Position numbers and translations under genes: made by a program. A stretch of DNA of 64,000 nucleotides from Megalonaias nervosa (taxonomy: Eukaryota > Mollusca > Bivalvia > Unionida > Unionidae), in contig JAECUM010001777.1 in assembly GCA_016617855.1 (NCBI GenBank), positions 104,961 through 168,960 on the forward strand. Reading direction: 5' to 3'. Each line of letters starts with the position of its first letter. The stretch's first letter is position 1. Shown here piece by piece: positions 1-64,000 of this stretch. Under the pieces are notes generated by a model, which was not told where the DNA came from, made no database searches, and worked only from the letters and a program-made list of their open reading frames with translations.

Positions 1-1262
1 TCCCACTGATTGGCTGAGCACAAAATCTCGAGTTCAAAATCAAACTCAAAGTTGTACCATCTCCAGTCTGGGCTTTAATTTCATAAAACTTTCAATATTG
101 GGACTGAGAATTTGCTTCAGACTTTGAAATCCAATATAATCCATGACTACTGCAGATAAAAATTTTTTTTTATAGATCTACTTTTCTCCAAATGTTTACA
201 ACTTTTGTTCAGGTAAGTACTGTAAATCGTACATTATATGCCTACCAAGTTGTCAACAGTATTATTACACTTCTTTTAAGTAAAATACTCCATCAATGAT
301 CAAATAATCAGGTATTAAACACAGTGACAATTTAACTTGTGTACTATGCCACTGTTGCTAAAACTGCTGCATCACAGCATCTGCTAGACTTGTGGATGTC
401 ATAGTGTTAGCAGAATTATTTAAGCTTACCCTATGATGATGTGTGAGTTTGAGTCTTATAATTTCAGTTATTTTGTGGAAACATCCTACTGACTGCAAAC
501 TTGATAGGTGTTTTTCTCATTTCAAATTCAAGTCTTCCACAAGTTTAGTAAAAAATTTTCTGGATACTGTTCTTCTGCTTGGTGACGATCTTATCAAGAT
601 CTTGACCTTTCAACCACAAATCAACTGGTGTCTTCCTTGACTGAAATGCAAGCCATCAACAAAGTCTGGTCCAAGTCATGTCATATGGTACATAACTTCA
701 TTTCTGTTGGAATCATTTTTCCTTCTTTCAGTAAGTTGCCTTGACCTCTGACCTCAATATGTACATGTATCTTATCTCAAATGCATGCCATCCAAAAAGT
801 TCAGTCAAAGTAGTTGATAAAAAACTCAAGATTTCATGCAGAATTATTCTTCTTCGAGTTAGTGACCCTGACCTTTGACCTTTTGAATTCCAATCAACAG
901 GTGTCTTTCTTATAAAAGCCATTTACAAAGATTGGAAATGGTATTTGCTCTACAAGCCAAGTGAATGTATGTAACAATTTTCATCTTTCCATCTGTGTGG
1001 TCCAGATTTCAAAGCCCAAAATCAGTAGGTTTAAACTTTGCTCAAATACTAGTTACTTAAAGCAATTGGTAATGGTAAATTGTGGAGAACGTGGCTTCTT
1101 ATGCAGAAATGAAATGGAAGCAGATGAACAGACATGATAACATGATCCAGCTTATAGCAGGTGTATACAGAGTTTGGAGTAAAAGTCAGAGTCTGGAGCA
1201 AAAGTCAGTCTTTTACTTGAAAAGTTTTATCAATTTTAGTAAAAATATAAAAGTATATATAC
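1..1262. other. TTC13 intron with degenerate dispersed repeats
   Basis: No exon matching the TTC13 C-terminal tail was found. About 480-720 and 730-960 contain two diverged copies of a unit with motifs such as GACCTTTGACCTT and CAACTGGTGTCTT / CAACAGGTGTCTT, spaced roughly 290 bp apart, so this is repeat-derived rather than unique sequence. Confidence 0.5.
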
Positions 1263-1342
1263 CTTGATCCCCTGGTTAGAGGCATCAGATTGTAAAAGTA
1301 ATACACCAGTGACAAGATAATGTTTACCACCGAGTCCATTTC
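1263..1342 (-). CDS. TTC13: TTC13 exon p (most 3' exon seen)
   Basis: 80 nt: 26 codons plus AG. Acceptor TATATTCCAG, donor AAG|GTATAT. EMDSVVNIILSLVYYFYNLM then PLTRGS is nearly identical to human ADAVCNLILSLVYYFYNLMPLSRGS. The acceptor lies about 12 nt from a perfect palindrome (1355-1482). The human protein continues with about 80 more residues, for which I find no exon in 1-1262. Confidence 0.95.
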
Positions 1343-1384
1343 CTGGAATATATATATCAAAGAAATTACTAGTTTATTTAACAT

Positions 1385-1452
<68 letters not shown>

Positions 1453-4400
1453 ATGTTAAATAAACTAGTAATTTCTTTGATAGTGCATCCTGATAAAAAT
1501 TTGCAAGGGATGATATGACCATAACACACTGTTACAAAAGGTTTATGTTGATTATATGATAACACACTGTTGCAAAAGATTTATGCTGATTATACAATAA
1601 CACACTGTTGCAAAAGATTTATGCTGATTATCTTCCAAATTACTCAGACACAATACAACCACCACCAACAATAACAAACTATTAAAATGTTACATCTTAT
1701 TCTTATGTCTGTTATCTTTTACAAAATATTCATGTAAATACATTGAAAATATTCCTCACATTAGAAAATTTTGCAACAACAATCATGCCAACCCTTGGAA
1801 TGAACTTAATTTTAAAAACAAAACTTACTGGAGATAAAATACTATCACAGAACTTGTAGAATGTGTGTTATTACATACTTTTGTTTTATATACACATATT
1901 AATCCTGAAAAAAATTTGTGAAATTTACACTGCCTCACTCAATTTCAGTTAAATGACATTATGTTCAAGAAGGGAGAGTGAACCCTGCCATAAAATCTAG
2001 CTGAAACAGTAGTGAATGTTTTCAAATACATACCGCCATTTTTGTATTCCCTGTTCTGCGTATCTCATCCTGCAGCTGATTATAAATGTAGTCTATTTCC
2101 TGGTGATAGCTATTGGTTCGGCTCTGTGTATTTGACACCTCTATACTGAATATAATGTGATTATTCCTGAAAAATTCATGCAAAATATTGTTATATAAAC
2201 TTTTATCATTAAGAGGATGATGATTATGCTTATGATTATGATGGTTATTATTATTATTAATCCAAATATCTGGGCCCTCCAATTTTCTGGATTCTATATT
2301 ATCACAATCTGAAATAATTTTTAGTAGTACAAAAACTGTGCAAACACCAGGTATCTTTTTAAAGCCAACAAAATATATTCAAGATGGATGGAAGGAACAT
2401 ATCACCTGTCCTAAAATACCCCAGATCATTAAACAAATACTGGTCATATGTGAAAGTGCTCTGATTACCCACATTATTATTTATTATGTGGATTAACTTA
2501 AGTTGTTGTCCATAGCAAAAAAAGCAACCGACATGCTCCCCAATTCAAAATTACTCGGCATGATATATCCAAAAGACTTCATGTAGAGGGGCCTCAGGTG
2601 GCCATGTGGTCTAAGGTAATCGCCTTACAGATCACTAATAAAAGATTGATGTAGACACTTCACATTCTCAGTAAGGTGGGTTTGTGTGAAATAAAGTGTT
2701 TAAATATCTATTTCGGTTGCTATGTCTTCCCATTTTCAACCAGCTAAACTGAGTTGACATTTGTGATAAAGCAATATATCATTTAGGGCAGATCATTTTT
2801 GACGTTGTTCACACTGCTCAGCAATGGCAGTACATGTAAACAAAAACAGACCTAAGTGTTCATATCTACTATCAATATGAATTATTTTTTCCTTGGTCCT
2901 GAAGCACATTTATTAAGTTGTCTTTAGGGCTACCATATGTCATTTGCTTATAAATATTATAATGATGAAAATACAAGAATGGTCAATTTCAATCATACAT
3001 CATAGTGGAAATGTAGTTAACTACCATTATCCCAAAAGAAGAGAAAATTACCAAAATAACAATACAAAATTTTTAAAACAATATGAACTACTGATTTCTT
3101 TGAGGGGCAATCACACTAAACTGAATGTGGGAAAGGCAATTATACTGTATCCTTATACCCTCAGAGACAATTATTAGAAATGAAACTATTGTTTGTTACC
3201 CAATTTGAACATACCTTAAACCATGAATATTGACAAAGAACAGTCCACATTCATTTGAAACACAAAAGTATATTTGCTTTTTTCTTCATCATGAAGAGAT
3301 TTACTCACAAGTCCTCTGTTAAAACAAGCATGGCTCCATCCAACCTGTCTTTCTCTGATCTTTTCCTTGTGCTGGGAACTTGAGTAGAAACCACAAAACC
3401 ATTTGACTGCTGCTTCTACCATGAAAATAATATTTACATCAATGGTGTTAAATAATTGAAACAAAGAACATAGCATGATAAGAGCAGAGTATGGTCAGTT
3501 ATAGATGATACCACCAAAACATTATAAAAATATTTTTCTCATCTCAAAAGCTTGGATAAGCATGATTTTACTGTATTTGTAATGGTTTTGTACATCCAAA
3601 TGTTTCTGAACTGGTGCATTTGTTCCATACATTTAAGTACCGAGATTTTGTTTACAAAAAAATATTCTTCTGGATGGTGAAATTTCCATCATCTATATTA
3701 TATGATGTCCCACATAATTTTTTCTTTGTGAAATTATCATCCATTTAATCACCTGAATGTTTAGATTCTTGTCATATCCCCTACAATATCTAGATAACCA
3801 CTAACCAGTATTTGTCAATAACTTTGGCAATGCAGGGAATCAAATAGCAACAATTTCTGATCCCTAGCTGAAACATGTCACAATACATGTCAAAATTTAA
3901 ATACATGGGATTGGTTGCTGACGTGTTCAGAAACAAAGGTTTATTCTCCCTTTCATTCTAACATGTTGTTTGTCAGACACCAATTAAAAACAGCTTGATC
4001 AAGCAGATGTTTTGGATCTATGGTTGAGTTAGTCTGGTTCCCTGACCAATTTTGCTGAATCTAAATGAAATCTGGGTCTGAATCAAACATAGACAGGCCA
4101 GTATCTATATTTTACTGCAAACAATTATATTTCCATACTTTGTGCTTTTATTTAAAAAAGCCCTTATTTTAAGGGTCATTTCCATAAGACTTATGGCAAA
4201 ATTGTAAGGGTTGGCAGGTCTTTATCATATCAAAGTAGATTTATTAAGTTGAAAAAGCAAATTGTTTTTTGTTAAAATTTTTCCAAATCAATTTTCTTGA
4301 AATCTTCTTGACACACTTATCATTGTCCACCCCAAGAAGCCTGATTTTACTTGGTGAAAGTCCCAACAGACCTGCCAACCCCAACGAGAGTCCTCGAGGG

Positions 4401-4899
4401 AGAGTTTGAAAATTTTTCAGTGAGATTTCAATTATTGCAGGGAGGATTTCATCAAGGGAGAAACATGTTGAACACGTTTACAAAAAGTGAATGGTTTTCA
4501 AATAAATATATACTAATTCAATACTAAAATGATTTATTTTAGATAATAAATAACAATATATAAATAACAGCTTCTTCAAGGGATGAATCCACAATTTTGA
4601 AAAAATCTGACACATCCTGGGTGTTTCTCTTTGTCTGTGTAGATGTTAAGTGCCTGTGAAACAAAGTACATGAAATTTAAAATACTGACTCAGAAACAAA
4701 AGATAACAAAATATAAATTGCATTCATTCACAAAAATGAATTGCATTTTATGTTTCTTACTTTTTATTAAAACTTCAGGCACAATTAAGTATTTGTTTCT
4801 CTTCCCGATCTTACTATATATCTTAGGCAAGTAGATGTAGTTCTTAGGAAAGAGCTGATAAATCTAAATTGTTAAAGTACATTTTCGGGTTTACAGCTA

Positions 4900-4931
<32 letters not shown>

Positions 4932-7900
4932 AGTGTTAGTATTTTTATTATCTGCAGATGTATCGATTCAAATGTTGTTTATTCAACTGTACCTGATTTT
5001 ACCAATCTATCAGTGGATCCTAATTTTGCTGAAGATAATCGTAATTTTAATGCTGGCACTCAAATTACAATTTGCAGCATACAATTAAGGCCACAAAAAT
5101 AAACAGTAAGATTAAAAACTTACTTTTGTGACTGGAGATGTCGAAGACAGTCATCATGCCCGCCACTGGCACTACTGGAACATCAATAGCATGTCTTGCA
5201 AAACTCTGTATGTTTATCACTTCCACAAGTCAGGCATGGAAATTCCAGGCTATAAGAAGCTTGGAAAGAAGTTTTATTTTTTTTTTACTTTCCAACTTCA
5301 TCCATATCTCCCTTTCTTTCAGACATTGTAGAAGAGGTCATCAAACATATGGATTCAAGTTTGCGTGCTTTTCAAAGAACTTATGCGCTCTTCCGGTCTT
5401 ACACGCTGGGGAATTTCCAAAACATTTTTCATTAAACGAAATGATTTTTTCCCTGATTTTTTTGTTGACGAAACAAATTTTTTCCAGGAGAAAAAATAAT
5501 AATGCCGGAGGTGCGTTTGAATTCAGGGAGTCTCCCACAAAAAAGGGGAGGGTTGGCATGTCTGCCACAGACTTTTAATAATCATGAAGCAAATAATAAC
5601 CTCGATTAGACACTACAGATAAGGTGTGACATAAAAATCAAGCAGCATACAATCTACTCACCTAATTCCTATACTTAATCACATTTACAATACAGAGATA
5701 ACCAGCTGTGGGTAACATATCACATTAGACAATATATAGTCTATCACATTATACAATATATAATCATTAATATGGTGAGTTTACCATGAAATAAACATAT
5801 ATTCCAACTTCCATATGCAATGATGAGAAAAGGTCTTCTGAGTAGGCAAGGATTAATACAGTCTATCAAGGATAAATCAGGTGATCAAAAACACTGAAAA
5901 TACTGAACTTGTGTTAGTAAAGCATAAAATGTAGGTCACTGCAACTGTCTTTGCTTTTTAAAGCATTAGCAGTAACATCCTAGTTATATCTAATTATAAA
6001 GCACCCAAGAAAAATTTAACATAATTTGAAGAAAGTCACTAAGCATGAAATGTAGATCAGAGACCTCATTTTATAAAAAAAACAAAAAACAAAAAACAAC
6101 AGAGAACTTATTAAGTTGCATTCACTCACCAAATTTTATTATTCTAGAGAGAATATTACATATAACCTGCCAAAAATTTGTATGGTCAGGAACTAAGTCC
6201 AAATCCAGCAATAGATGAAATACAAGTCACAATGAGCCTCTTTTGTGGTAAGGGTGTGGAAATAAAGAGATGCATATCATCATCAATTTCATGATTCTAA
6301 TTTGAACAGTGCCTGAGAAATGAACACCAAATGCAAAGTTTAACATAAGTCAGTAGTGTAAAATATGGTTGATACTGACCTCCTGCTGAAATACCAGAGC
6401 AGTGGTCATGAAGATGCATCCCCATGTTTCATGATTATATATTGGACATTATGCTGACAGGATGACAAAAAGCCTATGTGGTCATGTGCTAAATGCAGCA
6501 ACTGAATCTAAGCCCATAAAATGTGAAATATAGATGACCTTTTTGGTATGGGTGTAGCACTAAGATGTATACAATCACCTAGTATGAAATTTCAAAATGT
6601 TAAGACTGAATCAAAGTCAGTAAAATATGGGCCAGTGACCTACTTTTAAATGAATGGTGTAGTACTGATTATGATGCATCCCCTCATCAAATTTCATGAT
6701 TCTATGTATGGCAGCACTGTACAGTTAATAAAACACCAATGCGGTCATGAGCTAAATGCAAAAACTTAACATAAGTAAAATGCTTTAACTGTATAATACA
6801 ATAACTTTCTTTTGTTGTTTTTATTTTTTTGGGTGGTGGAGTTACTAATATAGAAGTATACAATACCTTGTTTCATAATTCTGGCATACAGTGTTTGAGA
6901 CTGAACCCAAACCAGTGAAGCATGAAATATATGGCACTGTGATCTATTTGTATGATGAGGGTTTAGCACTTGTTGAGATACGCCCCCTCACCAAATTTCA
7001 TGAATCTTGGTATAATATCATGTTTACAGGGTATTTACTTAAAAAAATATCTGGCTATGATCTTAACAAAAAAAATTACCTTAAGCCAGAAAATGTGAAA
7101 TGTAGGTCACAGTGATATTCTTTTGTAGCAATTGTGTGGTACTAATAGAGATGCATACAATCATCATGTTTGGTGATTCTATCATAAATAGAGCTTGAGA
7201 AATAGACTTAAAACATCAAATTTTACCAAAGTCAGTGAAGTGTGAAATATATGTCACAGTGACCTACTTTTGTACTGAGTCTGTAGTGCTCATTAAGCTG
7301 CACCCCAAAACCAATTTTAAGGATTCTAGGTATATCAGCATATCTACAGGGTGCAATAAAAACTTTTTTGGTCATAATCAAAACACAACAAACATGACCT
7401 AAGTGAGTAAAAATTTTAAATGTAGGTCACAGTGGCCTTCCTTTGTGGTAAATGTACTAAGTGGGATACATGCAATTAAACAGTTTAAAGATTCTATCAT
7501 AAACAGAACTTCAGAAATAAAACATAAAATTTAAACAAAATCAGTGAAGCATGAATATAAGTCACAGTGACCTACATTTGCAGTACTCATCAAGATGCAT
7601 CCACTCATATTCCAGGTATAACACTATTTACACTGCAAAATATCTGTACTGAACACTAAAAAAGTTACCAAGAATAAACAACTAAATGTAAATGTATGTA
7701 TAAAATGTAGCCACTCTGCCCCCTTCCCTGGCGGTAGATGCTATGAAACCCACACCAACTGTTGCCAAGAACATAGAAAAAAAGAATGGTTAATATTTGA
7801 TGAGGGTGTATATACATATATGCTATTATCTGTGTGGCTATTGCCACTAACACTGAAGGTAGTTTAATAGCTTTACTTTTACTTTGTGGCAATGAGCCAA

Positions 7901-8883
7901 AAAGCCGAGTACAATACAAGAAAGCCACTTCAGTCTTTGTCCTTCAAATAATCTTATTATGATAGCTTGAAGGGATGAAGTGATAACTGGTTTACACAAG
8001 ATCAGATGGAAAAACAGTTCCAGTGATATTGCTATTCATAGTTTTTTTATTCATAGTTTTTTTTATTATTGTAAATATACATCTCTATATAATCTGTATA
8101 TTTATTTTATAAAATTAATTTTCTTTATGTCAGAAGACAAAAATTACTTGAGGAATTACTGTACGATTTTCTTTTAAAAGCAATTTGATACCGTTGTTTC
8201 TGTAATGTTGCTTGTTACTGAAGAATAACTCCAGAATGCAGTTTATAATATTTATTAATTACAAGCCACAGTTGTGAAGAGGAAACAAGACTGCCCTGAA
8301 AGTGTTTTTATCACAGAACCTATACCCAAGTGATGGCACAACTTAAACCAGATGTTGTTATATATCAGTTCTAATCCAGCATAGAATGTCTGTTTACTTT
8401 CATTGCCAAGAACAGTCAAGTGATATTTAAATTTAATTACATTAAGGCTAACACTACTGTTTCAAGTATTACCCTCAGTGGATGTATAATTTGTTCATAC
8501 TCATTTTCATAAAACCATAAAGTTTATTAGTAATACAATCTATATTTTAGTAAAAGAGAATGTTAATGCCTGGAGGGATTCAAATCTTTCTAAAAAAAAA
8601 ATTCCACAACTTTTCTAAGTAAACCAGACAGCTAGCAAAGGAACGTTTAGCTCTATATCATTATCTGCATAAGAAGCTAAAATAAAAACAACTTCTAATC
8701 AAACAGAGATGTAAAAAAATGTTATATATATACCTTGGTGACATCTAACAATTCTTGAATTGTTTTGGCTTTATCTATATCATCATGAATGTCTTGTTGG
8801 TGCACTTTATCATCACTGTAACAATGAAAATGGGCATATATGATGATATTAATCATAAGAAATATCTCAGATAAATAAATAAA

Positions 8884-8927
<44 letters not shown>

Positions 8928-11900
8928 GACATTTGAAAATGCTGCATAAAGCCTTTTCAATATGGAATCAAGAAACATCCTGCCAGTTCATTAACACATT
9001 TTCCAGTTTGAATACAAGAAGGCATATCACATTTATGATGATTACACTGAAACCAAATTAAAAGATAAATTAAAACATGAATTTCCCTTGACAAAACTTA
9101 CTTAACAGGAATTCATTACTTAAAGTGCTAACTGATTGAAATTTCATCTTAAATTGTTATTAACAGTGTACTGCAAAATATATTTACAAAGAAAATTTAA
9201 TAAAATGTGTTTTCATAATAAAAGTTGAAAATTTCATGATGTTGTCAGATTTATGCACAGTCATTTCCAACTATAAAACAAGTGATGCATCAAGGTTTCA
9301 TTTACCAATTTTGATCATGATTTTATTTATATTCAACAAATGGGCCTATTTTTGGACATTTTTTATGAGAAAAAATTTGATTTACACCTGCCCTGCATTA
9401 TAAATGGGACCTCTAAGTTAAGTAGGCATGCTAAAGCGAGAAGTAGTGTATTTATGCATCTATTAAGGCAATTATCATATAGAGGCCTTAATTGTTAAAC
9501 AATTATTTACAACTACACTTGACATACAAAATTACCTTGATGAGTAATGCTGCAGCATTGTCTTCACCAGTTTAAAAACAAGGTCAAAGTAAGGTATGGT
9601 TTTTATGTTCTGAACTGGTCCTCTGCAAAGGTAAAAAGGGCTGATATTGGTAAAAGTTGAAACTTTCTTCAGTTTACTTCCATAGTACAACAACTTCTAA
9701 CAACTCAGTATGCACCAAGCTCTCAACAGTTCTGATGCTGTTGTGAAAGTGATGTCTTAAAAATGAAGGAAACAAGAGATTAACCTGGAGGAGACCACAA
9801 ACTTAGAGGAGAAACCACCCACCTTTGCACATGTTGGAACCTGGGATCAAATCCTGGAGTACAGAGTTGCAAAGAGAATGTGCTATCCAGGTCCCCACCA
9901 ATATTAATATCTAGTTACACTCCTGGCTCTAGATACAATTTAAAATGTGAATTCAGGTACATATTAATGTTTCAAATTTAAACAAGCCGATTCCAGGAAC
10001 TGATGTACCCTGCATTTCACTGAAAGTCTGAAAGTGGAATTTTATAGAGGAAACTGCTGTAAGACAATGGTGATACAGTAAATGATTTAAGGTACATTTG
10101 TAAAGGAAGGCATAATTGATGAGTTAGAATGACAACAATCAAATTCATCATCATCATCAATCTCAAACTTTTGATAAAATTTTGATTGAAATCCACTAAT
10201 AAGAGAAATACTGTCCAGAAACAAAAGTGGGTGGGTAAATCCCCTTAACAATGAACATTAACAATTAAATTCAGTCAAGATCTCAACAAAATTTAGCAGA
10301 CTGAAAAATACCATGAAGACTAATTCAAATTAAATGAGACACGAGTTGGGACAGGGCAACTTTTCTAAGATTTTTGACATAATGGGAGATTAGAAACAGG
10401 GTAAGAGTTTTAATCATTATGGTCAAGTGCTGGATGTCTCAAATAAGGCTTTACAACTGCTGTTTTGAAAAATGATGAGAATACTCCAGATGAGAAAGCA
10501 GTGTTAATAACATCAGTTAGTGGAGGCAATACAGAATGTAAGCATTCCATAAGCAGTGATGTAGGAATCAGATTAGGTTCACATGACTTTGGGGAATTCT
10601 TCATCAGGACTGTACATGAGAAAAATCAAAAGAAAAAGGCTCCAATGCTGTTAAATATATCACAAGTATATGGTGAGGTTCAGTCTGTTGAAACTGTGTT
10701 GTCAACTTTACCTCTAACTGTTTGCACTTTATCAAAGACAATTTGCAAACAGGTCCAGAAGGTCAACTGGAAGTGGTGTAAATTTGCTCCTTGACATTAA
10801 CTTATTAGTAATAATGAAGAGTTCTTTGCAGCTGGAATATTCAGTGCTCTTAGTACTAGGGTAGGTTGTTTTTGCTGCATCAGCTATGTTATATCCTTAG
10901 CAGCTTCATATATTTGGTTTTGAACAGTATGACTATATGAAAGTCAAAGCTTTGCATCCTTACAGAGATCAAAGCTGGTACTGAACTCTGGTGTACCATG
11001 GAGAACACTTCAGAACTGATACTCTACACTGGGTTGCTGGTACATGTTTGTTATCAGTGAATGCATGCACATATCCAGTTGTTCAGCTGTAGGATGTAAC
11101 AAAGTTGTAAGGTTTGCTTGGATGTCATACATTAAATGCATTCTATTTTCCCTTTGAGGAGCAAAGGTGGAGGATTGGAGACAGACACATGGAGATGGTA
11201 TATGATGCAGAGGTGATCTGATGCAAGTTGTCCAATGAACACTGTAGAATATCATCTTCAGGTCTATGAAAAATCCAGTCTAAAATGTGGACATATTTTC
11301 TGATGGTTGTCAAACGACTGCTTGAATTTGAAAGGATGAATGGAATCCATGATGTTTGATGTGTATGGGTTACCAGGACAGTCAATATGAAAACTGAAAT
11401 CTCTAAGAATAATCAGGCTGCCACTGACATAACTTCCAAATTCTTGAAGATTTGGAAACTGCTCCAGAGATTCAGTAAGCTTTTTTTTTACTATAAGAAA
11501 AGTGGTACAGGCAGAAGAATGGACTGACCTCTGTTGCACTGTGAGGGTGGTCTGAACCATTTAAATGATCCATTGATGAAACTGAAGGTTGCAGAGTAGT
11601 TAAGATTATAGGGTATTATGTTCTTTGTGAGGACATAAATTCCACCTTTAGGGCAGTGACAGAGGAATTGACCAAAAAACAGTGGGTGTTAGATCTGCAC
11701 ATTTAGGTTCCTTACCTGATGGTGTTAGTCATATTTCTGTCAGGAAGAAGATGTAAATATCATGGTCAATGACAAAGTTACATTTTCGTGTGTACTTTGC
11801 TGGTGGGCAAATTGACTGGGTGTTGAATAATGCAACAGTACATGGTTGCTTGGTCTTAAAGGCTGATGAATAAAGATGAATTTGAACTAAGTTGGTGAAG

Positions 11901-13600
11901 CTGATGGTCGAGTTAAAAATCACAATGAAGGGCAAATGGGAGCCAACTTGAATTCTTCCTGTTCTGCACTGGCTGAACCTGAAAACATTCTTGTTCTTGC
12001 AGCTGTTTACATTTCAATGAATATGTATGATCTTTTTAGCAAGGCAGACAATAGTTTTTCAATTTTCAGTGAGGTGAAATAACTTATCATGGAGTGATAG
12101 TGTCAAGTTGGAAAACATGCATTCAAAATGTTCAGAGTTGTAATTAGAAACTGATGCAGTGACGATAAACATTATTTTTAACTAAAAAGTTTGCAAAGAA
12201 CATAGACTTGAATTACCTCCAGTACAGTTTCATAATGGCATTTCCAAACCTAATGCAGCTCAACGGCTTTTTCATATCTCTCAACCTGATGTAATCCTTC
12301 ACTTTTTTTTTCTATTTCACATGTTTATGGCAATCATTCATCCTGCCACAAGACAAACTCAAATCAACACATGATGTCCAATTTATATAACTGATTCCAT
12401 TCCAGCATTTTCCCAATAATTCTGAATATTTCCTTTTATTCTGTGCTATTTAAACTTTTCAAGAGGCTTATACCAGTAGTCCCGACTGTTTTAACATTTA
12501 TCATTTCTTGAAAGCCATTGTTAGAAAATTCTACAAGTAACAGTGTGATCATGGAGACATTTTGCATGAATAAATGTGTGCAGTTGAAAACATCTGAGGT
12601 GCACCTGTACAGTTAGTCTGGTTTCATGACCAGTCCCACTGATTACAATATGAAACCTGGATCTGAGTCTAACATGGACAAGCAAGTATTGGGATTTTAC
12701 AAACAATGATCATATTTCTGTAATTTTTACTTCTGTATTTTAAGGGCCATTTTCATATTAAAGACTTATGGACAGGGTTGACAGGTCTGGGTCAGTGGTT
12801 AGTGTACAATGCATATGAAATGTTTTATGACATTCAGTAAGTAAGGGATTTAATGTGTGTAAACAAAATTTAGTGGGTTTGACAATAAGGGGCTATAACT
12901 CCTCTAAACAATGATGTAGAAATCCAATATTATAATAAATATTATTATAACTCAAATACCTATGCCAACTAAAGAAGGATTAAGTCTGAGAAATCTAACC
13001 AAATCAGCAAATTTGGCATTGCTCAGTCACTTAAAAAATGTGTCATTTCAGATTATTTTTAAAATGACAATAGTAATTATTAATTCACTGCATTTTCAGA
13101 AATCCATTTTTTTGATTAATGAGTAGAGCCCTACTTAAGAAGATCATTAATGAATGAATTCAACCTATGGTGAGGAAATACATCAATTACCTTATCTAAC
13201 CCCTCTGACAAAATTTTCCTCAATTCTTCTATGTAATATTATGAAAATTATAGCCCTCACAAATTCTAGACTAAACTGAATTGTGGCTGAATCTCCTAAA
13301 AAGGACCTGAAAGGGAATTATTAAATCTAGCAACTTAACCTGATTCATTAAAAAGATTCGAAGCATATTTCATCAAATTAAAGTGTAATTTTAGACTCAC
13401 ACAGCCAAATCAAGATAGTTCCAGATTTGCCTCATGGAAATCTGCTGCAGTGATATAGGTTTGAGTTGATGGATGAAAACATTTTGTAACTCCTTGCATA
13501 ACATAGGAAATCTGCTACCTGTATTTAGGTTTCTCAAGGATGATGAGAACATTCAAATATATGCTTGCAGAATACTGTTTTAACTGCAAACAGATTCATA

Positions 13601-13672
<72 letters not shown>

Positions 13673-16600
13673 TCACTGACTATGACTTTCAACAACACAA
13701 CACAAAATTGTAATGTTGATGATAATGAAGATAATGCCACTGTTGTCACCATTGCTAAAGCAACACCTATGTGTTGCTATCTGCTAAATGCTGGCTCAAC
13801 AAAACAGTCTTATTATTTAATTCTATGATGACAAAAAAAATCAGTAATAATTATGAATTGTTCTTTTTTAAATAGCTAATCCTGCAGGTAGACAAGGTTT
13901 GCTTTGGCACAGATTTACAAGAAGTATGTTTTACTAACCTCAAGAAGTTGATCTCTGTCTTGTAACCATCTTTTGTATTATGATCCGGCATTAGGTCTAG
14001 CCATAAAACAGGTTGTTCTGGGTCCACCATACGTCTATATTGTACAGCGATTTCAAACATGTCTTTCCAATTTAATGTTTTATCTGTTATAAACATAACG
14101 AAATAACATTAAGGTCTAAAATGCAACCAAAGCTCCAAATGACCCCCTTACCCATCATGAAATGGAACTTTCCAAGGTCTGATTTTCCTTGTCTTTTGAT
14201 TTTTATTCTATACATGTATATTTTGCTTATCCTCAATGGCCACCTACTTAACAAGGCCATAACTGACCCATCCTGTGAAGGGGGTGGCTTGAAGAGGTTG
14301 ATTTATTCCTACAAGAGCTTCTCTGAGAAAGGAAATTGTATCATACAGTAAGTTTCTCTGAGAATAATTACCAGATAACATTAGCATTAGCAATTAACTT
14401 CTGCTATCTCGTTAATATAGAATGAAAAAATTAGCTTCTCCTTTCTATATATCATATTCATGCAAAACAATAGTAACTATAAGAAGGAACTCTTCCAATA
14501 TACCATTACAATTACCTCCTCATGTCACTGCTTGGTAGCTGGCCAAATAACAAATGTTCATCAGTTTAAGTTTGAGCACAGTATTTACAAGGATGCTCAC
14601 ATTTGATGGAAGGTATATGGAAAGACTTCATCAAAATATGATCAGGTAATTATTCTCCAAAGAAACATAATTACAATAAGAATTTCCTTTCTCCATCTAA
14701 TACACAATTCAATCACATGAATGTAATAAGAACAGGAAAGAGGAAATGCATAAGCCTCTAACCTCTACCATGTTTATCATTCAAAGGATATAATGACTCA
14801 AGTCCCAATGTTAAAGATAAAAGCTACTTTATTAATGACGGCACATAATCAAGGGAGAAGTTAGTGCCACAAACAGTGTCAGACCTTACACAAAAGGTAA
14901 TGAGATATGAGCGCCACTTCTTTAACCAGGAAAACTTTCCATGTACTTCCAGTGAAAGTTATAAACCCAATGTCCATGATGAGGTTGTGCTGCTGTTAAC
15001 AGGGTCTGGTTATAATAATTCTGATAAAATCAACAGGGCCTGCGATTCACTCACCCTGTGGCTCAAGTTATTGAAAAGAGAATGTTTTCTATGATAGTTA
15101 CTTCAGCTATGTTTTGGAAAAGTGCTGCGCCACATCAAAACAAATGAGAGGTTCCATCTGGATAATGAGGTGAGTGACTGGGACCAATCTGGACTGAAAT
15201 TGGCCAAAACATCCCAAACTACCTATAATCTCTATCCCATAGTGTGAATGTGCCCCAAATGACTGAATGGTGACCCCTGATTATTATGGGAGCAAAATTC
15301 CTCAAACAGCCAGAGGGAGGAGTTGATCAGCTGTGGAATTGAGGCTTACAAGGGGACTGTGCTGTCATCCCTACACCAGCCAATAAATGCATACCATCTT
15401 CCTTCATATGCCATCAATGTGGAGGGCCATCTAGTTCACAGCATCTTTTCCATGATTAAGTGTTGAACTATTTTCCATGCAGGGCTTTCCTGACAAGAAC
15501 CTGGCAGGATGGAAGAGCTGGTCTTGGACAGGGATGGAAAACTTGCAACTGCAGCTACTTAATCAGGTTAGCCATCATCGGCATTTTCCTGTGAATGTCT
15601 ACAGGTAGATCAATGACCCAGGAACTGTCCCATACGAGAGGAGAAATTAGAACCACTTTGCAGGTCTGACCCCTTGTCTTCTGAATGATTGTCAGAATAA
15701 TAACAGCTGGAGGGAAGGTACATTCTCAAATTCCTTTCTACATGACCAACAGAACATTTGATGCAAGGCCTCTGGATCTCAAACTGGCAGCTTGAAAGTA
15801 GACAACTTGTGATTCCAGATGTTCACAAAGAGATCTATCATCAGAAGACCCCAAATTCAAGGAAAGATTTAGTTTTGTAGAGACCACTCTGTATGAAGAG
15901 TATGGCTTTCAGCTGCTACATCTCACCTGAGATCAAAATCTGTTAATCTTAGTGTCTGGAAAAAGAGAGCTACTGGGCCAGGAATGTTTTCACCAGAGCA
16001 AGGATGAAAATACAGCAGAAGTGGAGTCCTGCTCATGCATTCAGGGATGGGTGGAGGGTGGGCAGGCTTATGCTGAACGGGCTGCCAAAATGAATGTGGG
16101 ATCAAACTCTTCAAGCATGGCAAAGTCCACTGTAGAAAAATGAAAAGAGAATTGAAAGAGAATTCTATGCCTGTATCTTCAACATCAACTCTTGTATCAG
16201 GGTTCTCATCTAAGACTTAAGCAGTGAATGAGAGGGAGACAGTGTTGTCACATCCATGGTATTCCATTTTTCTAGATCTGATTGCATCTATGAATTGGTC
16301 ACTGGTGGCAGGATAAAGGCCTCATGGCATCCCCCACCTATACTGACAACAAATTCTGAAATGGGAAGCAAACATATATATTTCTAACAATCTCAATGAC
16401 CTTGAAACTTTAACGGTTGGTACACATACTCATCATTATGTACCTGAAACAACTCAAAGGGACTGACAATCGACTTTGCAAAATACAATTTCCATTCATT
16501 CAATTTAAGACCATTCCTTCACTTTAACTGCCAAGTGTTGAAACCATCTCTGATACTCCTTTGCAAAAAGATTCTCAAATTAGCCACAGTGAGAGCCAGA

Positions 16601-19600
16601 CTGAATGTAAGATTCATTTAAAAGAAACCAGACATGATTAGAAGACTTTTGGTGAAAACCCCCATGTTGCTGTAACCATCCATTCTGAATTAGTAAAAAG
16701 ATTTTCAATATGTTCATTCTGGCAGCCATATTTGAGGTCCAACTGGCACCTTTTCATTGAGGACCATCTAGATAACAGACATCATAATTATACCCATGTA
16801 TATATGACTTTTCATGCAGGAGTAGTAGTAATAACATAATTTTCAAGATGACTACCTTGGTGGCCTTATTGGATTGTCAGATCATAAACATTTTCGTCTA
16901 GAGCCAACCAGATACACCAGATATCATAAAAAGTCTTCAGGTGAAAACCCAATATTGTGATATGACTTCCCATCCAGGAGGAGTAGCTGCAAAATTTTCA
17001 AACTGATGGCTGTAGCCAACATACTGTATACAAGATTGGAACAGTTTTTAATTAAGAAGAACTAGACACAATAAGAAGTCTTCTGGTAAAAACCCCATGC
17101 TTGATATGACTCTGTTCAGAAGTAGCAATACCAAAATTTTCAAGATGGTTGCAGTGATGGCCATATTGGCACCATTTTCACTTATGATCAGCCTGACAGC
17201 ACAAAGTGTCATTTTGTAAAACCTCCATGCTGATACAACCAACTATTCAGGGGGAATACAACAAAGAAAAGTTTCAACATGGCACCATTTTCATTAAGAA
17301 TTTATTTTGTTCAAGACTAGTGATAACATTTTCAAAATGGCTGCTGTGGCATCAGATTGACAGCATTTTCACTTTGGTTTGGTTTGATGTTTTACTGCAC
17401 AACAACACAAGTGGGTTATTTAGTGCCAAGGCAATTGGAGTTAAGGGCTTTGCCCAAGAATGCACTGCGGTAGCTGACCCAGGCTGGTCCAATGGTGGGA
17501 TTCGAACCCACACCCTTTTGATCGCAAGTTTGGCATTCTAACAACTTAACCACTATGGCTTCTCCATGCTCACTACACATCATGAGGAATCTTTTACTGA
17601 AATCCCATGCTGATTTGACTATCCATTCAGAAGAAGTGATAATATTTTAAAGATGCATGCTTTGGTGGTCATATTGGATATCTCATCTATGCCAGTTTTA
17701 TTCAGAACAAACTAGGCATCATAAGAAGTCTTTCAGTGAAAACCCCTGACTGACATGACCATCTATTCTGGAGGTGTAGAAATAACAAGATTTTTCAAAT
17801 GGTCATGATGGACATCAGATCAGCACCATTTTCATTTAGGTTAAGAGACATCATACGAAGTCTTTTAGTGAAAACCCCATGTCAATATGACTTTCCATTC
17901 AGGAGGAGGAGCGATAACAAGATTTCAAAATGGCTGCTATAGTGACCATACTTCACATTAGATTGGCACCATTTTCACTTAGCATCAACTAGACATCATA
18001 AAAAGTCTTTGAATGAAAAACCCATGTTGACAGGACAATCCATTTAGAAGAAGTAGCAATATTTTCAAGACACTGAATGTATGAGCAGCTCTATTTTCAT
18101 TCAGGACCAACTAAACCATGAGATCAATTTGTGTGCAAAATTTCACTGTAATCTCCAAGCAGTTTAGGATGAATAGTATATGACAAACTTGTGCTAACAG
18201 ATGGAAGAGTGACTTATAAACAACATCCCAAAGTTCTTATGGTCAATGACAAACAGACCTAAGAAAATTAAACAAAAATGAATCAAAGCTGAAAAAACAG
18301 GAAAGAAAATACCCTGTATTTTTACACAGCCTATCTACACATTACAGAAACCAGTCAGAACCAGTCTAGTGGGGGACCAGGACTGTTCCACCAATGTCAA
18401 TGACCAATGATGTATGCTGAGTAGTCAGATTAGGAATGTGTTAAAAAAACTGGCTATCAAGTGTACACAACAAACTGTAAATTGATTACCATACTGATGT
18501 AATTTTGAGAGTTTAAAGCGTTGCAATGTTACAAGTAATAAAGGGAACAAAGGTGGTCCATAATGGCTCGTAAGTCTTTCATTACAAATCAGAAGACCTT
18601 TGGAAGAGGTGAGATAAAAAGGAGACTAACCCAAATTAACCTGGCAGAACCACTTAAATATCTTGATTCTGAACAGGAATATTTAAGGGCTGCTGTTATC
18701 CCTTTTATGTCAATTTATGTCAAAATGCCCAATGTGCACAAGCTCCTGATGCTAAAAAAGCACCAATGAAGAAATGTTTGGAAATCAGAGTTTAAGTGTG
18801 TGAAAGGCAAGTAGCATAGGTCCTGTGTTAACACTGTGAGTATCATGCCAAGTAGATTTTAAGATAGTATATGGTGTAAGAAATGATAAATCCAGGCATA
18901 TGCAGACAACAATGCATAGAAGCATTAATTCTTCAGTAACAAACATGCCCACATTAAAGGCCTTGTGTGAGACTAGATCAGAAGTGGATAAAGTTGTACT
19001 GATTCTGTTTGCAAATATTTAGGCAAAGCACAATTTGCCATTCCTCACTGCAAATCATGTTACTCAACTGGTTTAATTTATGTCTCCAGACTCTGTGATT
19101 GCTCAGAAAATTTAATGCCTGCATACAAAATTAACACACATTGTCACTCAAATCCTAAGTATGTAAAACTGTCAGTGAAAAAAAGTTATTACTGTAAATG
19201 TACTATGCTGACTTTGCAGGTGAATGCTTCAGGATAATATGACACATTATGAGAGGTATAATGTTATGATGTTAACTGTATTGCAGCAAAACCTTAAACT
19301 TAAGACACCACAAAATTTATTGTTGTAGTATTAATTGGGTAATGTTTCCTTTCCAACAGAGAAAAGAAAATGGGGAGTGGGTGGTTCAAAAGGCACTTTT
19401 TTAAATTATGCATGGGTGGAGGTGGTTGGTAATCCCTACTATCTACTACACTGTTTTCTTTTGACCAGTCCAATTAGAAACTGGTTTTTGTGGACTTGTA
19501 CACCTTACATATGTCACAATCCTTTTATTCCTTGAACATTCCACTTATTTGTTTATTACTGAATACAAAACAAAAAAAAACCTTATAATCTTCGGTCAAA

Positions 19601-22600
19601 AAAGGCAGTCTTCTCTTTAGTATAACTGAGTAGATGTATTGTTCATGTTTGAAATTTTTTTCTTTCTAACTTGTCTTGCTGACTTGTGCATTTTGAACTG
19701 ATTATATCTGGGAAGAAAATACAACAAAACTTTTGTGAGGGGTTAAAGGGACATTATATTGAGGAAGATTCTTTTAAAATAAGCTCTTTTTGAGTCATTC
19801 ATATTCCCACATCAGAGCAATGGTGATTAAAACTTACAAAAACTTCACCTTAATATTTTTATATTCCAAAGTTTCTTTATTTTTGTCTTTATTTACACAT
19901 TTCCCACTATTTCCAATTCAATAAGCAATTCTTCCATGTCACAGAAGTAGCAACAGACACATAAACTGATTCTGTCTACCAAAAAACTGCATTTAACTTT
20001 GGTTTACTTTTACTGAGTTCCCATTTCCTCATCATGATGTTGCCAATAATTCAACAAAAATACCATTACAACCCAATAAATGAATCAAACCCATTCAAAA
20101 CTGTACAAAAATTGTATTAAAGACACATATGTGTTTTGGCTATTCTTTCACTAAAGATTAAACAGAAAAGCATCACAGAAAACATCAACCTACTTTTAAA
20201 ACCAACAAATATTATTATATAGTATTATACAAAATTCATATTGAAATGACTGTATATACATACCAAATGGCTTATTTTGTCTTAAACCTTTCCATCTGCT
20301 CTGCAAGCATAAAGAAAATTAACATACTTTAATCATATATGACTAGGAATGCTTTAATTATTTAAGACTTGGACAGAAATTGCTGTACAGTACAGCTCAG
20401 GCAATTTTTAATTTCTCCATGTGTCATAGTGGGGCACTTTATGCTCTCCACGCTCACTGCGATGAATGAAGACCTGTGGTGAAGAGGAAAATACCTACAA
20501 ATCATCACCGTGATGAAGACCTGTGGTGAAGAGGACAATACCTACAAATCATCACTGTGATGAAGAGCTGGGGTTAAATGGGAAAATACCAACAAATCAT
20601 CACTGCGATGAAGACCTGTGGTGAAGAGGAAAATACCTACAAATCATCACTGCAATGAAGACCTATGGTGAAGGGGAAAATACCTACAAATCATCACTGC
20701 AATGAAGACCTGTGGTGAAGGGGAATATACCTACAAATCATCACTGTGACTGAGCAGGAAAATTTTGCACTTCATCATCACTGAGGGACTGGTCGACCTT
20801 ACTGATTGACATTTTAATAGTCAATGCATGAAGATCTACCACAGAAAGACCAAGATGTCAGAGTTATTTACCGATATCATTTGAAGAATTACTCATCTTT
20901 ATGTCAATTATATATTTGACAATTACAAAAAATCATTTCAAAAGAATGTTCTATATTCAATACACATGTGCTAAGAAAAGGCTGATCATCTTCTATGCAG
21001 TATACTTCTGTTTGCAGGTATTGCCAATGTCAAAAATGTACGTGCTTTTAGCATTTCAATTTTAACAGTGTAGCCCAAGAAGTTTACATCAAGATCAGTG
21101 GAGAGTACATCACAGACACTTCTAGGATTATTATTTTTTTATTTTATTCAAAGAAATAGGAACAAACTTCTCCACCAACTTTGATGAGAGGCACACCTTT
21201 TGGATTCCTTAAGCAGCAAAAATTTATCCTTTTGTTGCAAAAGGAAGAGTAATCTTCTGACAAAATTAAAATTCCAAATAACAACCACTACTATCTAAAA
21301 TAAAGAAAAGAACAGACAACATTGAATTTACAATGAAATGTAAACATGCCTTGTCCTTAAACAGTAATATGGTACACACTGTCAATAACAGCACATTTTC
21401 ATGAGGTTGAATAAACACAACTTTGAGCCAGCCAGATTCTGAAACAATAGAACCTACTGTATGTGCATACCAAGGGCTTCAGGACTGGGATTTTCTTTCT
21501 GACTGGGATAATTTTTAAAATTCTCTTTTACTACAAGATGAAAATATTTTTTCAATTAAAATGAGGTATAGAGTAAGGTATTTTTCCTCAATTAGAACAA
21601 GACAATCATTTTCAAGCTTTATAAAATTAATCTCACCCCTTATAAACTTAAACAGTCTGTACTTAAGACAGACTTGACTTCATCTGATGTTTTAAATAAT
21701 TCAAAGCAGTAGCCACTGTCAACACTGTTATAAAATACTGGCATGAATTAGCATCAAACATATCAATAATGGCTTGGAAAGGTGTCATTTGTGTTACATG
21801 AAGCCATCTGACTTGAAGCATCATATTTAATGGCTCCAAGTATAACCCCGCAATCAACAGCACAAGTTTGCTAATTTTTCGCAATTAAACTGACATAAAA
21901 CTTATTGCTGAAATGAACAATGAAATGCAAAACTGTCTTGATTGTAAGATAAATCCCTTTTTCCTTCACTGTGGTATTTAAGTTGTAATCAAAGTTTTTT
22001 TATTTTATTTTCCAGCAAAGAAGAAACATCTTGCACCATCAATTATAGTTTGCTTGCTTGCACTTTTTTTGTTTTGGCATAAATTATATGAGATTCAGGA
22101 CTACCAGATCTCAGTATCCAAAGTCTTTCTCTCTGTCTTTTTAGTGCTATATCAATAAATCAGGTTTATCTAGTTTACTACCTTTTCTTAAATCCTCTCC
22201 CCGCTCTACCCCCTGCCATGATGTATGGAGAAATAAACATCATGTGAGCTCCACTGTACATAGTATTTTCTAGTAGCATTATCATCTCTCAAGCACAATT
22301 CTTACAATTCCTGAATACTGATACTTAATTATAACATATTTTTAATTGTGGAATATTACAAATAGAATATACAGTTATTAAGTTATTTCTTTTAAAAAAA
22401 ATATTTTCTTAACATTAAATTAATATGAATTTTTTAAAAAGCAATAGCTTGATTTAGTTACTATTATATGCTTCAATTTTTCTGTTCAGGAGAGACTGTC
22501 AAAACTTTTCTTAAATTTTCAAAACCATTCAGGCTTAATTATCTTTTACTTCAATTTTGATTGAATGCTCTCTTGCATGTGCTTTAATCAGTGCAAACAC

Positions 22601-25600
22601 AATATTCAATAAAATCTCCATCCACAATAGAGAGCTCCTAAAAAAAAAGAGTCATATCTTCTACAACAAATGGAATGAGCATCCATGTTACATTTGGTGT
22701 GGAGCTTGTGCGTGACAGCCCAAATAATATTTCAAGCATACAGTACCGATATCAAATGTAATATTTCAAAGAAGACATTTCTTTAACCACCAAAAACATA
22801 AATATCCAGAACCATATCGCTATCACGTGCATAGACAATGTTAAAAAGGAATCTAAGCTGTATATTAGTAGAAAATATATTTGTATTTAATATCATGCTT
22901 ACTGTCAAAATATACTCCCAATCTTACCTCATATAACTGTGCTATATGTATTGAAGAGAGGCCCATTGCAAGATTTAATCTACGGTTAGCTGTATATCCA
23001 TCTGTGTTCACTTGCATCAGCAAGCCAACCTTATGTGCTTTACAGATCAAATTATATACTGGACGGCTGTAATCTGTCAGAGTCAACTTGGAAACATCTC
23101 TGAAAGAATACAATGAAAAGAGTGGAATGTTATATGTCTGACCTGCAATTTACACAAGTTTTCTAATAATAGGATCAGACACAGATTTAGGACTCAGTTT
23201 ACAGAAATGATAATTTCGTTTAGGCTTCTGGTTTGAAAACCTGCAGGTAGAATTAAAACAAACAGAAGGAATGCTGAAAATTTGAAATTGCTACTGTATA
23301 TACTCACTAATGAGTCAAAGTTTTTTTATTTTTAATTGAAAACTGCATTCATGCAGAGTAGGGTTTGTCTTATAAGCAGGACATACAAACTTACCTTATT
23401 TATTTACGTCTACTTGAGAACCTTGTTCTGTTTATATGCGAGAATGAGAGAATTATGTTCACTATCGAGAAAAACATTTAAGTTTTAAATATGCTGCAGA
23501 CATGGCATGTTTCTCTCTCCCTTTCTCTCTCACAAAAACAGAATGAGATATAGACACTCATAGGAATAAACAAATAAGGCAAATCAGTAGGTATGCTCAG
23601 AAGATCACACGCTATTAATACCCTCTGCAGAGATGTTATAAACTGGTTATGGGACGATTGCACTGACTACTGGTACACACTGTCACTGCTAGTTACCTGA
23701 TGGCAGGGAAGAATATCATCAGTCACAAGTCGTAATAAGTGGCAAATGAGCTAATTGGCCAGTGCAATAGAGAACCGTAGTAGTAGTTCTCAAACAGAAC
23801 TTAAATCCAAAACACAGGATATTACTTTTAAATTGTACATAATAAAACAGTTACTCTGGACCAGTAAAAAATATATTCATTAAAAGGAAAGGAAAAAGTT
23901 TTCCAAGTTGTGCACCTTACTCTTTTTCTTCACCTTATATTTTGCTGAAGGAAAAAACAAAACAGTTTTAAACAGGACATTATAAAAACAAATAATATTT
24001 TTCCAAGTAATTTGTGAAACGTTATGACAAGACAGACCAAACTTTAAGGACAACTTTAACTCTCCCTTTTTGAGATCATTTTGGACAATTACTGCTTCAA
24101 ACAATATCACATTTCAAATAATGTAAATTTTGATATGGGTTTTATTTTATAAAAGTTCATTTATTGTATGGATAGAATAGAAACAAAGGAGATTTGTTTC
24201 AAAAGAAAGAATTGCAATGAATTCTGGTTTTAAATTTCTGTAACTTGAACAACAGAAACATGTCGCATTTTACTCACAATATATGAGGCTGTAATCCAGA
24301 CTGCTCTCTGTAGGGATTCTAAAATACACAAATTAATTAATTAATCAATAATTAAAAATCAATCAATTATGGGGCATTGAAATTTGTCCTATACCAGTGA
24401 TTTGAATTAGAAATGCCAATGATGCTACCTCAATCAATCTGTAGAAAACAGATTTACAACGTTGATGACAAGCAGTGTGCTTGTTAGTTCCACCTAGTAA
24501 AATTCCCTATATCCCATGCCAGTCGAGTCATGTGATTGGTTGCAGAAGTCAGCAAGAGAAAACATCAGTGATTTATAGTCTCAGTACTAACAGAGTAAAA
24601 GGAATGTAAAAAAAAGTCAAGTGCACGTTTTACTTCACCCAAATTCCCTGACCTTTTTCTTCCTCATGAAAAAAAAATATGGTAAATATCTATTGCATAT
24701 TTTTGTAAACTCTATGAAATACTCAGCAAAGCCCCTATCTTCTTAATTACATTTTCTAAGGGCTTTGTATCCTCAAAACCTTTAAAAGCACAAAAAGTGA
24801 TACTTTAGATGTCTACCCACCAATCCAACCAATCTATCCCTATTAAGCAGGATGTAACCCTATGTCAATGAAATTTAGCAATTAAAAGTAGTTTACAAAA
24901 TAATTAATGTGAAAACATGACAGGTCAGTAATATTCATGCAAATGACCTATCACCACTTGTCAATCATGCTGATCAATTAACCAATCAGTGAGTGTAAAT
25001 TTGACACACCTCCAGGCATTGCTTTCATCCGCCATTTTCCTCTGACAAGCTGCTTGTGGTAGTAAAATGAATTGATTATGATAAGTATTTAAAAATGTTG
25101 CAATGATTTGTTGATTTCTCCATCAATAAGGGTGAAAAGAAGTCAGTGGGAGCATTGTAATTCTGACAGTCAATACCCAGATCATTGAAATGGAGGCATT
25201 AAATTTACTCCTTTACCGAAACGTAGACAAAACTTTGATGGCTAAAGACCCTTTTTGTGGTCGCATGTACAATCAGCTGAATATGGAAATGATGGCAATT
25301 ACAAAATGTTTGTTTGTATAAACTTAAGTAGAAAGCATGTCCTGTCGATGGCTTAAAGAAACAAAAAAAAATTAAAATTGAAAAATATATGCAAAAATAA
25401 ACGTTTCTAGAATATGGGTGGAGAACCCCATAACTTTTTGGGTTTGACATATATTATTTTCTTGTAGGAAGAACTATTATTTTAAAGTTTGAAAATTTAC
25501 ATTTTAATGTTTGATTGTCCCAAAAATAATAATTTATCGTCTCAATCTTTCAGACACTTGAGTGACTCTTTACTTTCTCATTGGGCTGAAAGAGGGGTGG

Positions 25601-28600
25601 GTATACAAAATTTTAACATTAAAGAAATACAAAAACAATGGTTTCAGATAAATATCATCCAATATATTAAGCATGCATTTACATGTTTACATCAACAGAC
25701 ATCACTGATCAAAATTCAGTCTGACGAACACAGTAGAACTTTAAAATTATTATGTACAACAGTATACTTCGAAACAGTTATTATTTACAATTTTGTTATT
25801 AATTTTTAATTCGTTTACTTCGAAGGCAGCATAAACATAAGCCAGATAAAATTAATAAGGATAAGATTATATACTAAATACATTAATATCTTTTACAGCA
25901 AACTTCCGTTTACATGAATAAGTTCTCGAGCAGCTTTGAAATTGATTTTTATTATTTACTGAAATAAAACACTTATGTTATTACTATACGAACTTGAACT
26001 ACAAAGATAAATATTGTCTACTATAGTATAATTTATGCAGCTTTGTAATTTTACATTTTTAATAATAATACAAATCATTTTAATAAACATGTCACCTAAC
26101 TGAAACTTATTTCTTTGCCAAATACTGCATGTTTGTTGGAGGTTAGCAGGTGGTCACGTCACATGATTTGGTAGCGAGAGTATCTGATAGATGCTCATTT
26201 GCATAATGTAGCTACAAATATGGTCTATTAAAACAATTAAGTGTCACTTTGTTGTGAAATCAGTCATATTTAGAAGTGAATTCAATATCACCTGTATTTG
26301 CCAGTGAAATAAGACAGTACACTGTTCACTTATTTCATTTGGATAAATAGGAAATTAAGACACTGAAGTTTTTCAAAGGAAAGATTCACGAAAAGAAAAG
26401 TTTATTCTAAGAAAGACAAGTTGAATATTTACAGTAACTTAACTCTGGTAAAATACAAAGTCAAGTTGCTAGGGACTAAAGCTGTGCTAAGAGAACATTT
26501 GATATAACCTGGAGATGTTCAGCACTGGATCAACATTGATCAGGATTACCTGCTGCTGAGTATTAAGACTGATATTGAAATTTCTCCTTTATTGTGGTGA
26601 CAATAAGTCAGCAGGAAGTAGGTTCTACTATAGACAGCGATGAGAAGGACCCAATGGTAGCACTTATATGCCATTTCTGAAGCCATATTTGGGTAGAAGC
26701 CAGGACATTGAGCCTTTAAAGATTACGTGACTGATTAACATCAAAGACTTTGCAATAAAATAAGAACTATCAGATCCTAAACAACATAACATCATGAAAT
26801 ACTTCAAGTAGAGAATATATGTCATACAACTGAAATCTGTTTATTCTATTTCACTTAGTAACTTTCTTGAACAAATGTGTTTGTTCTGGACATCACTGGA
26901 ATTCAAGTGGATTACATATAAGTAAACAAGTTTGTTATTTCTATTATTTTGTGTTTAAGAATTGCAATACAAGTGCACTGCACATGGTGTAACATCATCC
27001 AGTTTGCTAATCAACATATGCAACTTGTGTTTTTAACTGAAACAAGGTATTTTATTGACAAAAATGACCTGACATTACTCACCAAATTTTCTTACAGACA
27101 GATGTTTATTCATTTAATTGCACATGTATTTACAAGGGGTAAATATGTGATTTCGAGTTCTTAATGAAAAAGAGAATTACATTAATAACATTAGGATGTA
27201 CTGGTCTCAAGTACAACTGGAATATAATCATACAATTTTTTTCCCAAAATTTAAATCATTTTAAATTTGATGATAATGCAGCAGATTAAAAATGAGGATT
27301 GACAAGTATATTTATTTGTTACATGATTGTGTTAATGTTACTCATTATCTATCATATGTATGACAGTATGGACTGAAAGAAAACAATATTAAGCTTAGTA
27401 TATCCTTATTCCCTTTCAAAACATTATTATTTGAACAAATTCAATGTACAAATACCACAGAACTAAAAAGTTATATATCTAATTTATGTAAACCAATACT
27501 ACGAAACATCTGACACATTTTGTTCTTCCCCACCCCTCAAATATATGCTTTTGTATAATTTTCTGCCATTCTTGTTATACCGTTATTCAGTACATGATGC
27601 AGTTGGCGTTTATGAACCCCAAGTACTACATTATATTGGGGAAGGGCTGTATGTAGAGAGTTCAACAGCATATCAGTACATTCTTGGTTATATTGTGCTG
27701 AGTCTTGTTAGATTGTTAGAATTACTTCCTTTAAGTCATGTGCTTTGACTTCCATTATGTTTACTCACATATATATATATTAAAATGTCTTTATCTATAC
27801 AGTTCTGTGTAAGAGGTACAATAATTTTAATGTTAAATCTATCAGAAAGCCAACAGTGCAAAATACATACTGAATCTTCAAACTCTATTACTAAAATAAG
27901 TGTTCCTTGAAGAGAATGATGCTCAACTTGCTAAAAAGAATTTTATGAATACAATATATAACCATTACTTCTTTGAACTGATGAGTATGAAACCATCTCT
28001 AATATTCTTGAATTACAAGATCTTCAAGCTGGCTACCATGATGGTTATGCTGGATGTAAGACTGGCATCATTTTCTTTTAGGATCAACTAGATATCACAA
28101 GTCTTTTAGCGAAACCCCATGTTGATATGACCATCCAATCAGAATGAGTAGTGATAAGATTTTCAAGATGACTTTCATGGCAGCCAATGTGGATGTCAGA
28201 TTGGCACTATTTTCATTTAAGGACCAATAAGACATCACAATTTTTCTTTTGCTGAAATGCCAATGCCATTTTCTCCCAGGTGAAATAGTGATTTTCAATA
28301 GTGGTAATATTCAAAATTAGGCCAGCATCTGTAGAATAAGTGTTCAGTCACACTATGCTGGTAACTCTTTTGTGGAAAACATGATTCTTTAAATGCATAG
28401 TGATAAGGTTACACAGCTTACCCCCACTTATGTGATAGTTGTGTTTCCAAGACAAATAATTTCTTCATTTTATTTTTCTTCACTAAAATAATTTAACTCC
28501 CCCCAAAATCATATGAAATAAAACTTATGCCAAATTTGCCTAAGTCGAAATCTCATAAGTCAGTGGATACCTGTACATGATAATGTCAAAAAAGCCAAAT

Positions 28601-31600
28601 AAAAATTCTGCCAGTGAATGAGTGTTTGTAACACCTCCATAATAAAGATGAATAAAAACAAAACGAAAAGAGAAGTAACGGGTGGGAAAGCCTTCACCAA
28701 TGGCTTATGTTTAGCCATCTGCAAAATTACTGAGGATGGTGGAAACTTTTTAACAAAAGAAACACCTAAGGATGTGGTGTCAGAGTTAGCTAAAACATTT
28801 AAGAACAACAACAGTACACTGATAAATATACAGGTGTGATGTCAAACCTAGGATCCATGTTGATGGCAAGGAGAAGAAATTACAAGAAATGGATGAGTTA
28901 TACATTAAATATCTGTAACATAAAAGACTTCAATTACATCAACAGAAATGAGACATAAACTGTATCAATGTGGAAATGCTGATGTGGAGCCACTGTATAC
29001 AGCACAGTGAAAAACTGCTCAAGAGTGGAACATGGACTGAAAGGTTTTAGACAAGTCTTCTGAGAAGTGTTTTACACTGAAGAATGCAAATTGCACATAA
29101 TGGTTTTCAGATCATTTATCTCTGCAAAATGTGAACAAATTAAAATTCTTTGATGAGAGCAGATGTTCTCTTTGTGGCTTGATTACATCAAAATATCATG
29201 ATCTACTCTGTGGAGAACCAGCAGTAGGTATGTCAGAAAACTGGTGCAGTGCATGTGCAACATCATGATTGGTGTGAATGTTGTTATAATGCAAACACAG
29301 TGTGAGCAGCAACAGATAGTGACAATAACTGGAATATTTTTGTCAAGTACCTAATTCTGTGACTGAACATGGATGTCCTGAGTTATGCATGAGTGATATT
29401 GTTATTGTGGAAAAATGTGCCACCCATCATAATAAAGGTGAACAGGTGTTGTCATGCTATTTGATGAATCAAGGAATCAAGTGTGTTTACTGCAACTTAC
29501 TCTCAAGATAAAAATCCATTAGAATTGTGCTTCTGGCATAATAAAACTTTCTTCAAACAAAAAGAAATTCCCAAAAATGGAAGGAGATGATCTGCAACAT
29601 GCAATATACCATGCAGTAAATTCTGTCAATTTAGGAGTCATGCAAACTTACTATCACTGCGTTTTGGCTATTTTCACCTTTAATTTAAAATTAAATAGGT
29701 AAACAGTTCTGTCATATTTCTCTCTCTCTCTTTTAGAATGTTTGCAGTCTGTTTACATTTTAATGCTTTATGAGTTTGTTTTACAATATACCCTTTAATT
29801 ATAGTCAAAGATTATTGTGATTTTATAAAAACATTATGTCAATTCAGATTATATGCACCAATATCCACTCGACAGATCTTGGACATGAAAGTTTCTATCC
29901 CAAAAAAGAGATAGGGAAAAGTATTGATAACACTCCTTCTCCTAATTAACATGCTTTGATTGAGAGAAGGTGTGTTATATCAACAGTTTTCCCCTTTTTA
30001 CTGATGAAATCTAGTGCCTGTGAGAACACCACATGCTGTGTTCCGTTTCTCTCAATGGAACTAACCTTACTACCTACGTTGGAGGCACAGCTAAGTAAAT
30101 CTTGCTAACAGGTTCTGCTGCCATGGTACATAAAATATATTGGTTGATTAGGTTTGTGTTGATGTTATGGGTGTTACTGACTGAAATTGTTCTGGGAGGA
30201 CAATTTCTAAATCCAAATGGAAAATAACAGCAAATTCTACATAAGATCCATGCCTTGTCAGTTTTTCTCATATCAAAACTAATAACATTATGATCAGCAA
30301 ATTCCATCTAACTGTGTTCACAGATTGTTAAAATCTTGTCAAGTCAATATCATCTGATGAAACTGCTAACATGTGTAACAATATTAAACCTGCCTTGTTC
30401 ATTTAACTCATAATCCCACATGCAATATTTATGCATCATGATAGAGTACAATACTTCCAAGCTTGTAACATTAACATTATTTATGAAACACTAAAGCAGG
30501 CAGTATTACTGAAAAGGGGAAGGATGTAGTTGTATAAGGATATCAAATAATATAGACTTTCTGCTTGCGTCAAAAAATGAAGCTGCAAAAAACATAATTT
30601 TGAGACCCGATTTTTTTCAGGCCAAAAATTACTGGTTATGTAACCAGAGTTTGTGTATGGATTTTAGACTTTTTGGCCTTAGATCTAAATCAGACTGGTT
30701 TGAGCTGCTTGTAACAAGTGAACCTTTGGAAAAAGTAGAATAAGTTTAAAATTTGGAGTAAAATGGGGCCAGGATACACAACTCATGCATCCAATTCACT
30801 GCACAAAAAAAAGGTAATCCGATATGTACCCTTTTGTAAAGACAAAATAGCCAACTGAAAATAGCAACTTTTATGCACTTTAGGATAATCTCTCAAAGAA
30901 CGATGGGTTTGGATCCATTCAGAAGTAACCCCAAAAATGCATTTCCTACCTGCATTTCAGATGAAAATGAATTTCAAGGGGAAAATGAGTTAATGTGTGA
31001 CTTTCAATGATGTCAAAAAATCTGAATGTTCCTTGAACAGAAATTACAAAAGTAGCCATTATTTGACAATTTATATGGAATTTCTGAAAAATCATTGAAC
31101 TTGTTAACCCTACATGCCATGTCCAAATGTCATGAAGCAGTACACTACTTCTGACCTCTGTAACATCAACATTATTTATGATACACTATGTGGTATAACC
31201 GAAAAGGGGAAAGATGTAGCTGTATAATGTTATCAAATAATGTAGACTTTCTATTCATGTAAAATAAAATACAGTGGAAAAAACAATTCTTGAGACCTGA
31301 TGTTTTACAGACTTAAAATTACCAGTTTCACAACCAGAATTTGTGTATGGATTTTTTACTTTTGGCCTAAGATCCATATCAGACTGGTCTAGACTGCACA
31401 TGGACAGATGAACCTTCGCAAAAAGTAGGATAAGTTTAAGATTTGGGTAAAAATGAGGCCAGGACAAGAAAATTGTGGTTCCAATGTGCAAAATAACACT
31501 ACCACTACTGTGCACATGTCGCCAAAATAAACATTCAAAAATATCATCTTTTATACACCTAAGCAACTGGTTAAATGAAAATCTCTCAAACAGATGTGTT

Positions 31601-34600
31601 TGGATCCATTCCAAAGTAACCACAAAACAGGAATTTCCTTTGCCAATTTCAAATGAAAATGAAAAGATTTCCGAGGGGCAATGAGTCATGTGGGAAACTT
31701 ACAAGACTTTCAGCAAGTATGAGCACATATTTCAAAATGACCTAGATTTCTCATAACTCTACACTCTGTCACTGAAATTTGGTAATAGTGATATTGGATG
31801 ATTTATGGAAGAAAATATCTCAAATGCTCAAGAAAATCAAAGGCACAATACATATCATTTAGGGACACTGATAACAAACAATAAACAGAAACAGACTCTA
31901 GGACCATAAAAAGCTACTGTTTCTGGCAAAATTACAAATTGCTTAAACATTACAAGTATACACCCATATGCATCTTATATTTCTTATTAATTAAAAAAAA
32001 TTGCATACATATCCATCAAAAATATGCGTATTAAATTAATAATTTAATTTCCAATACAAACAAAATTGCGTAATACTTTTTCCCCAAAATAATACTTCCA
32101 ACTTTAGTTAATATACCAGTCATGCCTTTTCATGCATACTGTGCCACAAATCGGTATCCTTCTGAATTAATGAAGAGATGAAAAGAAGATGGACTGAAAT
32201 ATGAGCAAATATAAATTTCCAATAAACGGAATAAAAATTCTAGACATTTATGTAAAAGCAAAATGTATCATTTTCATTATACCAAGAAAACTGTTTTACC
32301 TTAAATTCAAATGGTAACATTTTAGCCCAATGATCTCTGAATTCCTCACTAAGATCTGTATCGAGCTTCAATTCCTCCAACGGTTTTTCAAGATTACTAT
32401 GAAGATATCTGGCATATTCTAAACAAACAAACAAGAAAAACCTCAACAGATATATTTTATAACTATCTTCTTCATATATGTTCAACGATCTCATTAACAG
32501 TAGGTACTAAACTCTGCTATCTCCTGAATCCAGCCATCCCAAATAGATGAAAATCATTGTTTCTGTCTGTATCATATAGATGAAGGGCAGTAACCCTTTC
32601 CCATTACCTCCCTTTGCCACTTCCAGGCAACACTTGATTTAAGCTCTTGTGCCAGTCATGGCAACATAGTATAGAAGACATGTTATCCTATGAATTTTTA
32701 TGTTGTTTTCAACCATCCATACATCCAAAATTTTGGTAATTATAGTGTGCAGTAACGATTCTATTACATATGGTATTCATTATTTTCTTTTATCTTCATC
32801 AATATTTATGAATTTTGTCACGGTCATTGACTTGGTTTATTCTAACCTTAGTGTGTTGTTGATTATCTTTATCATGCTTGAGTTGTTCAATTTATTAACT
32901 TTTGTTGTTCTTGTCATTTCATTTAAACAATAATGACGAAACGTAATGAATGCAAAAGTAAAAGGCCAACAAGGACATGCATAATAAATGCCTCACTTGA
33001 ATCAAATGTAAATCATATGCAACATACAGTATCTACACACTTTATCAGAAGATATCTGGTCTACTGTCTTAAAGAAGAGGGTTCAGAACCCACAGATCCA
33101 GGTAAAGTCTCACACTGCATAGTCCAACACATCTAGTATCCACAAGAAGAATGAACTGCAAGCTCAGAGGGGAATGTTGCTGCCCCAGCCCCAAGAGAAA
33201 TGTATGATACTAACTGGTACCATTACTTCAGCTGAACTGGAGGAGCAAGGGGCTGTGGTTTAGCTGACCCCCCCCCCATTCTACTATGCTGTTTTTTTAA
33301 CAAGAGATGCATCACCTGGTACAGAAGGCAACAACACAGTTATACAAATTTAGGCTTTTTCTATCACTTGTCTCAACAGATACTCTTTAAATTATGGAGA
33401 GGTGTCCCCCAACTTCTCAGCAGCTCCGTGGGTATAAGTTCTCCCACATGTCCACACATGGCCTTCAGGCCTGCAACTCCATGCACATGGTCTTTTTTAT
33501 CAAATCATACGGATCCATTCCATCATACCATAATGCCTTATGATGCCATCCTGGCTGCCAACCAGCCTAACCAGCCATCTGGTCACTGTTCCATTGAAGA
33601 CAGGTCACTTCAGCAACATGTCCCACATACAGGACTATGAGACCATGCAATGTGGAAACATACAGGGATTGTACTGATAGATCCATCTGTTTAACCACAC
33701 AATCTCAACCACAAAGGAAAGATGATGAGAGACAATGAGCTAAGGAATGATTTACTGCCCAATTACAAAATCAGTTTTGATCCCAATCAAATGCTAGTAG
33801 ATAACATTCCATGCTGTTTAGGAGACAGCCTTATGGAGGGGACAAGAAACAGGGTTTCTTATTCCTCAAGCCTCCTGATTCCATTGAAAGGCCAAACAAA
33901 ATCAAGGTGTGAAAGATAGATGGATCTGTGGTCAGGGACAAGGTAACACAATATGTATATGCCCCTTCCACTTGTGTGGTGGTGTGAAAAAAATAATAAA
34001 ATAAAAAACAGCATCTTGAAAGGTCTGATTTTCTAAACCCCACCAACCCCCAAATGTCCAGTAATCCAAGATAAGACTCTTTCTTCATTTCAACTGCCGA
34101 GTGTTTAAACCAACTCTGATATTTCTAAGCAATTACAAGATTTAAAAAATAACTATTGTGATGGATGTAAGATTGACACCATTTTCATTTAGGACACAAC
34201 AAGATATCATGATACTAACTCTTTTTGGTAAAACCTCCATGTCAGTATAACTATCCTACCAGCTGGTAGAGATAATAACATTTTCAGGTGAATATCTCAT
34301 GTCAATACAGCTTTCCATTTTGGAGTAGGAATAACAAGATTTTCAAGATGGCTGGCAAGGTGGTCATGCTGGCTACCAGGTCAGTACCATTTTAAATTAG
34401 GACCATTCTGACATCATAAGAAGTCTCTTAATGAAAACCCCATGTTGATAAGACCATCCATTCTACAGGAGTAGTGATAACAAGATTTTCAAATTGGCCA
34501 TTGTTGTGGCCATATGGGAAGATCTGTGCAGCACCACTGTCATTCTGAACCAATTAGTCCTTGGGATGAATGTATTATACATTTTCACCACAATCATCCA

Positions 34601-37600
34601 AGTAGTTTAGGAGGAATAGAGCTAACAAACCTGTGCTAATGGATGGACAGACAAAAGGCTTCATATGGCAGACAGCAGGCCATCTCAGATATTCTTTTGT
34701 CTATGACCAGTAGAGCAAAATACAAACTTTAAGAGGAAATTTTATGACAAAATCTCAAAACTGATAATGTTTCAGCCAAATGCCGCTAAAAAAGTGATAC
34801 TGAAGCCCTGCTATTTGCTTTTTAAGGTGAGATAATAAGCAGGATATTTTATTATAAGCACAAAGTTGTCAAAGGGATTGCTTTTATTAATGGACTTAAG
34901 CATAAGTAAATATTCATGCTCAACAACTTATGACTTTTCAGCATTATCAAAGAATTTAATTCAGCATTATCAGAGAAATGGAGCTAAATGCTAAACTGAA
35001 TGTTGAAGCTTGAGAAAACATTAGCGACAATGCTATCAGAAATGTGACACCCTATGCTGTCTAGTCTGAAGCAGACAAAATTTCTACATAGAATATGTAG
35101 CAACATAACATGACTTAAGCTATCTTTTATACAGAAATCGTTCCAATTTTACCTCTTAAATAATGTGCCTTCAGAAATTCTGGACTAGCTGTCATTATGG
35201 CTGAGCTTCTAACCTGAACCATAATCTGAAATAATGAAATCATAAGTTAACACTGACATGAAATCAAACCTTGATACCGGTGGTTCACTTCTGTTACAAA
35301 GCCTTGGTTGCCTAAAAAACATTTTCTGTGACTGGGACCTTGACTCCAAGGTAAAATGGATGAACAAAAATGTATGTCAAAGAATAACTAGTCCAAGCTC
35401 ATAATGATTCTTGCAGAGTATGATTAGAATCTAACAAAGGGTTTATAATTTTAGTCAAAAACATAAGAGACATGCATGCTAATACTCCCAGAAAAGTGAC
35501 TGTTATGTCTTGCTTTGCATAACTATGGACTTGACAAAAAATCCTAACACAGTTATGCAACATATTAAATCTATTAAGTAACTTTTATCACAATAAATGG
35601 AATCTTAAATCTGTGTCCATTTCATGTGAAATATTTAAAACTTGTGTAATTTGGAATTGTTCCGAAGTTTTTATGAACTTCATATACTGTAAATGAATAC
35701 TCATGCAATATCCACTTACAAGTTTCTGTCACTAATTCATATTATTGGCACTGTTACAAAAGTAAATTTAGAAGGAAATAAATGTTTTTCCAACAATACT
35801 TGCTCAATCACATTAACATAATTACTTTCTGCAACCTCCAAATCCAGCAATCCCTGAAAGAGGACAAAATGTCATTCCATCTATATATGATGTAGACAAA
35901 GAAAAGTAACTCTTACAAGTTAACTCTTCTAGTTTCCACATGGCTACTGGTATTCCTGATGTAACCAGTTTAAGCCCAAGTGAAAACTTTAACAGGACAT
36001 TCCAACTCTGAGAAAAGGTGTGAATGATTTTTGGTAATGTCATAAGATAAGTATTTTTAGAGACACATAATTTACTAAAAACTTTTTCTATCAAATACAG
36101 TTCACTCACCCTACACGCTGAAGCTAGTGCTATCATGAAGCAAATTTAAATCCTTCTGCCAGGTGGAAAACAGGCTATTGAACTTGGATGAGCTGAACCA
36201 CATCAACACCTGGGAAAAGTCCCATTTTAAGAATAAGGTGAGTGAGCATAATCTGGATTTGTCAAAATTGGATAGCATGTTGGAAAGGTCCTTGTTACTG
36301 CCAATATCATGTCTTCCATGATGTCTGAACATATCTAAGATCATGGAGCGGTTTCCCTTGATTGTGAGAAAGGCTAGCTTCTTGTCTTCAAAGAGAAACA
36401 GAATGAAGTTAGCCAGTTGGGGAAAAAAGTTGAGAGTTAAGGGTAATCATTAATGTGACTCTATTCATTGAAAATCCACTACTTCCCCTCAAAAACCTTC
36501 AACATAGACGACTGTCCCGCTGTTGCAATCCTCTCCAGGACTGAATCTCTTAATTCTTTTCCATGCAAGGCATCCCTGACAAGTCAGGTGTGAAGGAGTT
36601 TCATCCCCCATGCATGGAATAATGGCAACCTTGACTGCTGAAGCAGCATGGAGGTCACTATGATTTTCCAGGTTATATCTGTTGCCAAATCAAGTTGATC
36701 ATTGATCCAGGATTTGTCCCATTGAAGAGGGTCAATCAAATTTATTTCAGACTCAATGCCACTCATTTTCTGTATTAGTCTCAGTATTAGAAACACTGGA
36801 GGGGAAGCACAAATCCATTCCAACCAAGCTGATTGAAAGTGTGTCAACTGACCATGGCTCTGGTTCCAGGAATGAAGAGATGAAGGTGTATATTTGGTTG
36901 TTACACCTCATTGCAAATAGGTCTTGCATCAGTCTGCCCCACATGGTGCAGACTCAATGAAAGATGGACAGATGAAAAAGAAATGAAGAAACCACTCCAT
37001 TTTAAGCAGCTGGCCTATCCTTGATAATAAGTCAGTCTGGACATCGGGCCTGTCAGACTTTTATCTTTATGTGATACTGGGCACACCAACAAAAGGTACT
37101 CCCATACCATGACACAAATGACACCCTCTTCCGATGTAGGTCACTACAACTGAACTGTGTGACATTTTCAGAACCATCTTTTTTGATGCATTATACCTTA
37201 GCATGGGAAGCACTAAGAATGGTCTTCATGTCCAGGAAACATGAAGAGCCTTTCCTTGTAGCATCCACTTGCTGCTGACCATCACAAAGTCTGGTAGGAA
37301 ATGTGCTCCCCAGCCTGACAAACATACATCTGAACTGACTGATTTCTGGTTGTGGGGCTCTTACAGACATTTCCACTGCAAGCCACTCTGAATTGATACT
37401 GGAAAGTATCTGATGCTGGTAGAGATCTGTAATATGGTAATCTATCAAAACTGAGATCGGGTGCCACTGTGCCAGATGAGATATCTGCAGAGAGCACATA
37501 TAAAGGTGTCAGAGATATAACAGGTCTGCTGCTGCATTTAACAGACCAAGTAGACTAAGGAATTCCCTTGCTGAAATAAATATTTTGATGGATGCCTTTT

Positions 37601-40600
37601 CTGGTGCACAAACAATTTTGTCAATGCAGTGGGGCAAAAGATGAATCAGATGGATATGAGGCAGAAACTCCATACCTAGATGATGAAAATGTTATGGGAC
37701 AACATCTGTCTTGTCTTCATTAACTATCCACCCTAAACTGCAAATGAGATAGAGAAAGCTGTTCATGTCAAGAACCAAAACCAAAACTTAAAAATACCAA
37801 ACAAAATTCCCTGGGAATAATGCAGTGTTTTAACTTAACTATACCACAGAAAAAAATGTTTGGTCAAAATTAAATCTAAGAGTCAATGGATTCATGAGGC
37901 ACTGTTTACGGCTGCAAACTGAAGCCTATACTAGCTATAAGCCAGGATACAGGAGGCCATCTAGCTGGAACAGGGCAGTTAATCTGCAAGAGTTCTTTCC
38001 CTTCATCTATATCATATAGATGGAATCTTTCAGAGATGTGGGATTTGGATGATGCTGAGAGTAATCTTAACTTTAATGTGAGCACATTCATACATTTATA
38101 AAGCATAAAAAATTGTCCATTCACTTCAGCACAGTGGAAAGCTATTTATATTCTGCATTTTGTGCAGAACATTTACCTTTTTGTATTTAAGAAGCAAAAG
38201 TTTAATAAAGCTATTACAGTTTATTCAAAATGGGGTTCTGCAGAACATGTTCCACTCAAAAACTGTGTCCTATGTGTTATGTATATCTATATTATATATA
38301 ATATTTTCATAATAATGATTTTAGAAAGGGTAATTTAGTTAATGACTATTTTTTTAATGCTAATATCCCATGAATGGGTTGTACCCTCAAGATGAGTTAT
38401 GTATAGTGCATAGTACAATTTCATTCATAAAATTCCAAGGTCGATTGACTGTAACAGTTAAAGTTAACATCATGTGATCTGATAAGGACATGTGTTCTTG
38501 AGAATGGAGGGCGTGGGTTTTTCTAAAAAAGCCAAGCTGACCAAGTTTCTCATTAGTAAGAATAAACCAATATGACCATTGTTGACTGCAGTTTAATATT
38601 TTGAAATACCAGATGATTCATGCAAAGTCTTCTATTCCATTCCTGCAAACGTGTGTTAGTTTTATATATAAGTGGAATAGTTTTGATAGTATGACTTGTC
38701 TTGGAAGAGACAGAGGGGACTGATTCATTTATATAATATTATCATTTATTGAAATTGCAGTGCTGTAACATTTATCCAAAGATATTTGGATACATTAATA
38801 ACTGTAGAGAACTAATGTAACACTCATTTCAAGAAAATTACTGTATGAATTTACTGTGAAACATTCATCGATATTTGGATTTAAATCATAGTGGTTCTGA
38901 TGTAGTGTTGCTACATTAGGACATTACAGTTATCATTCGGAATACCTTTGAAATGTATTTGGATTACTTGGAACTATTGGAACTGATAGAATTTTCAGGA
39001 TTTTTAGGAATTTATTAATCACTGTAAGTTGTTTTTAATTCTTTCATGCTGTATTTTTGGGAAATAAATTAATATTTCAAATCTGACAAATCTTATTGGT
39101 TTTTGCTCTTTCTTTGTTACATAGTTTAAGAACTTAAGAACCCAAGATCATATCATATGACATACTTTACCCATTTATGACTTTCAAAACCTTAACAAAA
39201 AATATTTATACATATCTCAACATTGCTGCTGCTGACATCATTATTAAAAGTGACACATGTGACATGCAACACTAACTGCTGATATATGACAAAACTGCTA
39301 GAAGTTACCACAGCATATAGTTCTACAATTCAAGACTGTTGACCTGGATAGTTTTGAAGGGGTACTGATGTCCTCCTGTCCTAATACATGTCTAACAGCT
39401 CTGTTATGAATGTCACCAGGGAAATTTGAGACCAATTTTCAGAAATATCATGCAACTGGCAGACCATACTGGCACTACTGCAAAGCTTAGAGTCCCAATG
39501 CTACATTTATACTTTATTTCCTTACCAAAATAAATGAAAGTACAATCAAGCAATTGCTGTTTAAAAATGCACTGGCCTCCATTTAATGCTTATGAAAATG
39601 AGTGGCTGCAGCTAACATGCTAATTTTCTTTAACAAAACAGGCTATATGCACAAGCAACCTCACATCAAAGGTTGTTTATCTCCCAAAGTATGGCCTAAA
39701 TCAGTAGCATTAAAGGCAAACGCAAGAATAGTTTCTCCTGGCAGCAGCTGTATCTCACCTTCATGCAAAAGAGGTATTTATCTTGCTAAAGAAAATTATC
39801 CACTAGTCCTACAGACTTCAGGATTCCTCTGCTACTACTGCTCTTCAACCTTCTGAAATGGAAGCCACCATATCTTGAAAAGATTGACAACTTGATTTGC
39901 ACAACAATTTACTCTGAACTGGAAAAAGGCATCAAAGTAAGTATATTACGACTAAAGCAGTGAGTCTAAACTATACAACAGTGTCAATATCGGCTGTCAT
40001 CTATACAAGATATTCCTGATAACTGGCAAAGCAGTCAGAACAGATCTATGGGGCACTATGTATTAGGGCAGTAGACCCCTCACCATCAGATCTATAAAGG
40101 TTTGATATCGTACACTGTATGACTATCAAAGAATGCTGGAAGTAATTGAAGAAACAATGTAATTATAATTTGCATCCAATCAATGACTTTCAGAAGATAA
40201 ATTAGTTACCTTTGTTGCGGTTTTTACTCCTTCATAAAAATTACCCATGGAAACTGAGGATAAAGCCTTCATATATTCACATTCAACATTGCCTTCATTT
40301 TCATCTATGCAAGTCTGTACAAATGAAAATTAAGTTCAAATATTACACAATGAAGTATACAAGATTAAATGAAAACCACATATGAAAAATAAATATGTAC
40401 TTTAATAATTACACAAATTAAAAATGCAGTAACATAACTCATGGTGCATTCCAGCAACCTGAATCTAATTTTGTGTAAGCATTTCATTCACAGATTTTAA
40501 AAATGTACACTTTTAGTAAATTATGCTTCTCCAAGAATACTATCACATTAACATTTGGAAAATAAACTGTCACCTGCCAAAAGATGAAAAATGTCTTTTC

Positions 40601-43600
40601 TGTACTGTATGCCATATAGAAAGAAGGAAGAAACTCATACCCACTGAATCATCTTAACATTGCCAAATGGTACCTGTAGTAAACAAATTTAAGTTGTGAA
40701 ATATGTCAACGAGGTTGCTTGCATTTGCAGGGAGGTGTGGGAGGGTTTAATAGTAATATGATCAGGTAAATATTCTCATATTTACATACTGTACTAAAAA
40801 TATGATATCTCCTTAGAATACATTCCCTGATCATATTAACATAGGCGAATATGTAATAGGAGCATTATCCTTTGATGGAAGAATGGCTAGATTCATTATA
40901 TGAAGGATAACCACTCTCATAATGCAAGGATGGCACAACTTACTGTCACATAAACCATGATGATTATAAACAGATATGAAAATACAGTTTCTGTTATGTC
41001 TCAGATCAAAATGTTACATTCAAATGCAAAACTTTCCCAGCCTTTACCAGAAGAGACACTGTTGTGCCCCATGTAATGCTTGAGAGTATGGTCAGGGTCT
41101 TGTATCACAGCCTCTCTGGACATGTGTACTGAACAATGAGAGAAAGAGACAGAGACAGAGACTGAAAGACAACTCTGATTTCCCAGTGAACCCATCTGCT
41201 CTGAACTGGAGATAGTTTGGGTCCACTGAAAGGATACTTAAGTCACTTACTATGCATGCCAAAGCTAAAGCTATCAGAAAAGTGTCTTGTTTAACAGCTG
41301 CTTCTGTGATCTGAGAAAAGCCACATAAAAAACCCCTGAAAAGATTCAATTTAGGAAAAAGGGGGAGAGATTCTAATCTATTAAATTCCAAATTAGCTAG
41401 CAGGTCTCAATGGATCATTATCACAACTAATATCTCTTCTGCCATGATGCCTGAGAGTAATGGATATTATGGAACAGTAGCCTTTAATAGTAATCAAAGC
41501 TAATTCTGTTTCCTCAAAAAGCCAAATAAATAAGTCAGCCAACTGTGGGATTTAGGCACTGAAAGTGATGTTGCTAATCTTGAATCAGTTCCTGAAAATG
41601 CCCAACTTTCTCTCGTAAGCCTTTAAAGTCAAGGGCCTTATAGCTTATGAGCTTATCTCCACAAACTGATTGTTGCAATTCCTTTCTTTGCAAGACTCTC
41701 ATGAGAAAAGCAGGGACAAAATACCTGTGACCATAACTTTTTAAGTAGGCTTTGCTTTGCTAGGATGAGTGGATTATTTAGACCTGTCCCACCTAAGAGG
41801 GGCTATTAGAATCACTTTGCAGTTCTGATCCCTCTGATTCCTGAATCATTTTTTTTTTGGTACCAAAACCATGAGGGTGGGGTAGGCATACTTCCAAAAC
41901 CCCGCTGAATTCACTGATAGTGCATCCAAAGTACAGGCTTCTGAGACAAAAGTGGGTAGTCTGTGATTCTACCTTGTAACAAAAGGTCTATCATTGGATA
42001 CTCTCAAATTGCATAAACCCAATGAAAGACTGATTCACGAATGGACTACTCATTGTTAAGGGTCTTTCCCTATCTTGATTGCAAGTTGGCCATGATAATG
42101 AGTCTGCTAGGAACATATCTGATCTGGATAGTTATCTTCAGCTGACAACATCAATGCAGAAACTTATAAACCAGAATGCATAGGTTATGTGAATTCATTT
42201 CCACTCCCCCGTTTAAGGAGGGAGATCATCATCAGTGAGTTGTCTCTCATGATAAAGACTACTTTCCCCCAGAGTTGATCCTTCCAGAAATGAGAAGTGT
42301 TGCCTTTAGCCTTCATTTCCTCGAAGTGGATGTGAAGAGGTAATTCTGGACCCCTCTTGCCATTTACCATTATGAAGCATGGCACCAGATGGGCTCCCCA
42401 ACCAAACTTGTGTCCATACACAATTTAAAGTTTAGGCTCTTCTCAGAGGGATTCCTGTCATGAGCAAATGTATGTTGTGCCACTGGTGCTGGAACAAGGC
42501 TACTTCAGTTGTTATTATAACTTGCTAATCAGGTCAACCTGAAAAGTAGTGCCAATGGCCAGAAGGGCCTTCTGCAAAGGGTACATGAAAAGTCATCCAA
42601 GAATCAAATCCACTGCTGCAATGAGTAAATGAAGAGTTGCAGAAACTCTCTCAATGAAATCCAAACCCTGTTGGAATATGACTCCATAATCCATGCCACA
42701 CATACATGAGGGAGATGGATGAGGCACTCCATGCCCAGGCAGACAAAATCCTGGGATGGGTTGAGGTTCAACTTTTCCCAGTCCAAACTAAAAACCTAGA
42801 TGACCTAATGGGAAAGACCTTATCAAAATTTGAACTCCAGTGTTTTTTGGATGTCATCCATAACACTGCAGTCACTGTTGACAGGGTCCCCACAATTTTT
42901 GAAACAAGCATATTGGGGTCTATTCCAGGTTTCTCCTTCATGAAATTCATGTCTTCAAGATTCACTTATGAGCCACTGAGGTTATCCTTGCTCTCACTGT
43001 GGTGGCTGTGCTCAATGGAGTCTGCTGGATGGCCAGCTGGATGGTCAGCTTTCGAACTGCCCAGCAGAATGTGCAGCAAAACAGACAGATTGTTCAAAAT
43101 TATCCCTGCATGGTTCCACATACCAAGGAACTGTTGACTGATATACAGCACAGCTCACTTAAGTTATTGAACTCTGGTCATTAGACAAAAGGTATAACTG
43201 GCCACCTGAATGACAGCTAGAGTGGCTGTGTAGAGCACATAAAGGATGGCAACATGAATCAATTACCCTAAGCACCGAGACTTACAAGCTCAAAGGCCAT
43301 GCTTGGACATACTGAGGACTTGTGTCCAATGAACTGCCTAGATATGAGAGTGTGTGTTTGGATTTTTTAACGTAGCTTTAACAATTTTTCAGTCATATCA
43401 CTACGATGTCTGCAGTGTGGCACTTGATAGTGATGTCCAGCACTAAGGCATCATGCCGCAGACATGTAGCATTATATCCCACCCAGTCACATTATCCTGA
43501 CACCAGGCTGACCAGTCCTAAAACTAACCTCTTAATGCTGGACACCAAGCATGGCAAGATAAGAGAGTGAACAATCCCCCATTCACTCTTTGAACCATCT

Positions 43601-46600
43601 TTGGAGGTTTGTGATGGACATGTGGACAAAATTTATCCCATGGCCAGACTCTGCATCACAGCTTACGGTAGCAGTGAATGCAAATATGACTTTATCAGAA
43701 TATGGAAAAAATGCAGTGATGGCAGTTCTGTAACCATCAAATTTGCCAATAATGTTTTAAGGCTTTTACATGTTTTACCCTTTATCTGTTGTTATTATAT
43801 GTATATATTTACAGAAATTTATTGTTTTATATTTTATATTTTATTTTTTTGCACTTAAATTTACATTGTTTAGAAGGGTTTAACTTCCTAAATATTTGTT
43901 CATGTCTCTTCTTGCTCTTGATGATTTTCTGCAACACACTGAACCTTCCTATCATATTCCACAAACACTGCAGGCTGAGGGTGATGAGCATATTGTGCCA
44001 GACACATCTTATGTGTGCCTTCATTTACTTTATATTTCTTACACCTACTGCAATTTCCACAGTTTCAATGAGATGACAAAATGAAAAATTTGGAAAATAA
44101 CAAACGGAAAATGTCCACAAATCACTTGCTACTTAAAACAAGTGAAAAACATAAATAAACAAACACAAATGATATGATACTTGAGCACATGATCAGAATG
44201 AATTAAGTCCACAACTGCAAAAAATCAATTCACATAAACACTGCTCAAATATTTTTTAAACTATTGGTTGCAACATGTAACAAATACATTAATGCACACC
44301 ACTGTATCAATTTTCTGGAAAAATGGGCTGAAATCACAAAGATATTCAACAATTTTGAGATACCTTGTGGTACTATGTTGATATGACTAACCAAAAGCAT
44401 ACACTGGTTTACTACTGGTGCCACCTAAGTGTCAATAGGAGGTAATGGTTAAGAGTTTCTTCCCTTTGTCTACATACTATATAGAAAGCAAAGATGAATT
44501 TTCTGGTCTTTTTAGGATGCCTTGATTGGGAGCTAGCAGAGTTTATCTTCCTAACGTTAATATGATTATGGAATATGTCTGAACAAGAAAATGGATTACT
44601 CTAATTTTATGTTACTCAATGGTTACATGGTTAAATGATAAAGATACAGATAACAATCTTTACAGTGGCAGGCAGTGAATCCATCTAAATGGATATTCAT
44701 CAAGCAGATGTTGTAAGGGCTGTTCCAGTAAAACATACTGCCCGGGGGGAAGGCACTTTCAAATTCAACCAACCCACAACAGAAGCAATTTAAAAAAAAT
44801 TAAGATCCACCGTCAGATATGTTTTAATCGAAAAACACTGCCCCCTACAGAAGCATATTATTTTTTTACATAATTTCTGGTTATGGGTTAGTGGGTGGTA
44901 GAAGCAATTTTAATATTGGGTTGGGGACAGAAGCGATTTAAATGACAGCTGGCTGGAGGTAATCTACTGAATTCTTATAGATCATATAATCTACTGCATA
45001 TTTTTATTTGTATTCATTCATTATAATTAATCTTTTGTCCTTTTTTTTATTTGTCTGTCAGCCATGTATGTCTCTGATACTGTGAAATCACAAATTTTCT
45101 TGGTGGCTTATTATTTGTAGATATCATTGATCAGTCCCTTAATACCTACTAATTTAATGTCCATGAATATAGATTTTATATTAGGGATTTCTATTCTATT
45201 ACAGAAATTATGAATTTGTATCCTTACTAAACTGTGTTTACTAAAGTGATCACTATGTTTTGCTATTTTTCTTTGTTCTCAGGCATGCTGCTTTTGATTA
45301 GAATAATAGTTAAATCTTGTATTGCTTTAAATGTGTGGTCAGATGCCACGATTCCCTTGTTATTATGTTTTTTTCAATAAATGTTTTGCTGAACTTATAA
45401 TACATGATTTGTCAGAAAAAAATCATTAATGCCTGTAAAAGCCATGTTGCATTATTTCTGCCTACTTTTACACTATATTATTTCTTGTAAGAACACATAT
45501 TTCAATTACCGTGTTATTTTTATGCCTTCTTGCAAGACTAATATAAAGTTTAAAGAAAAAGAAATATAGCAAGTCAAACATTTTTATATCATAAATTAGA
45601 TTTTAAAAAATGGATGAAAGTCAAGGAATCATTTTTTCCCAGAGTACTCGTAAAATCAATGTCATTGCAGTTAACTGTATTGTCAACAGCATCATCATCA
45701 CTGATGGCCTAGCAGTAACATTCTGCACTTTTAAACCAGTTGTCACAGGTTCTATCTCCCACTTCTAGTCTTTCATATGAGACTTATACCTATGGTCTGA
45801 GGGGCTTTCATGGCAGAGTATAAAATGCTTATCTTGTGATACAGATCTGAGGGGCTTCCATGGCAGAGTGGTACAAGATGCTTGTCATGTGATTACTTGA
45901 TTCCAATGTGTAAATGAGAATGTTGCCAGTTACTTGTGGAAAGTCAGCGGTTCTACATAAATAGTGTCTCAAAAGTACTTGGATTTCCTTCAGCAGTAAA
46001 ACTGGCTGCCATATATAGATTCTCTTCATCTGAAAATGGTGTAAAGGCCATAATGATCTACCGAAACCGGAGATCTCATGCCTAAATGACTTCAGCTGTT
46101 GGCGATAAACATCAAATCAACAGAGGCTCCAGGTGCCCTAGTGTACTAAGGTGCTTGCTTTTACAGATCACTTGCACATCTCACAGAGAGAATTTTTGTC
46201 ACAGTTCAACCAATTTGGGTTGGTGGTCTTTCGGGGTTCTTCCTCCACCTAATATACTGTTAACACCCCCCCCCAACCCAAACCAAACCAAACCAAACTA
46301 AATCAACCAACTAATCAACTGTGGCAACAGCAGCAAAGGTACTAGTCCATCATTTTTGCCACAGCTGTATGAGTTTATAAATTTTAACTCCAGTAATTTT
46401 TGTAGACCTTTGAATATTTTCAATTATGCCTTTCTGACCAATACCTAAAAGTCATCATCAGTTGGTACAAATGGATTTTTCATGGTGAGCATATGAGATG
46501 GAGAAGTCTTGAGCAATCCTGCATCACACACTGCCAAAAAGTTTACATTTTAACTCACTTAAATTTCTCTAACAATGTCCATTGTTCCAACCTGAACTGT

Positions 46601-49600
46601 TATAACTTATTCAAGCTATATTCACCGTTATCTGGAGATGTGCATCGGTAATAAATATTTGTAACAAAGTATGAGAATGCATCATTGTTTTTCAATGATG
46701 CATTTGAACTTGAGCAACAACCAGAATCAACAAACCAAGAAATGAAATTATTCACATCTCTCAGGCAGAAGTACAGTGTATAATCATAATCTGCCAAAAG
46801 ATTTTTCAATCTTTAAATCTGCCATATTTTTTTCCAACCATACTGATTCAGTGGACATAATCACCAGAATGGACAGAAACAGAGCAGAACAGATATAACC
46901 AGAAGGTTATAATTGATTTGAGTAGTTAAATTCACGTAGTTTAGTTAACTGTACATCCTTTATTGTCTTTCCTTTGATGTAATTTCTTACTGAAGCTGAG
47001 AAAATAATGTTGCACACATCAAAAAAGAGGCACACTTCTACTCATTATTGCTGTTATTATACTTCTCCATTCCAGCCTGTTCTTATGAACTTGTCCCCCC
47101 CACATACTGTTTGTCATGTTTATGATATGTATCTAAATTTGTCACTTACTTTTCCTACAACTATACTAATTGTTTGTGAATATGCATATCAATGTGAAAT
47201 GTAACGGGGAGACTAAATCTAAGACAGAAAACCTCTACATTTCTGGATGTATTCTGCTTGGATTCCATGTTTCTGCACAAAACTCAAAGAGTTCAAGACT
47301 CGCTGTACTAATTCAGTTCCCATTGTAAACCTGTGCAAACACCATGATATTAAAATTCAATAACTTAAAATTTCGAGTGCTCATGATCAAATTTGTATCA
47401 GTATAGACACATCTATGATGACTGCTTTTGTGAAAAGAAAACCGTAACAGCTGTACCATTTTCTGGATCTACACAAATTTGAAATGTGTGCTTTCAATAC
47501 TACACCAAAGTGTCAGGTGCTGATTTCAGTAATGAGTCTTCCAAACTCAGGTCTGTAAATGGAAGGAAATTATAAAACAATGTCCCTGACTTTTTTCAGT
47601 TACAAGCAAGACAAGCTCTCAAAAGATTTTTTAAAACAAAAATCTTACTTTCATTATCAACCAATCAGGGACAGTCAAACCATGTATACTCTATTTTATC
47701 TTTACTGATTTATAGTATGGTTCTTGTTCTTTCATATCTGTAGTAATGTGAGTCCTTCAACAACTCTCAATGGTTGTATGCCTTTTTTGACCATGCTGAC
47801 TGGAAACACTGTAAGATAATGTTCAAGTAACAGAAATACCATGGGATAACCAGACCAATAAAATCAAATAAAATGGTCAAGTTATCTCCCCTGCAAGGAT
47901 GCTGCCAGGATTTCAGGATTTAATCTAGATTTGTGTGTGTGTGTGATCTCCAATGAGGAAGTGGTGGCGGGAGGAATAGCCATTGTTAAATATCTCCCTA
48001 ACACTTAAATATATGTCACTCTTTCTTACTGTTCCACTCTCTTAAGGCTCTACTGAAATCAAAATACTCAAAGAGATGTTATCTCTAGTTGTATAGCGAT
48101 TATTACTGTGATGTCATTGGGCATGGTCATGTGGTTCTGGTGGGGTCTTGGTTGGGATGGCAGAAAGACCAAAGGCTTACTCCATATTTGACAGCTAATT
48201 ATGATGTTGTCAAAAAAATTAAAATTTTTCTAACAATTCAGTTGGACACGGATTATATACTTGATTCATAGTCAATGAACAGGTTCTAGAATTGATGTGT
48301 TTATTTTGGAGCCATGTTCCTCCATCACATTCAAGATTTGAATAAACCAAAGGTGAAATTAGAACAGTTGCATCTTAAATTACTATCAAGGCAACTTTAA
48401 ATGTTATTTAATATGAGACTTTAATGCCAGAACTCATAGTTTCAGTGATTTTGGGTTAAAAAATGAATTTCTTCTCAAACAACTCAGTTTGGTACAGATT
48501 ACATTGTTTTTTAATGATACTGAGAATTCTTGATGTGTAAAAATTGCACAAGAAATGAACAACATCAGATCAGGAAATTAATACCACTTGGGAAAAACTG
48601 ATAGGAATATGCAGAAATAATGATAGTATTGTTTAAATGGAATATGTGGTTACAATACGATTGCTGGTTCTATAACACTGCAAAATACATCTTGTACAAC
48701 TATTCTGTTGTTTCTAACAACACTCTGTAATATGGTAATAATTTTTGCACACATGAAGTTGACCCACTTTTTACTTTTGTCCCTTGCTAATTAATAGTTT
48801 TAGATTTTACAACAAAACTAAGCACATTTTACCTTTGACAATAATAAATGATCACAAATATTTAGATTGTGAGAAAATAGAAGTTACAATTTTATTAAAA
48901 GTATTGGTACCAGTAAAACTAAAGGAGATGGTAAAAAAGAATCAGGATGAACAGATTAGTAGTGTAGTAAAGAATCCATATATCAGAATGACATCACGTA
49001 TTTTTTCATCAATTTCATCATTAGTTAATGACACTGCTTCAAAATGTTGTGTACTAGCTAACAGTAATCCAATTTGTAATACAAATACCAAATGATGGCT
49101 TGGAACTAAGTGCCAAAAGGTCTGCAGAAAATATCAACATCCTCAGGATATACAGAGGAATAACCAAACACAAACAGGACAAATTTTATCCATTTTGCTT
49201 TGAGTTTACACATTTCAGTCAGTTCCTTATGTTTAATGTCATTCAATTTTTGCACACAGAGAGCATGTACTTCATCTGGTAATACATCTGCATGATATGA
49301 AAGTTAGTCTCATTATTCTTTTGTTGCCATAGTGGTTCTGCCAACTAGAAATCTACACACACTTTATTAGGCTGTATGGGGATTCTCTGATGTTCCCTAT
49401 GAGCATTAATCTGTTGATTGTTTCTGAATTTAATATGATCCTCCTCCTCTGTGTACAAATATTATTCTGTGCTGAAAACAATCTTTCATTGCCTGCTGTC
49501 TGAAACGCATATGCATAACTAGCTTGAACAAGTTACTGTTCTTTATGGTTGTGCAATTTTCAACATCTCACAGGTATGGCCCCATGGGTATTCTCTCTCT

Positions 49601-52600
49601 GATATCTCTGTTCCAAAAAGAAAAGTTTTCACTAACATCAACCCTGCCAAAGGTTCACTTCCTTGAATCAGTGCTTTGCTGCCTCTTATGCCAGATGTTT
49701 TTTCTCTTCCATAATGCTGTATTAGGGTTTTAAGTCTAACATTCCCTTAGTCTGCTTCTTCAGACATGGGTAGTCATACAATGTAAGACATAGCACATGT
49801 TGTTTTTGTTTAAGTGCTACCATCATCCCTGATGGGTCTTACGTGGTAGGACTAAGTCATGGGTATCTTGCATAAATATAACCGGCATCCTGTCCATCCA
49901 CCACGTACATCGGACTTGCACTCAACATCAATTTTGGGCTCAAAATCACACACTGGTATTTCCAGTGACATTTTCCCAATGTCCAACAGACTAATATACA
50001 TGAAATTCATTGTCATCATAGCTATCACCAGCCAGTATTTGCTGACTGAAAACGTCTGACGACAAACCCTGTTGTGATTCAACCATGTTGGTTTCCTGTG
50101 TGGTCCTTATTTGGAACATGCATTTGTAAAACTTCCATGATGAAGTAAAGTTAAAACTACCATAAAATGCTTGTTCCAGGGCCCCATGAACCAAACAAAT
50201 TTAGTTTAACAGCCAATCATGTCGAACCGAAGCATCTAGCTATTTTAACGTTTGCCTTCCTGAATCTGGATGTCGCATCAAACACTGCGATACTGCTACT
50301 GGCAGCGCGAATTATGTCACGAAATGCACTTTTAATGTTAAAAGTTGAATAAAAATTGCATACTGTGCAAAGCACGTTTTATATCCGCAACGTTGATGTA
50401 ATTTGCGGAACACGTATCACAGTTTTAAAAGTATGCAAATTCGTACAAATGAGGTGTACTCGCATGTATTGGCATCAATTTCTGACCCAATGTTTTTATC
50501 CACATTAAACCACTAGCAGGGGGCCCCCGAGTGGCTGAGTGGTCTAAAGCGCTGATCGTTACAGATCACTGCCATCTCACCTCTGTCTGCGTGAGTTCGA
50601 GTCCAGGCTCGGCTAACATGGGTACGTGAGAAAGCCTGCCAGTAGCTTCTCGTGGGTCGGTGGTTCTTCCCGGGGTTTTCCAGGGTTCTTCCTCCACCAT
50701 TAATACTGGCCTCCATGTATAGCCTATCTTGTGCTGAAAAATGGTGTTAAACCTTATAACAACAACAACCACCACCACTAGGAGGGGGTTATATGCAATT
50801 TTAAATATATATTTGTTTTTTTCTGACAACCCCACCAGTGATTTCTCATTTTGTTAACACAACCCACAACATAAGTGATTTTCCTAATCAACCTTCCACT
50901 GTCAGAATCAAAATAGTTAGAAACACAACCTCCTACAGGAGATATTTGAAGTGCCGTCCCCAGGGGGGTAGGGTTATGTTTTACTGGAACAGCCCTAACT
51001 TGAAAACATTTTAACATTCATTAAATTTATGTAAGAAATCTGCAAGCAAAGATATTATAGAAAATAAAATCATGTTGAATAATATATTTGCAAACTTAGT
51101 TTTTCAATGGAATTCATAAAAAATGTGTGATCCTTGAGGTGTGCCTTGCCATAATTAACATTTTACTGTCATTTGTAAGATTGTGTTAATCTAAGATTGT
51201 GCCTATTGAGTTACTGCATCAAAACTTTTCCAGTGGAGTGTAAAGATATCTGATACTGGTAATTTCAACAGCAGTAACCAATGTGTAATCCTACTCATTA
51301 CTTTAGTGTCAGTGAAACCTTTCATAAGAAAAATACTTTTAGATTTCAGTGACTTAAGAATATGACTGAGTTTAATCAAGTGACTGGAGATTGTAGTTAC
51401 TACATCAAAATTTTCCAGTCAGTGTAAAAATACCTGATGCTGGTAATTTCGACAGTAATGACAACTATGTAGTTTTCTGTATAGTGGAGATAAAGGAGTT
51501 GGGGGGGCTTAAACTAATTTTAACAATTCATTACTTATCTGTTGCTATTGCATAGCTGTACATTTCTGGGAGGAAAATACCCCAACCGTATCATGAAAAT
51601 TCATCCTCCCATTACAGTGAATCAGAATATTCCTGAAAACTGGATCGCCTCTGGGACACATCACATATTCTTCCCCATGCAAACTGCCTGTTCATTCTTT
51701 TTTTGAGGGAGCAGCCAAACTTTGGTTGACATCTGTGTGAGGTGGGAAGAGGGAATCTGGCATGAGCCACATCTAGGCGAAGGGCTAATCACTTCCTTGT
51801 GGTGGAAGGCCCCACATCCCATCAGGATTTAGAGGGATAATAGAGAAGGAAGGGAATGTCAATCCAATCCCCTTCCATAATCTGGCATCTGTAAGCCAAT
51901 GCAAGGTCGCCTGCAGGATAAAGTGGCAGTTTGGCATGGGGTGGGTTTACTCGGCTCAATCCAAATCCCTGTATCGCTGAGCTACAATGACCAGTACTCA
52001 GGACCCAGTAAAGACCCATTAAAGACTCTTCAGGTGACCCAGATCTGGAGAGACCCTTTGTCCGATCTGAGAGACTTGAAATCTGTGAGGGAGGAAAGAC
52101 CTTTTGCCCAATCTGAGAGACTCGAGATCTGAGAGGGGGGAAAGAACCGGATGAGGTGAGTGGCACAACTCACTTTTGCCCTGCACCGAGCTGTGGGCCA
52201 GTAGAGGGTGTTGTTCCCCCTTCATGGGGGGGGGGAGACACAACTCACTGTCAGGTCTTATGGACAAGGAGGGTGCTGCACCTCCTTAATGGGATGGCAT
52301 GAGTCACTCCACCCATTTATAAACTCCCTTTAAAGGGGGTCCACTAACCCTAAGAGACTCCAAAGAGATGGGATAATTGTTCTGAGACCTGATTAACTTG
52401 GAGAACAAGATCCATAGAAAAATCTTTAGAAGACATGGAAGGAGCCTTCTTCCTTATTTTGTAGGTACATCTCTGCTCAGCATGATCCCGACCTCGTTTG
52501 ACCACAGGCTGCCAAAAGTACAACCATCTGTCCTCTGGCAGTGTGTGCAAGGTAATCAAGTAAGGTGCATGCCCCAAGGGGATCTCCTATGACAACACCT

Positions 52601-55600
52601 ACCCCACTCTGCTTAGATTCTGCTTTTGTAAATGAAAGGTGAAATTTTTTTTATATAAAACTTCTATCCAACCAAATGTACACACAAAATAATGCATGGA
52701 CTATGTCTACACTAATATAATAATTTCAGTAAGAAGCCACCATTCACTTGCATGTTTTCATAAGATTAAATTGTAAAAAGGAAGCCATGCTAAGCTCAGT
52801 ACAGAACAAAAACATAAGATAATCAAGTCAACCAGGTTTAACAAAGTTAGAGACTACAAAGTTTGCAAACAACACAGGCAGGTTTGATTGTAATAATAAT
52901 GCAAGAAAACAAGGAATGATGCACGAAACTAATACTGAAGAAGAAACTGTGTTTGATAGCTGAACACTTGATATGAAGACAAAAAGTGGTGTGTGACCTG
53001 CTTACCATGTATAAAATAGCACAATTAATGTTAAAGGTAATGTGAATTAAATGATCATTTAATAAACAATGGATAAAGATGAGTCCATAGACCACAATAT
53101 ATGCAAGGATTGGGAATTTAAACAGAATACCCATCTTTAGCTACAAAAAAAGCACAACCAAATTTGAATCACTAATTAAATAAATGTCAAGCTGTACACC
53201 ATTTGTATGGAACAAATGCTAATAACTCTCAAGAGAGCTTAAATTAGCTGAGAGAAAACTCTCTGGGGTTTAGTCCAAAAAATTACAAAGAATATGCACA
53301 CAAGAGAAACAGTAAATTTGCCTGTTGACCCATGAAGCAATGGCAAATCTTCTTTGACTTAAACAATGTAGACATTCCTACACGTTGACTGAGAAAAGAA
53401 TAAATTGCATTACACACAGGCAAGAATTTGTAGGGTGTCCCAGAGGCAATCCAGCATTCTGGGACATTCTGGTTCATGCTAATGGAAGGATGAATTTTCA
53501 ACAGATGGTCAGGGTATTTTCCAACCAGAAAAGTACCAGCTATACAATAGCAACAGATATGGTATTTCTGATATTAACGTAAGTTTACTCAATAAATGTT
53601 TAGTTCAGACTCATGAAAAGGTTAATGATGATCAAAATGGATACAAGAATTGTGATTACATATACAATCTCTGTATTATGATAACAACGGTGATGTTTAA
53701 TCTGTCTGCAATAATTACATTTTGTTTCGCTAAACTAAAATGACAGGATGGTCCAAATTCATTCTGAAAGCCATGGAATGCTCCAAACCCTATCAAAATC
53801 TCTAACAAATGTTTGACAAGTAATTTTTAATCCCCCCCAGTAACGGTAAACATGCATACGACTTGTTTGAGTGTAACAGATTCCTTGTAACTTTTACAAG
53901 AACATTTCTGCAAGACATTACAGAAGAATTCTGTACACAGTAGTATTTTAAGCAAAGCCAGCTGTCAGGTGGGAAGCAATCTCAATGTATCCAAGATGAA
54001 ACTGGAATTGTTGGCTACCTGGAAGTCTTGAACAGCCTCTTGTGGATTACCACTGTAATACATGAGACTGCCTCGGAGATGTAAAGTAGGGGCATGGTAG
54101 GGGTTCATTCCCAATGACTGGTTAAAACGGCTTCTAGCTGCCCTTGAGTTGCCAATTTCTCTGAAAAATCAAATCATACAAATCCTCCATCAAGATGACA
54201 GATACTAATCACAATAAGGGTTCCACCAAAGACTAATCTTGCTTGTGAATTACTGTGTGATACACCTTACATGCAAAAGCTTTAACATGAATATAGACCT
54301 TATTTCCACCACTTGAAATTAATGCCTCATTAAATGTAATACCATTATCACATGTATGCTTTTCAAGTACCAAAATATGAAACAGACACCTCATTTTTGG
54401 CTTTCAAGTACTAAAGTTCCAGAAATATGATACTAATATGTCATACATGCTTTTCAAGTTCGAGAAATGTGATACTAATATCTCATACATGGTCTTCAAG
54501 TACCAACATGTGATACTGGTATCTCAAACATGCTTTTCAAGTTCCAGAAATGTGATGCTAATATCTCATAAATGCTTTTCAAGTTCCAGAAATGTGATAC
54601 TAATATCTTATAAATTCTTTTCAAGTTACAGAAATGTGATACCAATATTTCATCTATATCTAAGAATGACAAAGTGATTTTCTTTTGATACTGAGAATTT
54701 TAAAGTTTTCAAAGACAATGGCCATTAAAAATATACTGAATGAAAAGTGCAAGACACTGGAACAAAAAAGATTTAGTTTTAATATGTAGCTCTATCCAAA
54801 AATCATCTGGTTTCATAGCTATCTCAACAAGAACCAGAGTTTTTGTTTCAAATTCCAAAATTTTAACAACAATTCTATTAAGGGCTGTTTCATTTAAACA
54901 TACATGGTATCCAGAGAAGGCAGTTTTTGAAAAATATATGCCAGGGTAATTTGATTTCACAGAGTTCATACTGAAATGATAAAAAAATTCTAATCTGCAT
55001 CAATGGGTGAGAACCCCTCTTTAAAAGTGCCTTCCCTGGGTCCCATGTATGTTTTAATGGAACAGCCTTAAGCAACAAGATATTCTAGATACCTGAATTG
55101 ATTATCTTACATTTTAAAAGTAACCTCTTCAAAATGTGGAAAAATCTTTTGCATATAATATCATATTAATTCACTATTTTATCATTTATCTTAGCTTTTC
55201 ATTTCCTTGTTGTCCCCATATCTCTGGAAATTCTTTGTCTACCGCTGTGAAAAATAAATCAACAGTTTGGCCATGATATGAGGTTCAACAAAGTGGAATA
55301 AAAGTGCAAATTAATAACATGTTTTACCACTATCTTACCACACTTAAGTTTGTCAGTGAATGGCTTGAAGGACATAATAATGTTTCTTTGTGAGCAGTAA
55401 ATCACTAACAGGAGCAGACACAAAGAAAATTGCTGTAATTTTTATAACCATTCTGACTTTTACCTCCAAATGATGACAAATGCCAGCATAGAACATCTGG
55501 GCTACTGTATGTTAAAGTTTCATACAACTGTAAACAGCATAGTTCTGCCAGTGCACACTGCACCTGCAGTTCATAGTCTACAAAGTTTGCATGTAATCAC

Positions 55601-58600
55601 ATGCAAAATGAACAGCATAGGATCTGTTATGTCTGTACATGACTCGGAAATACTGATTTGCGTTGTTTTGCTGAATAATTTTCATTTCTTGACACCTTAA
55701 TCTGTGGATAAATCCAATGGGTCCTATTCTGTCAAAGAAAAATTATTTCATCTGGTATGAAGGAACCATAAAGTCTGCATAAAATGGTAAAACGTGAATG
55801 AATGTGATTTTGTGGTATGCCATGACAGACCTGGATCTATGCTGTTAGATAATACCCAAATGCTCTACTTAGACTAGTGTGGCTTACCTAAATGCTTGAC
55901 TTAGACTATAGTACAAGTCACATGAGTCATGTAGGCATCAACACAAACTATTTCAGTAATAGGTGTCACTTTTTGGAATTTGATTCTACATACCTTTAAG
56001 TGACAAGTATTCACTTCATTTGGATTCGTATACATCCATATTCCTTTGGAAGGTCATTATTTAGACGCTCTGAGAAGTGCTTACAGCAAAATCAATGTTA
56101 AAGTATGCATACATTTTTGGATGAAAAGAACCTAAAGGTGCGATTCAGTACAATCAGGACTGAATGTTGCACACTGTGATGTCATAATGAAAGCTACACA
56201 TATTGATAAACAAATTCATACTACCCTCGAATGCGACGATTCCACTCCTCGTGCTCATATTTTGACCCAAGTTTACTACATGGCCACCACTGTAAAGTCC
56301 ATAGCAATAGATAATTTTTGTCTGAAAGTTTCTTGGTGGCAGTTAATGTGCAGAGCATCCAACAATCAGGAATGAATAGACTTTGGTCAAAGACAATTAG
56401 TGTTAAATTTAAAAAGAACAATTTATATTTAATTTAAAATGAGTAAATGTGCATTCATGACCCATGTGACTTGTACTATAGTGCTGGCTTACCTAAATGC
56501 TTGACTTAGACTAATGCTGGCTTACCTAAATGCTTGACTTAGATTAATGCTGGCTTATCTAAATGTTTGACTTAGACTAGTGCTGGCTTACCTAAATGCT
56601 TGACTTAGGTTAATGCTGGCTTATCTAAATGCTTGACTTAAGACTAATGCTGGCTTACCTAAATGCTTGACTTAGACTAATGCTGGCTTACCTAAATGCT
56701 TGGCTTAGATTAATGCTGGCTTACCTAAATGCTTGACTTAGATTAATGCTGCCTTACCTAAATGCTTGACTTAGACTAATGCAGGCTTACCTAAATGCTT
56801 GACTTAGATTAATGCTGCCTTATCTAAATGCTTGACTTAGACTAGTGCTGGCTTACCTAAATGCTTGACTTAGATTAATGCTGGCTTATCTAAATGTTTG
56901 ACTTAGACTAGTGCTGGCTTACCTAAATGCTTGACTTAGGTTAATGCTGGCTTATCTAAATGCTTGACTTAGACTAATGCTGGCTTACCTAAATGCTTGA
57001 CTTAGACTAATGCTGGCTTACCTAAATGCTTGACTTAGATTAATGCTGGCTTACCTAAATGCTTGACTTAGATTAATGCTGCCTTACCTAAATGCTTGAC
57101 TTAGACTAGTGCTGGCTTACCTAAATGCTTGACTTAGGTTAATGCTGGCTTATCTAAATGCTTGACTTAAGACTAATGCTGGCTTACCTAAATGCTTGAC
57201 TCAGATTAATGCTGGCTTACTTAAATGATTGACTTAGACTAATGCAGGCTTACCTAAATGCTTGACTTAGATTAATGCTGCCTTACCTAAATGCTTGACT
57301 TAGACTAGTGCTGGCTTACCTAAATGCTTGACTTAGGTTAATGCTGGCTTATCTAAATGCTTGACTTAGACTAATGCTGGCTTACCTAAATGCTTGACTC
57401 AGATTAATGCTGGCTTACTTAAATGATTGACTTAGACTAATGCAGGCTTACCTAAATGCTTGACTTAGATTAATGCTGCCTTATCTAAATGCTTGACTTT
57501 GACTAGTGCTGGCTTACCTAAATGCTTGACTTAGATTAATGCTGGCTTATCTAAATGCTTTACTTAGACTAGTGCTGGTTTACCTAAATGCTTGACTTAG
57601 ATTAATGCTGCCTTATCTAAATGCTTGACTTAGACTAGTGCTGGCTTACCTAAATGCTTGACTTAGATTAATGCTCGCTTATCTAAATGCTTGACTTAGA
57701 CTAGTGCTGGCTTACCATAATGCTTGACTTAGATTAATGCTGGCTTATCTAAATGCTTGACTTAGACTAGTGCTGGCTTACCTAAATGCTTGACTTAGAT
57801 TAATTCTGGCTTATCTAAATGCTTGACTTAGACTAGTGCTGGCTTACCTAAATGCTTGACTTAGATTAATGCTGGCTTACCTAAATGATTGACTTAGACT
57901 AAAGCAGGCTTACCTAAATGCTTGACTTAGATTAATGCTGGCTTACCTAAATGCTTGACTTAGACTAGTGCTGGCTTCAAGATTCTCTGGATCTTTCTTT
58001 AATACTTCTTTAAAAACTTCTATAGCATTCTGAAAAGAGAACATGGATTGTGCAAGATAAATATCTATCTGCACTTTAATCTTCCAAATATAAAATATCA
58101 ATATCTATAGATGACAGTGATAGTTTAAAATTATATTAAAAATAATGTCTGTTTTTTTTAATTATTTTTTTTATATCAGTGAATATACAGGTTTTACATG
58201 GCTTTCCACAAGCTATTAAAGCATAGTTGGAACCATCATACCTTACATGCCAGACAGGTAACCTCCACCATGCCTTTATTTTGCCACCTTGCCTTAATTT
58301 CTCAATACCAACCCTTCAAGATGTACAATTTCAACTAAAAGAATCTAACAATTTAAAAATTCAATGAGTTTATTGACACACCTTTAGTTATTTACATACT
58401 AATTTCTTGGCTTCTTGTTTGTAAAATGACTTCCAGAACCAACTACAGTGTAACCCTGCTAAAGCTCACTTCGTTACAGAACGAATTCGGATATAACATG
58501 ACTGCAACATGGCTCCCAAAATATTTTGTATATTTGTTCATTAGTGAAAAAATGACTTTTCTTTTTTCAAAGTACAAAAACTAATGTGTAAAAAGTTAAT

Positions 58601-61600
58601 TATCATTTTGGGGAAGAGACAGTATTAGAATTCAGATATAACATGATCGTAGAGAGGCTCATGACATTCAACAATAATTTCAACAATTTCTTGAAGAAGT
58701 GCAAAGTTTTGTGCCAAAATAAACAAGAGTGTTATTTAATAATTTGGCAAGATGTGATCCATTCTTGAAGAAAAAATTGTTTCATGGTTGAATGTTTCTT
58801 GATATGATAAAAATGTTCTTTTTCTAACTTGTTAATATTTCAAATATGTCAGCAGTTGATTGCAGACTTTTCATCTTAGCTTAGTTTTGAAAGAAGTTAG
58901 CTCATTAAAAAACTGATTAATCTTATTACTTTTTAACTATGAATGACACAATCCAGTAAGTCTTTTCTGTTTTTCTACAATATTATTTGTGCAATTTTTG
59001 CTCAAAGAAAAGAGAATAATATAATCAATTTCAGTAACTGCTAATCATCAATGTTAATCTCACTACTAGAAGTTGTTACAATTATGGGGCCATAATATAT
59101 AAAACAAAATCCACCCCAAAACTCAAGCTGCCAACACATGCACATGGCTCTGTGGTTTTATCAATCATCATGCAGTCAACTGACCAGTGAGTACTATTCT
59201 GCATTTTCTATAAACATGACCCCATTGTTCCTTGACAATTATTCTTGCTGTAGTTGGTCAAACAATTAGGGGTCAAAGTGTTAATTAATGGCTATTTACA
59301 ATTGATAATGTGATTCAGAAATGAGAAACTTGAAGCCCCATGCAGGATTAAGGCCAGAGTTAAACAAATTCAATTAGCTTCAAAATTTAGTGTTCAAAAG
59401 TCAAACAAATAATGTGGTGGTCTAAAAATGCTCCTTCACCAAATATATAAATCAATTAATTTACCCATCATTTTATGGGAAAAGAACATCATCCATCATA
59501 AACACCAGTTGCAACAATTTATGGACCAAATTGTCAGCAGTTTTGGTCATTGCCACACACATGTAAAGCAACTCCCACATAATATCATCTTAATCCACTT
59601 TTATTTTCAGGCATCAAATCATTCAAACGTAAAAAGGAAACTTTCATTTCAGTGTCAACACTTGTTGGAACAAAACCATTTAAGTTATAGGGGTTGAGAG
59701 ATTGGGCTAATACAATTAAATGTTCTACTCCCTGCTGCTCTGTTGTGAAGCAAAGTCATAGTTATAAAACAAACGAGGCAATGAATACTGGGTTTTTATT
59801 ATATAATTTTTTCTCTATCCTTAAAGAATGACTTCACATTTTTTAAGGAATTCATTCTGAGCCCACACAATTGAATGGTTTATTCCCAAACTGGGTCCAT
59901 GCAGTTTACATGTATACACACCCAATGAAGTCTTGTTGCAAGAGCATTGCTAGGTCAATACCTCAGACCTTATTTTTTTGCTGAAATACATGTACTATTT
60001 ATGCCTACATATATATTTCTTTTTCAAAACTCTGTGTGTCTGAATAATGCTTTTTATAGTCAGTCAGAAATCAGACCCTTTGAACACATCCAGCAAATAT
60101 GAATGTTGTGAAAAAACCCACACCTGTTTAATAAATTTCCGTGAATGTAATAGCAAGAAATTAAATGGAACTGAATGGATTTAGCAAACGTGTTTTATTA
60201 CAGAAACTGTGCTTCTCTGTGCACATTTTTCATGTAATTTCTATTATGGATAAAAACTCATCATACTCACTTACATGTCAATTTCAACTGCAAACCTAAG
60301 TATATACTGTTTGTTAGGGGCAATCTACAGAACAAACAATACAAAACCTGATCTGCCAACAACATTATGTGATGGCAGATTAGGGTCTATGTTGTTTGCA
60401 GTTGGCCATGACTTTTAAGTATATACAGACATCTTTTGAAAGATTATTTTTTAAACATGGAAGATTAATATAAGCCAACAGATACATGTATCAATGCAGA
60501 TGTAACAAAAACCTAACCTGGAAGTAAAAATAAAGCAGAACAGAAATCAGTTAAATGCAAAAGAATTTTATGTTTTTTTCAAATTGTACAGCATGGCCTT
60601 TTTGATGCAAGTATCTTGATTAGTGTCATGATCAACCATCCAAAGTGTCTGAATGGCTGCTTTGGTTAAATATGCTAGTTTTAATTTTGAAAAAAAATAC
60701 ATTGTTCAGTTTGTCATTTCTTTTGAAGATAACAGGAATGGAGAAAACTAATCCTATCATATCTCATAAACTGATGAGGTTATATCTTATGAACTAATGA
60801 TAATATGCGCAAATATGAATATAGCTATGAATCATGAACAATTTTCAATATGAATCAAACAAGAAAATTATGTAAAAAAAATTAAATGATGCTTGCACAT
60901 GAACAAAAAAGCTCTCATCTTAACTCACCCGAACTTTTCCTCTATAATACTGGGCTAAACCAAGGTAAAATAGGCTAGGTAAATGATTTGGTCCTTCAGC
61001 ACTATCTAAAATTTCCTTGAAATCTTTCTCAGCATCTGCAAAATTCTGTAAATACAGAAAGAGATAATTAAAAGGTTTAGAATCAAGAAATTCAGCTTTT
61101 TAAACTTACCAAATTCAGACTTGAAAATTTCAGCTCTGTTGATGCTGTGCAAATTACCTCATCACAGTACATTTCCATTATATCAGGTTGATCATATCTG
61201 TCATAAACTTGACTTATGAAATGAATGTTTTACTGTTATGTAATCTTACATGGCCAACCTAAAGGGGTTTCCATGGGGATTCTGGGAAAAATTACTTTTG
61301 AAAATTAGTTTTACAAACTGACCATGACATAGTCATAAATATGAAAAGGTATAACTTCAATTTTACATATTACTGGCATATACATTGTTTGCACAGATCT
61401 TGTATTTTTGCAAACACTTTTGCCAAAATGGTTATTTTTCAACCATTTCAGATATTAAAGCTTTTGTCATTGTTCCTTTCCCCTAAAGAATGTCTTGCCA
61501 TTGACCCAACAATCAGGACACTAACAATAATTACTTTTCTCTCTGTTCAGATAACTGGTGAATAATGAAAATGATAAATTATCCCAAATACTCTCTAGAA

Positions 61601-63235
61601 AAATGATATCTTCATCATCATGATTGTGTACTGATAAGCCCAACAAGAAGTCTATTAGGTAAAGAAGGCTGCATTATATACTTGCTTGCCAATACAGAGC
61701 ACTTGCATGATAATGTTTCAATGTTCTTTTACATTAAGAATTCTCAAACAAAACTGTGGACCAGATCCCTTCTGACCATATCGCTCAGACACTGCTGGTT
61801 GAAGTCTATGAACAGTTTGTGCAAGAGATGCATGTTTCAAGCATGTTTTCATTGGCTTTAAACTTATTGCATTTGGGGCATTTCATTGCCATTGTTCAAC
61901 TGAAAGGACAAATAACAATAAAGGTATTTAAAAACAACAAAAACCTTTCACATAGATAATAACCAATAACTGTCACTTAAACAAGTGAAAATCAAAATAG
62001 TGTTCATAAATAGACAATCAACAACCAGCACCAAGGATACCATACTGATGCACAAGATCAGAATAATGAAGTCCACAACTATGAAAATAATGAAAATACT
62101 GATCAAAAATAGAAAATAATGATTTGCAACAAGTAACAACTACATTAATATACCAACTTTCTAAATTGACTGTTAAAAACATAAACAAAAATAAAGAAGA
62201 TAACATTGGATTTTTGAGAGTTCAAGTGGTACAGTGTTGATCATATTGTCAGCAAAAGCTTAAATTGCTCAACATCCAGTTGATGAGTAGCCACCTAGCA
62301 TTGGTAAGGGTAGGTGAAGGGCAAAATTTTCTTCCCACTGTCTATATGTTATACAGGCAGCAAAGACAATTTTCATCTTTCTGGGATTACTGGATTCCAG
62401 AGGCAGTTCATTTACAAATCATAAGGTGATCAAGGAATGAATCTGATGGAAAAAATATGATCTTCAGCAAAAAGCCTTTCTGTATTATTTTTAGGAAATA
62501 TAAACAGCAAAGAAGCAAGAAATGAGTGCAGCATGAAGTGTCCAAACTAAAGTTATTTGGGGGGGGAGAGGTCTACACAAGCATGAAGAATCAAATTTAT
62601 AGTATGGAAGGCTGAAGACAGCAGAGGCTGATAATGAAATGTTTTGTAATTTTCTTAAGCAAAACTGAAACAGGTAAGGATCTTTGTGACCTGTTTCTTT
62701 TTCTTAATGACCAGTTTTTGACATGGGTTGGGGGTTTTAGACCCCAATTTTTCTTTTTCTGGAAAGAACACTGGGGGCTTCTGCAATGGGTTCATATTGG
62801 TGTCTCTGGCTAAATGAAACCAAATGAATGACATGGGATGATTTCAGCAGGTCCATTACATGTTTATCTTTCTTTTAATTACCAGATCAAATTATCAATT
62901 TAATAGATAAACCATTGTTTTCACTTAGTGCGAGTGCAGCACTAGAGACTCAACTGTTTATGATAACAGGATGCTATCACTATTCATTTAATAAAGGTGT
63001 GTTCAAGTATGTGAAATGGTGTCAATTAATAACAGGGAAGTCCAGGTATTTTGATAAAAAAAAGTATTGCTAATTTGGTGAGATAGCAGTCAGAAAACAA
63101 AACATTCCAAAATTACCTCTTTAAGGATTTGATATAAGGAATTAGGATAAACATCAACCAGTTTATCTCTTGCAAAATACCCGTACAATATCAAATTTGC
63201 AATGAAACTATCAGTTTTGATTAAATGCTTTAAGA
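1263..63235 (-). CDS. TTC13: TTC13 ortholog (tetratricopeptide repeat protein 13), partial spliced gene, 16 exons
   Basis: Join of the 16 exons listed separately, read on the minus strand from 63235 to 1263; 1642 coding nt, about 547 codons, all phases compatible. Seen: TPR-type helical repeats in the first ~190 residues, then a non-TPR region with family-diagnostic strings such as DHWAK, SGLQPHI, the DMFEIAV...DPEQPVLWLD block and ILSLVYYFYNLMPL, which I recognise from vertebrate TTC13 (about 860 aa). The human protein has an N-terminal signal-like segment and a C-terminal tail; both would lie outside this window. TTC13 has no firmly established biochemical role; the TPRs suggest protein binding. 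Compared with human as I remember it, the first exon here aligns poorly and one to two TPRs seem to be missing between the first two exons; the junction of the last two exons is also about 8-9 residues short. The gene spans at least 62 kb because of repeat-rich introns. Confidence 0.93.
1355..1482. repeat. Perfect 128-bp palindrome: 32-bp arms around (AT)32
   Basis: Left arm 1355-1386 and right arm 1451-1482 are exact reverse complements; the middle 1387-1450 is an uninterrupted AT repeat, itself self-complementary. The whole segment can form one long hairpin or cruciform. It sits directly upstream (in transcription sense) of TTC13 exon p. The pyrimidine-rich part of the acceptor lies partly inside the arm. 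Confidence 0.95.
1523..1632. repeat. 38-bp tandem repeat, 3 copies
   Basis: Units start at 1523, 1561 and 1599, each beginning AACACACTGTT and containing TTATGYTGATTAT. The second and third copies are nearly identical. Confidence 0.9.
2034..2166 (-). CDS. TTC13: TTC13 exon o
   Basis: 133 nt. Acceptor TTTTTCAG, donor GCG|GTATGT. LNNHIIFSIEVSNTQSRTNS then YHQEIDYIYNQLQDEIRRTG then NTKMA; human: GNILFSVETQTTEERTQLYHAEIDALYKDLTAKGKVLI. Ends in phase 0. Confidence 0.94.
2167..3308. other. TTC13 intron n-o; possible SINE fragment at its centre
   Basis: About 2590-2690 has a tRNA-like start with an A-box-like TGGCCATGTGG and CAGATCACTA, similar to the head of the SINE at 50.5 kb, but I see no clear B box. 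The remainder shows nothing I can assign. Confidence 0.4.
3309..3415 (-). CDS. TTC13: TTC13 exon n
   Basis: 107 nt: 35 codons plus TT. Donor GTGAGT; acceptor most likely CATGGTAG, with AAGCAG|, three or six bases inside, as alternatives that also keep phase. KQQSNGFVVSTQVPSTRKRS then EKDRLDGAMLVLTED aligns with human TKDGFTVNTKVPSLKDQGKEYDGFTITITGD. TT plus G of exon o gives Leu. Confidence 0.9.
4027..4221 (+). repeat. Dispersed repeat family Y, copy 1
   Basis: Shares a long diverged match with 12611-12795 in the same orientation: both begin TTAGTCTGGTT, contain a variant of GGRTCTGARTC and end with GACTTATGG...GGGTTGRCAGGTCT. Probably a non-autonomous transposon. Confidence 0.7.
4368..5563. 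mobile_element. Candidate DNA transposon with short terminal inverted repeats
   Basis: AGACCTGCCAACCC at 4368-4381 is inverted at 5550-5563 as GGGTTGGCATGTCT (one mismatch). An exact inverse also occurs at 4208-4221. No transposase was recognised inside; 5138-5578 is an open frame without recognisable domains. The target duplication is not clear. Confidence 0.4.
4902..4930. repeat. (AAT)n microsatellite
   Basis: Nine to ten AAT/TAA triplets in a row. Confidence 0.9.
5920..7640. repeat. Degenerate tandem array with ~310-bp dimeric period
   Basis: The motif AAATRTAGGTCACAGTGACCTAC, or close variants, recurs near 5928, 6049, 6218, 6358, 6525, 6625, 6922, 7095, 7243, 7416 and 7553. Spacing alternates between roughly 170 and 140 bp, which gives a two-part unit of about 310 bp. 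Companion motifs (RAGATGCATMCAATCATC, GATTCTATCATAAA) follow in register. Open frames here are fortuitous. Confidence 0.75.
8734..8815 (-). CDS. TTC13: TTC13 exon m
   Basis: 82 nt. Acceptor CATTGTTACAG, donor AAG|GTATAT. SDDKVHQQDIHDDIDKAKTI then QELLDVTK matches human NPKGLLEVREALEKVHKVEDLLPIMK in helix spacing and the LL...K end. Ends in phase 0. The donor GTATATATATA is weak but continuous with AT-rich intron. Confidence 0.88.
8890..8926. repeat. (TA)n microsatellite
   Basis: Uninterrupted TA dinucleotides in the intron just upstream of TTC13 exon m. Confidence 0.9.
9536..9622 (-). CDS. TTC13: TTC13 exon l
   Basis: 87 nt. Acceptor CTTTGCAG, donor AG|GTAATT. RGPVQNIKTIPYFDLVFKLV then KTMLQHYSS corresponds to human RGQVINMRYLEYFEKILHFIKDRILVYHG. 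The terminal AG plus T of exon m gives Ser. Confidence 0.94.
9770..9910 (-). mobile_element. Possible tRNA-derived SINE fragment
   Basis: On the minus strand CCAGGATTTGATCCCAGG resembles an imperfect RNA polymerase III B box, preceded by GTGGGGACCTGGATAGCAC. Only suggestive. Confidence 0.3.
10330..12000 (-). pseudogene. Decayed non-LTR retrotransposon (LINE): endonuclease and start of reverse transcriptase
   Basis: Minus-strand pieces run in the order expected for a LINE ORF2. 11935-11729 is endonuclease start-like (NTQSICPPAKYTRKCNFVID then IYIFFLTEIW, similar to LNARS...DLLFLTETW). 11560-11264 carries SGSLIILRDFSFHIDCPGNP, a GGDFN-H-D-like block with the catalytic GDFN degraded. 11385-11290 has HILDWIFHRPEDD. 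10604-10410 is the RT entry region (IPTSLLMECLHSVLPPLTDV then INTAFSSGVF then KTAVVKPYL), continuing in frame past stops to PVSNLP near 10360. Frameshifts and stops show it is dead, and the rest of RT is missing. Clade (CR1/L2/Jockey-like) is uncertain. Confidence 0.85.
12611..12795 (+). repeat. Dispersed repeat family Y, copy 2
   Basis: Diverged copy of 4027-4221, same orientation, ending GACAGGGTTGACAGGTCTG. Confidence 0.7.
13603..13669. repeat. (AT)n microsatellite
   Basis: About 33 AT dinucleotides, 270 bp beyond the donor of exon k. No flanking inverted repeat, unlike the array at 1387-1450. The tyrosine/isoleucine open frames across it are artefacts. Confidence 0.95.
13939..14083 (-). 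CDS. TTC13: TTC13 exon k, most conserved block
   Basis: 145 nt. Acceptor TTATAACAG, donor AG|GTTAGT. DKTLNWKDMFEIAVQYRRMV then DPEQPVLWLDLMPDHNTKDG then YKTEINFL; human: MQWRDMFDIAVKWRRIADPDQPVLWLDQMP...NNHINLIRG. This is the strongest single identification in the window. AG joins A of the next exon to give Arg. Confidence 0.97.
15400..16130 (-). pseudogene. DIRS-type retroelement remnant, copy A (RNase H end)
   Basis: On the minus strand near 15850-15770 the frame LFVNIWNHKLSTFKLPV*DP resembles the DIRS segment DLFATRWNHKLPTFVSPVPDP that follows the RNase H core. Nucleotide blocks such as CTGACAAG, ATCAATGACCCAGGA and GAGAGGAGAAATTAGAACCACTTTGCAG-like runs are shared with copies B and C. 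Interrupted by stops. Confidence 0.6.
16600..18180. repeat. Degenerate ~130-148-bp tandem array, ~9 units
   Basis: Units contain ACATCATAAGAAGTCTTTT, GAAAACCCCATG, TGACCATCCATTCAGGAGGA, ACAAGATTTTCAAAATGGC and GGCACCATTTTCATTTAG in fixed order. The GAAAACCC landmark recurs near 16655, 16940, 17088, 17218, 17596, 17738, 17870 and 18015. The large gap is filled by a SINE (17366-17565). Related single or double units occur at 28060-28300 and 34085-34640. Confidence 0.85.
17366..17565 (-). mobile_element. tRNA-derived SINE inserted in the tandem array
   Basis: Minus strand: tRNA-like head with an A box TGGTTAAGTTG (17542-17552) and a B box GGTTCGAATCC (17498-17508), then a body with GGGCAAAGCCCTTAACTCCA and a tail ending in AAACCAAACCAAAG. 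The body motif is common to several animal and molluscan SINEs. This is not a functional tRNA gene because the head is followed by a SINE body. Confidence 0.85.
18181..20263. other. TTC13 intron j-k, no recognised content
   Basis: A 68-codon open frame at 18563-18769 (+) starts MARKSFITNQKTF but shows no domain I recognise. No other gene or repeat was supported. 19568-19580 has an A-run. Confidence 0.4.
20264..20300 (-). CDS. TTC13: TTC13 exon j, 37-nt microexon
   Basis: 12 codons plus G (SRWKGLRQNKPF). Acceptor ATGCTTGCAG, donor TTTG|GTATGT. It bridges exon i (phase 0) and exon k, whose AT completes Asp. It corresponds to the variable human stretch VQRTWTNSKVRMNGKTRLM and is shorter here. 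Support comes mainly from splice sites and phase. Confidence 0.85.
20457..20755. repeat. 47-bp tandem repeat, ~6.3 copies
   Basis: Unit TGATGAAGACCTGTGGTGAA plus GAGGAAAATACCTACAAATC plus ATCACTG, period 47 (for example starts at 20511 and 20558). On the transcribed strand each unit contains TTTGTAGGTATTT, which resembles both an acceptor and a donor. It lies about 157 bp upstream of the 37-nt exon j. Confidence 0.93.
20756..22927. other. TTC13 intron i-j, no recognised content
   Basis: AT-rich sequence on both strands without a convincing domain or repeat; only short chance frames. Confidence 0.4.
22928..23099 (-). CDS. TTC13: TTC13 exon i
   Basis: 172 nt. Acceptor TATTCTTTCAG, donor GAG|GTAAGA. 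It encodes LDVSKLTLTDYSRPVYNLIC, then KAHKVGLLMQVNTDGYTANR, then RLNLAMGLSSIHIAQLYE. The match to human ELICVADRLGSLMQYETPGFLPNKRIHRAMGLAA is clear (N/L-IC, GLLMQ, NRR, AMGL). Confidence 0.95.
23100..24277. other. TTC13 intron h-i, simple sequence only
   Basis: A short CT-rich run at 23513-23530; otherwise nothing assignable. Confidence 0.4.
24278..24318 (-). CDS. TTC13: TTC13 exon h, 41-nt small exon
   Basis: Small exon with 13 codons plus TT. Acceptor TGTGTATTTTAG, donor GTGAGT. NPYREQSGLQPHI matches human DYEEQPGLQPHI. Its phase (0 in, 2 out) fits both neighbours, and TT plus A of the next exon gives Leu. Confidence 0.92.
24319..28060. other. TTC13 intron g-h (5' half of stretch), no recognised gene
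   Basis: AT-rich, with an AATTAATT simple run near 24332-24360. Frames at 25489-25809 (+) and 26949-27164 (+) show no recognisable domains and no codon bias I can point to. ATGCAAAT-type motifs occur near 24938 and (inverted) 26197, possibly element ends. Confidence 0.4.
28060..28300. repeat. Dispersed copies of the ~145-bp repeat
   Basis: Two diverged units with GGATCAACTAGATATCACAAG, GAAACCCCATGTTGATATGA, AAGATTTTCAAGATGAC and GGCACTATTTTCATTTAAGG, the same landmarks as in 16600-18180. Confidence 0.8.
28618..29673 (+). pseudogene. Decayed Tc1/IS630-type DDE transposase
   Basis: Pieces on the plus strand: an N-terminal helix-turn-helix-like part at 28618-28839 (GGKAFTNGLCLAICKITEDG then GNFLTKETPKDVVSELAKTF); a middle near 29140-29175 (KLKFFDESRCSL); VIVEKCATHHNKGEQVLSCY from 29402, aligning with the (D)N-x-(S/T)HH block that carries the second catalytic Asp (here Glu-Lys, so lost); NPLELCFWH at 29513-29539 with the third acidic residue kept; and LQHAIYHAVNSVNLGVMQTY near 29595-29650. 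Several stops and frameshifts lie between. Family assignment rests on motif order. Confidence 0.75.
29700..30400. other. Intron, no recognised content
   Basis: A short TCTC run at 29721-29733 is the only simple repeat; no exon-like block. Confidence 0.35.
30405..31715. repeat. Diverged direct tandem duplication, period ~690 bp
   Basis: Copy 1 (about 30405-31095) and copy 2 (about 31105-31715) align along their length: GTAACATYAACATTATTTATG (30466 / 31160), ATCAAATAATRTAGACTTTCT, GTTTGTGTATGGATTTT-like, GGATAAGTTTAA and GTTTGGATCCATTC. Many mismatches imply an old duplication. Confidence 0.85.
32300..32418 (-). CDS. TTC13: TTC13 exon g, linker to the conserved C-terminal region
   Basis: 119 nt. 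Acceptor GTTTGTTTAG, donor AAG|GTAAAA. EYARYLHSNLEKPLEELKLD then TDLSEEFRDHWAKMLPFEFK; human has EYSRYLHAHLD...DHWAKNLPF. RYLH and DHWAK are strong family markers. Ends in phase 0. Confidence 0.95.
32520..32690 (-). repeat. Dispersed repeat family X, minus-strand copy
   Basis: Reverse complement carries GGAGGTAATGG, CTATATGATACAGACAG, CAATGATTTTCATC and GGATTCAGG, matching the order in 44155-44545 and 62035-62430. Confidence 0.65.
33040..33300. other. Unclassified repeat-like stretch, possible SINE fragment
   Basis: AGGGTTCAGAACCCACAG resembles a degraded B-box region, and the following CCCCAGCCCCAAG stretch and run of C are unlike neighbouring AT-rich intron. No clear ends. Confidence 0.3.
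34085..34640. repeat. Dispersed copies of the ~145-bp repeat
   Basis: Three to four diverged units with CATTTTCATTTAGGACA, GAAAACCCCATGTTGATAAG, ACCATCCATTCTACAGGAG and ACAAGATTTTCAAATTGGCC, in the same order as 16600-18180. Confidence 0.8.
35153..35225 (-). CDS. TTC13: TTC13 exon f
   Basis: 73 nt: 24 codons plus G. Acceptor TTCATTATTTCAG, donor AGAG|GTAAAA. IMVQVRSSAIMTASPEFLKA then HYLR aligns with human VMLNDPLPGQKASPEYLKVKYLR; the diagnostic part is ASPE(F/Y)LK. The terminal G joins AA of the next exon to give Glu. Confidence 0.92.
35990..36960 (-). pseudogene. DIRS-type retroelement remnant, copy B (RNase H end and tyrosine recombinase)
   Basis: Minus strand: 36944-36780 reads LMQDLFAMRCNNQIYTFISS then LEPEPWSVDTLSISLVGMDL, the block that follows RNase H in DIRS polyproteins (DLFATR...PDPLAWAVDALSL-type). 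A shifted frame (36847-36584) continues with ICASPPVFLILRLIQKM. 36344-36111 (LFLKWDFSQVLMWFSSSKFN then SLFSTWQKDLNLLHDSTSF) and 36136-36040 (MIALASACRVSELYLIEKVF) match the tyrosine recombinase, including CRVSEL with the first catalytic Arg. Stops and frameshifts make it non-functional. Confidence 0.85.
36961..37800. other. Probable DIRS-associated flank, unassigned
   Basis: Higher GC than the intron around it and continuous with copy B. The minus-strand frames at 37191-37499 have no block I can align confidently to RT or RNase H. Confidence 0.35.
37930..38120 (+). repeat. Dispersed repeat family X, short copy
   Basis: GCAGTTAATCTGCAAGAGTT, TCTTTCCCTTCATCTATAT, CATATAGATGGAATCTTTC; similar to the central block at 44440-44500 and 62320-62390. 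Confidence 0.5.
38121..40209. other. TTC13 intron e-f, unassigned
   Basis: No coding block recognised. GAAATAAATTAATATT near 39060 resembles a polyadenylation context but has no attached gene. Confidence 0.35.
40210..40314 (-). CDS. TTC13: TTC13 exon e, TPR
   Basis: 105 nt, 35 codons, phase 0 at both ends. Acceptor TTTCATTTGTACAG, donor AAG|GTAACT. TCIDENEGNVECEYMKALSS then VSMGNFYEGVKTATK corresponds to human CLQLEPYNEVCQYMKGLSHVAMGQFYEGIKAQTK. The preceding intron (40315-54018) is the longest in the window, about 13.7 kb. Confidence 0.94.
40747..40841. repeat. Inverted repeat with ATATGATCAGG ends
   Basis: TAATATGATCAGG near the left end and CCTGATCATATTA near 40827-40840 are inverted; inner TAAATATTCT / AGAATACATT partly pair. 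ATATGATCAGGTAATTATTCT occurs again near 14636. Confidence 0.55.
41180..42960 (-). pseudogene. DIRS-type retroelement remnant, copy C (RT, RNase H, tyrosine recombinase)
   Basis: Most complete of the three. In minus-strand order: RT C-terminal part near 42860-42660 (KLNLNPSQDFVCLGMECLIH; compare INWEKS-LVPSQ-FLGL); RNase H at 42421-42185 (KFGWGAHLVPCFIM, LPLHIHFEEMKA, LWGKVVFIMRDNSLMM; compare GWGAHL...LHIN-LEL-A...V-TDN-T); the post-RNase H block near 41990-41890 (DALSVNSAGFWKYAYPTL); and the recombinase near 41330-41180 (AVKQDTFLIALALACIVSDL then SILSVDPNYLQFRADGF). The Arg of RVSEL is replaced by Ile. Frameshifted throughout. Confidence 0.88.
42961..43870. other. Repeat-derived flank of copy C, unclassified
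   Basis: Higher GC than typical intron. Segment 43430-43550 (ATGCCGCAGACATGTAGCAT, CACCCAGTCACATTATCCTG, ACACCAGGCTGACCAGTCCT) reads like a mollusc dispersed element, but I cannot name it. Confidence 0.35.
44155..44545 (+). repeat. Dispersed repeat family X, long copy
   Basis: Matches 62035-62430 in the same orientation: CATGATCAGAATGAATTAAG / AAGATCAGAATAATGAAG, GTCCACAACT, TTGCAACATGTAACAA / TTGCAACAAGTAACAA, then CTTCCCTTTGTCTACATACT / CTTCCCACTGTCTATATGTT. Confidence 0.75.
44717..44990 (+). mobile_element. Partial MITE with GGGCTGTTCCA terminus
   Basis: Starts (G)TAAGGGCTGTTCCAGTAAAA and continues CATACTGCCCGGGGGGAAGG. The same end occurs inverted at 50971-50994, and a complete relative lies at 54882-55067. 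The other end is not identified here. Confidence 0.6.
45695..45775 (+). mobile_element. Possible tRNA-derived SINE head
   Basis: GATGGCCTAGCAGTAACATT followed after about 30 nt by CACAGGTTCTATCTCC has A-box and B-box spacing. Confidence 0.35.
45795..46090 (+). mobile_element. tRNA-derived SINE with duplicated head
   Basis: TCTGAGGGGCTTYCATGGCA and the following AGAG occur twice (45797, 45845), so the A-box region (TGGCAGAGTGG, 45861-45871) is tandemly duplicated by about 48 bp. ACTTGATTCCAATG is B-box-like. The end reads GAAAATGGTGTAAAGGCC, like the GAAAAATGGTGTTAAACC end at 50.7 kb. Confidence 0.6.
46125..46315 (+). mobile_element. Degraded SINE of the same family as 50.5 kb
   Basis: TACAGATCACTTGCACATCTCAC and GGGGTTCTTCCTCCACCTAATATACTG match the head and 3' body of the SINE at 50518-50775. 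The tail is a C-run plus (AAACC)n. Confidence 0.7.
46320..50510. other. TTC13 intron d-e, central part, no recognised gene
   Basis: Long stretch with only weak frames. 48784-49095 (+, 103 codons) and 49859-50352 show no domain I recognise. A minus-strand candidate exon at about 47236-47331 is described in the findings. TG run at 47936-47943. Confidence 0.4.
50518..50778 (+). mobile_element. Well-preserved tRNA-derived SINE
   Basis: Head CCCGAGTGGCTGAGTGGTCT with A box TGGCTGAGTGG (50532-50542) and B box AGTTCGAGTCC (50594-50604), body with TTCTTCCCGGGGTTTTCCAG and GGTTCTTCCTCCACC, end GAAAAATGGTGTTAAACC and an (AAC/ACC)n tail. Apparent target-site duplication CCACTAGCAGGGGG (50511 on) against CCACTAGGAGGGGG (50774 on). 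The head is tRNA-like but no mature tRNA gene is claimed. Confidence 0.92.
50780..50994 (-). mobile_element. Partial MITE with GGGCTGTTCCA terminus, opposite orientation
   Basis: Ends TATGTTTTACTGGAACAGCC then CTAAC, the inverse of 44717 onward. Inner parts CAACCCACAACATAAGTGAT are like CAACCCACAACAGAAGCAAT at 44781. The SINE at 50.5 kb is inserted at its inner edge. Confidence 0.6.
51185..51480. repeat. Two-copy direct repeat, ~190-bp spacing
   Basis: GCATCAAAACTTTTCCAGT...GATACTGGTAATTTCAACAG (51218-51270) recurs as ACATCAAAATTTTCCAGTC...GATGCTGGTAATTTCGACAG (51402-51452). Confidence 0.7.
51700..52590. repeat. Unclassified GC-richer repeat-like block
   Basis: Contains an internal imperfect duplication (GATCTGAGAGACTTGAAATC ... 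AATCTGAGAGACTCGAGATC, 52064-52131), a G-run at 52226-52235, and GTGGCACAACTCACTTTTGC like ACACAACTCACTGTCAGG. Composition differs from neighbouring intron, so probably mobile, but no ends or proteins were recognised. Confidence 0.45.
52600..54018. other. TTC13 intron d-e, 5' end, no recognised content
   Basis: AT-rich intronic sequence; chance frames only. Confidence 0.4.
54019..54160 (-). CDS. TTC13: TTC13 exon d, TPR
   Basis: 142 nt. Acceptor GATTTTTCAG, donor CAG|GTAGCC. One base completes Arg, then 47 codons (EIGNSRAARSRFNQ... PTLHLRGSLMYYSGNPQEAV QDFQ), matching human ELGNFEAATESFQ...LQLRGMMLYHHGSLQEAL. It ends in phase 0. If the donor were skipped the frame would run into a stop within about 20 codons (VANNSSF...PT*). 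Confidence 0.93.
54355..54655. repeat. ~42-bp tandem repeat, ~7 copies
   Basis: Unit CTTTTCAAGTTCCAGAAATG plus TGATACTAATATCTCATACA plus TG, with TTTCAAG landmarks near 54361, 54402, 54452, 54493, 54535, 54577 and 54619. It lies about 195 bp upstream of the acceptor of exon d. The period is a multiple of 3, which explains the open frame across it. Confidence 0.92.
54882..55067. mobile_element. 186-bp MITE with TTAA target duplication (piggyBac-like)
   Basis: Flanked by TTAA at 54878-54881 and 55068-55071. Ends GGGCTGTTTCATTTAAACAT and the inverse ATGTTTTAATGGAACAGCC form inverted repeats of about 27 bp with a few mismatches; both are followed inward by ACATGG. TTAA specificity is typical of piggyBac, but no transposase is present. 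Confidence 0.75.
55080..55850. other. TTC13 intron c-d, no recognised content
   Basis: AT-rich sequence between the TTAA MITE and the minisatellite; a 76-codon frame at 55470-55700 has no recognisable domain. Confidence 0.35.
55851..57979 (-). repeat. 33-bp splice-donor minisatellite, ~47 copies, seeded by TTC13 exon c
   Basis: Transcribed-strand unit: GCCAGCACTAGTCTAAGTCA then AGCATTTAGGTAA (33 bp). In plus-strand form the landmark GGCTTACCTAAATGCTTGAC recurs every 33 bp from 56491 to 57945: 45 units by hand count, plus about two at 55851-55908 beyond a MITE. The last copy is the real exon c end with its donor. By my count 32 of 45 keep GT at the donor position and 13 read GA (TTATC in plus form). 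Two sites have an extra base (near 56640 and 57170). Variants ACTAGT, ATTAAT and GTTAAT mark subfamilies and higher-order repeats. Confidence 0.97.
55909..56478. mobile_element. 570-bp MITE with TA target duplication inside the minisatellite
   Basis: Terminal inverted repeats TAGTACAAGTCACATGAGTC (plus ATG) and, inverted at the right end, TAGTACAAGTCACATGGGTC (plus ATG): 23 bp with one mismatch. TA on both sides (55907-55908, 56479-56480), and the flanks rejoin to a normal repeat unit GACTAGTGCTGG. TA duplication suggests mobilisation by a Tc1/mariner-type transposase. Confidence 0.9.
57947..58029 (-). CDS. TTC13: TTC13 exon c, TPR; its 3' end is the last copy of a 33-bp minisatellite
   Basis: 83 nt: 27 codons plus AG. 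Acceptor TTCTCTTTTCAG, donor TTTAG|GTAAGC. The product NAIEVFKEVLKKDPENLEAS followed by TSLSQAF aligns with human EAIESFKEALK...AYKSLGQAYR. The final 29 nt (GCCAGC to TTTAG, 57947-57975) are identical or nearly so to every unit of the adjacent array, so this is both coding sequence and the array's terminal repeat. The next exon starts with A, completing AGA (Arg), as in the human RELGN context. Only use of this first donor keeps the frame open. Confidence 0.9.
58040..60928. other. TTC13 intron b-c, no recognised gene
   Basis: AT-rich. 60297-60425 has weak inverted pieces (AAGTATATACTG ... AAGTATATACAG in direct sense; CTGATCTGCC / GGCAGATTAG inverted) and may be a small element. An 89-codon frame at 59428-59697 shows no domain I recognise. 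Confidence 0.4.
60929..61045 (-). CDS. TTC13: TTC13 exon b, TPR
   Basis: 117 nt, phase 0 at both ends. Acceptor CTGTATTTACAG, donor CGG|GTGAGT. 39 codons (NFADAEKDFKEIL...LFYLGLAQYYRGKVR) that align with human DYATAHEDF...MLYKGLTFFHRGL: the second helix of one TPR and the first helix of the next. Confidence 0.85.
61046..63116. other. TTC13 intron a-b; where a missing TPR exon would be expected
   Basis: Searched by eye for the human segment between the first two exons; only a 35-nt candidate (61110-61144) was seen and set aside. Apart from family X at 62035-62430 and a G-run at 62560-62567 nothing is assignable. Confidence 0.4.
62035..62430 (+). repeat. Dispersed repeat family X, long copy
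   Basis: Counterpart of 44155-44545 (see shared blocks there), extending to GGATTACTGGATTCCAGAGG. Confidence 0.75.
63117..63235 (-). CDS. TTC13: TTC13 exon a (most 5' exon seen), TPR-like
   Basis: 119 nt. The acceptor reads TTTTGTTCACAG and the donor is GAG|GTAATT. The exon opens with two bases that complete a codon from an exon off the window, then 39 codons (LKHLIKTDSF...LYQILKE) ending in phase 0, which matches the start of the next exon. The pattern ANLILYGYFARDK resembles the human AIYGRGIAYGKKG segment, while the end LYQILKE joins well to the next exon, as human LYFISE does. Alignment to both ends with the middle missing suggests a contracted or divergent TPR block. Less certain than the other exons. 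Confidence 0.65.
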
Positions 63236-64000
63236 CTGTGAACAAAATTGAATGCTTCTAAAACCTTTAACCTGTAAAAACTAAACAAGACAAAATAAAA
63301 AAACCTTTATGTTCATTCATTGTCACAAAAATACAGGTATAGTTAATGTTGATAGTGTCCTCTGATAAAAGCCAAAATCCTTTTCTATGGTACATTTACA
63401 TTTGCCACTGCCACAATGACATCATATTTAAAACTGGTTTTATCTTTTCTATACTGCAGTAGTGTTATATTTCTCCAGGCCATCTAACATACCATCTGTG
63501 GTACATTTAGGCTTTTGCCTACCCTGGGCCAATTTGGAAGTTCTGCCCCCTCCACCCAGTGAGATGAGAAGCATCATGAAGAGAATGGTCATAAATCTGT
63601 AACTGCTTAATAGTGTTGTGTTCAATACATAGTTTTATTCACTTCAGTATTGTTTTTGCCTTGTGAAATAGAATACCACCAGAATTTTAATGATTTGTAA
63701 AATCTGCTGTCCTAGGCCTGGACCTAGTTGGTCTCTGTGGAAGTTATGTTACTGCATACCATCATCATCTTTTGAAACTGAATGAAAATACCTACTATTA
63801 TGCAAATTATGTTCCAAAACAAGTATCTGTGAAAGACACAAGTGTATTTGCAGTTAATAAAAGGCCTCTAGTTTTTGTATGTCAGTTTAGTTGTGGCTTC
63901 ATATAAGCAGAATTTCTTCTTAATCATATTTTCTTTTTGTTCATTTGTTCATTTAACTTGTATTGCTTTACGCACAAATTGAACACATCGTATCTATCAG
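63236..64000. other. TTC13 intron upstream of exon a, no exon seen
   Basis: An upstream exon must end in phase 1 to supply the first base of the split codon; none was recognised here. Confidence 0.4.

Follow-up and report, generated by a model that had tools for sequence, protein, structure and literature searches.

Minisatellite-like tandem duplications of exon–intron boundaries, many of them carrying AG/GT, are known from amphioxus as mirages (PMC3087553). They have been described there in the genes Adh3, BflGb6, BflGb9, TnC and PGBD5 (PMC3087553, PMC3902484; further cited to Canestro 2002). According to the passages of these papers that deal with them, mirages are unstable in length and reportedly leave regular splicing undisturbed (PMC3087553, PMC3902484), and one of them duplicates the 3′ (donor-side) border of its exon (PMC3087553). 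The human gene IFI6 (6-16, G1P3) carries a minisatellite whose repeats offer more than one splice donor (Turri 1995, via PMC4526556). Two downstream repeat donors are reported to be used, resulting in three mRNA species, and the IFI6 protein isoforms are described as differing by alternative repeat donors (PMC4526556). Internal tandem repeats at exon–intron boundaries within human segmental duplications have been treated as a possible origin of introns (PMC2812944). Here we describe a border-spanning array in an intron of TTC13 of the unionid mussel Megalonaias nervosa. The sequence-only reading of this locus had held that no minisatellite of such a kind was known; the amphioxus mirages and human IFI6, as far as the cited passages describe them, precede it. 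A search of the open-licence literature returned no border-spanning minisatellite from a mollusc, bivalves included. The TTC13 array is an unusually long example of these already known minisatellites and not a new kind.

The window analysed is a stretch of 64,000 nucleotides from contig JAECUM010001777.1, and TTC13 lies on its minus strand (Table 1). A first exon map was built from a human TTC13 sequence. Eight predicted exons (b to i, 852 nt) join through AG/GT borders into a single open frame of 284 codons, and six later exons were placed beyond exon i; a scan for an exon between i and j gave no candidates. The contig stops at the end of the window, and the 5′ exons of TTC13 therefore lie outside the sequence. 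As protein query we used 495 aa from exons b–i and the six later exons, minus one exon between i and j. Among the 120 of 1054 matches listed, the closest was a protein of Sinanodonta woodiana, a unionid freshwater mussel (92% identity over the whole query), and named TTC13 matches came from Mactra antiquata (64%), Mya (64%), Dreissena (60%) and other molluscs. The fragment encoded by exons b–e matched TPR families. The open frame through the AG/GT borders and the 64% identity to the named TTC13 of Mactra antiquata bear out the earlier assignment of the exon to TTC13, and the acceptor that had been proposed at 54160 is present. Skipping of exon c shifts the reading frame. Elsewhere in the window, an open frame on the minus strand (10413-10625) resembles part of a LINE reverse transcriptase, and runs of the dinucleotide AT (1387-1450 and 8891-8927) lie 45 and 76 bp from the predicted TTC13 exons m and n.

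Table 1. Features of the TTC13 locus (positions refer to the window)
Feature	Position	Strand	Remarks
TTC13 exon b	60929..61045	-	immediately precedes exon c
TTC13 exon c	57947..58029	-	83 nt; starts in phase 0, ends in phase 2 (..GCA TTT AG); AG acceptor, GT donor
Authentic donor of exon c	57941..57949	-	TAG/GTAAGC; U1 duplex -9.6 kcal/mol
Main array, intronic part	56479..57946	-	44 complete 33-bp units and a 14-nt partial unit
Terminal-inverted-repeat element	55909..56478		570 bp, non-coding; TA duplicated on both sides; inserted in the array
Distal, partly decayed array units past the element	55856..55908	-	one further TAG/GTAAGC at 55887
TTC13 exon d	54019..54160	-	acceptor for exon c at 54160
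TTC13 exon i	23099-22928	-	last of the joined predicted exons b–i

The intron between exons c and d measures 3786 bp, and the main array fills 39% of it. Using TRF, we obtained a period of 33 with 45.3 copies and 89% matches at 56482-57977; cyclic alignment placed the main array, the exon copy included, at 56479-57977. The 33-bp unit joins the terminal 29 nt of exon c to GTAA, and the exon copy occupies 57975-57947. Both methods agree with the unit composition and the approximately 45 repeats given earlier. The exon-end array in the TTC13 intron is real. Its unit spans the exon–intron border and its terminal copy is the genuine exon end. The same intron contains a second, unrelated minisatellite (54414-54653; 42 bp, 5.7 copies) at 254 bp from exon d, and an inverted repeat of 45 nt (54883-54927 / 55023-55067) whose arms are 87% complementary and 95 nt apart.

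Each unit of the main array begins with a donor-like GTAAG or ATAAG, and one extra base is found in two of the 44 complete units. GT is kept at 32 of the 45 junctions, whereas AT stands in its place at the other 13. The GT junctions read TAG/GTAAGC (25), TAG/GTAAGG (3), TAA/GTAAGC (2), ATG/GTAAGC (1) and TAG/GTAAAC (1), so that many but not all copies carry AG/GT, and TAG/GTAAG occurs at 28/45 junctions within 1.5 kb of the transcribed strand. A pattern describing a ladder of three donors matched nine times in the window as compared with none in 100 dinucleotide shuffles. The ladder of some 30 donors seen in the sequence-only reading is thus correct as to the number of GT junctions, but the array also includes 13 junctions that have lost GT. 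Seven of the 44 complete units in the intron match all 29 nt of the exon tail, the mean identity being 93%, and identity to the exon shows no gradient along the array (correlation 0.08). The array comprises 20 distinct unit types. Identity between units was 0.93-0.95 at even lags and 0.89-0.90 at odd lags; this higher similarity at even lags indicates that a 66-bp dimer was the unit of amplification.

As far as the cited passages describe the amphioxus mirages, the mussel array shares with them a border-spanning unit beside the genuine border, AG/GT that is kept in many copies though not in every one, an intact regular gene, and homogenised inner units alongside edge units that have diverged further. 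It differs in occurring in a mollusc rather than a cephalochordate and in being split by a transposable element. Its approximately 45 copies compare with 6 and 3 in two BflGb6 haplotypes, and its unit of 33 bp with units of 10-72 bp in Adh3 and 150-160 bp in the globins. With the human segmental-duplication repeats (PMC2812944) it has in common a minisatellite expansion that touches splice borders; those repeats are presented as a route to new introns, whereas the mussel repeat keeps within an ordinary intron. The likeness to IFI6, in the part of that work cited here, lies in an exon-end minisatellite whose repeats supply several donors.

What the donors would do to the message can be read by translation. 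Splicing from the first donor keeps the frame open into exon d, but each of the 31 GT donors further downstream creates AGG-TAA, an immediate in-frame stop (31/31). The stop follows from AG/GTAA in phase 2, and no selection is needed to account for it. Only the first donor should therefore give intact TTC13, as judged from the reading frame. In IFI6, downstream donors are reported to be used and give three mRNA species, whereas every downstream donor in the mussel leads to a stop and none could encode a protein isoform.

The authentic donor is tied for second strongest in U1 pairing among the 14 predicted TTC13 donors. Pairing of equal strength (-9.4 to -9.9) was obtained at 28/45 junctions. 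The predicted accessibility of the authentic donor was 0.0025, a value inside the span covered by the 14 predicted donors (0.0006-0.072) and close to the array median of 0.002. Since U1 pairing and accessibility are alike across the donors, position alone marks the first one. RNA structure as a selector of the donor was rejected, because the array folds barely better than shuffled sequence (z -1.5 over the first 330 nt against 100 shuffles), and the accessibility of the authentic donor is unremarkable. The donor columns of the unit showed no special conservation (mean minor count 2.7 versus 2.3, p 0.44), in a test that is weak as the units are not independent of one another.

The exon tail encodes QA[FY][RK]E, which is present in 22 of 25 aligned relatives, and the c/d border is gap-free in all 25 (25 of the 120 listed). 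This conservation of the exon-tail residues indicates that the exon is ancestral and the array derived, in agreement with the proposal that exon c seeded the array. The exon-type ACTAGT occurs in the outermost units on both sides and ATTAAT lies internally, as expected with the exon as seed. The TRF match extends past the 29-nt tail by 2 exon bases, which suggests that 2 nt of homology may have assisted the first duplication. We trace the array to a slip or an unequal exchange in which the 29-nt tail of exon c was copied along with the intronic GTAA. Growth within the intron then proceeded largely by 66-bp dimers, which pair an exon-like unit with one in which GT has often given way to AT, and the 570-bp transposable element split the array later; this course can be read from the sequence.

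When the flanks of this element are rejoined, the array is restored in register, and its former extent reached about 55856. The element has terminal inverted repeats and a target duplication, and its longest frame is 79 codons. We scored 40 of 3884 candidate places in the assembly, the window's own among them, and found at least 39 other genomic copies with 87-89% identity over nearly all 570 bases. The limits of these copies define the same 570 bp. The occurrence of many copies with the same limits identifies the segment as a mobile element, and the inverted repeats, the target duplication, the copy number and the lack of a transposase frame are those of a MITE-like, non-autonomous TIR transposon. 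No copy was detected in a 200-kb sample of the genome at E 1e-3, which fits approximately one candidate per 560 kb. The array continues across the element, and the element has the same limits elsewhere; hence the array predates the insertion. If the copies share a common source, the divergence of the insertion itself would be approximately 6%, so the ladder would have been carried for a long time.

To see how common such arrays are, we turned to the whole assembly (2.19 Gb, 54,709 contigs). Allowing up to 3 mismatches, the 33-mer gave at least 38 matches, all 38 of them in the window's array and on one contig. In this check, which had been proposed earlier, the unit was not found outside the array, and a satellite spread through the genome that happens to overlap the exon was discarded on these counts, which are lower bounds. 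The 200-kb sample, assembled from 20 stretches of 10 kb of which half came from the window's contig, contained 35 tandem arrays of period ≥15 and at least three copies (34 distinct; one was counted twice across a cut), the largest with 32.5 copies. None of these 35 contained AGGTRAG, which indicates that donor-bearing arrays are a minority. Three copies of AGGTAAG at a spacing of 15-45 bases were found at 3010 places genome-wide (1986 and 1024 on the two strands), as compared with 4654 for the reversed pattern. By our own estimate, random spacing would yield about one match to the AGGTAAG ladder per genome, and both counts thus reflect tandem arrays. Ladders of donor-like sites occur widely in the genome, but not in excess over the reversed control. 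The first 100 places listed fall on 31 contigs. Among the places listed, a ladder on contig 179 is likewise built of 33-bp units, and some ladders have a pyrimidine-rich stretch ahead of AG/GT.

We consider it likely that the TTC13 array is an old, tolerated minisatellite of the mirage type, the first donor being chosen by exon definition. Exon definition favours the good donor that is nearest to the acceptor of the exon. Exon c, being short, would be taken as one unit that reaches from the acceptor at 58029 to the closest good donor. The remaining 31 donors with GT would be near-equal decoys whose use leads to a truncated, probably decayed transcript, and the array would be a tolerated load rather than a device. 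The frequency of tandem arrays in the 200-kb sample, together with the genome-wide AGGTAAG ladders, indicates that such arrays arise freely here. Against this explanation, donor-bearing arrays are a minority, as the lack of AGGTRAG in the sampled arrays shows, and the downstream donors match the authentic one in U1 pairing and predicted accessibility. When two strong 5′ sites are both bound by U1, the one nearer to the 3′ end of the intron can win; this effect would predict much unproductive splicing, contrary to a tolerated array. The reported use of downstream repeat donors in IFI6 points in the same direction (PMC4526556).

If the ladder competed with the first donor, a fraction of the transcripts would gain a stop and decay. 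Such a rheostat, in which array length would set TTC13 output, possibly by individual or by tissue, is in our view unlikely. The stop behind every downstream donor and the strength of these donors would suit it, but the stop arises from the phase without selection, the donor columns lack special conservation and 13 junctions have lost GT. A version in which the share of transcripts with the stop depends on how many near-equal donors there are, with changes in array length tuning TTC13 dosage between individuals or tissues, seems to us quite doubtful. The 28 TAG/GTAAG sites would also offer many places for U1, which might strengthen the definition of exon c or guard the intron from premature polyadenylation. 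We regard this as very unlikely: the authentic donor already is among the best of 14, its columns in the array carry no conservation signal, and donor-like ladders show no excess over the control motif. The recruitment of U1, slow splicing and protection from polyadenylation that had been envisaged earlier accordingly find no support in the donor columns or in the genome, where ladders are common. In most units AG stands directly ahead of GT, and TTTAG/GTAAG of each unit might in principle act as a ratchet point in recursive splicing. This we hold to be extremely improbable, and it was rejected on the poor quality of the units as acceptors. The pyrimidine fraction before AG averages 0.50 (maximum 0.60) as compared with 0.69 (minimum 0.55) in 14 predicted acceptors, and a further AG lies within the preceding 20 nt in 44/44 units versus 1/14 predicted acceptors. 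It is highly improbable that the array or its length is an assembly artefact. Tandem arrays are often mis-sized in assemblies as fragmented as this one, and one amphioxus mirage is reported to have been mis-assembled in the draft genome (PMC3087553). However, the 20 unit types, the two one-base variants, the decayed edge units and the internal transposon are unlike a simple collapse or duplication. The length of the array as assembled may be off.

The TTC13 intron represents a natural experiment in which the spliceosome has to choose one 5′ splice site among approximately 30 with the same local sequence. Every wrong donor gives the same stop, so errors would be countable in RNA from tissue in which decay is blocked. 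AGGTAAG ladders lie on at least 31 contigs, counting the first 100 places listed, and where such ladders adjoin exons the error rate could be measured at many loci. With this array, minisatellites that span exon borders are recorded in a mollusc too, one whose genome abounds in minisatellites.
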